42,944 nt of DNA, taken from positions 1 to 42,944 of IMG/VR virus record IMGVR_UViG_3300031707_000046; one strand, written 5' to 3'. Below are positions 1 to 42,944 of this stretch, piece by piece (the first letter of the stretch is position 1; each line of letters opens with the position of its first letter). The stretch comes from a virus. A program made the translations under genes and the position numbers. Below the pieces are notes generated by a model, which saw only the letters and a program-made list of their open reading frames with translations, did not search any database and was not told the origin of the DNA.

Positions 1-127
1 TCGTAGGTTTCCTCTTCCACCACATCCGTCAGAATATCTCCGGTGCAGAGGAGCCAATCGTTGGATAGGCTATCATCCAATCCGTGCGTCCATCTAGTGA
101 CGGGCGTTACGCCGACAGCGTACTGGA
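1..127. repeat. 127-bp exact terminal overlap, copy 1
   Basis: Bases 1-127 are identical to 42440-42566. The match stops sharply at base 128 (t here, g at 42567). A length of exactly 127 equals a commonly used maximum assembly k-mer, so this is best read as a graph junction, not a biological terminal repeat. Confidence 0.95.
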
Positions 128-461
128 TGATCGGGTCACGGGCCGTGCCGCTCGCGTTGCTGAGCTTCAAGAAAGGCGCAACGGACGACGAACTCAGATA
201 GAGCCCCGCGTGGTAGGGCGTCGCCGCGATCCTGACGTCCTGGTCGATATAGCTGTCCCCCGAGATCGTGAACGACCGCGTGCCCGCGGCTACGAGGAAA
301 TTGAGCGTCCGCCCCGCCGTGTCGTTCTCGTTCCAGTTGAACAGTAATGAGTGGCTGAGGTTTGTGTCCCATAGCCGGACCTTCTGGACTGGGCCCTGGC
401 CGAAAAGGAAAACAAATCCTATGAGCGCCGCGATCGCCGCGGCCGCGAGCCGTTTTTTCAT
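1..461 (-). CDS. NHL tail protein, N-terminal part with signal-like segment (runs through the circle junction)
   Basis: The reading frame starts at ATG 461 behind a good ribosome site (AAGGAG) and runs off base 1. The N-terminus is MKKRL followed by about 18 hydrophobic residues, like a signal peptide or membrane anchor, then a beta-rich region (LWDTNLSHSLLFNW). The last 42 codons are identical to codons within the large tail gene at 40003-42944, in the same frame. If the contig is circularised through the 127-bp repeat, this becomes the true 5' end of that gene, giving a protein of about 965 residues. The start lies 3 bases after the stop of the upstream small membrane-protein gene, so it is translationally coupled and belongs to the tail operon. 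A hydrophobic N-terminus is odd for a tail-tip protein. Confidence 0.75.
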   Translation of the reverse strand, partial: MKKRLAAAAIAALIGFVFLFGQGPVQKVRLWDTNLSHSLLFNWNENDTAGRTLNFLVAAGTRSFTISGDSYIDQDVRIAATPYHAGLYLSSSSVAPFLKLSNASGTARDPIIQYAVGVTPVTRWTHGLDDSLSNDWLLCTGDILTDVVEEETY

Positions 462-464
462 GAC

Positions 465-713
465 CTACTCCTTGTTTCGCGGCGTGGCCTGGGGTTGCCC
501 GGGCGCCTTCACCGGTGCGCTCGGCCCTGCCGTCTTGCCGTTGAGGTACGAGACGATCTGCTGTATCGCCGCGCCCTGGTCGTTCACCGCCTTGACCAGC
601 GCCGCCGTTTGCAGTGTCGCCTCGATCTTCGCGAACCTGATGAACATCGTCACCGCAAGGACGATGACAAGGGCGAAGATGATCACGTCCTTTAAACTGA
701 TCTCTATTTTCAT
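465..713 (-). CDS. Small single-span membrane protein
   Basis: 82 residues starting MKIEISLKD at ATG 713, with GGAGGACATC upstream as ribosome site; longer in-frame starts lack this. Residues 6-24 (LKDVIIFALVIVLAVTMFI) form one transmembrane helix. It is followed by a short amphipathic stretch (KIEATLQTAALVKAV) and a Pro/Ala-rich tail. It overlaps the end of the upstream tail gene by 4 bases and precedes the tail-protein start by 3. Family not recognised. The position among tail-tip genes does not argue for a holin, though size and topology would allow one. Confidence 0.7.
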   Translation of the reverse strand: MKIEISLKDVIIFALVIVLAVTMFIRFAKIEATLQTAALVKAVNDQGAAIQQIVSYLNGKTAGPSAPVKAPGQPQATPRNKE

Positions 714-1177
714 GATGTCCTCCATCCCGAGCCTGTAAAGTGCTCTATAATCCACTTCCCTGCCGCGATAACGCAGAGCCTCACGAGGGCGAACGTCTCC
801 TCGGCCAGGTCGTTATAGACTGTCCCGCCGGCGCTCGAATCCTGGATCGTCTCGCCCCCGGCGGCCTGCACGGTCAGCTTGCCCGCTCCGCGCTTGACGA
901 GGCTCACGTAGAGTCCGATGTCCTCAGCGTCGACTGCCGGGAGGGTGAAGATCTTCGGCCCGGCGTTTGTCATCGTCAGGAGTTTACCGAAGTCCTCCTC
1001 GTCGAGCGTGTAGTCGTCCGTCTTGTCCTCGACGGTCTCGCGTTGGGCCACGGCCTCCGTATCCCCGTCGTCGAGGTCGACGAACTGCGTGACGCCGCCG
1101 GCCCGCAGAAGGGCGAGAATCTTCCGGACGAGCGCCTCCGCCGAGTTCCTTGAGAATGTCCTATCGCCGACCGGCAT
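710..1177 (-). CDS. Putative minor tail protein
   Basis: 155 residues from ATG 1177 (MPVGDRTFS), with GAGG 8 bases upstream; the longer open frame to 1300 is antisense noise. The N-terminal half is acidic (DLDDGDTEA, DDYTLDEEDFGK). The C-terminal half is beta-rich (GKLTVQAAGGETIQD, VYNDLAEETFALVRL) and ends IIEHFTGSGWRTS, a style common in tail fibre and adhesin tips. It follows the large tail-tip gene closely and probably belongs to the distal tail. No family recognised. Confidence 0.7.
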   Translation of the reverse strand: MPVGDRTFSRNSAEALVRKILALLRAGGVTQFVDLDDGDTEAVAQRETVEDKTDDYTLDEEDFGKLLTMTNAGPKIFTLPAVDAEDIGLYVSLVKRGAGKLTVQAAGGETIQDSSAGGTVYNDLAEETFALVRLCVIAAGKWIIEHFTGSGWRTS

Positions 1178-1185
1178 TTTTTTCC

Positions 1186-2721
1186 TCAATACGTCTGAGT
1201 GTCGAGCACCGCCACGACCTCCGTCGACCGCGTATCCGGCCGCTTCAAGATCCGCTCGATCCGGAAGAGGACGCCGGAGAGGTTCCCGCCCGCGTAGCAC
1301 GCGCGGATCCTCGTCAGGTGGACCTTGTCCCGGCCCGGGAGAAGGTCGAGGCCGTAGCCCCAGACCTCGAACTTCGCCTCGAGGGGCGGCATCTCGTACA
1401 TGCTGGAAAGTTTCCCTGCGAGCCAGGCCGCGCCCGCGGCCGTCTTATGGTAGGTCTCGACCTCGAGCGTCGAATCAACGCCGTAGAAGAACTCCGCGAC
1501 CTGGGACTCCAGCTCGGCGAGCTTGAAGACGTCCTGGTCGCTTGGGGACTCGTCGTATTTGACCTTGATCCGGGCCCGGACGCTCGAGAACCTCCGGGCC
1601 ATGGAGAACGTCTTGAAGTCCCCGTCCTGGAGGTGCGGCGTGTTCGGCGGCTCGACGGCCTCATAGACAACCGGGCCGTGGGTCTGATTCTGCAGCGGCG
1701 TGAATTTGAAGAGGAGCGACGTCTCGAGCTTCGCGAGGATCTTCCCGAAGGTGAGGGTCCGGTCGAGGTTGTAGGCGACTTCCCACGCCCGCTTCGTCTT
1801 GAAGTCCGCCAGGGCCGCGGGGTCGATGATCGTGGACGCCTTCCCGATTTCTGTCACGACCAGGTCCCAGAGCATGTCTGCCCCGTCGTAGATGACCGCG
1901 CCGGCCTTCAGGACGCCGCGGATATCGCCCCTGAGATCCGAGTCCTCGGTCTGGAGCGGGAAGGGCAGGGAATATTTCCAGTATCGTTCGTCCACTTTGA
2001 CATCTATCTCTACGGACCGGGCGCCGACGCGGACCTCGGCCGGCAGGTATGCCGAGAGGATGGTCGCGCGGAGGAGCGAGGCCGGGGGCGTCCCCTTCCT
2101 CGTCGTCCAGAGCGAGATCGAAGTGGCATAGAACCCTTTTGCGCCCGTCGTGAACGATTGGGCGATCCGCGTCCGCGCGGCGGCGTCCCGCAGGGGTAAC
2201 CCCGCGCCCCGGCCAAGGTAGGTCGTGTCGACCTTGTTCGTGGACCCGCCGGAGAGCTTCGCCCGGCCCTTGAGACGGAATAGGATATCGACGGCTGGCT
2301 GGGCCGTCCAAACGCCGGCGCCGTCTATTATGAAGGCTTGGCCGCCGGCGTATCCGGCCGTGTGGCATTTCTTGAAAGATAAGTGGCCACCGCCCACGGG
2401 GTAATCTGCCTCAAGGACGAAATAATAGAGGGTTGCGGGCTCAAGCCAGGGCGTCGACAAGAGTGTAAACTCCGCGTTCGCGAGGTCCGTCGTGTAATCG
2501 GAGCCCGCGACGAGGAGCTCGCCTCCGTTCCGGATCTCGTCAATCGCTCCGATCTCCCGACCGGCGAACTTTTGCCGCTTCGTGATGACGTCGACGCAGA
2601 CGGGGATGACATTTTCCAGGTGTCCGTAGGGGATCGGAATGGGTCCGCCGTTCATCCGGTCCTCGAGGTTCGGGTACGTCGTCTTGTCGAAGCTCGTCCG
2701 CGGCAGCGTCGTGTAGAGCAA
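1186..2721 (-). CDS. Tail tip/hub-like structural protein
   Basis: 511 residues with a TTG start (MLYTTLPRTSF), chosen because CAGGAG lies 7 bases upstream and the previous stop is only 1-3 bases away. The early stretch NGGPIPIPYGHLENVIPV resembles hub proteins that build a beta-barrel platform. The C-terminal half (ETYHKTAAGAAWLAGKLSSM, then LDLLPGRDKVHLTRI) has the look of tail-associated hub/lysin scaffolds from lambda-like phages. It is third in line after the tape measure gene, the usual place of distal-tail and baseplate proteins. No enzymatic motif seen. Confidence 0.7.
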   Translation of the reverse strand: MLYTTLPRTSFDKTTYPNLEDRMNGGPIPIPYGHLENVIPVCVDVITKRQKFAGREIGAIDEIRNGGELLVAGSDYTTDLANAEFTLLSTPWLEPATLYYFVLEADYPVGGGHLSFKKCHTAGYAGGQAFIIDGAGVWTAQPAVDILFRLKGRAKLSGGSTNKVDTTYLGRGAGLPLRDAAARTRIAQSFTTGAKGFYATSISLWTTRKGTPPASLLRATILSAYLPAEVRVGARSVEIDVKVDERYWKYSLPFPLQTEDSDLRGDIRGVLKAGAVIYDGADMLWDLVVTEIGKASTIIDPAALADFKTKRAWEVAYNLDRTLTFGKILAKLETSLLFKFTPLQNQTHGPVVYEAVEPPNTPHLQDGDFKTFSMARRFSSVRARIKVKYDESPSDQDVFKLAELESQVAEFFYGVDSTLEVETYHKTAAGAAWLAGKLSSMYEMPPLEAKFEVWGYGLDLLPGRDKVHLTRIRACYAGGNLSGVLFRIERILKRPDTRSTEVVAVLDTQTY

Positions 2722-2724
2722 GGT

Positions 2725-3408
2725 TTACTCCTGGAGCTTCCTCGGGTCCTCGACCTTGAAGACGACCCTGTCGTCGGCCCAGGCTATGTCCCCGATGAAC
2801 GAGTCGATGAAGTCCTTGAAGAGCGCGTAGGTGTCTATGCCCGGGACGCCGAACTTCACGACGATCCGCTTCCCCTCGTAAATGTAGTTGTGGATCCGCG
2901 CGTCCCAGTACGCCTCGTTGTTGAGGACCTCGATGGAGCCGTACGTCTGCGCGATCCCGCCGTCGGAGAATGGCTTCGCCTCGAACGAGAGCTCGGGGAG
3001 CGATGCGCGGGAGAAGAGCGGCCGGTATTGCTTCCCATCGACGACGATCGTGCGGTCGGCGATCCGGTCCCAGAAGTGCGAGCGGACGAGGAAGAGGCCG
3101 CCGCCCGGATTGGCGCCCGTCGACCCGTGGACATAGAGCCGTTCGTTCCCGGGGCTCCAATACCAGGAGGAGACGGTGGCCTGGCACGTCGCGAGCGGCG
3201 CGACGTCGGGCGCATATTCCGTCGTGACCTTGGTCGAGAGCCGGCGCTCGAGGACCCGCGACGGCTTCCCCTCCGGGTGCGCGATCCACCAGCAGCTCGT
3301 GTTAGGCGCCGGCGCCTGCGTCCAGGCCGCGGTGTCGAGGCGCCGGCAGGGCTCGATCCCGCAGATCCAGACGAGGTCCTGGTCCTTCTTCGACGGGTCG
3401 AAACTCAA
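2725..3408 (-). CDS. Minor tail protein (distal tail)
   Basis: 227 residues from TTG 3408 (MSFDPSKKDQDLVW), inside the TTGA overlap with the upstream stop and preceded by GGAGG. The sequence is rich in aromatics and has several Cys residues (WICGIEPC, NTSCWW, LATCQATV). The second half (DGKQYRPLFSRASLPELSF) fits the immunoglobulin-like or beta-sandwich style of proteins encoded two genes after the tape measure. The slot corresponds to the DUF2163/BR0599 position in gene-transfer-agent-like tails, but clear homology cannot be claimed. Confidence 0.7.
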   Translation of the reverse strand: MSFDPSKKDQDLVWICGIEPCRRLDTAAWTQAPAPNTSCWWIAHPEGKPSRVLERRLSTKVTTEYAPDVAPLATCQATVSSWYWSPGNERLYVHGSTGANPGGGLFLVRSHFWDRIADRTIVVDGKQYRPLFSRASLPELSFEAKPFSDGGIAQTYGSIEVLNNEAYWDARIHNYIYEGKRIVVKFGVPGIDTYALFKDFIDSFIGDIAWADDRVVFKVEDPRKLQE

Positions 3409-4199
3409 GGCTCGTCCTCCAGCCGGAGGGTCGTCGACCAGGGCGTCAGGCAGGTCCTCAGCGGCCGCTTGATGGTCTCCATGAACGATATGTAGACAAT
3501 ACTCCCCGTAATGTCCGTCGAGTCGAGCGCGACCCAGAGCGGCCGCGTGTACGCGCCGCACCAGCGGGCCATCTCGTCGTAGCCGTCTATGTCCGCGAGC
3601 CCGGCGATCGTCACGGGCAGCGAGTAGGTGTCCCGGGCCGGCTGCCGAGAAGACGTCTTCTGGCCCGCCGGCGATTGGCCGATCGAGGACGGGTCGACAA
3701 GGTCGCGCCCTCCGCCCGGCTTGTAGTGGTATTTCGCCCGGAAGACCTCGCCGAAGAAGACGCGGGACGCGGAGACATAGCCGTCCGGGTTCGCGGCGTC
3801 GACGATGACGACGCGCCAGAACCGGTAGGTCTCCTCGGCCGGGAGCTTGACGGCGATTCTCTTCTTCGCAATCATCTCTGCGGTCACGGCGACGGACGTT
3901 GAGTAGGCGGTCGCGCCGATCCCGGTCGGGTCCGTGGGGTGCCCGCCGATCTCGACGGCCGCGCCGGCCGTGAGGTTCATGTTCTCAAGGACGAACCCCA
4001 GGACCGGCTTCGTCGCCCACTCCGCGCCGAGGTCCGCGACGATCTCGATCGCGCCGGCGACTCCGGCGCTCCGCCAGTCCCACGTCGCCCACCGCTCCTG
4101 GAGGTTTTCGACCGGGAAGTCCGGGTCCTCGGAGTTCGCCGTGACCGTCGCCGCGTCGAAGTGGTTCTTCCAGAAAAAATCGAGCTTCGGCGTGCTCAC
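3405..4199 (-). CDS. Minor tail protein after the tape measure
   Basis: 264 residues with a GTG start at 4199 overlapping the tape-measure stop (GTGA). Residues 1-60 contain DFFWKNHFDAATVTA and PVENLQERWATWDWRSAG, followed by an IVADLGAEWATKPVLGFVLENMN-like stretch that reads like a discoidin-type beta-sandwich. The arrangement (predicted carbohydrate-binding fold immediately downstream of the tape measure) suits a distal-tail component. Assignment rests on position and general fold impression. Confidence 0.72.
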   Translation of the reverse strand: MSTPKLDFFWKNHFDAATVTANSEDPDFPVENLQERWATWDWRSAGVAGAIEIVADLGAEWATKPVLGFVLENMNLTAGAAVEIGGHPTDPTGIGATAYSTSVAVTAEMIAKKRIAVKLPAEETYRFWRVVIVDAANPDGYVSASRVFFGEVFRAKYHYKPGGGRDLVDPSSIGQSPAGQKTSSRQPARDTYSLPVTIAGLADIDGYDEMARWCGAYTRPLWVALDSTDITGSIVYISFMETIKRPLRTCLTPWSTTLRLEDEP

Positions 4200-7100
4200 A
4201 TTCCGCCTCCTTCGGGCGCCTTGAGGTCCTCGCTGTTGAGCATCTCCTGGAGTATTGGCCTGGCGTCGTGCCGGAGGAACTCCTCAACCCCCCTGCGGTC
4301 AATCGCGTTGATGTTGAAGGTCAGGTTTGCCGACTGTTTGGGCTCGCGATACTTGCTAAGCGGCGTTATGACCTCCGGCTCGGGCCATCCAACTTCGGCA
4401 AGCTGTCGGGTCCAGGCGATCCCGCCCTCCTGGTAGCTCGAGACGCCAAACCCGGATGTCCCTTTTCCCGTCGTCGTGACGAAGGGCGTCATGTCGTGCC
4501 CTATCTCGCTCACGGTGATCCCGAGCTTCTTCGCGAGAGCGATCGCGTCCTCGAGATCCTCGTTGAACGGAACGAGGATCCCGGCCATCGGCTTCCAGGC
4601 CGTGACCGTGTCTTTGCTTGTTTTGTAGAACGTCCCGGCCGTCGTGCTGATGTCCTGCATGAGGTCCGAGACATCGGCCCCGAGGACCTCGGCGATCTTG
4701 ATTAGGATGTCGCAGACGCGGTTGAAGCCCTCGACGAGGACGGCTGCCTCGGTCTTCTGGGCCTCCTTGATCCAGCCGTGAGCCATCGCCTGTCTTACGA
4801 GGCTCTGGGTCTGCTCGTCGAGTTCGAAGCCATAAGCCGCGGCATAGTTGACGATCTCCTGGAGCGACGGGACCAGGGCCCGGAGCGAGTCCTCAACGCT
4901 AAGGCCGCCGTGTCGAAGGGCGTGGAATTGTGAGACGATGTCGCCCGTTAGCGTCTTCCAGGCGTCGGCCGTGAGCCAGGCCGTGTTCCCGAGCGCGGTC
5001 AGGATCTGCTTCGTCGCGTCGATCGCTTCGAAAAGGTCCCTGTATTTTTCCGTGATCCCCACGATCCTGAACAGGTGCCCGAGCCCGGTGCCCACGAAGG
5101 ACAGGCCGAGCTCCTTGTATTTATCGCGGAGGATGGCCAGGGGCCCGGCCATCGCGTCGACGGTATCAATCCAGGACTTCCCGGAGGCGAGCATCGCATT
5201 AAACGTCGTGATGGCGATCCGCCCGAGCTCGCCGAGCCGCTCCTCGACCTCCTCGAGGTGCAGCTTCCTCCAGTCGAGCGCGGCCAGAAGGTCATTCCCT
5301 GTCTTCAGTTTCCCCGCGGCGTCGACGAGCGAACCCTTGAGGATATCGACGCCGCGGACGAGCGTCGAGAGGGCGTCCGGGATCGTGTCCAAATACGACA
5401 GCACGTACTCGTTGAGGGCCTTCGATTCCTTGCCCGCCTCCCGGAACGCTCGGATGAGTTCGATGAGCTCCTTCGACCCCTCCTTTCCGAGCCGCTTCGC
5501 CTCGTCCAGGAGCCTCGACCAGGAGTCCTCGAGATCCTGGCTCGAGGTGAAGACGCCGCGGATCGCGTCCTCTATCTCCTTGAATGCCACGGCCCAGTCG
5601 CTGAGCTGGTCGCCGATCCTCCTCGTCGCCTCCCCCGCTGCGGTCGATCCTCCGGCCCTGAGCATCGCCGTCGTTATCGTGTCGAGGAGGGTCTCGCCCT
5701 TCTTTATGGCCTCGTCCATCCTGCGGTCGATCTCGTCGAAGAGGGCCTGCTCCTCCTCGCTGATCCCGTCGAAGAAGTCGATCATGGCGGCCCCGAAGTA
5801 GGCGATCAGCCCCGCGGCCGCTGCGGTCGCGGCGAGTCCGAGATCCTTCAGCATCCCGTCGAAAAATGGCTTGAAAATCTTCTCGCTAAGCGCCTTACCT
5901 ATGTATGTCACCAGGGCGTTGATTGTTCCCTGGAAGAGGTTCTTCAGGAGGTTCACAAAATTGAGGCCGTCCTTGAGAATATTCGCGAACGCGTCGCCGA
6001 AGGCCTTGGCCATCTGGTCGGTCGTCTCTTTCCAGGCATCCTTGGTCTCTTTGGCCGCCTTTTTCGCGGCACCTTTTGCCTCGTCGGCCGTCTTCTGCCA
6101 ACCCTTGACGATCGCGTCGAGGTCCGACTCCATGTTCTCGGTCGTATACTTGACCGACTTCTGGATCTCGGAGTTCACCTTGAGCGCCATTTCGATGAGC
6201 TTGTCGAGTGCTTGATTGACGTGCTTCGCTACTTCGTCCGCGGCCGGGATGAGGTTAAGTTTGAGCGATCCGGCGAGCTTATCGATCTCCGCACGGATCC
6301 GGTCGATCTCCACGGCCGTCATTTTCCCGCGGTAGAGGAGCAGGGCGTCCGTCATCCTCTTTACCTGGGCTTCGGTCTCTGAACGGAAGGTGATGTCGAA
6401 CTGCTCCTTGAGCGATCTCGTCTCAAAGACGAGTCCAGTCATCTGTTCCTTTAGATCGGCGATCTTCTCTTTCATGGCCTGGACGACGCCAGGCGCCTGC
6501 TCCGTCGAATTCAGGAGCGCGGCGAGGGTGCGCTCTGCGAGTTTGAGTTCGTTCGTCAGCTCCGTCCGGGTCTTCAGGCCGAACTCCTTGAGGCTCCCGG
6601 AGAGGTCGAAGAGCGCCGCCGCCACAGGCTTGAACTGCGCGGCCAGGTTCCGGCCGGCGGGCAGGGCCGTCTCGACGAGCGTCTCGATCCCCTTCTTAGC
6701 CGCCTCCATGCCCTTGAGGAAATCGCCGAGGCCCTCACGGCTCATGCTTTTGAAAGGATTATGGTCCTTGACGAAGGCCTCGAGTTTGCCCCAGAAGCCG
6801 ACCCCTTCCTCCGAGAGCTTCTTCATGTCCTCCCGGACCTTCGCGATGTAGGCGATGATGACGCCGGCGCCGACGAGCGTGAACGTGAAGGAGAAGGCCT
6901 GCGAGGCGATGATGCGCAGCAATCCCGCGCTCTGGATGATCGATCCGAGGGATCGGAGGAGGGTCCCGAGGATGATGATGCCGGCGGCGGCGGCGCTGAA
7001 GAGGATGCCGAGCCCGCCGGCCGCGAACGTCGCGGCGGCCGCGACCTTCGGGTGCTCGCGGGCCAGGACGGCGAGATCGTTCGCGAGCTCGCGGACCTTC

Positions 7101-8266
7101 TCCGATACCTTCATGAGGGCCGGGACGACCGTCGCGCCAAACGACGCGGCGAGGCCGGAGAAGGCGTTCTGCGTGAGTTTGAGCTGGGCGTTGAGCGTCT
7201 GGAGCTGCAAGCGCGCGATCTCCTCCGTCGTTCCGGCCGCCTTCCGGAGCTCCGCCTCGTACCGCCGGATCGCGTCGGACATGCCCACAAGGTTGAGGAT
7301 GGACGAGACCGAGCGGTCCGAGAATTCCATCTCCATGAGGATCGACCGTTTCATCTCGTCGGACTTCCCGGCCAAGGCCTTCTCGAGGTCGCCGATGACG
7401 TCGGCCATGTTCCGCAGTTCGCCGGTGGAGTCGAAGACCGTGACGTTGTATTTCTCGAAGACGGCCTTGTTCTGGATGGCCCTGGTCTGGAGATCGCGGA
7501 GCACGATGTCGAGCCGCGTGCCGGCCTCGGCGCCCTTGACGCCCTGGTCCGCGAAGGCCGCAAGAACCGCGACGCCCTCCTCGATATCCTTGCCGACGAG
7601 CCGGAGCGCCGCGCCCGCCCGCGTCGTCAGGGACTCGGAGAACTGCTCGATCGAGGCGTTCGCCATGATGTTGGCCCTGGACAGGACGTCGGTGATCCGG
7701 ACCATGTTCTGCATGTTCGCCACGGCGTCATCCCGTATCCTCATGCCGAGCGCGCTCTGGGCGTCGGCCACCAGGCTCGTCGCCTGCGCCAGGTCAAACA
7801 TTCCGGCCTGGGCGAACTTCGCCACGACCGGGAGCATCTTGACGGCCTCTGCCGCCGTGTAGCCGGCGGAGGCGAGGTAATAATAGGCCTTCGCGGCCTC
7901 GGCGGCCGTAAAGGTCGTCTCGCGGGCGACCTCGCGGGCGGCCTCGACGAGGTCCTTCCTCAAAGCGTCGGAGACGTCCCCCATGATGGCCAGGGACTCG
8001 GTCATCGCGGCATCGAACGTCGCGAAGGCCTTGACGCCGGTGGTCACGGTGCCGATCAGCGCGCCTCCGAAGATGCCGAGCCCGATGCCGGCCTGGACCA
8101 TCTGCTGGCCGACGTCCTTGAACTGCTGCCCGATCGCCTGCGCCGACCCCTTGAGTTTCGCGGCGTCCGGGCCGACGACCTGGCCGATCGCCTGGTTCCA
8201 GCCCGTCTTGTCGAGGAGCAGGTTCGCGATGATCGAGCCCGCGATGAATCCGCCTCCGCCCGTCAT
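4196..8266 (-). CDS. Tail tape measure protein
   Basis: 1356 residues, the longest gene, starting MTGGGGFIAGSII. The first 250 residues match the TP901-type tape-measure core (AFATFDAAMTESLAIMGD, TFTAAEAAKAYYYLASAGYT). Predicted membrane-seeking segments occur near residues 410-470 (GLGILFSAAAAGIIILGTL; LVGAGVIIAYI). Long charged coiled-coil regions follow. The protein sets tail length and is thought to be ejected with DNA; 1356 residues at about 1.5 angstrom per residue would imply a tail near 200 nm. It lies directly downstream of the frameshifted chaperone pair, the canonical order. Confidence 0.95.
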   Translation of the reverse strand: MTGGGGFIAGSIIANLLLDKTGWNQAIGQVVGPDAAKLKGSAQAIGQQFKDVGQQMVQAGIGLGIFGGALIGTVTTGVKAFATFDAAMTESLAIMGDVSDALRKDLVEAAREVARETTFTAAEAAKAYYYLASAGYTAAEAVKMLPVVAKFAQAGMFDLAQATSLVADAQSALGMRIRDDAVANMQNMVRITDVLSRANIMANASIEQFSESLTTRAGAALRLVGKDIEEGVAVLAAFADQGVKGAEAGTRLDIVLRDLQTRAIQNKAVFEKYNVTVFDSTGELRNMADVIGDLEKALAGKSDEMKRSILMEMEFSDRSVSSILNLVGMSDAIRRYEAELRKAAGTTEEIARLQLQTLNAQLKLTQNAFSGLAASFGATVVPALMKVSEKVRELANDLAVLAREHPKVAAAATFAAGGLGILFSAAAAGIIILGTLLRSLGSIIQSAGLLRIIASQAFSFTFTLVGAGVIIAYIAKVREDMKKLSEEGVGFWGKLEAFVKDHNPFKSMSREGLGDFLKGMEAAKKGIETLVETALPAGRNLAAQFKPVAAALFDLSGSLKEFGLKTRTELTNELKLAERTLAALLNSTEQAPGVVQAMKEKIADLKEQMTGLVFETRSLKEQFDITFRSETEAQVKRMTDALLLYRGKMTAVEIDRIRAEIDKLAGSLKLNLIPAADEVAKHVNQALDKLIEMALKVNSEIQKSVKYTTENMESDLDAIVKGWQKTADEAKGAAKKAAKETKDAWKETTDQMAKAFGDAFANILKDGLNFVNLLKNLFQGTINALVTYIGKALSEKIFKPFFDGMLKDLGLAATAAAAGLIAYFGAAMIDFFDGISEEEQALFDEIDRRMDEAIKKGETLLDTITTAMLRAGGSTAAGEATRRIGDQLSDWAVAFKEIEDAIRGVFTSSQDLEDSWSRLLDEAKRLGKEGSKELIELIRAFREAGKESKALNEYVLSYLDTIPDALSTLVRGVDILKGSLVDAAGKLKTGNDLLAALDWRKLHLEEVEERLGELGRIAITTFNAMLASGKSWIDTVDAMAGPLAILRDKYKELGLSFVGTGLGHLFRIVGITEKYRDLFEAIDATKQILTALGNTAWLTADAWKTLTGDIVSQFHALRHGGLSVEDSLRALVPSLQEIVNYAAAYGFELDEQTQSLVRQAMAHGWIKEAQKTEAAVLVEGFNRVCDILIKIAEVLGADVSDLMQDISTTAGTFYKTSKDTVTAWKPMAGILVPFNEDLEDAIALAKKLGITVSEIGHDMTPFVTTTGKGTSGFGVSSYQEGGIAWTRQLAEVGWPEPEVITPLSKYREPKQSANLTFNINAIDRRGVEEFLRHDARPILQEMLNSEDLKAPEGGGM

Positions 8267-8562
8267 TTCTTCATCCCTCCAGCTTTATTGATCTCCGCCG
8301 CGTTCTTTCTCCGAGCCGCCATCTCCGCGCGCACCTCAACGAGCCGCCGCTTGGCCATGGCCTCGATGTCCTCGATTTCCTGTTCGTTGTCCAACTCATA
8401 TATCTTGTACTTCAATTCATCCATCGTGCGGTTGATGGACTCCTGCCTTAAATGCGGAAGTAGCGCCGCCTCGCATAATTCCATCCTGCGAGTGAGGACG
8501 CTCCGCGCCGCCTCCGCGGTCCAATCCTCGAAGTCGCGGAGACCCATGTCGCGGAGCTCCAC
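8263..8562 (-). CDS. Tail assembly chaperone, T-like part (reached by -1 frameshift)
   Basis: 99 residues if begun at GTG 8562, but the frame is open back to the A8 run in the upstream gene and lies in its -1 frame. It is therefore more likely made as a gpG-GT type fusion of about 219 residues. The peptide is helical and charged (ELRDMGLRDFEDWTAEAARS), as expected for chaperones that coat the tape measure. It overlaps the tape-measure start by 4 bases. Confidence 0.82.
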   Translation of the reverse strand: MELRDMGLRDFEDWTAEAARSVLTRRMELCEAALLPHLRQESINRTMDELKYKIYELDNEQEIEDIEAMAKRRLVEVRAEMAARRKNAAEINKAGGMKK

Positions 8563-8600
8563 GAAAGCAAAAAGCCCGGGGAGCTCCCGCGAGATGAAGG

Positions 8601-8921
8601 CTATTTCGCGGGCGCGGGCGCGTGCCCTTTTTTTTGCTCTTTCCCCTCCTTGGTCTTACCAACGCCCATCGCGACCTGGACGACCTCCCGGAGCTTCGAG
8701 ATCGGGAGTTTCCCGATCTCGTTCATCGGGCCCTCGATGACCTCCGCAAGCATTTTTCGGAATGCCCCCGTGTTACCCTTCATGAGCTCCTTCTCTAGGT
8801 TCTGCGTCATCTCGAGGCCGTCGAGAGTGATCTCCTTCACCCGGAACGCCTTCCCGTTGATCTTGATGAGGAAGGGCTTGTAGAGCGTTTTCTTCGTTTC
8901 AATGCTGAGGATTGTCTCCAT
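8601..8921 (-). CDS. Tail assembly chaperone, G-like part
   Basis: 106 residues starting METILSIETKKTLYKPF at ATG 8921, behind GGGGGAG. Size, acidic-helical composition and position between tail tube and tape measure match lambda gpG-like chaperones. The 3' end has CAAAAAAAAGGG, and the zero-frame stop lies only 25 bases beyond the A run. Ribosomes slipping back one base continue into the next gene. Confidence 0.85.
   Translation of the reverse strand: METILSIETKKTLYKPFLIKINGKAFRVKEITLDGLEMTQNLEKELMKGNTGAFRKMLAEVIEGPMNEIGKLPISKLREVVQVAMGVGKTKEGKEQKKGHAPAPAK
8626..8636 (-). promoter_or_regulatory. Programmed -1 frameshift slippery site
   Basis: On the minus strand the sequence reads C-AAAAAAAA-GG. 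The zero frame is CAA AAA AAA GGG. After a one-base backward slip the frame continues through AGG GCA CGC to the downstream chaperone without a stop. This matches the conserved tail-chaperone frameshift of long-tailed phages. Confidence 0.78.
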
Positions 8922-8930
8922 GGCTCCCCC

Positions 8931-9488
8931 TTAGATTCCGAGCTCGGTCGACCCGGCGGGCATCCCGGCGCGTCCGAAATCGCCCACCTCGCCGCTTTCC
9001 TGGGAGACGAAGACGAGGAACGAGATCGGGAAGACCCTCTGCGTCGACCGGTCCCAGGTCAGCTCCCAGCCGGGGATCGGGACGGCCTTGTAGATCTCGA
9101 CCCATTCGCTCGGGTCCACGCTCACCGCATTGTTGCAGATCGGCTTGATCACGATCCGCTTCGCGTCGGCGTAGAGGTTGCATCCGGCCTGGTTCTTGAG
9201 CGCGATGTACTGGTAGGGTTCGGACCCGAGGATCCCGCCGGCGTTGAGCACCTCGTTGAGCTGGTCGAGCGTCGAGCGCGTCATCCGCGCCTCAAGCGTT
9301 GCTTCGGTCCCGCTGAAGATCGCGTCGACCGCGGCGTTCCCGAAGCGCTCCTCATAGATTTTCTCGACCGACGTGACGCCCTTGAAGGTCGTCGCGCCGA
9401 GGAAAGGGCCGAGATTCAGGGCTCCGGATTCGCCGTAGCCAAGAACGATCTCACAAGGTCCAAGGTCCTTGAACGGAAGTGCAGGCAT
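8931..9488 (-). CDS. Major tail tube protein
   Basis: 185 residues starting MPALPFKDLGPCEI, with GGAGG 5 bases upstream. Moderately sized, beta-rich and without low-complexity repeats: FKGVTSVEKIYEERFG, ATLEARMTRSTLDQLNEVL, PGWELTWDRSTQRVFPISF. These are features of siphovirus tube proteins (bacterial T6SS Hcp-like fold). It stands directly before the two chaperones and tape measure, the fixed position of this gene. The endonuclease gene upstream separates it from the tail-completion genes. Confidence 0.82.
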   Translation of the reverse strand: MPALPFKDLGPCEIVLGYGESGALNLGPFLGATTFKGVTSVEKIYEERFGNAAVDAIFSGTEATLEARMTRSTLDQLNEVLNAGGILGSEPYQYIALKNQAGCNLYADAKRIVIKPICNNAVSVDPSEWVEIYKAVPIPGWELTWDRSTQRVFPISFLVFVSQESGEVGDFGRAGMPAGSTELGI

Positions 9489-9518
9489 TTTTGCCTCCTA
9501 TGAAAGATTTATAGAAAT

Positions 9519-9536
9519 AGCCGAAGGCGGCTTTTT
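9519..9536 (+). terminator. Small hairpin with T run
   Basis: AGCCG-AAGG-CGGCT followed by TTTT on the plus strand. It lies between the tail-tube start and the HNH endonuclease promoter. It could stop plus-strand transcripts, or act as a stem in the minus-strand mRNA. Weak. Confidence 0.35.
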
Positions 9537-9563
9537 CCATATCGAATTTAGATATATATTTAT

Positions 9564-9593
9564 TTGACTTTTCTTTACCTATTAAAGTATAAT
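9564..9593 (+). promoter_or_regulatory. Near-consensus sigma70 promoter for the HNH endonuclease gene
   Basis: -35 TTGACT at 9564-9569, 18-bp spacer, -10 TATAAT at 9588-9593, then a purine-rich leader with GCAGGAA ahead of ATG 9613. The surrounding DNA is much more AT-rich than the phage genes. Confidence 0.75.
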
Positions 9594-9612
9594 TAAAGCA
9601 GGAAAAATAGAC

Positions 9613-10143
9613 ATGAACACAATCAAAAAACCGCATCCGCTGGCAGGAATTCCAAAGTCTGACGAACACAAAATAAAGATCAGTCAAACACTTATGGGCA
9701 GAAAAGCATCCGCTGAAACTCGCAAGAAAATGAGCAAATCTCATAAAGGGAGGCATCATACCCTGGAAACGATCAGGAAGATCCGCGAGTCGAATCTCGG
9801 ACAAAAACGGCCCGAGTCGATGAAGGCGAAAGAAAGTGGAGCGAATCATTACAACTGGAAGGGCGGAATTAGAAGAAGAATGGGATACATTCAGAGATAC
9901 GCTCCCGATCATCCTTTTGCAAAAAAGAGATATGTATATGAACATCGTCTTATAGTTGAAAAACAAATTGGGAGATTTCTTAAACCCAAAGAACACGTCC
10001 ATCACATTAATGGAAATAAAACTGATAACCGCGTCGAAAACCTTATGGCCTTTGTGTCCAATGGCGCGCATATTTATTTTGAAAATTGCGGAAAGATTCG
10101 CCCTGCTGATATTCTTTTTGATGGTCGAAATCTTTCTCATTAG
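9613..10143 (+). CDS. Free-standing HNH homing endonuclease with NUMOD3 repeats
   Basis: 176 residues. Three NUMOD3 DNA-binding motifs lie near residues 16-30, 33-47 and 50-64 (SDEHKIKISQTLMGRK; SAETRKKMSKSHKG; TLETIRKIRESNLGQ). The HNH domain follows: RHRL-type His near 111, then HVHHINGNKTDNRVENL at 128-144, typical of intron/intergenic homing nucleases (HNH_3). The gene is AT-rich and opposite to every neighbour. Its stop overlaps the stop of the upstream tail-terminator gene by 4 bases. It would cut unoccupied alleles between the tail-terminator and tail-tube genes and spread by repair copying. Confidence 0.92.
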   Translation: MNTIKKPHPLAGIPKSDEHKIKISQTLMGRKASAETRKKMSKSHKGRHHTLETIRKIRESNLGQKRPESMKAKESGANHYNWKGGIRRRMGYIQRYAPDHPFAKKRYVYEHRLIVEKQIGRFLKPKEHVHHINGNKTDNRVENLMAFVSNGAHIYFENCGKIRPADILFDGRNLSH

Positions 10144-10583
10144 GATCCACTTTCTCTGCTCCCGCATGAACCCAAGGCGCATCGAAAAATAAAATTACAG
10201 GAAAATTCGTGCCTCTCGTTCGCGTCCTGGCCGATGTATTGCGGGATCGCCAGCGCGTCGACCGCGTAGACGATGTAGCTGCCGCTGCCATCCTCGAAGG
10301 GGAGCGTCCAGCCGGCGGTCCCATGGAGCGCCTGGTAGACGGTCCAGGTGATGTCGCGCGCCTCAAAGTACTTCTTCGGGGCGCCGCGGCCGACGGCCTG
10401 GATGAGGACGTCCGCGCGGTCGGGGAGCTCGGGGACCGTGGCCCCGCCCCCGGACTCGGCGATGAGGACGCAGCGATCTGGCGCGTTCGGCAGCCGGTGT
10501 CCGACCTGGAGGATCCCCAGGCCATCGGGCTGCATGGCGAGACCCGTCAGACCCTCGATCAGCGTGCAGATTTCCTTCAGCAT
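10140..10583 (-). CDS. Tail terminator / minor capsid-like protein
   Basis: 147 residues starting MLKEICTLIEGLTGL, with GGGGGAT before the ATG. Size, position (third of three small neck genes before the tail tube) and motifs (DRADVLIQAVGRGAP, YIVYAVDALAIPQYIG) fit the tail terminator/minor capsid family. The last ~19 residues, after HEFSCNFIF, are encoded by suddenly AT-rich DNA next to the endonuclease, so the natural C-terminus was probably replaced or extended when the endonuclease gene arrived. Confidence 0.75.
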   Translation of the reverse strand: MLKEICTLIEGLTGLAMQPDGLGILQVGHRLPNAPDRCVLIAESGGGATVPELPDRADVLIQAVGRGAPKKYFEARDITWTVYQALHGTAGWTLPFEDGSGSYIVYAVDALAIPQYIGQDANERHEFSCNFIFRCALGSCGSRESGS

Positions 10584-10584
10584 C

Positions 10585-11001
10585 TTATCCCCCGAGCCTC
10601 AATCGCAGATACTCCGCCATGACGGCGAGATATCTCCCTGAGTTTCGGGCCATCTTCGACTCCAAATACTTCGGCCCGGATCCCGGGAGCGTCCAGCCGG
10701 GCGGATACATTTCCGCGCCGAACCCGATCCCGTAAAAGAGCTCGTGGAGCCGCGCCGCGTAGCAGATGTTGAAACCGGCGACGACCGAGATCTCGCCCGG
10801 CGTCGCGACGACCTCCGAGACCTGGGCCGACCCGCGCAGGTGGCCCTCCTTGAATGGCGCGTATGGCTTCTCGTAGAGCCCATCCCGGAGCAGCGCATTC
10901 CCAGCGGCGAACATGCCCCGGCTAAGGTCGTCCGGGACGGCGCCCTCGACGAGCCGCCGGAACCCCGCCTCGAAGTTCGCCATGTCGATCGTAAAGCCCA
11001 T
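10585..11001 (-). CDS. Neck protein, HK97 gp10-like
   Basis: 138 residues from ATG 11001 (MGFTIDMANFEAGFRRL), preceded by GGAGAG. The N-terminal helix followed by a region with LRGSAQVSEVVATPGE, then VVAGFNICYAARLHELFYG, is the signature look of the HK97 gp10-family tail-completion/neck proteins (typically 110-160 residues). It is second in the joining cluster after the head-closure gene. The longer open frame to 11226 is not coding. Confidence 0.8.
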   Translation of the reverse strand: MGFTIDMANFEAGFRRLVEGAVPDDLSRGMFAAGNALLRDGLYEKPYAPFKEGHLRGSAQVSEVVATPGEISVVAGFNICYAARLHELFYGIGFGAEMYPPGWTLPGSGPKYLESKMARNSGRYLAVMAEYLRLRLGG

Positions 11002-11009
11002 CTTCTCTC

Positions 11010-11336
11010 CTATGCCAGGAAGACCTGGTATATCCTCGGGTGCTTGAGCGCCGCCGGCTCGGCGATCGTGATGATCGTGCGCTCGAGCACGTTGTCGATG
11101 ATCATCCGGTCCTTGTGGTCGAGCGTCCGGCCGAGCGCCAGGTCCGTCCTCCGGATCGGGAGCCGGACGTTGACCTGCGACGCGACCTCCTCGCCCGCCA
11201 GCGACGGGACGAGGACGGTCTTCCACTCGACATAACCTCGGACGTCAACGCGCGTCGGCGTCTTCGGCTCACCCCACTCGTCGTTCCCCTCCCACTTGAG
11301 GATGACGATGGGATGGATGCAGATCGCGTTTATCAT
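11010..11336 (-). CDS. Head closure / head-tail joining protein
   Basis: 108 residues, starting at an ATG that shares its A with the TGA of the upstream minor head gene. The small beta-barrel-like sequence (IVILKWEGNDEWGEP, TRVDVRGYVEWKTVLV, DHKDRMIIDNVLERTIITI) is typical of head-closure proteins such as SPP1 gp16-type and lambda FII-like joiners. Position between the head and the gp10-like gene supports it. Confidence 0.75.
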   Translation of the reverse strand: MINAICIHPIVILKWEGNDEWGEPKTPTRVDVRGYVEWKTVLVPSLAGEEVASQVNVRLPIRRTDLALGRTLDHKDRMIIDNVLERTIITIAEPAALKHPRIYQVFLA

Positions 11337-13027
11337 CAGAGCCCCCTCGCCCGGACGTTCCTCTCGGCCTCCGACGTCGGGAGGATCGAGTGGAGGCAGT
11401 TGCTTGACAATATCCCATTGGCAAGATATAATGAGGTTGTCGTCTGGAAGTCATAAACAAAACCATGAAACGAATTAATGTGGATATCGACAAGGCGATC
11501 GAACTCTATAAGTCCGGGCTTTTGATGAGTGAGATCGCCAGGAAATTCGGCGTTCATTGGATGGTTATCAGAAAGCGGCTGATTGAGTCCGGCGTTACCT
11601 TGCGCCCCCTCTCGGAGGTTCAGCGCATCAAAATGTCCCGCGCGACGAAGGAAGAACGGGCTAGGCAAACGAAACCCGCCCATGATGCCGTCCGCGGCAT
11701 GCGCCGTACGATGGAAGACCTCTGCAAGCGGGCCAAGGGAAAAGAAATCAGACAAAGCCACGCGAGTCGAATTGAAAACATCGCCATTGAGCGCCTGGAA
11801 TCCCGCGGGTTTAATTGCGTCCCGCAAAAAGCCATTGGTCCCTATAATGTCGATATTGCCATCACAAAACCGCCCATCGCCGTGGAGATATTCGGGGGCA
11901 GTTGGCATACTTCGGCTCGTCATGCCGCTCGTTTTCGCAAGAGAACTGATTATCTTCTCGACCAAGGTTGGCTTCCTGTTTTCATCTGGGTTATCAGAGA
12001 CTATCCGCTGGAAATCGGGGCAATAGAATACATCGTCGCCCTTGCGAAGAAGATGCGCCGGAGCAAAACCATGGGGCGTCAAGAGCATATGATTTTTGGT
12101 AACGGACAGCCGGCCCGAGTTGGCAAACGTAAGTTCAATGGCCTCCCCGTGATACTGCGCCCTAATGCCCGCGATGATTCCACCGGGCGTTATAAGCCGG
12201 GTTCCTGGTAAAACGCAGTTTGGGTGGAACGGCGTCCACTCCTCGAGCTTCGGGTATCTCGGGTGGTCCCCGGAAATTGAATAGACCTGCCCCTCGAAGG
12301 AAAGGCAGATCAGGCAGTCCGTCCCGTGCGAGGAGACCTCGACGAGGTCGTTCTCGTAGACCCCGCAGGTGTCGATCGTCGCCCTCGTCTGGGCCTCCCG
12401 GAGCGTCGTCCGGGCGACCATCTTCGCGTATTTCCCGAGGTTGTACATCCGCTTGACGCCGTCCTTGCCGACGATCTCGATGAAGTCCTCGTCGCCGACA
12501 AGGACGGTGAGCCGGTCCCGGATGAGCTTCATGAGGGCGGCCCGGGAGAGCTCGCGCTTGACCGCCTCCCTGGCAAGTTCGTCAAGGAATTCCTCGTCCT
12601 CGCGGTAGCTGAACTCCTGGACCTTCGCCGGCGCGCCCCGGATCGTCCGGGCGGCCATGAGGCTGATCGTCACGTAGCGCTCGACCGTCCTCATGATCGA
12701 TCCGGTCGCCTCGAGGATCGTCGTCTCGACGGCCTGCTCGACGGCCTCGGGGCCGGAGAGCGCGGGAAGTTTGCCCGCCGGCTGGTGCTTGTCGATCCTC
12801 CAGAGGATTCTCCTCGCCTCGCGCTGGCCGCGGGCGTACTGCTCGCGCGCGGTGGATTGCGCCCAACGGCCGGAGATGGCGTTGAGGTAGGAGACGACGC
12901 GGCGCGCCTTCCGCTTCAGCTCCTCGGCCTCGGCGATGTCGAACGTCTCCGAGTCGGCCGCGAGGAGGATCTTCCTCAGCTCATGGCCGGCCGCCGCGTA
13001 GGTCCGCTGGAGGTCAACATACCTCAT
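11336..13027 (-). CDS. Minor head protein (MuF type) interrupted by an in-frame intein
   Basis: 563-residue precursor from ATG 13027 (MRYVDLQRTYAAAG) behind GGGGAGG. The N-extein (270 residues) is a helical head-morphogenesis protein ending in the metal-binding-like block TDCLICLSFEGQVY...WTPFHPN. The intein starts at Cys 271, and after 273 residues the 20-residue C-extein resumes with CLHSILPTSE. The joined motif HPN-CLHS is the conserved Cys/His end of phage MuF/SPP1 gp7-like proteins, so splicing would restore a 290-residue protein. Its place differs from many phages, where it follows the portal directly; here decoration, capsid and glyco genes intervene. Unspliced protein would lack an intact Cys/His motif. 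Confidence 0.9.
   Translation of the reverse strand: MRYVDLQRTYAAAGHELRKILLAADSETFDIAEAEELKRKARRVVSYLNAISGRWAQSTAREQYARGQREARRILWRIDKHQPAGKLPALSGPEAVEQAVETTILEATGSIMRTVERYVTISLMAARTIRGAPAKVQEFSYREDEEFLDELAREAVKRELSRAALMKLIRDRLTVLVGDEDFIEIVGKDGVKRMYNLGKYAKMVARTTLREAQTRATIDTCGVYENDLVEVSSHGTDCLICLSFEGQVYSISGDHPRYPKLEEWTPFHPNCVLPGTRLITPGGIIAGIRAQYHGEAIELTFANSGRLSVTKNHMLLTPHGFAPAHLLRKGDDVFYCPDFQRIVSDNPDENRKPTLVEKIISSLAKTSGMTSRSMPTAPEYLHGDGRFCDGNIDIIGTNGFLRDAIKPAGFQALNGDVFNSTRVALSDFFSLGPLAEVFHRTAHAADGIMGGFRLPSPFFLRRAGHFDALNLREGAQGNAGLNQPLSDNHPMNAEFPGDLTHQKPGLIEFDRLVDIHINSFHGFVYDFQTTTSLYLANGILSSNCLHSILPTSEAERNVRARGL
11404..11432 (+). promoter_or_regulatory. Perfect-consensus sigma70 promoter antisense to intein blocks F/G
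   Basis: TTGACA at 11404-11409, exactly 17 bp, TATAAT at 11427-11432. A start near 11439 would leave a ~25-base leader with GGAAG at 11446-11450 before ATG 11465. It points into the nested endonuclease gene. The same bases encode the intein residues S-L-Y-L-A-N-G-I-L-S-S on the minus strand. Confidence 0.85.
11465..12211 (+). CDS. Vsr-like (EDxHD/DUF559-type) homing endonuclease nested antisense in the intein
   Basis: 248 residues. Residues 9-40 form a helix-turn-helix (DKAIELYKSGLLMSEIARKF). Residues 102-178 hold a Vsr/PD-(D/E)XK-like nuclease core: E104, YNVDIAI (D130), IAVEIFGGSWH (E141, H148), RTDYLLDQGWLPVFIWV. The C-terminal ~60 residues are low in recognisable motifs and are the complement of intein blocks A/B. 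The gene lies wholly inside the intein (11399-12217): its ATG is opposite intein residue 251, its TAA opposite Leu3 (TTA). Codons of both strands are in register. Expected role: cutting intein-free minor-head genes so the intein is copied in. Similar nucleases are known next to split inteins; here the intein frame stays open. Confidence 0.9.
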   Translation: MKRINVDIDKAIELYKSGLLMSEIARKFGVHWMVIRKRLIESGVTLRPLSEVQRIKMSRATKEERARQTKPAHDAVRGMRRTMEDLCKRAKGKEIRQSHASRIENIAIERLESRGFNCVPQKAIGPYNVDIAITKPPIAVEIFGGSWHTSARHAARFRKRTDYLLDQGWLPVFIWVIRDYPLEIGAIEYIVALAKKMRRSKTMGRQEHMIFGNGQPARVGKRKFNGLPVILRPNARDDSTGRYKPGSW

Positions 13028-13494
13028 CTGAACCTCCCCACCTTCACGCTCGCCTTCCGCTCCTCGTCGCGGCCCATGTCGCAGACCGCGATGTAGGGCC
13101 CGTCGACGGACCAGGGCGCGAGGATCGCGATAACGGCCGGCGGGACCGGGAGGTCCATGAGCGCGGCCTCGGAGTACCTCTCCTTGATCGCCGTCTCCTC
13201 GATGACGGCCTGGGCCTGGAGCCCCTTCCGGACGTCCTCGTCCTCGAGGTGGACGGCGAGGTAGTAGGCCATCTCGGCGTTCGCGATCCGGAGCTTTACG
13301 AGCTCCGCCGGCGTCGCCGTCGCGTAGGTCGGCAGTCCCGTCCAGCGCGGGTCGTAGTAGATCCGGTTGTAGGCCATCCTCGCGACCTTCGTCTTCCTCG
13401 CCGGCACCAGCGAGTCCCAGGCGCTCGTCTCGAGCCGCTCGTCGGTGAAGTACGCGTCCGCGTCCGTGATGTCGGCGAACCATCCCTCGCTCAT
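13024..13494 (-). CDS. Head-tail adaptor (gp6-like) protein
   Basis: 156 residues from ATG 13494 (MSEGWFADITDADAYF), behind GGGAGG. The pattern 'ADAYFTDERLETSAWDSL' then 'VARMAYNRIYYDPRWTGL' and a helical middle is typical of the head-tail connector/gp6-like and DnaT-like phage adaptor family, which assembles under the portal. It overlaps the following MuF gene start by 4 bases. The open frame to 14286 upstream is noise. Confidence 0.72.
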   Translation of the reverse strand: MSEGWFADITDADAYFTDERLETSAWDSLVPARKTKVARMAYNRIYYDPRWTGLPTYATATPAELVKLRIANAEMAYYLAVHLEDEDVRKGLQAQAVIEETAIKERYSEAALMDLPVPPAVIAILAPWSVDGPYIAVCDMGRDEERKASVKVGRFR

Positions 13495-14072
13495 CTTGCA
13501 CCTCCCGACCGGAAGTCGATGACCGCGTAGAAGAACCTGCCCTCGGAAAGGATCCGGACCCGCCCCATCCCCTCGAGGAGCTCCATGAGGGTCTCCCGGG
13601 TGTACGCCCTGAGGTGCCCGGGGTCCTTCACCCGAACGTTCGGCGTCGTGATGACGATCCGCCGGCGCGCCAGGAGGAGCAGGCCGCGCACGAAAGCGAC
13701 GTCGTCCTCGACGTGCTCGATGACCTCCGAGCAGACGACGGAGTCGAACGTCCGACCGCGGGCAGCCGCGAGCATGTCGTGGTCCGGGGCGTAGAAGAAC
13801 GGGTACTGCGGGAACCTCCTCCGGGCCTCGAGGACCGCGCCCTCGTCGAAGTCCATGCCCGTCCAGGTCGCGGGCCGGAACCTTGCCATGTGGTCCGTCG
13901 AATGGCCGAAAGCGCAGCCGACGTCGATGAACTCCGAGGCCTCCGGGTCCGTCTTGTTCCCGAGGCAGAGGTCCGCGCAGCGCCGGAGCCGGACCTGGTG
14001 CTTCTGCGCGAGGAGGTTCCGCCAGACCTTGTTCGGCCGCCAGTGGGTTTCGATGTACTGTTTCGCGTTCAT
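13491..14072 (-). CDS. SAM-dependent methyltransferase (class I)
   Basis: 193 residues. Motif I is SEFIDVGCAFGHSTD (residues 46-60), motif II-like WTGMDFDEGAVLEAR, motif IV-like FDSVVCSEVIEHVEDD, then LARRRIVITTPN. This is the small-molecule/sugar methyltransferase type (Methyltransf_11/23), not a DNA methylase: no NPPY/PPCQ motif. It ends a run of sugar-transfer genes with 4-base overlaps, so it probably methylates a glycan or its carrier protein. Confidence 0.88.
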   Translation of the reverse strand: MNAKQYIETHWRPNKVWRNLLAQKHQVRLRRCADLCLGNKTDPEASEFIDVGCAFGHSTDHMARFRPATWTGMDFDEGAVLEARRRFPQYPFFYAPDHDMLAAARGRTFDSVVCSEVIEHVEDDVAFVRGLLLLARRRIVITTPNVRVKDPGHLRAYTRETLMELLEGMGRVRILSEGRFFYAVIDFRSGGAR

Positions 14073-14773
14073 CGGACGACTCCCATGGAGAAGCGCCTCG
14101 CGATCCCGGCCGGGTCCGCGACGGGCCCCTTGACGTAGCGCATCCGTAGCGAGCTCGAGGTGTTCGAATCGTGGAGGAGGACGCAGAACTGGCCGGCGGC
14201 GAGCTCCCTGGGGTTTGCGTCGATGACGGCCCTGTGCGTCGGGTGCCGCTTGTCGCGGTCGAAGCGGACCAAGGATTTTGGGTCAAACCGGTGCGCGAAG
14301 AACGGCCCCGAGCCGATCGTGTCGTAACCGTAGAAGCGCCCGCGGCGGGCGTCCAGGGCGTAGCCGCGCTTGAAGTACATCCACTCCGCCGGGCAGTCCA
14401 TCATGAGCACGCCGGCCGTCCGGCTGTACATGTCGTCGTTGTCGATCAGCGCCAGGACGACCTCGTCATAGGCCCGGAGGCGTTCGAGCACCGGGCCGTC
14501 CTCGTAGCAGTAGACGACGCGCTCGTCCCGGAGGAGGGGCAGCCTCGCCTCGGTCAAGTGCCGGAGCGCAGGATCGAGGAGGATGATGTAGAGGAAGTCG
14601 GCATGGACCTGGCCGAGGATGCTCGGGAGGTTGTAGCGCGCGAAGAGGTTAACCCGCTGAACCGTCCAGCCCGCGGTCCTCACGGGATGGACGGTCCCAG
14701 CCGGCTTGTCCCGCAGGAGCCGCGCGGACTGGTAGCTGTTGAACGCGGTCCAGAACACGAGCTTCCTGTTCAT
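14069..14773 (-). CDS. Glycosyltransferase, rhamnosyltransferase-like
   Basis: 234 residues from ATG 14773 (MNRKLVFWTAFNSYQSARLL). It contains the metal-binding DNDD motif (LALIDNDDMYS) and resembles the 'putative rhamnosyl transferase' family, with an N-terminal sugar-nucleotide-binding half and EDGPVLERLRAYDEV before the DxD-like motif. Overlaps both neighbours by 4 bases. Acts presumably on a surface glycan or on virion protein. Confidence 0.75.
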   Translation of the reverse strand: MNRKLVFWTAFNSYQSARLLRDKPAGTVHPVRTAGWTVQRVNLFARYNLPSILGQVHADFLYIILLDPALRHLTEARLPLLRDERVVYCYEDGPVLERLRAYDEVVLALIDNDDMYSRTAGVLMMDCPAEWMYFKRGYALDARRGRFYGYDTIGSGPFFAHRFDPKSLVRFDRDKRHPTHRAVIDANPRELAAGQFCVLLHDSNTSSSLRMRYVKGPVADPAGIARRFSMGVVR

Positions 14774-15438
14774 CCGACCACTCCGTCCGGCCGCTTGTAG
14801 TTCCGGACCCACCAATATTCGTAGAACTTCCGCCGGACCTGCCGGGCCTCGGCCGAATGGCAGAGCCGGCCCGCGTCCTTGCACTCCGGGAGGTTCGAGA
14901 ACTTGTCGGTCGGGATGACAAACTTCGGGGCGTTCCGGTGGCAGCGCATCTGCCAGAAGAGGTCCTCGACCTCGGTCGCGCATCCGTTGAGGTCCATCGG
15001 GAGGAAGGCGCGCGGGGAGCAGGTGATCACGCCGCAGAAGTCGACGCGGAGCGGCTTGGCGACGTGCTTCCCGCAGTAGAGCGTCGTGTTCCGATAGTAG
15101 TCCCGGCCCTGGAATGTCCGGCCGTGGATCCCCAGGATCGCCGGCCCAAGCGCCGTGGCGTACCTGACGAAGTCCGCGGCCAGCCCAGGCTTCGGGACGA
15201 TGTCGTCGTCCGCCTTGATGACCAGGTCCCCGGATGTTAGTGTGGCCACCGCGTGGCGGACCCTGTTCCCGGGGTCCGGGGCGAAGCGGACGTAGTGGAC
15301 GCCGACCGGCAGGTCCCGGATGGGCGGCCTCGAGCAGTCGCAGAGCCAGACGTCCGGCGTCTCCCTGAGCCAGGCCGAGAGGATTTCCGCTATATGCTCC
15401 CTCCTCCGGTACGTCACGACGACGGCGGATATGCTCAT
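14770..15438 (-). CDS. Glycosyltransferase family 2-like
   Basis: 222 residues starting MSISAVVVTYRRREHIAEIL, the standard GT-A start. The catalytic-metal motif KADDDIVPKPG is at about residues 75-85 and an acceptor-side VEDLFWQM follows. It is short compared with processive GT2 enzymes and has no membrane segment, so a soluble, single-sugar transferase is likely. Part of the five-gene sugar island. Confidence 0.85.
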   Translation of the reverse strand: MSISAVVVTYRRREHIAEILSAWLRETPDVWLCDCSRPPIRDLPVGVHYVRFAPDPGNRVRHAVATLTSGDLVIKADDDIVPKPGLAADFVRYATALGPAILGIHGRTFQGRDYYRNTTLYCGKHVAKPLRVDFCGVITCSPRAFLPMDLNGCATEVEDLFWQMRCHRNAPKFVIPTDKFSNLPECKDAGRLCHSAEARQVRRKFYEYWWVRNYKRPDGVVG

Positions 15439-16172
15439 AGGGCACCGTTCCCCTCGAAGTGCTTCCTCAAGATGTCGAGGTTCCTTTGGCGCATATTCGC
15501 CACAGCCGCGGACACGGGCGCCAGCGCCTTCCCCGGGCCCGGCTTGAGGACGAGGGACGGTCCGAACCCGACGACGCGCCGGAACCGCCTCGAGGCCTGG
15601 TAGTGCTCGATCACCGGCGCGACGCCCTTCCGCGCCTGGCGGTAGTCGAAGATGCAGGTGTAGGCGAACGGATGCCGGAAGACCCGGACCGGGATGCCGC
15701 TCCGCTGGAGCTCTTGGATCGCGAGCTTGAGGCAGTACTGGTGCCGGACGTCCCGCCTCTCGAGCCCGATCTCGTGCCAGCGCCGGACGAGCGCGCGGCC
15801 GACCTCGGCGTTCCGGAACCAGAGCGTCCCGGAGAGGAGCTCATCCTTGTCCCCGGACCTCTTCGTGTAGGAGAAGAAGCAAGCCGAGACATCGTAGACC
15901 GCCTTCGTGGAGAGCTCGTCGAAGAGCGCCGGCCACCGGTGGATGATCGCGTCGGCGTCGACGAAGACGATGTCCTTATCCGGGAACTCCTCGAACGCCT
16001 TGAGGATGGTCGCGCTCTTGTGGTTGAGATTCCCCCGCCAGCTCCCGGTCGCCGGCAGCCCGTAGGTCTTGAGCGGCACCCCGACCTTCAAGGCGGACTT
16101 GACGAGCTTCTGGACCTCTTCCTCGTAGGGCGTCCTGACCGTGTAATAGGAGATCATCTGCCAGCCGCTCAT
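15435..16172 (-). CDS. Glycosyltransferase with DxD motif
   Basis: 245 residues. NHKSATILKAFEEFP precedes DIVFVDADAIIHRWPALFDEL, the DxD metal site of nucleotide-sugar transferases (GT77/GT8-like). LLSGTLWFRNAEVGRALV and a C-terminal basic region follow. No membrane span. It starts the cluster of three contiguous transferases, each overlapping the next by ATGA. Confidence 0.8.
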   Translation of the reverse strand: MSGWQMISYYTVRTPYEEEVQKLVKSALKVGVPLKTYGLPATGSWRGNLNHKSATILKAFEEFPDKDIVFVDADAIIHRWPALFDELSTKAVYDVSACFFSYTKRSGDKDELLSGTLWFRNAEVGRALVRRWHEIGLERRDVRHQYCLKLAIQELQRSGIPVRVFRHPFAYTCIFDYRQARKGVAPVIEHYQASRRFRRVVGFGPSLVLKPGPGKALAPVSAAVANMRQRNLDILRKHFEGNGAL

Positions 16173-16363
16173 CCCCTGGCCTCCTTCGGCCTCTTCGCCT
16201 TCTTGAGGATCAAGATGGCTGCCGCAATTCCCCCGACCTCGTTGACGGCGAGCAACAGCGGAACCATGGACAGGGCGAACTCCTCGGCGGCGATCAGCGC
16301 CACGTTTTGGGAGAGTATCAGGCTCTCAGAGCTGGACATTTTCGGGCCCTTTTTCTTCTTCAT
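16169..16363 (-). CDS. Small hydrophobic protein
   Basis: 64 residues from ATG 16363, chosen over the upstream ATG because the ATGA overlaps the previous stop and GAGG sits 8 bases ahead. A basic N-terminus (MKKKKGPK) is followed by two weak hydrophobic helices (LILSQNVALIAAEEFALSMV; EVGGIAAAILILKKAK). Possibly membrane-associated. No family recognised. Confidence 0.6.
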   Translation of the reverse strand: MKKKKGPKMSSSESLILSQNVALIAAEEFALSMVPLLLAVNEVGGIAAAILILKKAKRPKEARG

Positions 16364-16560
16364 CGCCCATTCCTCATCCGGCATTCCTCAGGCCGCGGGA
16401 TATCCTTGACGTATTCAATCACCTTTGGGTTCACTGCCTCAGTCTGTCGGCAGACGCTATACCCAAGCCTGCAGAGCATCGCCTGGCTGAACTCGCTCTC
16501 GTGAAGGAGGGGGCATCCGTTGCAGTATTCCGGGTCCTTCAATTCGAGATCAATTCTCAT
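16360..16560 (-). CDS. Small Cys-rich protein
   Basis: 66 residues (MRIDLELKDPEYCNGCPLL) with CxxC near the start and three further Cys residues (MLCRLGYSVCRQ, EECRMRN), so a metal-binding or Fe-S-like fold is possible. It overlaps the end of the upstream DUF115-like gene by 11 bases. Function unknown. Confidence 0.65.
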   Translation of the reverse strand: MRIDLELKDPEYCNGCPLLHESEFSQAMLCRLGYSVCRQTEAVNPKVIEYVKDIPRPEECRMRNGR

Positions 16561-17305
16561 GTAACACCTCCTCGATCTTGCCGAACGGGAACGCCCGCAG
16601 CGCCGAACGCGGGTTCAAGTTCACGACCCTCGGCCGGCCGCGCCTCCGGATGAATTCGGCCGTGCGCTCGAGCTCATGCCTGTAGGACGTGAGGACGTCC
16701 GGCGGCTGGTGACGGCCGTAGCCCCCATGCCAGTGCGTCTTCCTCCCCTCGTGCCGGAGGTCGTAGCCGAGAAGGTAGACCGGGTCCGCGCCTAGGCAAA
16801 CGGCCAGCCCCAGGGCCCCGACGCCGCAATTGCTCCCGTGGAAGAGCCCGCGCCGCAGGCTCGGCGACAGGCCCACGCGCCCGAGGCTCCGGACATGGAC
16901 CGCGTCGTCCGCGCGCCGGCCCTTGAGGTTGAGGAAGACCCTCAGGCCCTTGAACTCCCGCCAGGCGCTCGCGATCTCCGGCCCGCATTGTCCGCGCTTG
17001 ATCCAATTGTAGAAGCTCGCATGGTCCATGAAGAAGAGGACGTCGGCGAACATGGCCCGGTAGAACCCCTTGTTTATGACGATGACCCTGCCCCTGCCGC
17101 GGAGCCGCTCGAAGTCGAAGCCGTAAAGCGACGGTCCGCCGCCGATGATGAAGCACCGCTCGCCGCGCCAGGCGCCGTCCTGGAGGACGGCATGGGCCGG
17201 CGGGTCGGGATCGATGGCCCTCCGCTCGTCCTCGCGCTCCCGGGCCAGGAAGATGTCCCGCTCCCTGAGGAACTGGTGGAACTCGGGGCTCTGGGTCGTC
17301 AGCAT
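16550..17305 (-). CDS. DUF115/MptE-like glycosyltransferase-associated protein
   Basis: 251 residues from ATG 17305 (MLTTQSPEFHQFL), with a doubled GGAG upstream. It has the nucleotide-binding loop CFIIGGGPSLYGFDFERL, then VIVINKGFYRAMFADVLFFMD, SNCGVGALGLAVCLGADPVYLLGYDL. These are hallmarks of the DUF115 family (MptE-like), whose bacterial members include Maf-type flagellin glycosyltransferases. First gene of the sugar island, directly after the capsid gene's hairpin. Supports glycosylation of a protein or surface polymer. Confidence 0.82.
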   Translation of the reverse strand: MLTTQSPEFHQFLRERDIFLAREREDERRAIDPDPPAHAVLQDGAWRGERCFIIGGGPSLYGFDFERLRGRGRVIVINKGFYRAMFADVLFFMDHASFYNWIKRGQCGPEIASAWREFKGLRVFLNLKGRRADDAVHVRSLGRVGLSPSLRRGLFHGSNCGVGALGLAVCLGADPVYLLGYDLRHEGRKTHWHGGYGRHQPPDVLTSYRHELERTAEFIRRRGRPRVVNLNPRSALRAFPFGKIEEVLHEN

Positions 17306-17330
17306 TCTCCGCCTCCGTGGGATCGGCCAT

Positions 17331-17350
17331 GGGGCCGGATGGCCGGCCCC
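17331..17350 (-). terminator. Strong hairpin after the major capsid gene
   Basis: GGGGCCGG-loop of 4-CCGGCCCC, a perfect 8-bp stem, with no following T run. It is the only notable feature of the 102-base gap between the capsid gene and the sugar island. Likely an mRNA-stabilising or attenuating hairpin that lowers expression downstream of the highly expressed capsid gene. Confidence 0.5.
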
Positions 17351-17407
17351 TGGCCGCTGCAAAACCGTTTAACCTGGCAGTCTAAAGCCTTTCCCTTACA
17401 CCTCTCC

Positions 17408-18523
17408 TTAGAGGTCGATGATCTGCTCCGTGATGTTCTTGCCGCAGGCGACCTTCGGGACGAAATCTCCGGGCGGGCAGGACCCGCTCTCCGCCGTGAG
17501 GTCAATGCAGGCGAGCTGATCGATGTCGCCGATGCAGCCGCCATACCGCATCCAGCCGGCGACCGTGCTCGTGAGACTGAGGATGTCGAAGTCGTCCAGG
17601 AGCTCGAGGTCGGACCTGTAGCCCGCGATCATCGTCTCGCCCGGCAGGGCGACGATGATCCTGTCGTGGTTTTGGAGCATCATGCTCGTGACCTGCTGGA
17701 AGTTGTAGTCGATCAGGCGCTCGGAGTCGGCGAAGGCCTGCATCCGCTGCCCCAGGGCGTAGCGGACCCGGCCGCGGAGCCGGAGGGGCGTGACGACCTT
17801 GAAGACCGTCGTCTGGGGGTCGATCGTGTAGCCGCGGTCCTTGACGGTCTCGAGGATGCTCATCGCGGCGTAGTTGAGCGAACGGGCGATCGACCGGGCG
17901 TCCGAGTCGCAGTCGTCGGGGCAATCCGACGGGATCTGGGCGCAGCACGTCTTCGCGTCCGCCCCGGCCTCGAGGAGGGCATAAAAGACGGCGGCCCGCT
18001 TGCCGTAGTGCTTGTTCCGGAACTCCTTCCCGGTCTTCTCGACCGTCCACCAGTCGCCGTCCTCGAAGAGCCGCCGGTGCCAGCCCAGGGCCGCGCCATA
18101 GTAGCAGAAGTACACCCGCTCCTTGGCCCCGGCCATCTGGTAGACTTTGAGTTTCTCGCCCTCTTTGACCTCTTTGACGGTGAGCCCGCTGCGGACGGCC
18201 GCGACGTCGAATCCGCTCGCCTTCGAGCCGGTGTAGTCGGCGACCTCGAAGACCTGCTCGTAGCCCATGTCGTAGACGGGCGTCATGTGGAAGCTCTTGA
18301 GGATGTCGATCGCCTTCTCGTTCGTCCAGCCGTCAGACATGAGCGTGAACTCCCGGACCTTCTGGTGGTCGAGGATGAACTCCTTGACCTTCGCGAACCG
18401 CTCGTGGACGAACTTGTTCGGGAGGGCGCAGTAGTACTGCAGGGCGCCCATGAGCTGCTTGCGCTGCTCCGGGTCGTGGATGTCGAAGGTCTCATAGTTG
18501 AGATTGAAAATGTTGCTTCTCAT
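17408..18523 (-). CDS. Major capsid protein
   Basis: 371 residues starting MRSNIFNLNYETFDIHD, with AAGGAGGG upstream. Length, position directly after the decoration protein, and long helix (spine-like, VHERFAKVKEFILDHQKV) followed by beta-rich domains fit an HK97-fold capsid protein. There is no N-terminal scaffold domain, in agreement with a separate scaffold gene. It has ten Cys residues, four of them within a 13-residue stretch near the middle (CCAQIPSDCPDDC), and four in the last 50 residues, unusual for a capsid protein and suggestive of disulfides or metal sites. Confidence 0.85.
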   Translation of the reverse strand: MRSNIFNLNYETFDIHDPEQRKQLMGALQYYCALPNKFVHERFAKVKEFILDHQKVREFTLMSDGWTNEKAIDILKSFHMTPVYDMGYEQVFEVADYTGSKASGFDVAAVRSGLTVKEVKEGEKLKVYQMAGAKERVYFCYYGAALGWHRRLFEDGDWWTVEKTGKEFRNKHYGKRAAVFYALLEAGADAKTCCAQIPSDCPDDCDSDARSIARSLNYAAMSILETVKDRGYTIDPQTTVFKVVTPLRLRGRVRYALGQRMQAFADSERLIDYNFQQVTSMMLQNHDRIIVALPGETMIAGYRSDLELLDDFDILSLTSTVAGWMRYGGCIGDIDQLACIDLTAESGSCPPGDFVPKVACGKNITEQIIDL

Positions 18524-18538
18524 CTTGGGGTGCCCTCC

Positions 18539-18952
18539 TTAGATGTCCGCCTCGGCCTGGGCGTGGCTGCCGAACAGGTCGATCTCGACGCGTTCGTCGG
18601 TGATCGTCGCCGGCTCGGTCGCCATGCCGATCCAGAGGAACCCGCTGTTCCAGACCGGCGTGACAAGCCTGTCCGCCGGATCCCAATAGACGCGGTCGCC
18701 CGGGAGGAAGCTCTCGGCGGACCCGGTCTTTTTGGGGACCATGACCTTTTCGACGTGGTAGGCGAAGACCGCCTCCTCGTCGACGAGGGCGGACTCGAGC
18801 AGCATCCCGACGGCGTCGTTGACCCGGTAGAGGTACGAGACCCCCGCCTTGATCGCCGCCTTGATCCCGAGCATGCCCCCGCTCTCCGTGACCGTGAACT
18901 TGAACGTACGCCAGTCCTCCATCGGGGTGGCGCACCTGAACGCATCAGGCAT
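18539..18952 (-). CDS. Capsid decoration protein, DUF2190-like
   Basis: 137 residues (MPDAFRCATPMEDWRTFKF). The pattern of a small beta-barrel with PGDRVYWDPADRLVTPV and LWIGMATEPATI...VEIDLFG matches the DUF2190 family of capsid cement proteins coded next to major capsid genes. It ends 15 bases before the capsid gene start. Probably binds the capsid surface after expansion. Confidence 0.85.
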   Translation of the reverse strand: MPDAFRCATPMEDWRTFKFTVTESGGMLGIKAAIKAGVSYLYRVNDAVGMLLESALVDEEAVFAYHVEKVMVPKKTGSAESFLPGDRVYWDPADRLVTPVWNSGFLWIGMATEPATITDERVEIDLFGSHAQAEADI

Positions 18953-19006
18953 TGTCTTTCTCCTTAGTTAACTAAATTCTCTCGTCCGTTCCCTTCCGCC
19001 TCGCGC

Positions 19007-20209
19007 CTATTGTCCGAAGGTCTTGATCATCGGGTTCGTCGCCGGGCTGATGTACTTGTTCGCGGGGCTCTCTTCCTTCGTCTTGTCGACCGGCCCCGTG
19101 GCCCCATCTTTCTTCTTGTCGACCTGATCGCCGTTCCCGCCCGGCTTGGCCTCAATCCCGAAGACGTCCTTCGCGATCTTCGCGTACTCGTCGATTTCCC
19201 CGTCGAGATAGGCGTTGAACTCCTTCTCGACCTCCTCGGCCTTCTGCGGCACGAAGCGGGGCAGACGCGCGCGGATGAACTTCTCCTGTTTCTCGTCGAG
19301 CTTTCGCTCGCCCTTCTGCTTCTCGAAAAGCGTCCCGACCTTGGTCTTGGCGACCTCGAGCTGCCCTGTCTTAAGCGCGCCGTCCTGCGTGCTGAGCTTC
19401 TCCGTGAGGTCCTTGTTCTGCCTCGTCGCCTCGGTCAGTTGCTTCCCGGTTTCTGCGAGCTGCCGCTTGAGATCCCTGATCTCGTAGTAGATCTCCGGGC
19501 TCGCGTTTTTCTCCCGCATCTGCTCCAGGATGACGGGGTCAGCCCTGAGCTCTCCGAATCCGAAGACGTCGGAGGGCTGGAGCTCGGCCTCGCGGATCAT
19601 GGCCTTGATCTCCTCCGCGGTGGGTTTCATGAATTCCTCCTTGTTTAGGTTCTTTTTCGCGAACGCCTGGAGCTCGCCGATCAGAGTTGCATGGTCGAAA
19701 CCGGGTTTCGCGACCTCCGAGTTGGCGAGGGCCAGGCCAGTCACTTCGTTGACGCCGGCGGCGATGATGTTCCCCTCCCGATCGACCTCGAGGTTGAGGT
19801 CCGCCTCGATCGATGCGACGTCGAGCTGCTGCCGGCGGTGGCCCGGCAGGATATAGCAGGCGACGATGGTCGAGAGCCGGCCCTCGATCAGCTTGAGCTT
19901 CTTGGCGACGACGCGCCCGATCGGAAGGCTGCCGCTTCGGTCGTTCGTCGCCGCGTGGCTGTGGAAGACCTCGAGGCCCTCCTCGATCTTGTCGTGGAGT
20001 TTCTCGATCGCGGCCCGGTACCAGCGCTTGACGATGTTGCCGAAGCCGACGAGCTCGCCCGTGGCCTCGCCCTCGTGCGCGGCGACGTAGGCCTTGAAGA
20101 GCGGCCGCGGATCGGTCTTCCGGATCTCCTCGATCGTCTCCCTCGGGATCATGTCGGCGATCTCTGAGGCCGCCATACAGCGGAGGGTGACGCGGATCCT
20201 CATGCTCAT
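19007..20209 (-). CDS. Prohead protease-scaffold fusion (putative)
   Basis: 400 residues from ATG 20209 (MSMRIRVTLRCMAASEI). Residues ~40-175 look like a serine protease of the prohead type: FHSH (His 83/85) and, about 50 residues on, the block QLDVASIEADL (Ser 133). That His-Ser spacing is in line with HK97-type proteases. Residues ~230-330 are coiled-coil (YYEIRDLKRQLAETGK...TRQNKDLTEKL), as in scaffolds. The Lys/Asp-rich tail ends in NPMIKTFGQ. Combining both functions in one chain is common in related phages; direct family membership is inferred. Confidence 0.68.
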   Translation of the reverse strand: MSMRIRVTLRCMAASEIADMIPRETIEEIRKTDPRPLFKAYVAAHEGEATGELVGFGNIVKRWYRAAIEKLHDKIEEGLEVFHSHAATNDRSGSLPIGRVVAKKLKLIEGRLSTIVACYILPGHRRQQLDVASIEADLNLEVDREGNIIAAGVNEVTGLALANSEVAKPGFDHATLIGELQAFAKKNLNKEEFMKPTAEEIKAMIREAELQPSDVFGFGELRADPVILEQMREKNASPEIYYEIRDLKRQLAETGKQLTEATRQNKDLTEKLSTQDGALKTGQLEVAKTKVGTLFEKQKGERKLDEKQEKFIRARLPRFVPQKAEEVEKEFNAYLDGEIDEYAKIAKDVFGIEAKPGGNGDQVDKKKDGATGPVDKTKEESPANKYISPATNPMIKTFGQ

Positions 20210-20445
20210 CCGTAGTCCTCCTGGTGCGGGTCCTTTTTCCGGTCCGGAACATCGCCCTCTTCCGCGTCCGGCATCTCGCACCAGTCCGGGATCGGGATCG
20301 GCTCGACGTTCATGAACTCGTAGTCGAAGCTCTTCTTGCTCCATCCGCAGCCGACGGGGATCCTCGGCCGCTCCTTGTCCTGGGTCGCCACGAACGAGAC
20401 GTGCGGGCACTCGGAGCAGGTCGAGATGACGACGGTCTTTCTCAT
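20206..20445 (-). CDS. Small Cys-containing protein
   Basis: 79 residues (MRKTVVISTCSECPHVSF) with CxxC at residues 10-13, a later Cys (IPVGCGWSKK) and WCEMPD. Likely a small zinc-binding protein. Overlaps both neighbouring genes by 4 bases. Function unknown. Confidence 0.65.
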   Translation of the reverse strand: MRKTVVISTCSECPHVSFVATQDKERPRIPVGCGWSKKSFDYEFMNVEPIPIPDWCEMPDAEEGDVPDRKKDPHQEDYG

Positions 20446-20627
20446 TTCGCCCCGGCCTCTCTTTCCCCAGGCAGGAGGCCGTCTTTATCAAGGCGGAGGG
20501 CCTTGATAACAAAAGCAACCTTCTTTGTCCGGTGGAAGTAATGGGCGGAAGCAAGAAGACCGGGCTCCCTCTCCATCTTCTCGGCCACCTTGAAATAAGC
20601 GTTCAGCATTTTGTCCCTGATGTTCAT
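20442..20627 (-). CDS. Small hypothetical protein
   Basis: 61 residues (MNIRDKMLNAYFKVAEKM) with a good AGGAGATAAACGG ribosome site. Helical and basic with no recognisable motif. Retained because of the ribosome site and tight packing in the head operon. Confidence 0.6.
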   Translation of the reverse strand: MNIRDKMLNAYFKVAEKMEREPGLLASAHYFHRTKKVAFVIKALRLDKDGLLPGEREAGAK

Positions 20628-20632
20628 TCCGT

Positions 20633-21019
20633 TTATCTCCTTAGACCGTGTTCATCTGCCGCTTTTCGACCCTTCCCGGAGCCGCCGCCGGCCTTCGGGC
20701 CCGTCCTCGGCTTCGGAGGCTCGGGGGCCGCGGGCGCCGCCGCCTTCGCGCGCTGCGCCAGGATCTCGGCCGTCTTCCTCTGCCGCGCGATCGACCCCGC
20801 GACGTCGTCGAGCCCAGAGGTCGTGAGCATCCTCCGGGGCTTCGGCTTCGGCTGGCCGGCCGCGGCCGCCTGCTCCCCCGGCTTCGTCGTCACCGGCTTC
20901 TGGGGGATGCGGGATACGATCCCGACGGCCTCGCCGTCCCCGTCCCTCGTCTCCTCGAGGAACTCCGAGAGCGTCGTCTCGTCCTTCTTCTTCGTCGTGT
21001 CCGTGCTCAGAACCGTCAT
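20633..21019 (-). CDS. Hypothetical Ala/Pro/Lys-rich head-region protein
   Basis: 128 residues from ATG 21019 (MTVLSTDTTKKKDETTLSEF), the ATG overlapping the previous stop. The middle has a helix SGLDDVAGSIARQRKTAEIL. The rest is low-complexity Ala/Pro/Lys (PKPRTGPKAGGGSGKG). Likely disordered; possibly a DNA- or scaffold-associated head component. The longer frame to 21307 is not coding. Confidence 0.6.
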   Translation of the reverse strand: MTVLSTDTTKKKDETTLSEFLEETRDGDGEAVGIVSRIPQKPVTTKPGEQAAAAGQPKPKPRRMLTTSGLDDVAGSIARQRKTAEILAQRAKAAAPAAPEPPKPRTGPKAGGGSGKGRKAADEHGLRR

Positions 21020-21330
21020 CCTTTTCCTCCTCCCGTCCTGATCATCGGGTTCCTCTTCGGGTCGAGGTACTCCGACTCCGTCTCCTTCACCGGGCCCCGG
21101 CCCGTGGCGGCCTCGAACGACCCGCCCTTCTCCCGGCAGTCCGCCCGGGCCTCGGCCGCCGTGACCTTCGTCCGGTCGTACCGGATGGCCTGGGTCTCGG
21201 TCCCGCCGCCCGGACTGGACTTCAGCGGGCCGCCGATTCCCCGCTTGCCGCCCTTCCGCCAGAGCTCGCGGATCCGGACGAAGAGCCCCGGGTCCTTCAG
21301 CCGGCACGCGTGCTCGTTCTCGTATGGCAT
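21016..21330 (-). CDS. Head-region protein with conserved PYENEHACRL-type start
   Basis: 104 residues (MPYENEHACRLKDPGLFVRI). The N-terminal block, the mid-sequence AIRYDRTKVTAAEAR and 'DCREKGGSFEAA' follow the layout of a small protein family encoded next to capsid proteases in many phages and sometimes fused to them. Its C-terminus, GPVKETESEYLDP..NPMIRTGG, is strikingly like the end of the protease-scaffold protein. Confidence 0.72.
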   Translation of the reverse strand: MPYENEHACRLKDPGLFVRIRELWRKGGKRGIGGPLKSSPGGGTETQAIRYDRTKVTAAEARADCREKGGSFEAATGRGPVKETESEYLDPKRNPMIRTGGGKG

Positions 21331-21331
21331 C

Positions 21332-21520
21332 TCATCTCCTCCCGGCCTTCCCCAGGCCGATCGTGTGGCCGCAGCGCACGCACTTCGCGCACTCGGCCCA
21401 CCCCTTGTTCGTCATCCAGCAGGGGCAGGGCTTCCGGTAGGCCCGGCTGCCGCACCGCGGGCACCTGGCCTTGATGAACGCCAGGCCCGCGACCCTGACG
21501 GCCGTCGCCGTGGATATCAT
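21332..21520 (-). CDS. Zinc-ribbon protein
   Basis: 62 residues from ATG 21520 (MISTATAVRVAGLAF), behind a G-rich ribosome site, overlapping the portal stop. Two CxxC knuckles, CPRCGSRAYRKPCPC and CAKCVRCGHTI, define a double zinc ribbon. Possibly DNA- or RNA-binding, or a head-completion accessory. Function unknown. Confidence 0.7.
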   Translation of the reverse strand: MISTATAVRVAGLAFIKARCPRCGSRAYRKPCPCWMTNKGWAECAKCVRCGHTIGLGKAGRR

Positions 21521-22923
21521 GCACGTGGCCCTCCCCCCCCATCGAGGTCCTCTTTGAGCGCCCGCATCTCCTCCTTGGCCCTGGCCGCCTCCGCCGCCTC
21601 CCGCGTCTTCCTGCGCTCCGATTCGGCCTCGATGTCGATTCCCGGGATCTGCTCGGCGACGTACTCCTTGCTGATGATGCCGCCGGTGGCCGCGGGGATG
21701 AGCACCTTCTCGACCCGGTCCCAGTGCTCCTGCGTGATCTGCGGGATGTCGACCTTGACCCTCGTCGGGTCGAGCTGCGCGCCCTCCGACTTCTGGGAGG
21801 CGTTGTTCCTGTTCCACATCTCCATCGCCTTGGTGAAGACCTCCTCGTAGACGCCGATCCATGTCTGCCGCTCGGACGTCGTCGCGGCCATGATGAGCTC
21901 GCGGACGTTCTCGCCGGTCGCGCGGTTCTTCAGGAGGTCGAGGAGCCCAAGGTAGTGGATCGGGATCCCCGTGGCGCCGCTGATCATCTTGACGGCGAGC
22001 TCGATCTCCGAGACGAGCGTGTCCGCGCCCCGGACGTCCGCCGAGACGATGGTGAACTCGGCCGTCGTGACGACGAACTTCCCGATCTTCCAGTTGATGC
22101 TCCGGAGGTACTCGTCGAGGGCGAGCCCCTCGTCCTTGCCGGCGACCTTGAAGTGCGGCGTCGGCGACGCGAAATAATGCATGATCTCCCGCAGGTCCCG
22201 GAGCGCCTTGTCGAGCCGGTCGACCATGGAGAGGCAGGCCATGATCTTCGGCTGCGCCTCGTTGGGCTCGTTGAGCCGGCCGCCGAACTTCGCGTAGACG
22301 AACCGCGACGGCTCGAGGTCGCCAAGCGGGATCTCCTTCGTCCCGACGGTCTTCTTCGGCCAGGTCAGCTTCTTGTAGAGAAGGTAATCGACCGGGTCCG
22401 CCTCGATCTTGTAGTCGAGGAGCTGCCAGGAGAGGTAGCGCGTCGAGACCATGCTCGTCCACTTGTTGTAGGGCTTTTCCCTCAGGTCCTCCAGCGTGAG
22501 CTTGATCGCGATCTTTCCCTCGATCTCGGCCTCCTTCGCCATCTGCTGGTCGAGCTGGCCGTCGAGGTTGTTGAACCGGACGAAGTCCTTGGCGAACCCG
22601 AGCTCCTGCTCGGCCTCGGCCCGGGTCTTCGTCGTGTGCGAGACGCGGATCCCCTCGCCGAGGATGAACGCGGACCGGAGGTCGACGATGTTCCGCGTCT
22701 GGAGGACGCCCCAGTCCGCCGTCCCGACGTACTTTTCGGAGATGGCCTTCACGGCCGTCTTGTAGTCCTTGTACTCGTTGCCGACGTACTTCTTGTCGGC
22801 CTCGCCCTTCATGAGGACGAACTCGTGGACGAGCCGCTCATTCTGCGTCTTGAGCTGGCCGACCCTCCCCGTGAGCTCCCGGACCTCGGCCCTTAGCTTT
22901 CCCGTCCTGTTGAATACGCTCAT
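21517..22923 (-). CDS. Portal protein
   Basis: 468 residues starting MSVFNRTGKLRAEV. Length is in the range of siphovirus portals. Typical elements: LEPSRFVYAKFGGRLNEPN (clip/stem region), then AVKMISGATGIPIHYLGLLDLLKNRATGENVRELIMAATTSERQ-type wing-helix segment, C-terminal charged helix. Located directly after the large terminase. N-terminal coiled coil (ELTGRVGQLKTQNERLVHE) is unusual but compatible. Confidence 0.85.
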   Translation of the reverse strand: MSVFNRTGKLRAEVRELTGRVGQLKTQNERLVHEFVLMKGEADKKYVGNEYKDYKTAVKAISEKYVGTADWGVLQTRNIVDLRSAFILGEGIRVSHTTKTRAEAEQELGFAKDFVRFNNLDGQLDQQMAKEAEIEGKIAIKLTLEDLREKPYNKWTSMVSTRYLSWQLLDYKIEADPVDYLLYKKLTWPKKTVGTKEIPLGDLEPSRFVYAKFGGRLNEPNEAQPKIMACLSMVDRLDKALRDLREIMHYFASPTPHFKVAGKDEGLALDEYLRSINWKIGKFVVTTAEFTIVSADVRGADTLVSEIELAVKMISGATGIPIHYLGLLDLLKNRATGENVRELIMAATTSERQTWIGVYEEVFTKAMEMWNRNNASQKSEGAQLDPTRVKVDIPQITQEHWDRVEKVLIPAATGGIISKEYVAEQIPGIDIEAESERRKTREAAEAARAKEEMRALKEDLDGGGGPRA

Positions 22924-22928
22924 TGTCC

Positions 22929-24422
22929 TCAGTCCGGCCCGACGTCGCGGCCGCCCCCGCCGACGTAGTATCTCCCCGAGCCCGGGTTGTAGAACGCGAG
23001 GAGGAACGAGTCCGCGCAGTCGGGCGACCGGAGGGTCGTCCGCTCCGTGTACTCCTTCTTGCTCTCGATCACGCGCCGGCCGGCCTTGTCGAGCGCCTTC
23101 GACTTCCTGTTGACGAGCTCGGCCTGGAGCCGGTCATCAGGTGGGCAGGCGATCTCGTGGACGATCGCCCCGACCTCGAACCACATCTCGGAGGCGACAT
23201 CCGGGTACTTGTCCGGGTCGCCGGCCTTGCCCCCGAAGTTGACCGGGACGATCTTGTACTTCCTCGACTGCAGGATGTCCGTCACGCCGCCGCCGACCCC
23301 CGTGTCGTCGACCTTGATCCTCATCTTCCGGTTGTGGCCGAAGTACGTCTCGGCCTCGTCCGCGATGAAGACGAGCCTCGCTTTCTCCGGGAGGTTCGGC
23401 GTCGGGATGACCTTCCTCCCTATGACCCGGAGGCCCTTCCGGTGCGTGAACGTGGTGTCGGCCGTGCCCCCGCGCGCGACATCGATCCCGCCCTCCTCCG
23501 CGCCCTCGAGCCCGAACTTCGGGTCCTCCCAGTTCTTGAACATCTGCATGACCTGGGAGAGCTTGATGATCGTGTCGGCGCCGGCATCGACGATCTCGCC
23601 GTTGACCTTGGTCAGCGAGAGGACCGAGTCCTTACCCCAGTCGTCGTAGCAGGTCTGGATGTACTTCGGCGTCGCGATCTGGATCTGGAAATCCTTTGGC
23701 GAGATCCACGTCCTCTTGAAGCGGTCCGGCCGCATCGGGTCCGGGACGTCGATCCCGCGGAACTTCTCGCCCGTGACGTACGGCGAGTCGAACGCGGAGA
23801 CGTGGATCCTGTTCCACTCGCTCCGGTCGCCCTGGAATATCTTCCAGAACTCGTCCCCGACCTGGACGCCGTCGGTCGTCGAGATCACGAGCCAGCGGCA
23901 GAAGCCGCCGGTCATCGAGCCGCGGCTCGCGTCCCAGACCCAGCGCGGGATCCCCTTCGCCTCGTCGAAGATGAAGAGGATCGACGGCGCGTGCCAGCCC
24001 TCGGCGCGGGGCGGCTTGTCCGTCGAGAAGCCGATCGCGTAGTGGTCCGCGTCCGCCGTCTTGATGTCCATGGTCTGGCACTCGCCCTCGAGCTCGAACC
24101 GGCTCCGGGCGTAGATCGCGTTGATCTCGGACCAGAGGAGCATCTTGACCTGCGTCCATGTCGGCGCCGTGGTGATGACCTTCGAGTTCTCGACGCAGTT
24201 GAGGAACCAGGTCGCGATCTCGGCCGCGGAGAACGTCTTCGAGACCCCGTGGCAGGCCCGGACGGCCGTCTTCTCGTTGTCGCGGATCGACCAGAGCGTC
24301 TCGCGCTGCTTCGACCAGGTCCGGTGTCCGAGCGCGTGCTCGACGTAGAAGACGGGGTCCTCCCGGTACTTCTGGAGGAGCGTCCTCACGACGCGCGCGG
24401 ACCTGGCGTCAAGTTCCATCAT
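22929..24422 (-). CDS. terL: Terminase large subunit
   Basis: 497 residues. The ATPase half has a Walker A-like ACHGVSKTF (residues 56-64; Gly to Ser deviation from GxGKT is common in terminases), the adenine-related motif ITTAPTWTQVK and Walker B ILFIFDEA (148-155). The nuclease half has the metal-ligand Asp blocks GIDVARGGTAD and KVDDTGVGGGVTD, with a final SPDCADSFLLAF. It packages DNA into the prohead and cuts it. Overlaps the small subunit gene by 14 bases. No cohesive-end site can be recognised, so pac-type headful cutting remains possible. Confidence 0.95.
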   Translation of the reverse strand: MMELDARSARVVRTLLQKYREDPVFYVEHALGHRTWSKQRETLWSIRDNEKTAVRACHGVSKTFSAAEIATWFLNCVENSKVITTAPTWTQVKMLLWSEINAIYARSRFELEGECQTMDIKTADADHYAIGFSTDKPPRAEGWHAPSILFIFDEAKGIPRWVWDASRGSMTGGFCRWLVISTTDGVQVGDEFWKIFQGDRSEWNRIHVSAFDSPYVTGEKFRGIDVPDPMRPDRFKRTWISPKDFQIQIATPKYIQTCYDDWGKDSVLSLTKVNGEIVDAGADTIIKLSQVMQMFKNWEDPKFGLEGAEEGGIDVARGGTADTTFTHRKGLRVIGRKVIPTPNLPEKARLVFIADEAETYFGHNRKMRIKVDDTGVGGGVTDILQSRKYKIVPVNFGGKAGDPDKYPDVASEMWFEVGAIVHEIACPPDDRLQAELVNRKSKALDKAGRRVIESKKEYTERTTLRSPDCADSFLLAFYNPGSGRYYVGGGGRDVGPD

Positions 24423-24828
24423 CGACCCCCTTCAGGCTCTTTTTCATATCCGCGAGCGAGAGCCTAGCCGTGAGGCTGACGGCGCCCTTGACCTCGTGCC
24501 GGTCCTTCCACTCGTGCGGCCGGCGGTTTTTCAGCCAGAAAATCATCGCCGTCGTGTCACCCGGTACATCGATTTTCTTCTCCTTGAGATCTGTGAATGA
24601 ATAGCCGACCCCCTTATGATAGAGCGCCGCGACGACTCGGAAATCAGCTTTGTCCTTGCCGCGCCTGATCGCTATGTCGATCGTCTTCTGGCGGCGCCGT
24701 ATATTTTTCAATGAGGTCGGGGATATCCCGAGGATCGCCGCTATTTGCTCATTCGTCCCGCCCATCGCGGCGATAGATTCGACCTTTGAGGGATCGAGTC
24801 TTTTTGGTGTCGGACCGAATTTTTTCAT
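24409..24828 (-). CDS. terS: Terminase small subunit
   Basis: 139 residues (MKKFGPTPKRLDPSKVESIA). The N-terminal helix-turn-helix (GGTNEQIAAILGISPTSLKNI) recognises the packaging site. A central oligomerisation part (GVGYSFTDLKEKKIDVPGD) and a C-terminal NRRPHEWKDRHEVKGAV stretch, typical of small terminase subunits, follow. Immediately upstream of terL. Confidence 0.92.
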   Translation of the reverse strand: MKKFGPTPKRLDPSKVESIAAMGGTNEQIAAILGISPTSLKNIRRRQKTIDIAIRRGKDKADFRVVAALYHKGVGYSFTDLKEKKIDVPGDTTAMIFWLKNRRPHEWKDRHEVKGAVSLTARLSLADMKKSLKGVDDGT

Positions 24829-24841
24829 TTACTTGACATCC

Positions 24842-25819
24842 TTAACTGGGGGCATGACCTAGCACCTTGTCCTTGATCACCCTCGCGATCGCCTCCATGA
24901 ACTTCGGCATGACCGCGTTCCCGAGGCTCTTCTTCTTGATCTGATATCTTCCGACCAGCTTGAAGTCGTCGGGAAACGAGCATATGCGCTTTAATTCCCC
25001 GATCGAAAGCACGCGGTCCTCGGTCGGATGGATGAGGGCCCCGAATCCTATTCCCCCGACGAGCGCGGCGAGCGCCGGACACGGCCGGTTCCGGTGCACC
25101 CTCCTGGTCTGGAAGTCCTTCCTGACCCCTCTTACGTCCGCGACCGATTGGCCCTCCCTCATGAGCGGAATCCACTTCTGGAAAAAATGAGTGAGCGCCG
25201 GCGGCGTTTCCTTATCATGAATTCCGGAAGTTGCCTCCGCAAAAGTCTTCGTCCTTCTCATCCTTTCCGGATAATCCGGACTCAGCCCCAGGTCTTTCCT
25301 GACCCCGATGAAAATCAGCCTCGGCCGGTTCTGGGCGACCCCATGCCATTTCGCGTTCATCAGCCTGCACCTGACCAAATAACCGCATTTCCGGAGTTCC
25401 CTGAGCGCCTCGTTGAATATTCCGCGCATCGATCCCTTCGCCATCCCCGAGACGTTCTCCATGACGAAGGTCCTCGGCGCGAGCGCCCTGATGAGCCGCA
25501 CGAATTCCATGAACAGGTCATTCCTCGGATCCGTGATCCTGCGTTTTCCCGCGGTCGAGAACCCCTGGCATGGGGGCGACGCGTCGAGCAGGTCGAGTTC
25601 CCCCTTCTTTATCCCGCAGAATTCGAGGATCTCGCGTCCGGTCACCCCTTTGACGTCCCTCAGCCAGCATGGGACGTCCGGAAAATTAAGCCGGAAGGTC
25701 TCGACTGCCTTCTTGTCAAAGTCAATCGCCAAGAGTTCCCGGTATCCGGCCCATTTGTAGCCGAGCGAGGATCCTCCGCATCCGGAAAACAAGCTGATAA
25801 CGGTTGGCTTCTTCACCAT
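24842..25819 (-). CDS. C5-cytosine DNA methyltransferase
   Basis: 325 residues from ATG 25819 (MVKKPTVISLFSGCGGSS), overlapping the ParB-like gene stop. All core motifs are present: I (FSGCGGSSLG), IV (ASPPCQGFS, catalytic Cys 84), VI (ENVSGM), VIII (QNRPRLIFIGVR), X (KSLGNAVMPKF). The target-recognition region between VIII and IX is short. No partner restriction gene is seen, so it is probably a solitary anti-restriction methylase protecting phage DNA during packaging. Confidence 0.93.
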   Translation of the reverse strand: MVKKPTVISLFSGCGGSSLGYKWAGYRELLAIDFDKKAVETFRLNFPDVPCWLRDVKGVTGREILEFCGIKKGELDLLDASPPCQGFSTAGKRRITDPRNDLFMEFVRLIRALAPRTFVMENVSGMAKGSMRGIFNEALRELRKCGYLVRCRLMNAKWHGVAQNRPRLIFIGVRKDLGLSPDYPERMRRTKTFAEATSGIHDKETPPALTHFFQKWIPLMREGQSVADVRGVRKDFQTRRVHRNRPCPALAALVGGIGFGALIHPTEDRVLSIGELKRICSFPDDFKLVGRYQIKKKSLGNAVMPKFMEAIARVIKDKVLGHAPS

Positions 25820-26304
25820 TTGTATCCGCACTTCGGGCATTCATTCTTCGTCTCGAGCTCGTCGAGATCCTTCTCGTCATTCCTGAGGTCCGGCCCGATC
25901 CCGTCGATGACGGCCTTGAGGTCCATCGGGGATCCCAGGTCTACCTTAAAATCGCCGAGGTCGATCTCCGCGACATGGGGAAGGACGAGTTCCGCGAGGC
26001 GGTCCTCCTCGTAATAGCCGGCGCGGTCGTTGTCGCTCAGCGCGTATTCGATCCTCTTTGCCTCGGTCTTCGCATCGACGATGCTGATATCGATTTCCTT
26101 TAAGCCGAATTCCTTCAGCGCACGGAGTCTCATGTTGCCACCGAGGACGACGTACTTCCCGTTCTCCTTGCACGCGACGAGCGGCTTGTAGAGCCCGAGC
26201 TTCTGGATCTGCTTTTTTAGGCGGGCAAAGTCTCCCTCCAGGATCCCCCGCGGGTTCTTCGCCCACGGGACGACGGAGGAGATCGGAACCTTGAGAATAT
26301 TCAT
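25813..26304 (-). CDS. ParB/Srx-like nuclease-domain protein
   Basis: 163 residues. The N-terminal ~100 residues match the phage ParB-like nuclease domain: PISSVVPWAKNPR, LKKQIQKLGLYKPLV, KYVVLGGNMRLRALKEF. The C-terminus ends with a single zinc knuckle (ECPKCGYKW). Such proteins are often coded with DNA methylases next to the terminase, as here, and may bind or nick DNA near the packaging site. No ParA partner or centromere is present, so plasmid partition is unlikely. Confidence 0.85.
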   Translation of the reverse strand: MNILKVPISSVVPWAKNPRGILEGDFARLKKQIQKLGLYKPLVACKENGKYVVLGGNMRLRALKEFGLKEIDISIVDAKTEAKRIEYALSDNDRAGYYEEDRLAELVLPHVAEIDLGDFKVDLGSPMDLKAVIDGIGPDLRNDEKDLDELETKNECPKCGYKW

Positions 26305-26648
26305 TCCTTCTCGCCCCTCAATAATTTGAAGATCACTTGGTGGTCATCGCGATTCTCTTTTCGCCACTCCGTCATGTTCTTGTTGATTCCAGAAATCTCC
26401 GTTTCATGTTTTTGCAGCTTTTCACCGTGGTCCCGGAGCAGATTTGAAACTCCGTTCCCTGGAGCCGCTGGAATTGTCGGCGCTGGATCTTTGGGCTTTT
26501 GCGTCCCGCGTTTAAGCAGGGCGATCCAGGCCCCGACGTTGGACACGATCAGCACGATCATTCCGGCATCGAGAACGATCGTCGATTTGCCCCCGGCCGC
26601 CGCCGCTGCTTCTTGAGCCACCTGTACTATTTCTGGTCCGATCATCAC
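26301..26648 (-). CDS. Single-span membrane protein in the lysis cluster
   Basis: 115 residues. One transmembrane helix at about residues 22-45 (TIVLDAGMIVLIVSNVGAWIALL), then a Pro-rich linker and a coiled coil (LRDHGEKLQKHETEISGINKN). The topology (membrane helix plus periplasmic or cytoplasmic coiled coil) resembles class II/III holins or an inner-membrane spanin. It follows a lipoprotein and endolysin. Assignment as i-spanin or holin is open. Confidence 0.65.
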   Translation of the reverse strand: MMIGPEIVQVAQEAAAAAGGKSTIVLDAGMIVLIVSNVGAWIALLKRGTQKPKDPAPTIPAAPGNGVSNLLRDHGEKLQKHETEISGINKNMTEWRKENRDDHQVIFKLLRGEKE

Positions 26649-26902
26649 TTCCCCCTTGACGCCTTTCGGAGCTTGATGATTTCCCGCTTGAGTTCATCGA
26701 CCCAGCGGATGAACGCCTGGTTAACGATCAGATTTCCGTCCTCGGTGAATGCGAGCGGATTCAGGCGAACCTCGGGGCCCGGGTTCAAGACGTCGTAGGA
26801 CGGGTAGAGGGCCGGGTTATAACGCGAGCACGCCTCAGTCAAAAAGCAGAGCGCGCAGAGCGTTAAGATCCCGATCCCGAAAAGCCTTCGTATACTTTTC
26901 AC
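26645..26902 (-). CDS. Putative lipoprotein of the lysis cluster
   Basis: 85 residues from GTG 26902 (MKSIRRLFGIGILTLC), with AAGGACAG upstream. It has a signal peptide ending in LTEAC, a non-canonical lipobox (Glu at -2). The mature part YNPALYPSYDVLNPGPEVRLNP resembles small phage lipoproteins near lysis genes. Its first 23 codons overlap the preceding 56-residue gene in another frame. That layout recalls Rz/Rz1, where the outer-membrane spanin overlaps the upstream gene. Confidence 0.72.
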   Translation of the reverse strand: MKSIRRLFGIGILTLCALCFLTEACSRYNPALYPSYDVLNPGPEVRLNPLAFTEDGNLIVNQAFIRWVDELKREIIKLRKASRGK

Positions 26903-27005
26903 GTCTGTCCTTATCCTTCTCGCTCTCGATGGCCGTCTCGACCTGGGCCTCCAGGTCGATGATCTTTTCGAGAAGTGCGAGGATGTCCTTGAGGGCGATC
27001 GCCAT
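26835..27005 (-). CDS. Short coiled-coil protein overlapping the lipoprotein gene
   Basis: 56 residues from ATG 27005 (MAIALKDILALLEKIIDLEAQ), with GGAG 6 bases ahead of the start and the endolysin stop 3 bases upstream. Almost entirely a charged helix (TAIESEKDKDRREKYTKAF). No membrane segment, so it is not a classical i-spanin. Ends within the lipoprotein gene in a different frame. Confidence 0.65.
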   Translation of the reverse strand: MAIALKDILALLEKIIDLEAQVETAIESEKDKDRREKYTKAFRDRDLNALRALLFD

Positions 27006-27008
27006 GAT

Positions 27009-27479
27009 TCACTCCAATATCTTCCTGAACGGATCAACGATGACCGGCGTCCCCTTGCGATAAGTCAGGGGCCTCATCTTTATGAAGGCGTTTTCTCGGA
27101 CTGCATCCGATATCGTGGTCGTTTTAGACCCGCCCCCCGAGGCCCCGATCACGTGCCCATTGTCGACCATGAGCATCACGTGGACCGCATGACCCTTGTC
27201 ATCGAGCCAGAATGCCAGGCACCCCGCGTATCCGAGCGTGACAGCGGCTGGTTTGAAAATCGTATAAAGTTCATCGGCCGTATAATCGCGCCCTTGCACC
27301 CTGCCGACGGCTTGAAGGACCTCGACGATGAATCCCGAACAGTCGAAGCCTTCCATCGGGTCATCGCCCCCCCATCGATAGGGCGTCCCGATGAAGTGCT
27401 TGGCGTAGTCCACCGCGACGGCGCGGAGGTAGTCGGCCCGGAAAAGGTCGTCTGGCTTCACGCCTTCAGCGTGAGGCAA
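27009..27479 (-). CDS. NlpC/P60 endolysin-like peptidase
   Basis: 156 residues if started at TTG 27479; GTG 27461 is an alternative, since neither has a strong ribosome site. The NlpC/P60 catalytic Cys is in FDCSGFIVEV (Cys 47), the His is HAVHVMLMVDNGHVIGASGG (His 100; 109 also conserved). RWGGDDPMEGFDCSG is the family hallmark. No signal peptide, so export would depend on a holin. It cuts stem-peptide bonds of peptidoglycan and is probably the lytic enzyme. Confidence 0.88.
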   Translation of the reverse strand: MPHAEGVKPDDLFRADYLRAVAVDYAKHFIGTPYRWGGDDPMEGFDCSGFIVEVLQAVGRVQGRDYTADELYTIFKPAAVTLGYAGCLAFWLDDKGHAVHVMLMVDNGHVIGASGGGSKTTTISDAVRENAFIKMRPLTYRKGTPVIVDPFRKILE

Positions 27480-27546
27480 AATAAAAAGTTGTCAACGGAT
27501 TTACATAATTAAGATATTGGTTTCCCCATATAACCGGGAGAAAATA

Positions 27547-27942
27547 TTATTTATCATAAGTCCTTAAATATTGTTCTAAACATTCAAAGCGGTCATAGAT
27601 CCGGTTCGGCTCACTATCGTTCACGACGAGAACCGCCTTCATCGGATCGACCGCGCGGCCGCACCATGAGCAGGAGACGGGGAAGGGCCACTTCGGCCCC
27701 GCCGGCCCCGCGCTCTCCACCGGTCGCTCGATTTTCGCCGGCCGGCCGATCAGTCGCCTTTGTCCTCTTCCCTCGGCATGGACGGGGCACGGGTTCTGGG
27801 GGCATTTCGGGAACTCACCTTTCGCCCGCCTCAGCCGGACCTTGCGCGGAAGGCAGAAGTTTTGCCGGCGTCCAGGGCAGAAGGCGCAATCTTTGACCTC
27901 AAAGACCTGGTCGCGCCATTCGAGGACCATTCGTTTCTGCAT
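27547..27942 (-). CDS. Cys-rich hypothetical protein
   Basis: 131 residues (MQKRMVLEWRDQVFEVKDC). CAFCPGRRQNFC, CPQNPCPVH and a later CSWCGRAVD give up to three zinc knuckles. Low-complexity Arg/Pro in the middle. Weak ribosome site (AAAGGGA). The 67-base AT-rich gap between it and the endolysin contains no clear promoter; a TTGACA at 27490-27495 (minus) has no -10 partner. Confidence 0.55.
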   Translation of the reverse strand: MQKRMVLEWRDQVFEVKDCAFCPGRRQNFCLPRKVRLRRAKGEFPKCPQNPCPVHAEGRGQRRLIGRPAKIERPVESAGPAGPKWPFPVSCSWCGRAVDPMKAVLVVNDSEPNRIYDRFECLEQYLRTYDK

Positions 27943-27990
27943 AAGTTTTTCCCTTTCAGCCCCGGAAAGGGGCCCGGTGAAAGGAGGTTG

Positions 27991-28015
27991 AAAAGAAAAG
28001 CCCGGGCCCCCCGGG
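27991..28015 (-). terminator. GC stem plus T-rich tail after the holin-like gene
   Basis: On the minus strand CCCGG-GGGGC-CCGGG is followed by CTTTTCTTTT. A short rho-independent-like terminator or attenuator in the 87-base gap. Its stem is only 5 bp, so it is weak. Confidence 0.4.
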
Positions 28016-28029
28016 GGATTAATCGTGCT

Positions 28030-28374
28030 TCAGGTCTTCGCCAGACGCGAATCAGCCTTGAATAAGATGCCGACGATCGCCGTCAGGACTGCAATGATTA
28101 TCTCCGGCGAGATCGGCATATTCACTCCAGCCGTTCCCAGGGCTCCGACGATGGCGGAGACGATGGTGAGCAAAAATTTCGGGTCCTTGAACCGTCCGAT
28201 CTGCGCTCCGATCTTGGCGATATCGGCCTTAGCCTCGCCAAAGACCCAGACCAGGATTGAGCCAAGAGTGGCCGCAAGGGCGACGGCGTTGATGGACAGG
28301 CCGAACTCCGAGACCATGATGGCCAGGACCGCGCCGATGATGGCCACAACCACCGCGATTGTCTTCCTGCTCAT
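28030..28374 (-). CDS. Holin-like multi-span membrane protein
   Basis: 114 residues from ATG 28374 (MSRKTIAVVVAIIGAVL), with GAGGAAGG upstream. Three to four hydrophobic helices: IAVVVAIIGAVLAIMVSEFG, INAVALAATLGSILVWVFG, FLLTIVSAIVGALGTAG, IIIAVLTAIVGILF. Short charged tail (KADSRLAKT). Size and topology suit a class I/III holin; it precedes the endolysin by two genes. Confidence 0.7.
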   Translation of the reverse strand: MSRKTIAVVVAIIGAVLAIMVSEFGLSINAVALAATLGSILVWVFGEAKADIAKIGAQIGRFKDPKFLLTIVSAIVGALGTAGVNMPISPEIIIAVLTAIVGILFKADSRLAKT

Positions 28375-28424
28375 GATGAGCACCTTCCTCGAATTTATTC
28401 TCTCGCCCGTGGGGGCGTGAGTTG

Positions 28425-28640
28425 CTATTTCGATTTCTTCTTTTTCCCCTTTGCCTTCGGCTCGGCGATCTTCATCGCGTTCGAGAGCATTTGGCAACGC
28501 TCCTCGAGCGCCTTCCTTTCGCTCTCCTTCCGCTCGATCGCCTTGTCGACGGCTTTGATCTCGGCCGAGACAATCCCTTTCTCTGTGGCGATCGCGGAGT
28601 AGACCTGATCCTCTTTCCCGAATAATTCTTGTTCCTTCAT
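28425..28640 (-). CDS. Small coiled-coil protein
   Basis: 71 residues (MKEQELFGKEDQVYSAIATE) behind GGAGGATTAAACAG. Long helix of alternating charges (AVDKAIERKESERKALEE) ending in a poly-Lys tail (KAKGKKKKSK). The basic tail could bind nucleic acid. Function unknown. Confidence 0.6.
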   Translation of the reverse strand: MKEQELFGKEDQVYSAIATEKGIVSAEIKAVDKAIERKESERKALEERCQMLSNAMKIAEPKAKGKKKKSK

Positions 28641-28645
28641 TCTGT

Positions 28646-28882
28646 TTAATCCTCCATTTCAAATTCATCCGGCTCTGGCTCCATTTCCGGGTCCATCTCG
28701 ACGGCCGGATAGATCGAGCATAGGCAGTTCACCGGTGCCGGCGGTGCGATCCATTGGTCGAGAATTCTTCCGCACCTGATGCAGCCCACGACTGTCCAGG
28801 AGGTGAGATCGTCACTGATCACATCGGCCGCGCGCCGCTCATGGATTCCCGCGGCGCAAAGGATCCTCCCGATCAATCCCAC
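28646..28882 (-). CDS. Small zinc-knuckle protein
   Basis: 78 residues from GTG 28882 (MGLIGRILCAAGIHERR), 7 bases after GGAGGGGG; it overlaps the upstream stop. One CxxC (VVGCIRCGRILDQW) and a Glu/Asp-rich C-terminus (EMDPEMEPEPDEFEMED). Possibly one half of a zinc ribbon. Function unknown. Confidence 0.6.
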   Translation of the reverse strand: MGLIGRILCAAGIHERRAADVISDDLTSWTVVGCIRCGRILDQWIAPPAPVNCLCSIYPAVEMDPEMEPEPDEFEMED

Positions 28883-29298
28883 AACCAGACCCCCTCCCAC
28901 TCGTGGACCCGGTCCCGGGCCGCATCCCTCGGGAATGCCTCGTCCAGCCGCGCCTCCCAGTACCTGACCTCGGACTTGTCATACGCGCCGGCGTTCATGC
29001 GCCTCAGCCAGGCCTTGTACTTTTTCAGGGAGATCCGGCCCGGCGGAAAATCGAAGAATCCGATCATGTCGTCTATCAATTTAGCCCGGATCTCTTGGTC
29101 CTTCTTCACAAGATTCTGCTGGAATGCCTTCTGGTTTTCCCAGTCGCTGTGGAACGCCTCGTCGATCTCCCGGACCTTCTGTCCGAGCTCGCCCAAGGCG
29201 GCCTCATGCAGGAAATGGTCCAGAAGTTTCTCATCCTTTATCAGATCGATGACGACCCGACTCATCTTTACTGTCAGCGCCTTTTTTTCTTCACCCAC
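28873..29298 (-). CDS. Hypothetical helical protein
   Basis: 141 residues from GTG 29298 (MGEEKKALTVKMSRVV); an internal ATG (MSRVVIDL) is an alternative start. All-helical, acidic (LLDHFLHEAALGELGQKV...AFHSDWENQKAFQQNL). No recognised domain. It overlaps the upstream gene by 25 bases. Confidence 0.55.
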   Translation of the reverse strand: MGEEKKALTVKMSRVVIDLIKDEKLLDHFLHEAALGELGQKVREIDEAFHSDWENQKAFQQNLVKKDQEIRAKLIDDMIGFFDFPPGRISLKKYKAWLRRMNAGAYDKSEVRYWEARLDEAFPRDAARDRVHEWEGVWLWD

Positions 29299-29531
29299 CC
29301 CGTCCCCCTTTCCCAGATGTACCCGGCCGCGTCCCTTGACTCTGCGCGGAGCTGGCGCCGACGGCTCGGGAACTTCGCCTCGTTCGCGTAGTCGAGCCTG
29401 AGCTCCCGCAGGATGGCTTCCGCCGTGTCCGGCAGGTCGGTCATGTCCGGCGCTCGCGGCCGGAAGATGCCCGCCATACCATCTAAAAGGGCGGCCAGGA
29501 AGAAGCTCCTCTTCATTGTGTAGTTCTTCAT
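29274..29531 (-). CDS. Hypothetical basic protein
   Basis: 85 residues (MKNYTMKRSFFLAALLDGMA), weakly hydrophobic at the N-terminus and basic in the second half (PSRRRQLRAESRDAAGYI, ending KKKRR). Overlaps the radical SAM gene stop by 4 bases. Function unknown. Confidence 0.5.
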   Translation of the reverse strand: MKNYTMKRSFFLAALLDGMAGIFRPRAPDMTDLPDTAEAILRELRLDYANEAKFPSRRRQLRAESRDAAGYIWERGTGWVKKKRR

Positions 29532-30367
29532 GTCAATTGCCCCGTGCTTTCGTTTAGTAAATTTTTCAATTTAAATGCGACGATTTTTGGTCTACACCAT
29601 TCCCGTTGGAATTGACGCCAGTCCACGTTCGGCCATCCACTATCGTCGCGGTAAAGCATCGCAAATGGAAGGACGCCTAAAGAAAGAACAAATTTCAATC
29701 TTTCCTCTGCGGCGGTAAACGTATCTCCGGGATATCCAATCAGAACATAGGCCGATAATGAATGATTCCGGCCAAAACCCGCACCCTTCATCATCTTGAC
29801 CGCTGAATCCAATGACTCTTTTTCGGAAGGTTGATCATAACCAAAATAAATAGATTTGGGATTAAGGCGGACAAGAGATTCGGCAATCCAGGGTTCCATC
29901 CTCGCGGCTTCGAACCCGCCGGAGAAAACCGCTTTTTTGGATTGATGTGAAAGCATTTCAAAGACCGCCTCGATATGCGGCCTTGAGCAAGCCAGGAGGT
30001 TATTGTCCTGGACGTTCCACCCATTGTTTATTGAAAGTTCCCTAATATTTCCCTCTCTTTTTCCGACGTAGCAAAACCAGCATCTGTTCGAACAGCCCCT
30101 TGACGTGATGACATATCCCTTTTTTAGATATCGACCCGGAACGAAATCCGCCCCAGGATCGTCCAGTGCGGGTCCGCCCAATTTTATGGGCGCTCTCCAC
30201 TTCCAACATTCGGCCATTCTTTCCGCCTTTCCTAGGTCATAGGTGAACGCGACGCTGATATGGATCTCGTCACAATTCGGCGTGAATAAGTCAGGATATC
30301 CAATCCGTACCATTCCATCGTCCGGCGTCGCCGCCGTTCTCCTAGGAAAAACTCTTAGAATTTCCAT
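29528..30367 (-). CDS. Radical SAM enzyme
   Basis: 279 residues. The 4Fe-4S cluster motif CxxxCxxC is at 92-99 (GCSNRCWFCYVGKREG). SAM-side features follow: ELSINNGWNVQDNNLL, then a partial TIM-barrel pattern (SIYFGYDQPSEKESLD; SAYVLIGYPGDT). The gene is visibly more AT-rich than its neighbours, suggesting recent acquisition. Substrate unknown; phage radical SAM proteins include tRNA or DNA-modification and cofactor enzymes, but no specific subfamily can be named. Confidence 0.85.
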   Translation of the reverse strand: MEILRVFPRRTAATPDDGMVRIGYPDLFTPNCDEIHISVAFTYDLGKAERMAECWKWRAPIKLGGPALDDPGADFVPGRYLKKGYVITSRGCSNRCWFCYVGKREGNIRELSINNGWNVQDNNLLACSRPHIEAVFEMLSHQSKKAVFSGGFEAARMEPWIAESLVRLNPKSIYFGYDQPSEKESLDSAVKMMKGAGFGRNHSLSAYVLIGYPGDTFTAAEERLKFVLSLGVLPFAMLYRDDSGWPNVDWRQFQREWCRPKIVAFKLKNLLNESTGQLT

Positions 30368-30371
30368 CTGG

Positions 30372-30902
30372 TTAATCTTGTGTGCTCGGCCTTCCCTGGA
30401 CCGTCAACATCATCGCCGGGATGACCCCGTCCTTTTCCATTCCCAGTTGACGAGCTGCGGCTCTGGATAAGTCGATATCGCGGTTTGTCCATTCTGCGGG
30501 GCCTCGATCGGTGACTTCTACCAGCGTCCACGTAGACCTCTTCATGTCCAGGACGAGGACCAGGCTCCCGAATGGAAGTGTGCGATGCGCGGCCGTGAAG
30601 CCGTTCATGTCAAACCGGGACCCCGACGCCATTCGCTTTCCGTGATGAGCGTCCGCGTAGAATGAAGCCAGACCGACCCAGGCGATCATCCTTTCCTTGC
30701 TCTGGCGGTACTGTGCGAGTTCCACCGCCACTTCCGCAAGCGACGCATTGGCCGTCTCAAGTTGGGCCTGAAGGTCTATGATCTCGACATCCTTATTGGC
30801 GGTGGTCACCTTGTGGCCAGCGTATATGCCGAGCGCCAACGCGAGAAGAACGATTAGTGAGAAGCTCATCCAGAGTTTTTGATCCGGTGTGATTCGTCTC
30901 AT
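30372..30902 (-). CDS. RlpA-like protein with membrane anchor
   Basis: 176 residues. One N-terminal transmembrane helix (LWMSFSLIVLLALALGIYAG), a coiled coil (KDVEIIDLQAQLETANASLA) and a C-terminal double-psi beta-barrel: ASFYADAHHGKRMASGSRF, TAAHRTLPFGSLVLV, VEVTDRGPAEWTNRDIDLSR. This is the RlpA signature, and the Asp of VTDRGP is a conserved active-site residue in RlpA lytic transglycosylases. Anchored in the inner membrane it could act on peptidoglycan during lysis or entry. Uncommon in phages. Confidence 0.82.
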   Translation of the reverse strand: MRRITPDQKLWMSFSLIVLLALALGIYAGHKVTTANKDVEIIDLQAQLETANASLAEVAVELAQYRQSKERMIAWVGLASFYADAHHGKRMASGSRFDMNGFTAAHRTLPFGSLVLVLDMKRSTWTLVEVTDRGPAEWTNRDIDLSRAAARQLGMEKDGVIPAMMLTVQGRPSTQD

Positions 30903-31636
30903 GATTTCCCCTCCTGTGCTTTATGCTTTTCATATTGAGCTTTGAACACGTCTCGACCCGGTAATCCGGCGTCTGGCCGGCTACCTCCTCCTCCCCCGCT
31001 TCCTCCTCGATCCTGTGATCTTGAAAGCCAGTTCGTGATGAAGCGGCGATAGTTCGATTTCTTCCCCTTGGCTCCATTGGCCAGAATCCATTCGCGCATC
31101 TTCGCGAGTTCAATATCGATATCGCAGGCCGGGTATGCCTCCCCCCAGCCGGTCCTGTCTTTCTCGGTGATCCCCTCCCACACCTTAAGATTTTTATTAA
31201 AAGAAAGAGAAGAAGACTTAGACAATACAGATACAGATAAGGCGTCCGCCTTTCCGGACACGCCGTCCGCTTTCGCGGACGCAATGTCCGCGTTCTTGGA
31301 CATGACCCTCCTTTTATGCCTGGAAGAAAGGCTGTAAGACTGCCAGTTTTTCACATAATAAATTCCATTCTTCAGCTCTTTTATTTTCCCGTGCTTGACG
31401 CACTTCGAGATCGATCCCTCTAATAATTCGGGGGTCACATTCAGGATTCGGGTTAGATATTCATGAGGATATCCCATCATGGGATTTGCCCTTATATATC
31501 CATCATCTTTCGCTCCCAGGGCCATAAGGTCGATGAAGACCGAGCGCTCTCCGGGCTCAAGCTCGAAGCGCGTTGATCCCATGAGCCACTTGTCGATCCA
31601 CAGGGGGATCCAGTCGTATGATTTCCCTCTCTTCAT
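30899..31636 (-). CDS. Replication initiator-like protein
   Basis: 245 residues from ATG 31636 (MKRGKSYDWIPLWID), with AAGGAAG upstream. The N-terminal ~100 residues are a winged-helix-like region (LEPGERSVFIDLMALGAKDD, PELLEGSISKCVKHGK), as in phage replisome-organiser/DnaD-type proteins. Then come a Ser/Ala/Lys heptad region (ASAKADG VSGKADA) and a C-terminal helical domain (AKMREWILANGAKGKKSNYR-type, ITNWLSRS). Contains the iterons described separately. Expected role: binding the origin and loading the host helicase, as lambda O does. Confidence 0.72.
   Translation of the reverse strand: MKRGKSYDWIPLWIDKWLMGSTRFELEPGERSVFIDLMALGAKDDGYIRANPMMGYPHEYLTRILNVTPELLEGSISKCVKHGKIKELKNGIYYVKNWQSYSLSSRHKRRVMSKNADIASAKADGVSGKADALSVSVLSKSSSLSFNKNLKVWEGITEKDRTGWGEAYPACDIDIELAKMREWILANGAKGKKSNYRRFITNWLSRSQDRGGSGGGGGSRPDAGLPGRDVFKAQYEKHKAQEGKS
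31185..31240. other. AT-rich, strand-asymmetric segment next to the iterons
   Basis: About 56 bases with runs of A and T on the + strand (AAGATTTTTATTAAAAGAAAG...) inside an otherwise GC-rich gene. This matches the unwinding element placed next to the iterons in lambda-type origins. Confidence 0.55.
31245..31302. repeat. Three 16-bp dyad iterons at 21-bp spacing (putative origin)
   Basis: GTCCGCCTTTCCGGAC (31245-31260), GTCCGCTTTCGCGGAC (31266-31281) and GTCCGCGTTCTTGGAC (31287-31302). All begin GTCCGC and end GGAC, at an exact 21-bp period (two helical turns, seven codons). Confidence 0.7.
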
Positions 31637-31664
31637 AATCTTCCTTTCATTTGGGATCCGGGAG

Positions 31665-31688
31665 GGAGGGGTCTTTTTCGACCCCTCC
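31665..31688 (-). terminator. Strong hairpin before the replication gene
   Basis: A perfect 9-bp stem, GGAGGGGTC/GACCCCTCC with a 6-base loop, in the 79-base gap between the 288-residue coiled-coil gene and the replication initiator. No T run on the minus strand; more likely an RNA structure or processing site. The loop is TTTTTC on the plus strand. Confidence 0.5.
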
Positions 31689-31715
31689 GACGCGCCTCGG
31701 ACTCCCGGAATGGAT

Positions 31716-32582
31716 TCATGCCTTGTTCCGCTTGCCGATCTCGGCCATCCTCTCCTCGAAGTAGAATTCGACGCCGGGGATCTTGACCTGATCCTTGAGC
31801 GTGCCGGCGAGGTCATTCAGATAAGTCATACAGGGAGAAACGGCCTCGATCGATACCTGCTCATCAAGGATGGCGCGGAGGAGAAGGCGAAGGTTCGCTT
31901 TGATAGGGTCCATAAAAGGATCATTTATTCGCGCCTTCCAATATCTCCGCATGGTCAGGCCTGTCGTCCTCGGGGCCTCCTGGATGGCCGGCGCCGGCGG
32001 CAGGGCGGACTCGGCCGCGGCCCCCTCGTCGATGGCCAGCGTGGTCTCCTCGTCCGCGGTCCTCCGGCTCTCCTCCGCCCGAATACGGAGCCTCTCCCGC
32101 TCCTCATCGATGCGCTTCAAGGCAGCTTCATCATTGGTCTTTTTCGCAGCCTTCCGATTGATTTCCTCGGCCTCTAATTCGAGCCGCCGGCGTTCGCGTT
32201 CAGCCTTCTCTTCGGCCTCCCTGGCCCTTCGCAGGGTCTCTTCCTCGATGCGCCTACGCTCGTTCTCGATTCTGGCCCGCTCTGCTTCGACTGCGAGACA
32301 CTTCCGTGCCTCTTCAGCACGCCACCTGGATATCCTGTCGCTGAGCAGCGAGACGGCCGGCTCTATCTTGCCGAGCTCGGCCTTTTCCTTCTGGACAACT
32401 TCTTGATGCGCGGCCCAGGCCGAATCCTTCATCGGCGCGAAGAATAATTTGATCTTCCTGATCGCGTCCTTACCGGTCAGGATCAGCTCCGTCGCCCTGC
32501 TCGCAGATGCCTGGTCCCTCACCTCGAGGGCCGCGGCCCGGACGACGATGTCCGTTGTTATTTTTTCGATCTCGTAATTCAT
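31716..32582 (-). CDS. Coiled-coil protein of the recombination module
   Basis: 288 residues ([20 protein letters not shown]). Residues ~85-175 are a highly charged single helix ([35 protein letters not shown]), then a Pro/Ala linker and a C-terminal globular part ([20 protein letters not shown]). Proteins of this type are common next to annealing or exonuclease genes in phages. Family and partner not established. Confidence 0.72.
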
Positions 32583-33829
32583 GCTTGCGTCCTTTCAATC
32601 GTCGTGATGACGACATCCTGTTTGTGGCCATAGGGCTCCTTGATGTCCTTCGGGATGTCGTAGAAAGTCTTGTGCTGGATCTGCGTCGAAATCTCGATGT
32701 CGTTCACGATTGCGTTCCAGCCGTGATATCGGCCCGGCTTCTCTCCCGTCCCGATGAGCTTGGTCTTAACCTCCATGTAGGCATCGTGCCATTTTTTGAG
32801 CTCGAGATAATGCTCAAGCTCGGGAACCTCGCCCTGCTTGATCTCGCGGAACTCCGTCGCCTTGAGCGGCTGGCATAGGTGGTTCCATTCGCACATCCCA
32901 CAGCAACTTGGGTCGTAGGGCATCGGCTCCGGGTAGGTTCCCGCGTCGACGTGCCGGTTCACGTCCTCGATCACACCCAGGTCGTGCTCGGCCAGGTCTT
33001 GGTCAAAAAGCATGGGCAGGATCCGCGGCCGCTTTCCGAACGTCCCGAGGATAAGGAAGCCGGCCGGGGCCTTTAACATGAGGCAGTAAATGTTTAGCTG
33101 GCTCGGGTACTTCCGGATCCACCAGTATCGCGTGCCCCTCACGTCCTCGATCGATTTGAGTTGGTCCCAAAATAGCGGACTGATGCTCTTGATCTCGGCG
33201 GGAACTTCAGAGACCGCTGAAAAAGGCGCCGGCAGTTGGCGCCTCAGCGGGTTCATAGCGTCGATCCGGCCAGTCGTTTGATATTTGTCGTCCAATTTGC
33301 CCGGGCGCTGCGCCTGCGTGAGCTCCCATCCAGCCTGAGAAAGATATCCTTTCATCCGCCGCTCGACTTCGTTTCCCTCCCGGAAGCGCCAGAGGGTCTC
33401 AATATCGAACGATCTCCGGTCGAGCCCGTTCAATCGCTCGTAAACGATATGCCTTTTGCATGGATGCCCGATCGATGACGCCCAGTTCCGGTCGCGATGT
33501 TCCGTCGGCCCGCGTCTATCGGCCTCGATCTCGGCATCCAGGGCGGCCTCCATCTCCATCGCGACCTCCCGGAGTTCCGCCAGGAGGAAACCCCCCTCCG
33601 TCGCCACGATGCCCGCAGGTTTGATCGCGAGTACGACCTTCGGGGCACAAGGCATCGTTTGAGCCACGCCTTGCGCGAGCATTCCGTGCCAGTTCTCCGG
33701 CTTCGTCAGAATGGGTTCGGCCGGCGGATGTTCAAAGGAAATGCCGGACCGACGGACCGCGACTTTTTCCCGGAGGCGGGCCCTCGCGTCCGCCTCCCTC
33801 TTCAATTGCTCCTTATCGATCTCCTTCAT
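32579..33829 (-). CDS. Cas4/RecB-like PD-(D/E)XK nuclease with Fe-S-type cysteines
   Basis: 416 residues. [17 protein letters not shown] and [16 protein letters not shown] precede the catalytic core TGRIDAMNP and [12 protein letters not shown] (Asp, then E-x-K). The distal [12 protein letters not shown] cysteines, with the first one in GHPC, form the four-Cys set seen in Cas4/AddB-like 4Fe-4S nucleases. Probably resects phage DNA ends for recombination with the upstream annealing-type protein. No CRISPR locus is near. Confidence 0.82.
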
Positions 33830-34872
33830 GCCTTCCCGCCCTTCGCGGCCTCGGCCCGCCTCTTCTCCCAGTATTCTTCGGGCGGCTCCTGGTCCTTTGC
33901 GGGATTGCCGATCTTCTCAGGCTTTTCGTCGGCGGCGACTTCTTCCAATATTTCCTTTTCCTCTTCCGCCTCCACGTCGACGATGGTCTCCTTCCGGACC
34001 TCGAATTCCTTTGATTCGCCGCCGTCCTCGGCCTGCTTCATGAGGTCCGCCAGGTTCCGCGGGGTGTTGTCGTTTCGCCATCCGTAGACGACGACGTTCG
34101 CGTATTTGCTGCCCCCCTCGCCAGCCTTCATCACGACCTGCGCCGCGGCGATCGCCGGGTGGTCCTTGAGGACGTTCCGTTCGACGATCGTCGTTGCCAT
34201 CCGGTCCCCGAACCGCTGCCTCTGCGTGTGCTCCTCGAGGCAGTCGACGATCGCCTGGTCCTGGTAGTTGACCCAGATCCCGAGCGGCCTCTCCGTGGGG
34301 AAGAATGCCCAGCGGCCTTCGATCGTCGGCTTCTCTTCCGCGATGCCGTAGATGGCGCAGTTCGGGGACTCCTTCTCGTCGGTCGGCACGCGGTTCCCCT
34401 CCGGGTCCTTTTTCCAGACCACCCTTTTCATCTTCGCCTGGATGCTCTGGATGAAGTACGTGTAGACGTTGTAGAAAAGCGTCTTGTCGATGACCACGAT
34501 GTTCCCGGCCGGCGAGTAGCCGATCCCCATCGCCCGGATGTTGACGCTCTCGATCGCCTTCGTCCTCCGGTTCCGCTCAATGTGCGGGTTCGGCACGGGC
34601 TTCCCGTCGACGATGACGGACTGCGGCTTCAGGATCGAAATCGAAGCGACCTTGTTCAGGTGCCAATACCCCGACGCCGTGATGCTCCACTTGCCCTTCA
34701 GGCTGTAGATCTGGCCGTGCTTCTCGTAGAGGGTCATGTCGGCCTTGATCGGCGCCATGACCTGGCCGTCGGGCAGGATCTTGACATAGACCTTGCCGAA
34801 GTCGGCCGCGAGGACGATCTGCTTCCCGTTCGCGCCCGGCGGCGCGGTTTTCGTCAATTTGTCTTCAGTCAT
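33826..34872 (-). CDS. Putative recombination/ssDNA annealing protein
   Basis: 348 residues ([18 protein letters not shown]). It has an alpha/beta centre ([55 protein letters not shown]) and an acidic, disordered C-terminal tail ([18 protein letters not shown]) as in ssDNA-handling proteins. It precedes the nuclease gene with an ATGA overlap, the usual exonuclease-annealase order. No RecT/Bet signature can be shown, so the call is contextual. Confidence 0.5.
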
Positions 34873-34888
34873 TGAATCTCCTTTTCTC

Positions 34889-34916
34889 TTGACAAGGCCC
34901 CGCGCGGTGCTATAAT
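34889..34916 (+). promoter_or_regulatory. Perfect-hexamer sigma70 promoter pointing antisense into the early operon
   Basis: TTGACA at 34889-34894, 16-bp spacer containing the palindrome CCGCGCGG, TATAAT at 34911-34916. It lies in the gap between two minus-strand genes, reads plus-ward, and no plus-strand gene follows. It would produce antisense RNA to the zinc-ribbon and regulator genes. Confidence 0.6.
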
Positions 34917-35377
34917 TCGAGCGTCAACTGGCCCGCGGGGGCCGCGGTTCCATTTTTCCCGCCGTCCTCGGTTCCGGGGACGGCCCTGTTTGCCTCCAGC
35001 TTCAATCCTTCGTCATTAACCTCCTTCGAATATTGACAGCGCTCGCAGAGGCTGCCGATCATCGAGTTCTCGCGAATGGCGTTGTGGCATCCCTCGCAGA
35101 GCACGTATGGCGAGTATTCGATGGCATAGCGGATCCCGAACCCGAGGCCGGCAGACTCGACCTTTGGGACGCCGTTCCGCTCGACGCTTTCATGGGCGAG
35201 GCGCTTCTTCAAGCGCGCATCGCGTTTGGCTTCCCGCTCCACTTTCTTCTGCTGTCGGCGCTCGTCGCGGATCTTCTTATCGCGCTCAATCTCCGCCTTC
35301 TTGCGCTCGCGCTCCAGCTTGCGGGCTGCGCATTCCTGTTCCATAAGGAGGGTCCGGTTAGATTTTTTTCGGCTCAT
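34910..35377 (-). CDS. Zinc-ribbon protein with basic coiled coil
   Basis: 155 residues. The N-terminal ~65 residues are a basic helix (ERERKKAEIERDKKIRDERR, AKRDARLKKRLAHES). A zinc ribbon follows at LCEGCHNAIRENSMIGSLCERC. Likely DNA/RNA binding. Function unknown; the start ATG overlaps the stop of the upstream helix-turn-helix gene. Confidence 0.65.
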   Translation of the reverse strand: MSRKKSNRTLLMEQECAARKLERERKKAEIERDKKIRDERRQQKKVEREAKRDARLKKRLAHESVERNGVPKVESAGLGFGIRYAIEYSPYVLCEGCHNAIRENSMIGSLCERCQYSKEVNDEGLKLEANRAVPGTEDGGKNGTAAPAGQLTLEL

Positions 35378-35664
35378 AATTTCCCCTTCCCAATTCCGAA
35401 CCTGTCCTCGATCTTCTTGACCCGGACTTCGAGCGCGGAGATCCTATCCGGCTCGGCCTGAATTCCTAGATATGCCGCGACACGTTCAGCCATTGCCGCC
35501 GAAGGTCGTCTTCCCTTTGCCCAATATTGAGTAATCCGGTAGCTGATGTTGAGATCCTTGGCGAGTCGATATTTCGATACTTCAGCCGTTTTTAGGGTCC
35601 TGATTAGATTTCGCCCTGAGAGCGCGCAGGAGAGGCGATCGTATTTTGACGTGTCATTCCTCAT
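35374..35664 (-). CDS. Helix-turn-helix regulator
   Basis: 96 residues (MRNDTSKYDRLSCALSG). HTH at about 29-65: AEVSKYRLAKDLNISYRITQYWAKGRR, Cro/CI-like. The C-terminal helix (ISALEVRVKKIEDRFG) could dimerise. One of several small DNA-binding proteins in the early operon. Confidence 0.72.
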   Translation of the reverse strand: MRNDTSKYDRLSCALSGRNLIRTLKTAEVSKYRLAKDLNISYRITQYWAKGRRPSAAMAERVAAYLGIQAEPDRISALEVRVKKIEDRFGIGKGKL

Positions 35665-35676
35665 GCTCGACCTGTT

Positions 35677-35865
35677 TCATGCATGAATTCGTGTATGCAA
35701 AGGGGCCTTCCGCACCCTTTTTGGCAGGTTCCGCCCACTTTTCACGAGATCGATCCACTCCCAAACCGAAAACCCGAGCGCGAAGACGTATCGCTTCCCT
35801 TCGCTATAGACCTCAATGCTCCCGCCATCCTCGGAGATGACGGCCTTGCAGTTTTTTTCATTCAT
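35677..35865 (-). CDS. Small hypothetical early protein
   Basis: 62 residues (MNEKNCKAVISEDGGSIEVY), beta-strand-rich N-terminal half and a basic end (GRNLPKRVRKAPLHTRIHA). Overlaps the stop of the CII-like gene by 4 bases. No family recognised. Confidence 0.55.
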   Translation of the reverse strand: MNEKNCKAVISEDGGSIEVYSEGKRYVFALGFSVWEWIDLVKSGRNLPKRVRKAPLHTRIHA

Positions 35866-36185
35866 GGCGTATCGCCCCTTCCATTCGCTGCTGACAAGAA
35901 TACCTTTGCCATTTGGATCATCGTTTCAGCCGCCTTCTTGTCCCGGATCTTCGGCAGCAGGACGTATCCGCACTTATCCAGGATGTATTCCAGGTATTCT
36001 GTGTCTTGCGTCGCCGCGGTGAGCGGAGCCAACCGATCGGCCGGGAAAAGGTTTTTGCCCTCGATCCACTTATAGAGCGTGTCCCGATGGATGCCCATCT
36101 TTTCGGCCACGGATTCGACAGCGTACTTCGCCTTGATCACGAAGTTCGTGTAGAGTAGACACTGAAGACCCGAATTAGCGCTCAT
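35862..36185 (-). CDS. CII-like transcription regulator
   Basis: 107 residues from ATG 36185 (MSANSGLQCLLYTNFV); an upstream GTG is an alternative. An HTH of the CII type lies at about 22-50 (YAVESVAEKMGIHRDTLYKWIEGKN), followed by a C-terminal oligomerisation region (YLEYILDKCGYVLLPKI). In enteric phages CII activates lysogeny. The call is by motif; only moderately sure. Confidence 0.65.
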   Translation of the reverse strand: MSANSGLQCLLYTNFVIKAKYAVESVAEKMGIHRDTLYKWIEGKNLFPADRLAPLTAATQDTEYLEYILDKCGYVLLPKIRDKKAAETMIQMAKVFLSAANGRGDTP

Positions 36186-36417
36186 AATTCGATTGACCGA
36201 CACCGGCCACCCCCTTATCTTGAGTGGTATGAATGGTCGAAGAACCGAACGATCGCTTAGCCCGGAAGATCTCGATCTTATCCGGGTCGAAGCGCTTGCC
36301 GCAGGGATAGACCTCGTACGGAAGGATTCCCTTCCGGCACCAGGAATCGATCGTCCAGGGCTTGACCTGGAACAGCCGGGCCAGGTCTTTACGGGTGAGG
36401 AGGGGGTCCTGGCTCAT
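36175..36417 (-). CDS. Excisionase/MerR-like HTH protein
   Basis: 80 residues (MSQDPLLTRKDLARLFQVK). The winged HTH TIDSWCRKGILPYEVYPCG...FDPDKIEIF is of the AlpA/excisionase (HTH_17) type. Early in the lytic operon and not next to int, it could act as a recombination directionality factor or as a regulator. Confidence 0.7.
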   Translation of the reverse strand: MSQDPLLTRKDLARLFQVKPWTIDSWCRKGILPYEVYPCGKRFDPDKIEIFRAKRSFGSSTIHTTQDKGVAGVGQSNYER

Positions 36418-36605
36418 TTGGTTCCCCGGTATATTTCATCCAGTCCCATCCCCGTGATCTTCTTGGCCTTGAGTGCGGTACTAAGACCGAAACGGCGTTT
36501 TCCCCGTAGGCAGAGGGAAAGCATTGCCTCGGATATATCCAATTGCTTAGCGAAGGCGGCCTGTGTCATCCCTCGCTCCCTTATGAACTTGACTATACTT
36601 AACAT
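36414..36605 (-). CDS. Cro-like HTH regulator
   Basis: 63 residues from ATG 36605 (MLSIVKFIRERGMTQAAFAK), HTH: TQAAFAKQLDISEAMLSLCLRGKRRF. The first gene of the lytic operon, opposite the repressor. The promoter -10 ends at 36615 and the predicted start lies within a few bases of the ATG, so the mRNA is leaderless or nearly so. An upstream in-frame ATG at 36638 would lie in the promoter. Confidence 0.72.
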   Translation of the reverse strand: MLSIVKFIRERGMTQAAFAKQLDISEAMLSLCLRGKRRFGLSTALKAKKITGMGLDEIYRGTK

Positions 36606-36640
36606 GGTGTAACTAATATAATAAATAATTAACACCATGT
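36602..36640. promoter_or_regulatory. Operator pair (inverted repeat) at the switch
   Basis: ACATGGTGT at 36602-36610 and its inverse ACACCATGT at 36632-36640, separated by 21 AT-rich bases. One arm overlaps the -35 region of the leftward promoter and the other its start codon. Likely repressor/Cro binding half-sites. Confidence 0.6.
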
Positions 36641-36643
36641 CAA
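36615..36643 (-). promoter_or_regulatory. Leftward early promoter (PR-like)
   Basis: TTGACA at 36643-36638, 17-bp spacer, TATATT at 36620-36615 on the minus strand. Drives the Cro-like gene and the whole lytic operon. Confidence 0.78.
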
Positions 36644-36699
36644 GTATTATTATATTTTATTTACGACGTGCTATGTTATTGTTTATAAAACATTTAGGC

Positions 36700-36730
36700 T
36701 TGACAGGCGGTAAAGAAAGGAAAATAATAT
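36700..36730 (+). promoter_or_regulatory. Rightward repressor promoter (PRM-like)
   Basis: TTGACA at 36700-36705, 19-bp spacer, TAATAT at 36725-36730. The expected start is at or just before the ATG at 36738, as in lambda PRM. Confidence 0.65.
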
Positions 36731-36737
36731 TTCAAGG

Positions 36738-37046
36738 ATGATTGACTCAGCAGAAGAACTCCAGAGGCAAGCGCCTATCACGGCCCGCCTGCGAAAGTTG
36801 ATGAAGGATCGCAAGGTCACGGGGATTTCGATTGCCACAGCCTTCGGGTATACCGGACCCTGGTTGAGCCTGATCATGAAAAACAAACGCAGTCTGTCGG
36901 TTGGCGAGCTATCCAAGATAGCAGAGTTATTGGGGGTTCAAATGGGCGATCTTTGCCCGAAGGCGGAAGAAATTAAACCTCCTAAAACGATCGACGAAAT
37001 TGTTGATCAAAAAATTCGGGAGCGCCTAGACGAACTCAAGAAATAA
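36738..37046 (+). CDS. Phage repressor, XRE/HTH type
   Basis: 102 residues (MIDSAEELQRQAPITARLRK). HTH at about 30-62: TGISIATAFGYTGPWLSLIMKNKRSLSVGELSKIAELLG, followed by a short tail without a LexA-like protease domain (no Ser-Lys motif). Therefore not RecA-cleavable by itself. Divergent from the Cro-like gene; probable maintenance repressor. No leader, see the promoter entry. Confidence 0.82.
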   Translation: MIDSAEELQRQAPITARLRKLMKDRKVTGISIATAFGYTGPWLSLIMKNKRSLSVGELSKIAELLGVQMGDLCPKAEEIKPPKTIDEIVDQKIRERLDELKK

Positions 37047-37063
37047 ATCTTAGGGGGTGAGTC

Positions 37064-37432
37064 ATGCGAAGATGGGGAATCTTAGTAGTGGTATTGTGTA
37101 TGACACTGGCCGCATGTGATTCCGGGGGTACACCTCCGACTCCGAAACCAATGTTCAGCGATGCCTTTAAGGTAGATATCTCTGCGCGAATCCAAGAAGC
37201 CCAAAAAAGCGGCTTGATTAAAAAATTAGACGCTCAAATCGGCAGGGTTTGGATTCAAGAATTAACCTGGGCGTCCATAAACGTTGAATTAAAGGAAGAT
37301 ATGACGAGAACGATCGCGGCATATTGCGCGATCCAACAAAATACCGAGTATTTGTCTGTGGATGTCATCGGATGGATGACCGGGAAAAAACTTGGGTCCT
37401 ATTCAACCCTGGGTGGATTCAAGGTTTATTGA
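37064..37432 (+). CDS. Lysogeny-module lipoprotein
   Basis: 122 residues behind GGGGGTGA. Signal peptide with lipobox LAAC (Cys 18), then a Pro-rich linker (SGGTPPTPKPMF) and a globular domain (FKVDISARIQEAQKSG; LKEDMTRTIAAYCAIQ). Transcribed with the repressor, so expressed in the lysogen. Position and type fit a superinfection-exclusion or lysogenic-conversion lipoprotein; function not proven. Confidence 0.75.
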   Translation: MRRWGILVVVLCMTLAACDSGGTPPTPKPMFSDAFKVDISARIQEAQKSGLIKKLDAQIGRVWIQELTWASINVELKEDMTRTIAAYCAIQQNTEYLSVDVIGWMTGKKLGSYSTLGGFKVY

Positions 37433-37433
37433 A

Positions 37434-37592
37434 ATGAAGATCATCATCACGCTCGATCGTAAAACAGCTAAACTCGATTGGTTCATCCGCGCCGAACCCG
37501 GGCCAGTGCCGCCGATAGTCAATCCGCCAAATCCAGAAGAGCCGAAGGATGGAGGACCGCCGGAACTTGAGAAAAAGCCGAAGCCATCGTGA
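37434..37592 (+). CDS. Small hypothetical protein
   Basis: 52 residues from ATG 37434 (MKIIITLDRKTAKLDWF), with a Pro/Glu-rich tail (NPPNPEEPKDGGPPELEKK). It overlaps the GTG start of the integrase. Probably part of the lysogeny operon; no recognisable family. Confidence 0.5.
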   Translation: MKIIITLDRKTAKLDWFIRAEPGPVPPIVNPPNPEEPKDGGPPELEKKPKPS

Positions 37593-38620
37593 TCAAAAAA
37601 GTTGGCCGCTATTACTGGCTCGATCTCTGGGTCGGGAAGAAGCGCGTCCGTCGATCGCTAAAGACGACGGAACACGGCCTGGCGATCGCCAGAGCGAACG
37701 AACTCACGCATAAGTATCGCGCCGAGGCAAAGATATCGACGACCAATCTTCGGGACTTTGCCGCCCGATATCTCGAATGGGCCAGGGAAACGAAACCCGC
37801 ATCCTGGCCGGCAGAAAAACTCCGACTGGACAAGATGCTTGATCTATTCGATGAGCTCAAGATCAAGAACCTCGATGAAGTCACGGCTTATCATATCGAA
37901 CAAATCCGCACCATGCTCAAGACCAGAACCATCATCAAGGGAAAAGAATCCCGAGAGGTTGACCGCTCCAAAACTACGCTTAATCGATATCTACAAATCC
38001 TCCGTGGAATGTTCTACAAGGCCATCGACTGGGAAATCATCCCCGGACCGAATCCGCTCCGCAAGGTAAAGTTCGCTCGGGAAGGGACGAAGATTCAGCC
38101 GTTGACGAACGAGCAGATCAAAATAATCATGGACGAGGCGACGGCCATATCGAAAAAGCCGGAGAGTCCGATCCAGAAAGTTCTCCCCGACTTGTTGACA
38201 TTTATCCTGAATACGGGGCTCCGGCGCTCCGAGGCGCTCAATCTGAAATGGGAAGATATCCGCGACGCTGAAGCCAGGGTCTTAGGCAAAGGGGCAAAAC
38301 TCCGGACGGTTCCGCTCAACGTCGTAGCCCTGGGCGTCATAAATCGACAACCGCGATCCGGGCGCTATGTATTCGATGTCCCGAACCGAAACTCCGGGAG
38401 TTTGCTTCGCCGAACGATGGACGCCATTTCAAAGAAGGCCGGAGTCCGGACCGGACTCCACCTGTTCCGCCATGCGTTCGCAACGCGGCTCCTGGCCTCA
38501 GGGGTCGATATCGTGACCATCAGCGAGATACTGGGACATGGCCGAATGATGATATCGCTCCTCTATTCCCACAGTGATCCAGTCCACAAGCGTCACGCCG
38601 TGGACTCTCTCATCCCATAA
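37589..38620 (+). CDS. int: Tyrosine site-specific integrase
   Basis: 343 residues with a GTG start. A short N-terminal arm-binding part, a core-binding domain (RDFAARYLEWARETK) and the catalytic domain with R212 (TGLRRSEAL), K237 (GAKLRT), H291 and R294 (HLFRHAFAT), H317 (LGHG), Y326 (LLYSHSD). It integrates the phage at a tRNA gene; the attP lies 90-140 bases beyond its stop. No frameshift or truncation. Confidence 0.95.
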   Translation: MIKKVGRYYWLDLWVGKKRVRRSLKTTEHGLAIARANELTHKYRAEAKISTTNLRDFAARYLEWARETKPASWPAEKLRLDKMLDLFDELKIKNLDEVTAYHIEQIRTMLKTRTIIKGKESREVDRSKTTLNRYLQILRGMFYKAIDWEIIPGPNPLRKVKFAREGTKIQPLTNEQIKIIMDEATAISKKPESPIQKVLPDLLTFILNTGLRRSEALNLKWEDIRDAEARVLGKGAKLRTVPLNVVALGVINRQPRSGRYVFDVPNRNSGSLLRRTMDAISKKAGVRTGLHLFRHAFATRLLASGVDIVTISEILGHGRMMISLLYSHSDPVHKRHAVDSLIP

Positions 38621-38642
38621 CCGCTAGCCTGATTCTTAGACA

Positions 38643-38656
38643 CACGACACATGGAT
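38643..38656. repeat. attP-associated direct repeat, copy 1
   Basis: CACGACACATGGAT here is identical to 38738-38751 inside the tRNA-like core. The neighbouring TTAGACACA-type repeats (38636-38670 and again near 38846-38862 and 38922) look like integrase arm sites. Confidence 0.5.
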
Positions 38657-38715
38657 GTTTAGACACAGACCGATTCAATTATAGCGTATCCGATTTATTT
38701 CAAAGAGGTTGGAAG

Positions 38716-38760
38716 TAGCCCTGGTGGGACTCGAACCCACGACACATGGATTAGGAATCC
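38716..38760 (-). other. attP core: 3' half of tRNA-Arg(CCU)
   Basis: On the minus strand: anticodon loop TTCCTAA (anticodon CCT), 3' anticodon stem TCCAT, variable loop, T-arm GTGGG-TTCGAGT-CCCAC and acceptor strand CAGGGCT plus discriminator A. The 5' half is missing; only three of five anticodon-stem pairs form here. This is how a phage restores the tRNA gene's 3' end on integration. The ~310-base gene-free stretch 38621-38934 holds only this core and flanking repeats. Confidence 0.85.
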
Positions 38761-38934
38761 TAAAGTCTTTCAGGCAAGGGTTTCATTCTCTCGGGGGAAA
38801 ATAGGCTTTCGGGCATTGAATGGCATGGTTTGAGATAGGCCGTTTTGGACACAGTATAGACATGTTTTCTGGGCGGCGAAGTTTTGGGACTGTTTTTTTC
38901 GGTCGGAGAGAGTGGACAGGTTTTTAGACAGGGT

Positions 38935-39990
38935 TTATCGGTGCTTCCCATAGTTCGACGGCCAGCACCCAAACCTCGCCCGGTAGGACGCGCTGATTGC
39001 CATGATCGGGGCAAGCCAGCACAAGAGGTCGCCGATCGAGAATCCCGCCGGAAGGTGCTCGAAATAGACGAGGGGTCCGCGAACGCCGGCCATGATCGGG
39101 TGCAGTTTGAGGATCGCGAGCGAGACCTTCCCCCACGTCCTCGCGGACGGCCGCGCACCCTTGCCGGGCCGAACGTCACAAATGGACGCGGTCAGGCCCG
39201 GCGGGAGATAACATCCATCGTCCGAGTAAAGGTCTGTGTTGTAGGGCTCCAGGGCCTTTAGCGATTCCGTGAACGGGAACGAGTGATCGGGCCTGATGAT
39301 CGTCCGTTCGGCAGCCCTTCCGTAGGCGTCCCGGACGATCGTGCGGACCTGGTCCTGGACGGAGTTCGGCTTCTCGGACTTCGTCGTCGCGCCGTAGGTC
39401 AGGCGCGTCCAGGGGATCTTCTTCTCCTTGACGATCGGCAGGATCACACGCTCGAAGAAAGCCGGATAAGCCGCGTTCTCCGGCTCGTTGAAGTCCCAGA
39501 TGATGTCATAGGCCTTGAGTTCGGAGACGCAGTCGCGGAAAAAATCGCCCGTATATTCGTCAGCCTTCGGGTCGTAAAACGTCCTGACGCCCTGGTTGTT
39601 CACGACCCAGGGGCTGAAGGTCGAGGCGATGCCGCGGAGCTCGCAGCCGTCGAAGACGCTGATGATCGTCGTTTTGTTCGAGGCCTGGTTCCGGGCCACG
39701 ATCCTCTTCATGATCGGGAAGTAATAGTCGTTCCGCTTTTCTAGCTCCCACCGCTTCGTCTTCAGGTCGTAGACGAACGGCTGGAACTGGGAGCGCCGGC
39801 CGTACGGATGCGGTCCCCAGACCGCCTGGGCCATGAACCGCTCGATGTTCGCGCCGGCGTCCGCGGCCGCGTCGCACTCTGCCCCGAGCCTCGCCTCATC
39901 TAGGTTGAACTTCTTCCCGTCGAACGTGCCAAACTCGTCCATCGGGGCGAGGCGCCCGAAGCATATACCGACCTTGTCGTCACGGAGCAT
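38935..39990 (-). CDS. Tail-associated glycoside hydrolase (cellulase-fold)
   Basis: 351 residues (MLRDDKVGICFGRLAPMDEF) behind AGGAGG. TIM-barrel pattern with the acid/base-type motif IIWDFNEPENAAYP (Glu 169), comparable to the NEP motif of GH5/clan A enzymes. Also RFMAQAVWGPHPYGRR and LYSDDGCYLPPG. The last late gene before attP and 12 bases downstream of the NHL tail protein. It probably degrades a host-surface polysaccharide; the second catalytic residue is not identified. Confidence 0.72.
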   Translation of the reverse strand: MLRDDKVGICFGRLAPMDEFGTFDGKKFNLDEARLGAECDAAADAGANIERFMAQAVWGPHPYGRRSQFQPFVYDLKTKRWELEKRNDYYFPIMKRIVARNQASNKTTIISVFDGCELRGIASTFSPWVVNNQGVRTFYDPKADEYTGDFFRDCVSELKAYDIIWDFNEPENAAYPAFFERVILPIVKEKKIPWTRLTYGATTKSEKPNSVQDQVRTIVRDAYGRAAERTIIRPDHSFPFTESLKALEPYNTDLYSDDGCYLPPGLTASICDVRPGKGARPSARTWGKVSLAILKLHPIMAGVRGPLVYFEHLPAGFSIGDLLCWLAPIMAISASYRARFGCWPSNYGKHR

Positions 39991-40002
39991 CAGATCGTCC
40001 TC

Positions 40003-42944
40003 CTAATCTACCAAGTCAAAGAATCGACTTGTCGCTATGTAGAAATCATCAAAATCCAGATTGATGGCTGCCGCCGTTCCTGTCGTGTTGCAATAAAATC
40101 CAACTTGATTCCAGTTTTCCGTGTTAGCGCCGCAAGACTTTGGCCCCGCCTGCTGAACTCCGTCTATGAAAACGAGGGCATAGGGAATGGTGGTCCCGTC
40201 ATTAATGAAAACGTCAATCGTATACCAAGTGTCGTTGACGGCGGTCATCATATCCGTGTTTGTCGAGCCGTTCCAAAAGGTTATTTTTGAACCAGTAGTC
40301 CTGAAATAGACCTGACATTCGTCAACATCGGAGTCGCTTCCGAGATTCCATCCTTTTGTTCCGATAGTGACGTTGGACGTCCTCATCTTGAAGTGGAACC
40401 TTGTTCCATAACAAAGTCCCCAAGGCCACGCCGCACCGGTTGTTAAATATACATACGACGATCCTTCCGTGACCGTATCGCCCGTCAGGATGCCCATTTT
40501 ATCCGCGCCGGATTTTACCGCCACGGTTGCCGTTGATGTTCCGACCAGGGTGACGGCCCATGCCCCAAAGTACGTGTAGGAGCCCTGGCCGCTGATGGCT
40601 GCGGTCGCCAGTCCATCAAACGCCTCATTAAGAAGCGTAACCATTCCGGGAGAGCCGGAAGAACTCTCCGCCCACTCAGGTTCGTCGGCCCCCATCGTCC
40701 AAACGTATCCCTCGGTCCCCGCGACCACCGCCGTCCACTTCGGCGAGGCTCCGAGCCCGGCGATCATCGCCCCGCGAGTTACCGCCGCCGCTGTCGTGTC
40801 GCCGTGCGTGACCGATAGGATGTCATGGGCCGCGACAGAAGAAGCCGAAAATACAAGAGCATCTTCATCGCCATCGACTACGACAAAATGTCCGGCATGG
40901 CCCGTATAGTTGGCCTCATCAACGTCGGTCAAGCTAAGAAACGTTCCACCCCCGCCAGCCGCTATCCATTCATATCCGGTTGCTCCTGCCGCTACCGCCA
41001 GAACCTTTCCTGCGTCCCCTATCGCTATTTCACCAATGGTTGTCGTGGCAGAGGCATAGGGTATGGCATATAATGTCCACGCACTTTTATTTGTACCGCC
41101 ATCGGCTACGGCAACATCCGTCCCCGCTGTCTGATAAATCGTCCCGGTAATATTCTGAAGTGTCCAGACCTTGTTCGAGCTGGCGGGGGTCGCCGTTATC
41201 GTCCCGGTCACCCCAGTGCTTTGTAGAATAATTTGGTTACTCGTTGCACTCAGGTGCAGATGATCAAATGATGGTGTACCATCCGTATCGACGTTCTGTG
41301 TCCATGCGAGAATATCGGTTGCGCCGACTTGTAGGTTCTTCTTTGCCCCCGCCGTCGCGCCGGGCAAGATGAGTTTATATGACGTGACAGTTGCCGGAGC
41401 TTGGATGGCGATGTAGTTCGCGTTGGCTACGGAGTCCTCGCGGAATTGGATTTCGTCGCGCAATTGGAAGGAAACATAAGATTCGCATGCCAAGCCGTCG
41501 GCTTTGGCACGAAGGATTGGGCCGCGTCGAGGCAAAAGGGTGCTCCGAGTGATTTGGCCGGAAAGGGAAATGCCCCGAGGGCCGTTAATTGTACCATCCG
41601 TGTTGCCATATACGCCAAAATGGGAGATGAACGTCCCATCTAATTGCCATTGCAAGATTCGGGCATAATTGGTGGTCTGCGAATCAGAAATGTAGAGATA
41701 TGTCCCGTCGGTTGTTATTCCGCCGGGGACATAAACCTCTGTATGTCCCTCGCCGCTCCCGTTTGTGCCGAACTGAGATATCCACGTCAGATCGGAACAG
41801 GCATACTTATAAACGGCGGCGGACCCGCCAAAACTATTGCTGTTTGTCAGATATAGATATCCGCCTGTGGTACAGATGGCGGTAAGGGTTGCGGAATCAA
41901 TGTGGCCGTCCGTCCCGGCGGGCATGACCCGAGTATCAAGTGAAAGGTCATCGCAAGAGTGCTTGAATATCCGATAGGTCGCTCCGGGCGTTTGAACTGT
42001 ATAGATATGCGTCCCATCAGTACAGATGTAATCAGGGGCAAGGAATCCCGGCCCTGCTGTTTCGGAAACATAGGATAGGTCGGAACAGAGTCGCTTTACT
42101 ACACGATTATTATTTTTATCAACTATATAAAGCCACGTCCCGTCCGTGCAAATTCCATGTGGGGAATTAAAGTTATCATTCCCTGATCCATGTGAACCTA
42201 TCTTGGCGACGAAAGAAAGGTCGGAAAGAAGATGTTTCTTGATTCTATCGTTCGTGGTGTCGGTTACATATACCCATGTTCCATCAGAACAAATTCCCCA
42301 CGGCTGGTTGAACTGATCGTCACTGCTTCCATTAGTCCCGATTTTGGCCAAATAAGAACCGTCGGCGGTGAGCCATTTCTGTATCCGGTAGTTACCCGAA
42401 TCAGCGACCAGGAAGAATGTATCGTAGGAATAGGACAGTTCGTAGGTTTCCTCTTCCACCACATCCGTCAGAATATCTCCGGTGCAGAGGAGCCAATCGT
42501 TGGATAGGCTATCATCCAATCCGTGCGTCCATCTAGTGACGGGCGTTACGCCGACAGCGTACTGGAGAACGGGATCAACCTCGGCATCCGTTTTATTTCT
42601 AATTGCAACAATGGATATCCCGTCCGTATACATCGGACTATCTGCCAGTCCGGCTGCATCGCTAACGTGATACGGAACATAACCATCGGTTAAGGCTGAC
42701 AGCTTGGCCGTCACGAACGTCGGAGATGCCCCGGTATGGATATCCTGCGGAAGCGATAGGGTATAGTCGGCGGCGTTGGCCGTCACCGTAACCTGGTTCG
42801 TTGTCCCCTTCAGCTCAGCAAACTCCAGCGCATCAACCGTACTATTGACCCGCACCGCGAAGTTCCCGGTCGCCGCGTATGACGACGGAACGTCGGCCAA
42901 ATCAGTGAAGTTTGTCACCCCGATTTCTTCCGCCTCTATCTGGA
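40003..42944 (-). CDS. NHL-propeller tail fibre protein (5' end open at contig edge)
   Basis: 971 residues from GTG 42918, but the frame stays open to the contig end, so it may extend further. In order: fibre repeat (FTDLADVPSSYAATG; repeated later as FLSLTDVDEANYTGHAG), the region shared with the left end of the window (YAVGVTPVTRWTHGL), about six NHL blades (FNQPWGICSDGTWVYVTD; FNSPHGICTDGTWLYIVD; YVPGGITTDGTYLYISD), fibre linker, and a C-terminal LamG/jelly-roll-like domain (NEAFDGLATAAISGQGS to FYIATSRFFD). NHL propellers bind carbohydrate or protein, fitting a receptor-binding tail protein. The true N-terminus in the circular form is probably the 461-1 segment. Confidence 0.85.
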   Translation of the reverse strand, partial: QIEAEEIGVTNFTDLADVPSSYAATGNFAVRVNSTVDALEFAELKGTTNQVTVTANAADYTLSLPQDIHTGASPTFVTAKLSALTDGYVPYHVSDAAGLADSPMYTDGISIVAIRNKTDAEVDPVLQYAVGVTPVTRWTHGLDDSLSNDWLLCTGDILTDVVEEETYELSYSYDTFFLVADSGNYRIQKWLTADGSYLAKIGTNGSSDDQFNQPWGICSDGTWVYVTDTTNDRIKKHLLSDLSFVAKIGSHGSGNDNFNSPHGICTDGTWLYIVDKNNNRVVKRLCSDLSYVSETAGPGFLAPDYICTDGTHIYTVQTPGATYRIFKHSCDDLSLDTRVMPAGTDGHIDSATLTAICTTGGYLYLTNSNSFGGSAAVYKYACSDLTWISQFGTNGSGEGHTEVYVPGGITTDGTYLYISDSQTTNYARILQWQLDGTFISHFGVYGNTDGTINGPRGISLSGQITRSTLLPRRGPILRAKADGLACESYVSFQLRDEIQFREDSVANANYIAIQAPATVTSYKLILPGATAGAKKNLQVGATDILAWTQNVDTDGTPSFDHLHLSATSNQIILQSTGVTGTITATPASSNKVWTLQNITGTIYQTAGTDVAVADGGTNKSAWTLYAIPYASATTTIGEIAIGDAGKVLAVAAGATGYEWIAAGGGGTFLSLTDVDEANYTGHAGHFVVVDGDEDALVFSASSVAAHDILSVTHGDTTAAAVTRGAMIAGLGASPKWTAVVAGTEGYVWTMGADEPEWAESSSGSPGMVTLLNEAFDGLATAAISGQGSYTYFGAWAVTLVGTSTATVAVKSGADKMGILTGDTVTEGSSYVYLTTGAAWPWGLCYGTRFHFKMRTSNVTIGTKGWNLGSDSDVDECQVYFRTTGSKITFWNGSTNTDMMTAVNDTWYTIDVFINDGTTIPYALVFIDGVQQAGPKSCGANTENWNQVGFYCNTTGTAAAINLDFDDFYIATSRFFDLVD
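42440..42566. repeat. 127-bp exact terminal overlap, copy 2
   Basis: Identical to 1-127, located inside the NHL tail gene in the same reading frame. Beyond it (42567-42944) the sequence differs from 128 onward, giving two alternative upstream sequences for one gene. Confidence 0.95.

Follow-up and report, generated by a model that had tools for sequence, protein, structure and literature searches.

The analysed DNA very likely carries, in a phage head protein gene, a mobile intein whose putative homing endonuclease is read from the opposite strand, its gene lying entirely within that of the intein and sharing its codon boundaries. The stretch, here called the window, is a virus record of 42,944 bases (IMGVR_UViG_3300031707_000046), and the positions of its features are collected in Table 1. 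The searches confirmed that the arrangement is a large and widespread family, far beyond this one contig. Hundreds of phages have a single stretch of DNA that is both an intein and, read from the opposite strand, the gene of the nuclease that probably spreads it.

Table 1. Features of the intein and nuclease locus in the window.
Feature	Position	Strand	Basis
MuF-like minor capsid gene, 563-aa precursor including the intein	11336..13027	-	Phage_min_cap2 4.1e-7, phrog_4611 3.9e-20
Intein, 273 aa, Cys1 ... Ser-Ser-Asn273 / Cys+1, at HPN|C of MuF	11399..12217	-	Conserved residues, modelled HINT fold
HINT N-terminal splicing half, intein residues 1-66	12020..12217	-	pLDDT ~85-97; both frames constrained
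HINT C-terminal splicing half, intein residues 237-273, blocks F and G	11399..11509	-	pLDDT ~88-97
Putative antisense homing endonuclease gene, 248 aa	11465..12211	+	MTES_1575 2.4e-8, DUF559; Vsr and I-Bth0305I fold; codon-position test
Nuclease helix-turn-helix module, residues 8-41	11486..11587	+	Model helices 8-16, 21-28, 32-41; HTH Pfam matches in relatives
Vsr/EDxHD-type catalytic core, residues 102-211	11768..12097	+	Conservation and fold
Predicted -35 box TTGACA, complement of intein Leu-Ser-Ser codons	11404..11409	+	12/12 promoter, 17-nt spacer
Predicted -10 box TATAAT, complement of intein Ser-Leu-Tyr codons	11427..11432	+	Same 12/12 promoter
Weak Shine-Dalgarno-like GGAAG, 14 nt from nuclease ATG	11446..11450	+	Most relatives: GGAGGT at ~8 nt

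The first-pass annotation of the window had described an intein on the minus strand and a complete nuclease frame on the plus strand of the same DNA, and both frames proved to be open, with the lengths and the codon register given there. The stop codon of the nuclease, TAA (12209-12211), is indeed the complement of the TTA codon for Leu3 of the intein, and the nuclease ATG (11465-11467) is the complement of His251. The HINT N-terminal half overlaps the C-terminal tail of the nuclease. The start of MuF was taken from the sequence MRYVDL..., and the same start is found in the relative L015. The GC content of the element is about 50-57%, and that of its neighbourhood 65%.

The window also contains a second homing-type gene, at 9613-10143 on the plus strand, with HNH_3 (6e-11) and NUMOD3 matches and about 40% GC in the 65% GC genome. 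This gene is antisense to the head-tail operon, where it lies between the genes of a head-tail connector (10140-10583) and an Ig-domain protein (8931-9488), and it has a promoter-like sequence of its own, TTGACT-N18-TATAAT, at 9564-9593.

Judged from the sequence, the minus-strand element is a complete intein of the minor head protein MuF, and its intact motifs suggest that it splices. The window intein itself matches Intein_splicing weakly (0.0013), and 61 of 64 relatives match the same family, the best of them at 1.5e-16. C1, H43 and N273 are invariant among the 64 relatives, T40, N42, V254 and Y255 are present in at least 90% of them, and C+1 is found in nearly all. The model of the intein has a confident HINT domain, and the top Foldseek matches were inteins, with TliVMA at 1.8e-4 and the splicing domain of the Mtu RecA intein at a probability of 1.00. 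The linker is mostly of low model confidence, except for residues 81-128 (about 11834-11977 in the window; pLDDT about 75-87), and according to the model this part may fold on its own. Residues 81-128 are the shadow of the nuclease active site. The claim that the linker has no nuclease of its own was borne out, the 64 intein frames matching only Intein_splicing and, weakly, Hint in Pfam. The linker motif P-x-x-x-(D/Y)-(F/L)-H-G-D-G was considered as a functional domain and rejected: on the other strand it reads as the nuclease active site VEIFGGSWH, and the changes at the motif follow the nuclease frame (p3/p1 1.64).

The 248-residue frame on the plus strand is predicted to be a helix-turn-helix protein with a Vsr/EDxHD-type endonuclease core and putative cleavage activity. 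A Vsr-like nuclease had been proposed from the letters alone, and profile and fold searches agreed. The window protein matches DUF559 (0.003) and MTES_1575, the latter at 34.4 bits as compared to a Pfam gathering cut-off of 38.2, and 65 of 71 relatives have a profile match at E <= 0.01. In its model (pLDDT 86) a helix-turn-helix at the N-terminus is joined by a helical linker to an alpha/beta core, and the tail opposite the intein N-terminus is the only part of very low confidence. At the top of the Foldseek matches were the endonuclease-like protein 3hrl, I-Bth0305I (3r3p) and E. coli Vsr (1cw0, 1vsr); 3r3p, 1cw0 and 1vsr are within the top four with probabilities of 0.99-1.00 (1.00 for 3r3p, 0.99 for Vsr) and modest E-values, 0.01-0.06. 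A phmmer search against PDB sequences gave nothing useful for either the nuclease or the intein. The catalytic pattern is E104, Y127-N128-x-D130, E141, H148 and R160, in which E104 (68/71), D130 (71/71), E141 (69/71), H148 (70/71) and R160 are almost invariant among the relatives. Long members of the family have a duplicated helix-turn-helix module, seen as second HTH matches.

Homologues were collected starting from either protein. With the nuclease as query, 13 viral loci were found, then 80 were kept of 466 with an alignment, and 12 came from prokaryote genomes; these 105 loci include duplicates, about 76 being distinct. In all 105 a MuF intein is encoded, free of stops, in the complementary in-register frame, both other antisense frames being closed, and no nuclease without an intein opposite was found among them. 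An independent search, for which the query was only the N-terminal splicing half of the intein, gave 55 loci. In every one of the 55 the nuclease lies opposite the intein (frameshifted in one locus, truncated by a contig end in two), and there was no intein of this class without a nuclease among them. The antisense frame of the homologous inteins was thus neither closed nor unconserved in either set. When ten diverse N-exteins were tested by profile, all were MuF or minor capsid proteins. The length of the intein follows that of the nuclease (r = 0.94), partly through extra helix-turn-helix modules.

Matches were found in 124 records of named phages. The carriers include Salmonella Jerseyvirus, the Escherichia phages Snoke and fEg-Eco06, Pantoea phage AH01, phages of Gordonia, Pseudomonas, Vibrio, Klebsiella and Edwardsiella, Aaphi23 and Rhodococcus phage REQ3. 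In the annotated stretches that were viewed there was no annotation of the nuclease except for a hypothetical fragment in Salmonella phage vB_StyS-sam (locus L020, 2697-3098), where ORF43, 402 bp, begins inside the antisense nuclease; this was the only annotated trace seen. REQ3 (locus L036, 2962-3504) has a nuclease of about 180 residues without the helix-turn-helix part, opposite a shorter intein, and is perhaps a reduced or decaying form. In Salmonella phage GE_vB_HIL (locus L030, an UNVERIFIED record) several frameshifts break both frames, and these are probably sequencing errors. Escherichia phage fEg-Eco06 (locus L031) carries an intein of the same class, with its antisense nuclease, at a second MuF site, STT|CRARDG; this site is nearer the N-terminus than HPN|C, the usual one, and HPN|C is unoccupied in that phage.

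The nuclease appears to have its own expression signals, written in the codons of the intein. The sequence TTGACA-N17-TATAAT at 11404-11432 on the plus strand is the only 12/12 site within 9000-13500. It faces the nuclease, and on the other strand the same bases spell the codons of the conserved motif S-L-Y-x-A-N-G-x-x-S-S-N at the intein C-terminus. When synonymous codons were shuffled with local usage, the score of the window was not reached in 20,000 trials (p < 5e-5). The position of the promoter was first seen in the window and afterwards tested in the relatives, where at least 10 of the 12 bases match at the same position in 44 of 95 distinct loci, 22 of them perfectly. Inteins that end in HN and not in SSN (for instance those of Jersey, Snoke and AH01) tend to have an extended -10, TGnTATAAT. 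In the remaining loci, above all the GC-rich ones, neither a consensus-like promoter nor an extended -10 was recognisable. A Shine-Dalgarno core of the GAGG type, opposite the codons of intein block F, is present in 58 of 76 distinct loci. These signals suggest that a predicted sigma-70 promoter serves the nuclease.

In Jerseyvirus and Kagunavirus some members have the intein and others do not, the difference being an exact insertion after HPN; empty alleles (SP-101, Shelanagig, fFiEco03) occur in both genera. Between Jersey and Snoke the intein is 95.7% identical, as compared to 70% in the 400 bp upstream and 81% in the 250 bp downstream. AH01 and SE1, with similarly diverged flanks, have an intein identity of 79-82%. 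The authors of the Snoke genome paper had seen earlier that LSPA1 has a near-identical intein and K1ind2 has none (PMC6776784). By these comparisons the whole element has moved laterally between genera, and near-identical inteins with diverged flanks, together with the empty alleles, support homing.

The most likely course of events is as follows. After minus-strand transcription of the capsid operon and translation of the MuF precursor, the HINT domain, with its intact splicing motifs, would splice itself out, so that the essential capsid gene survives. From the sigma-70 promoter within the codons of the intein C-terminus, the host polymerase would make a separate plus-strand mRNA for the nuclease, and the timing and level of the nuclease could then differ from those of the capsid protein. 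The helix-turn-helix and Vsr-like nuclease would cut MuF alleles that lack the intein, around HPN|C, in phages infecting the same cell, and repair would copy intein and nuclease into the cut allele, a step that the lateral transfer and the empty alleles support.

An alternative is that the nuclease is a free-standing selfish gene that was once dropped in reverse into the intein linker and has been riding along since, the two not forming a homing unit. The HNH gene in the same window fits this, as does a linker that looks like a passive shadow of the nuclease. We nevertheless regard it as improbable, since the association holds in both directions in all sampled loci (105/105 and 55/55), the distances between nuclease cores and between HINT domains are correlated (Mantel r = 0.64, p = 0.0005), the promoter, Shine-Dalgarno sequence and start of the nuclease are built into splicing-domain codons, and the intein travels whole between genera. 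Slightly less probable still is a real nuclease with some other role, such as excluding or attacking competing phages, for which the intein is a safe harbour. Exclusion of competing phages has been reported for some homing endonucleases (PMC6669764), and a helix-turn-helix joined to a Vsr-like core does not show the target. However, an element that is present in some members of a genus and missing from others at precisely the same position, and that has been transferred laterally while the flanks are diverged, bears the marks of homing; the two roles are not mutually exclusive.

The mobile intein with an antisense nuclease is also reflected in how its DNA has evolved. The first-pass annotation had stated that the intein stays open through the avoidance of TTA, CTA and TCA codons by the nuclease, and the counts agree: 31 nuclease ORFs contain none of these, as compared to 264 expected from base composition, and their other two antisense frames hold 3-37 stops each. 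On the intein strand inside the nuclease ORF of the 76 distinct loci the same codons occur 9 times, against 750 expected, and in the adjoining N-extein 327 times, against 416. The complementary codon register is workable because synonymous substitutions in the partner gene suffice to eliminate all three codons, which may be why that frame was retained. Neighbouring host-gene stretches of 245 codons are open in the in-register antisense frame in 24 of 188 cases, 0/43 in loci with a nuclease match below 50% GC and 12/31 in loci above 65% GC.

Substitutions were compared on both strands, as had been proposed. In nine pairs of relatives the linker changes at nuclease codon positions 1:2:3 were 416:252:672, and those of the extein, used as a control in its own frame, 399:268:734. 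The changes in the linker thus fit the pattern of an ordinary gene in the nuclease frame, which implies that the linker evolves as nuclease. Over the HINT splicing half the corresponding numbers were 133:36:143. In the linker the nuclease was 71% identical and the intein frame 55%; in the splicing half the values were 72% and 74%, respectively. The ratio in the splicing half and the similar identities there imply that both frames are constrained in this part. Most of the intein linker seems to follow the nuclease gene passively, as its shadow. In nine loci the nuclease frame has stops while the intein is still open. That it is the nuclease which breaks would fit an essential capsid gene and a nuclease decaying from one round of homing to the next. 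The idea that the antisense frame is an overprinting artefact of GC-rich coding sequence, from which no protein is made, could appeal to the 12/31 open stretches above 65% GC, but it is refuted for practical purposes, since the 0 against 264 stops and the 24/188 open stretches rule out a chance ORF, the frame is also open near 43% GC, where host-gene stretches gave 0/43, and the profile and fold matches, the nuclease-type codon-position bias (binomial p 8e-15), the promoter and the Shine-Dalgarno sequence all speak for a protein.

Dassa et al. reportedly described, in 2009, split inteins whose halves flank a nuclease gene. Contrary to these, one unbroken intein frame runs across the whole opposite-strand nuclease gene in the present class (105/105 loci). 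With the nucleases of split inteins and with I-Bth0305I it shares the Vsr-like fold class, the occurrence in phages and the tie to inteins and introns; Vsr-like (EDxHD) homing endonucleases are known (PMC3943268). Canonical mobile inteins have an in-frame LAGLIDADG or HNH domain, e.g. PI-PfuI and TliVMA (PMC8966425). The HINT domain, the homing into intein-free alleles at a conserved site and the cycle of invasion and decay are common to both, but in the present class the opposite strand encodes the endonuclease as a protein of its own, and the excised intein has no nuclease domain. The ShiLan insertion of phage methylases hides an out-of-frame HNH on the same strand, in the third frame (PMC11855218). 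It is likewise a selfish endonuclease in the DNA of an in-frame insertion in a host gene, missed by annotation, but it has no splicing domain and no detectable ribosome binding site, whereas the present nuclease is on the opposite strand, in codon register, Vsr-like, inside a HINT intein and with promoter and Shine-Dalgarno signals of its own. Group I introns can have endonuclease genes on the complementary strand, e.g. in Porphyra (PMC2585584). There too the nuclease is antisense to the host gene of a self-splicing element, but the strand opposite the nuclease gene yields intron RNA and does not encode a second protein.

Inteins in MuF, the same capsid gene, have been annotated in Guernseyvirinae, according to the accessible parts of the papers on Snoke (PMC6776784), the UPWr phages (PMC8425127) and vKMB36 (PMC11162368); those of Snoke and UPWr are members of the class, and no antisense nuclease is mentioned in these parts of the three papers. 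The arrangement differs from the fused, split and ShiLan types in what defines each of them, and it is therefore a distinct mobile-intein arrangement. The proposal of a distinct design in the first-pass annotation thus stood against the literature searched, in which no earlier description of an antisense endonuclease inside an intein was found, leaving aside a 2025 preprint (doi 10.1101/2025.01.02.630785) that lies outside the comparison; added to the proposal are the widespread class and the nuclease's own predicted promoter. This preprint, by Gosselin, Arsenault and Gogarten (actinobacteriophage inteins, 'non-canonical architecture'), is cited in PMC11855218 for overlapping frames and is the chief reservation about novelty. 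The parts are known (inteins, Vsr-like nucleases, split genes, hidden HNH, antisense intron genes) and the combination appears to be new. We think it rather probable that this is a globally distributed class of phage head-protein inteins, undescribed before, with promoter, ribosome binding site, start and nuclease on the complementary strand, and that it is among the largest natural families in which one protein of an antisense pair is fully nested in the other and constraint can be shown to be divided between the strands.

The arrangement is a third way to join a splicing element and a homing nuclease, besides in-frame fusion and split genes, and it has kept a whole family of nucleases in well-known phages out of sight of gene callers. 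The nuclease shares nearly all of its codons with the intein, and the family is therefore a natural experiment on opposite-strand double coding. Such coding has been discussed mainly in theory, e.g. for the two classes of tRNA synthetases. Carriers and empty relatives both occur among E. coli phages (Snoke, fFiEco03-like), which makes homing, splicing and antisense expression measurable, and the nucleases, presumably site-specific, are a collection of enzymes for which candidate target sites are known.
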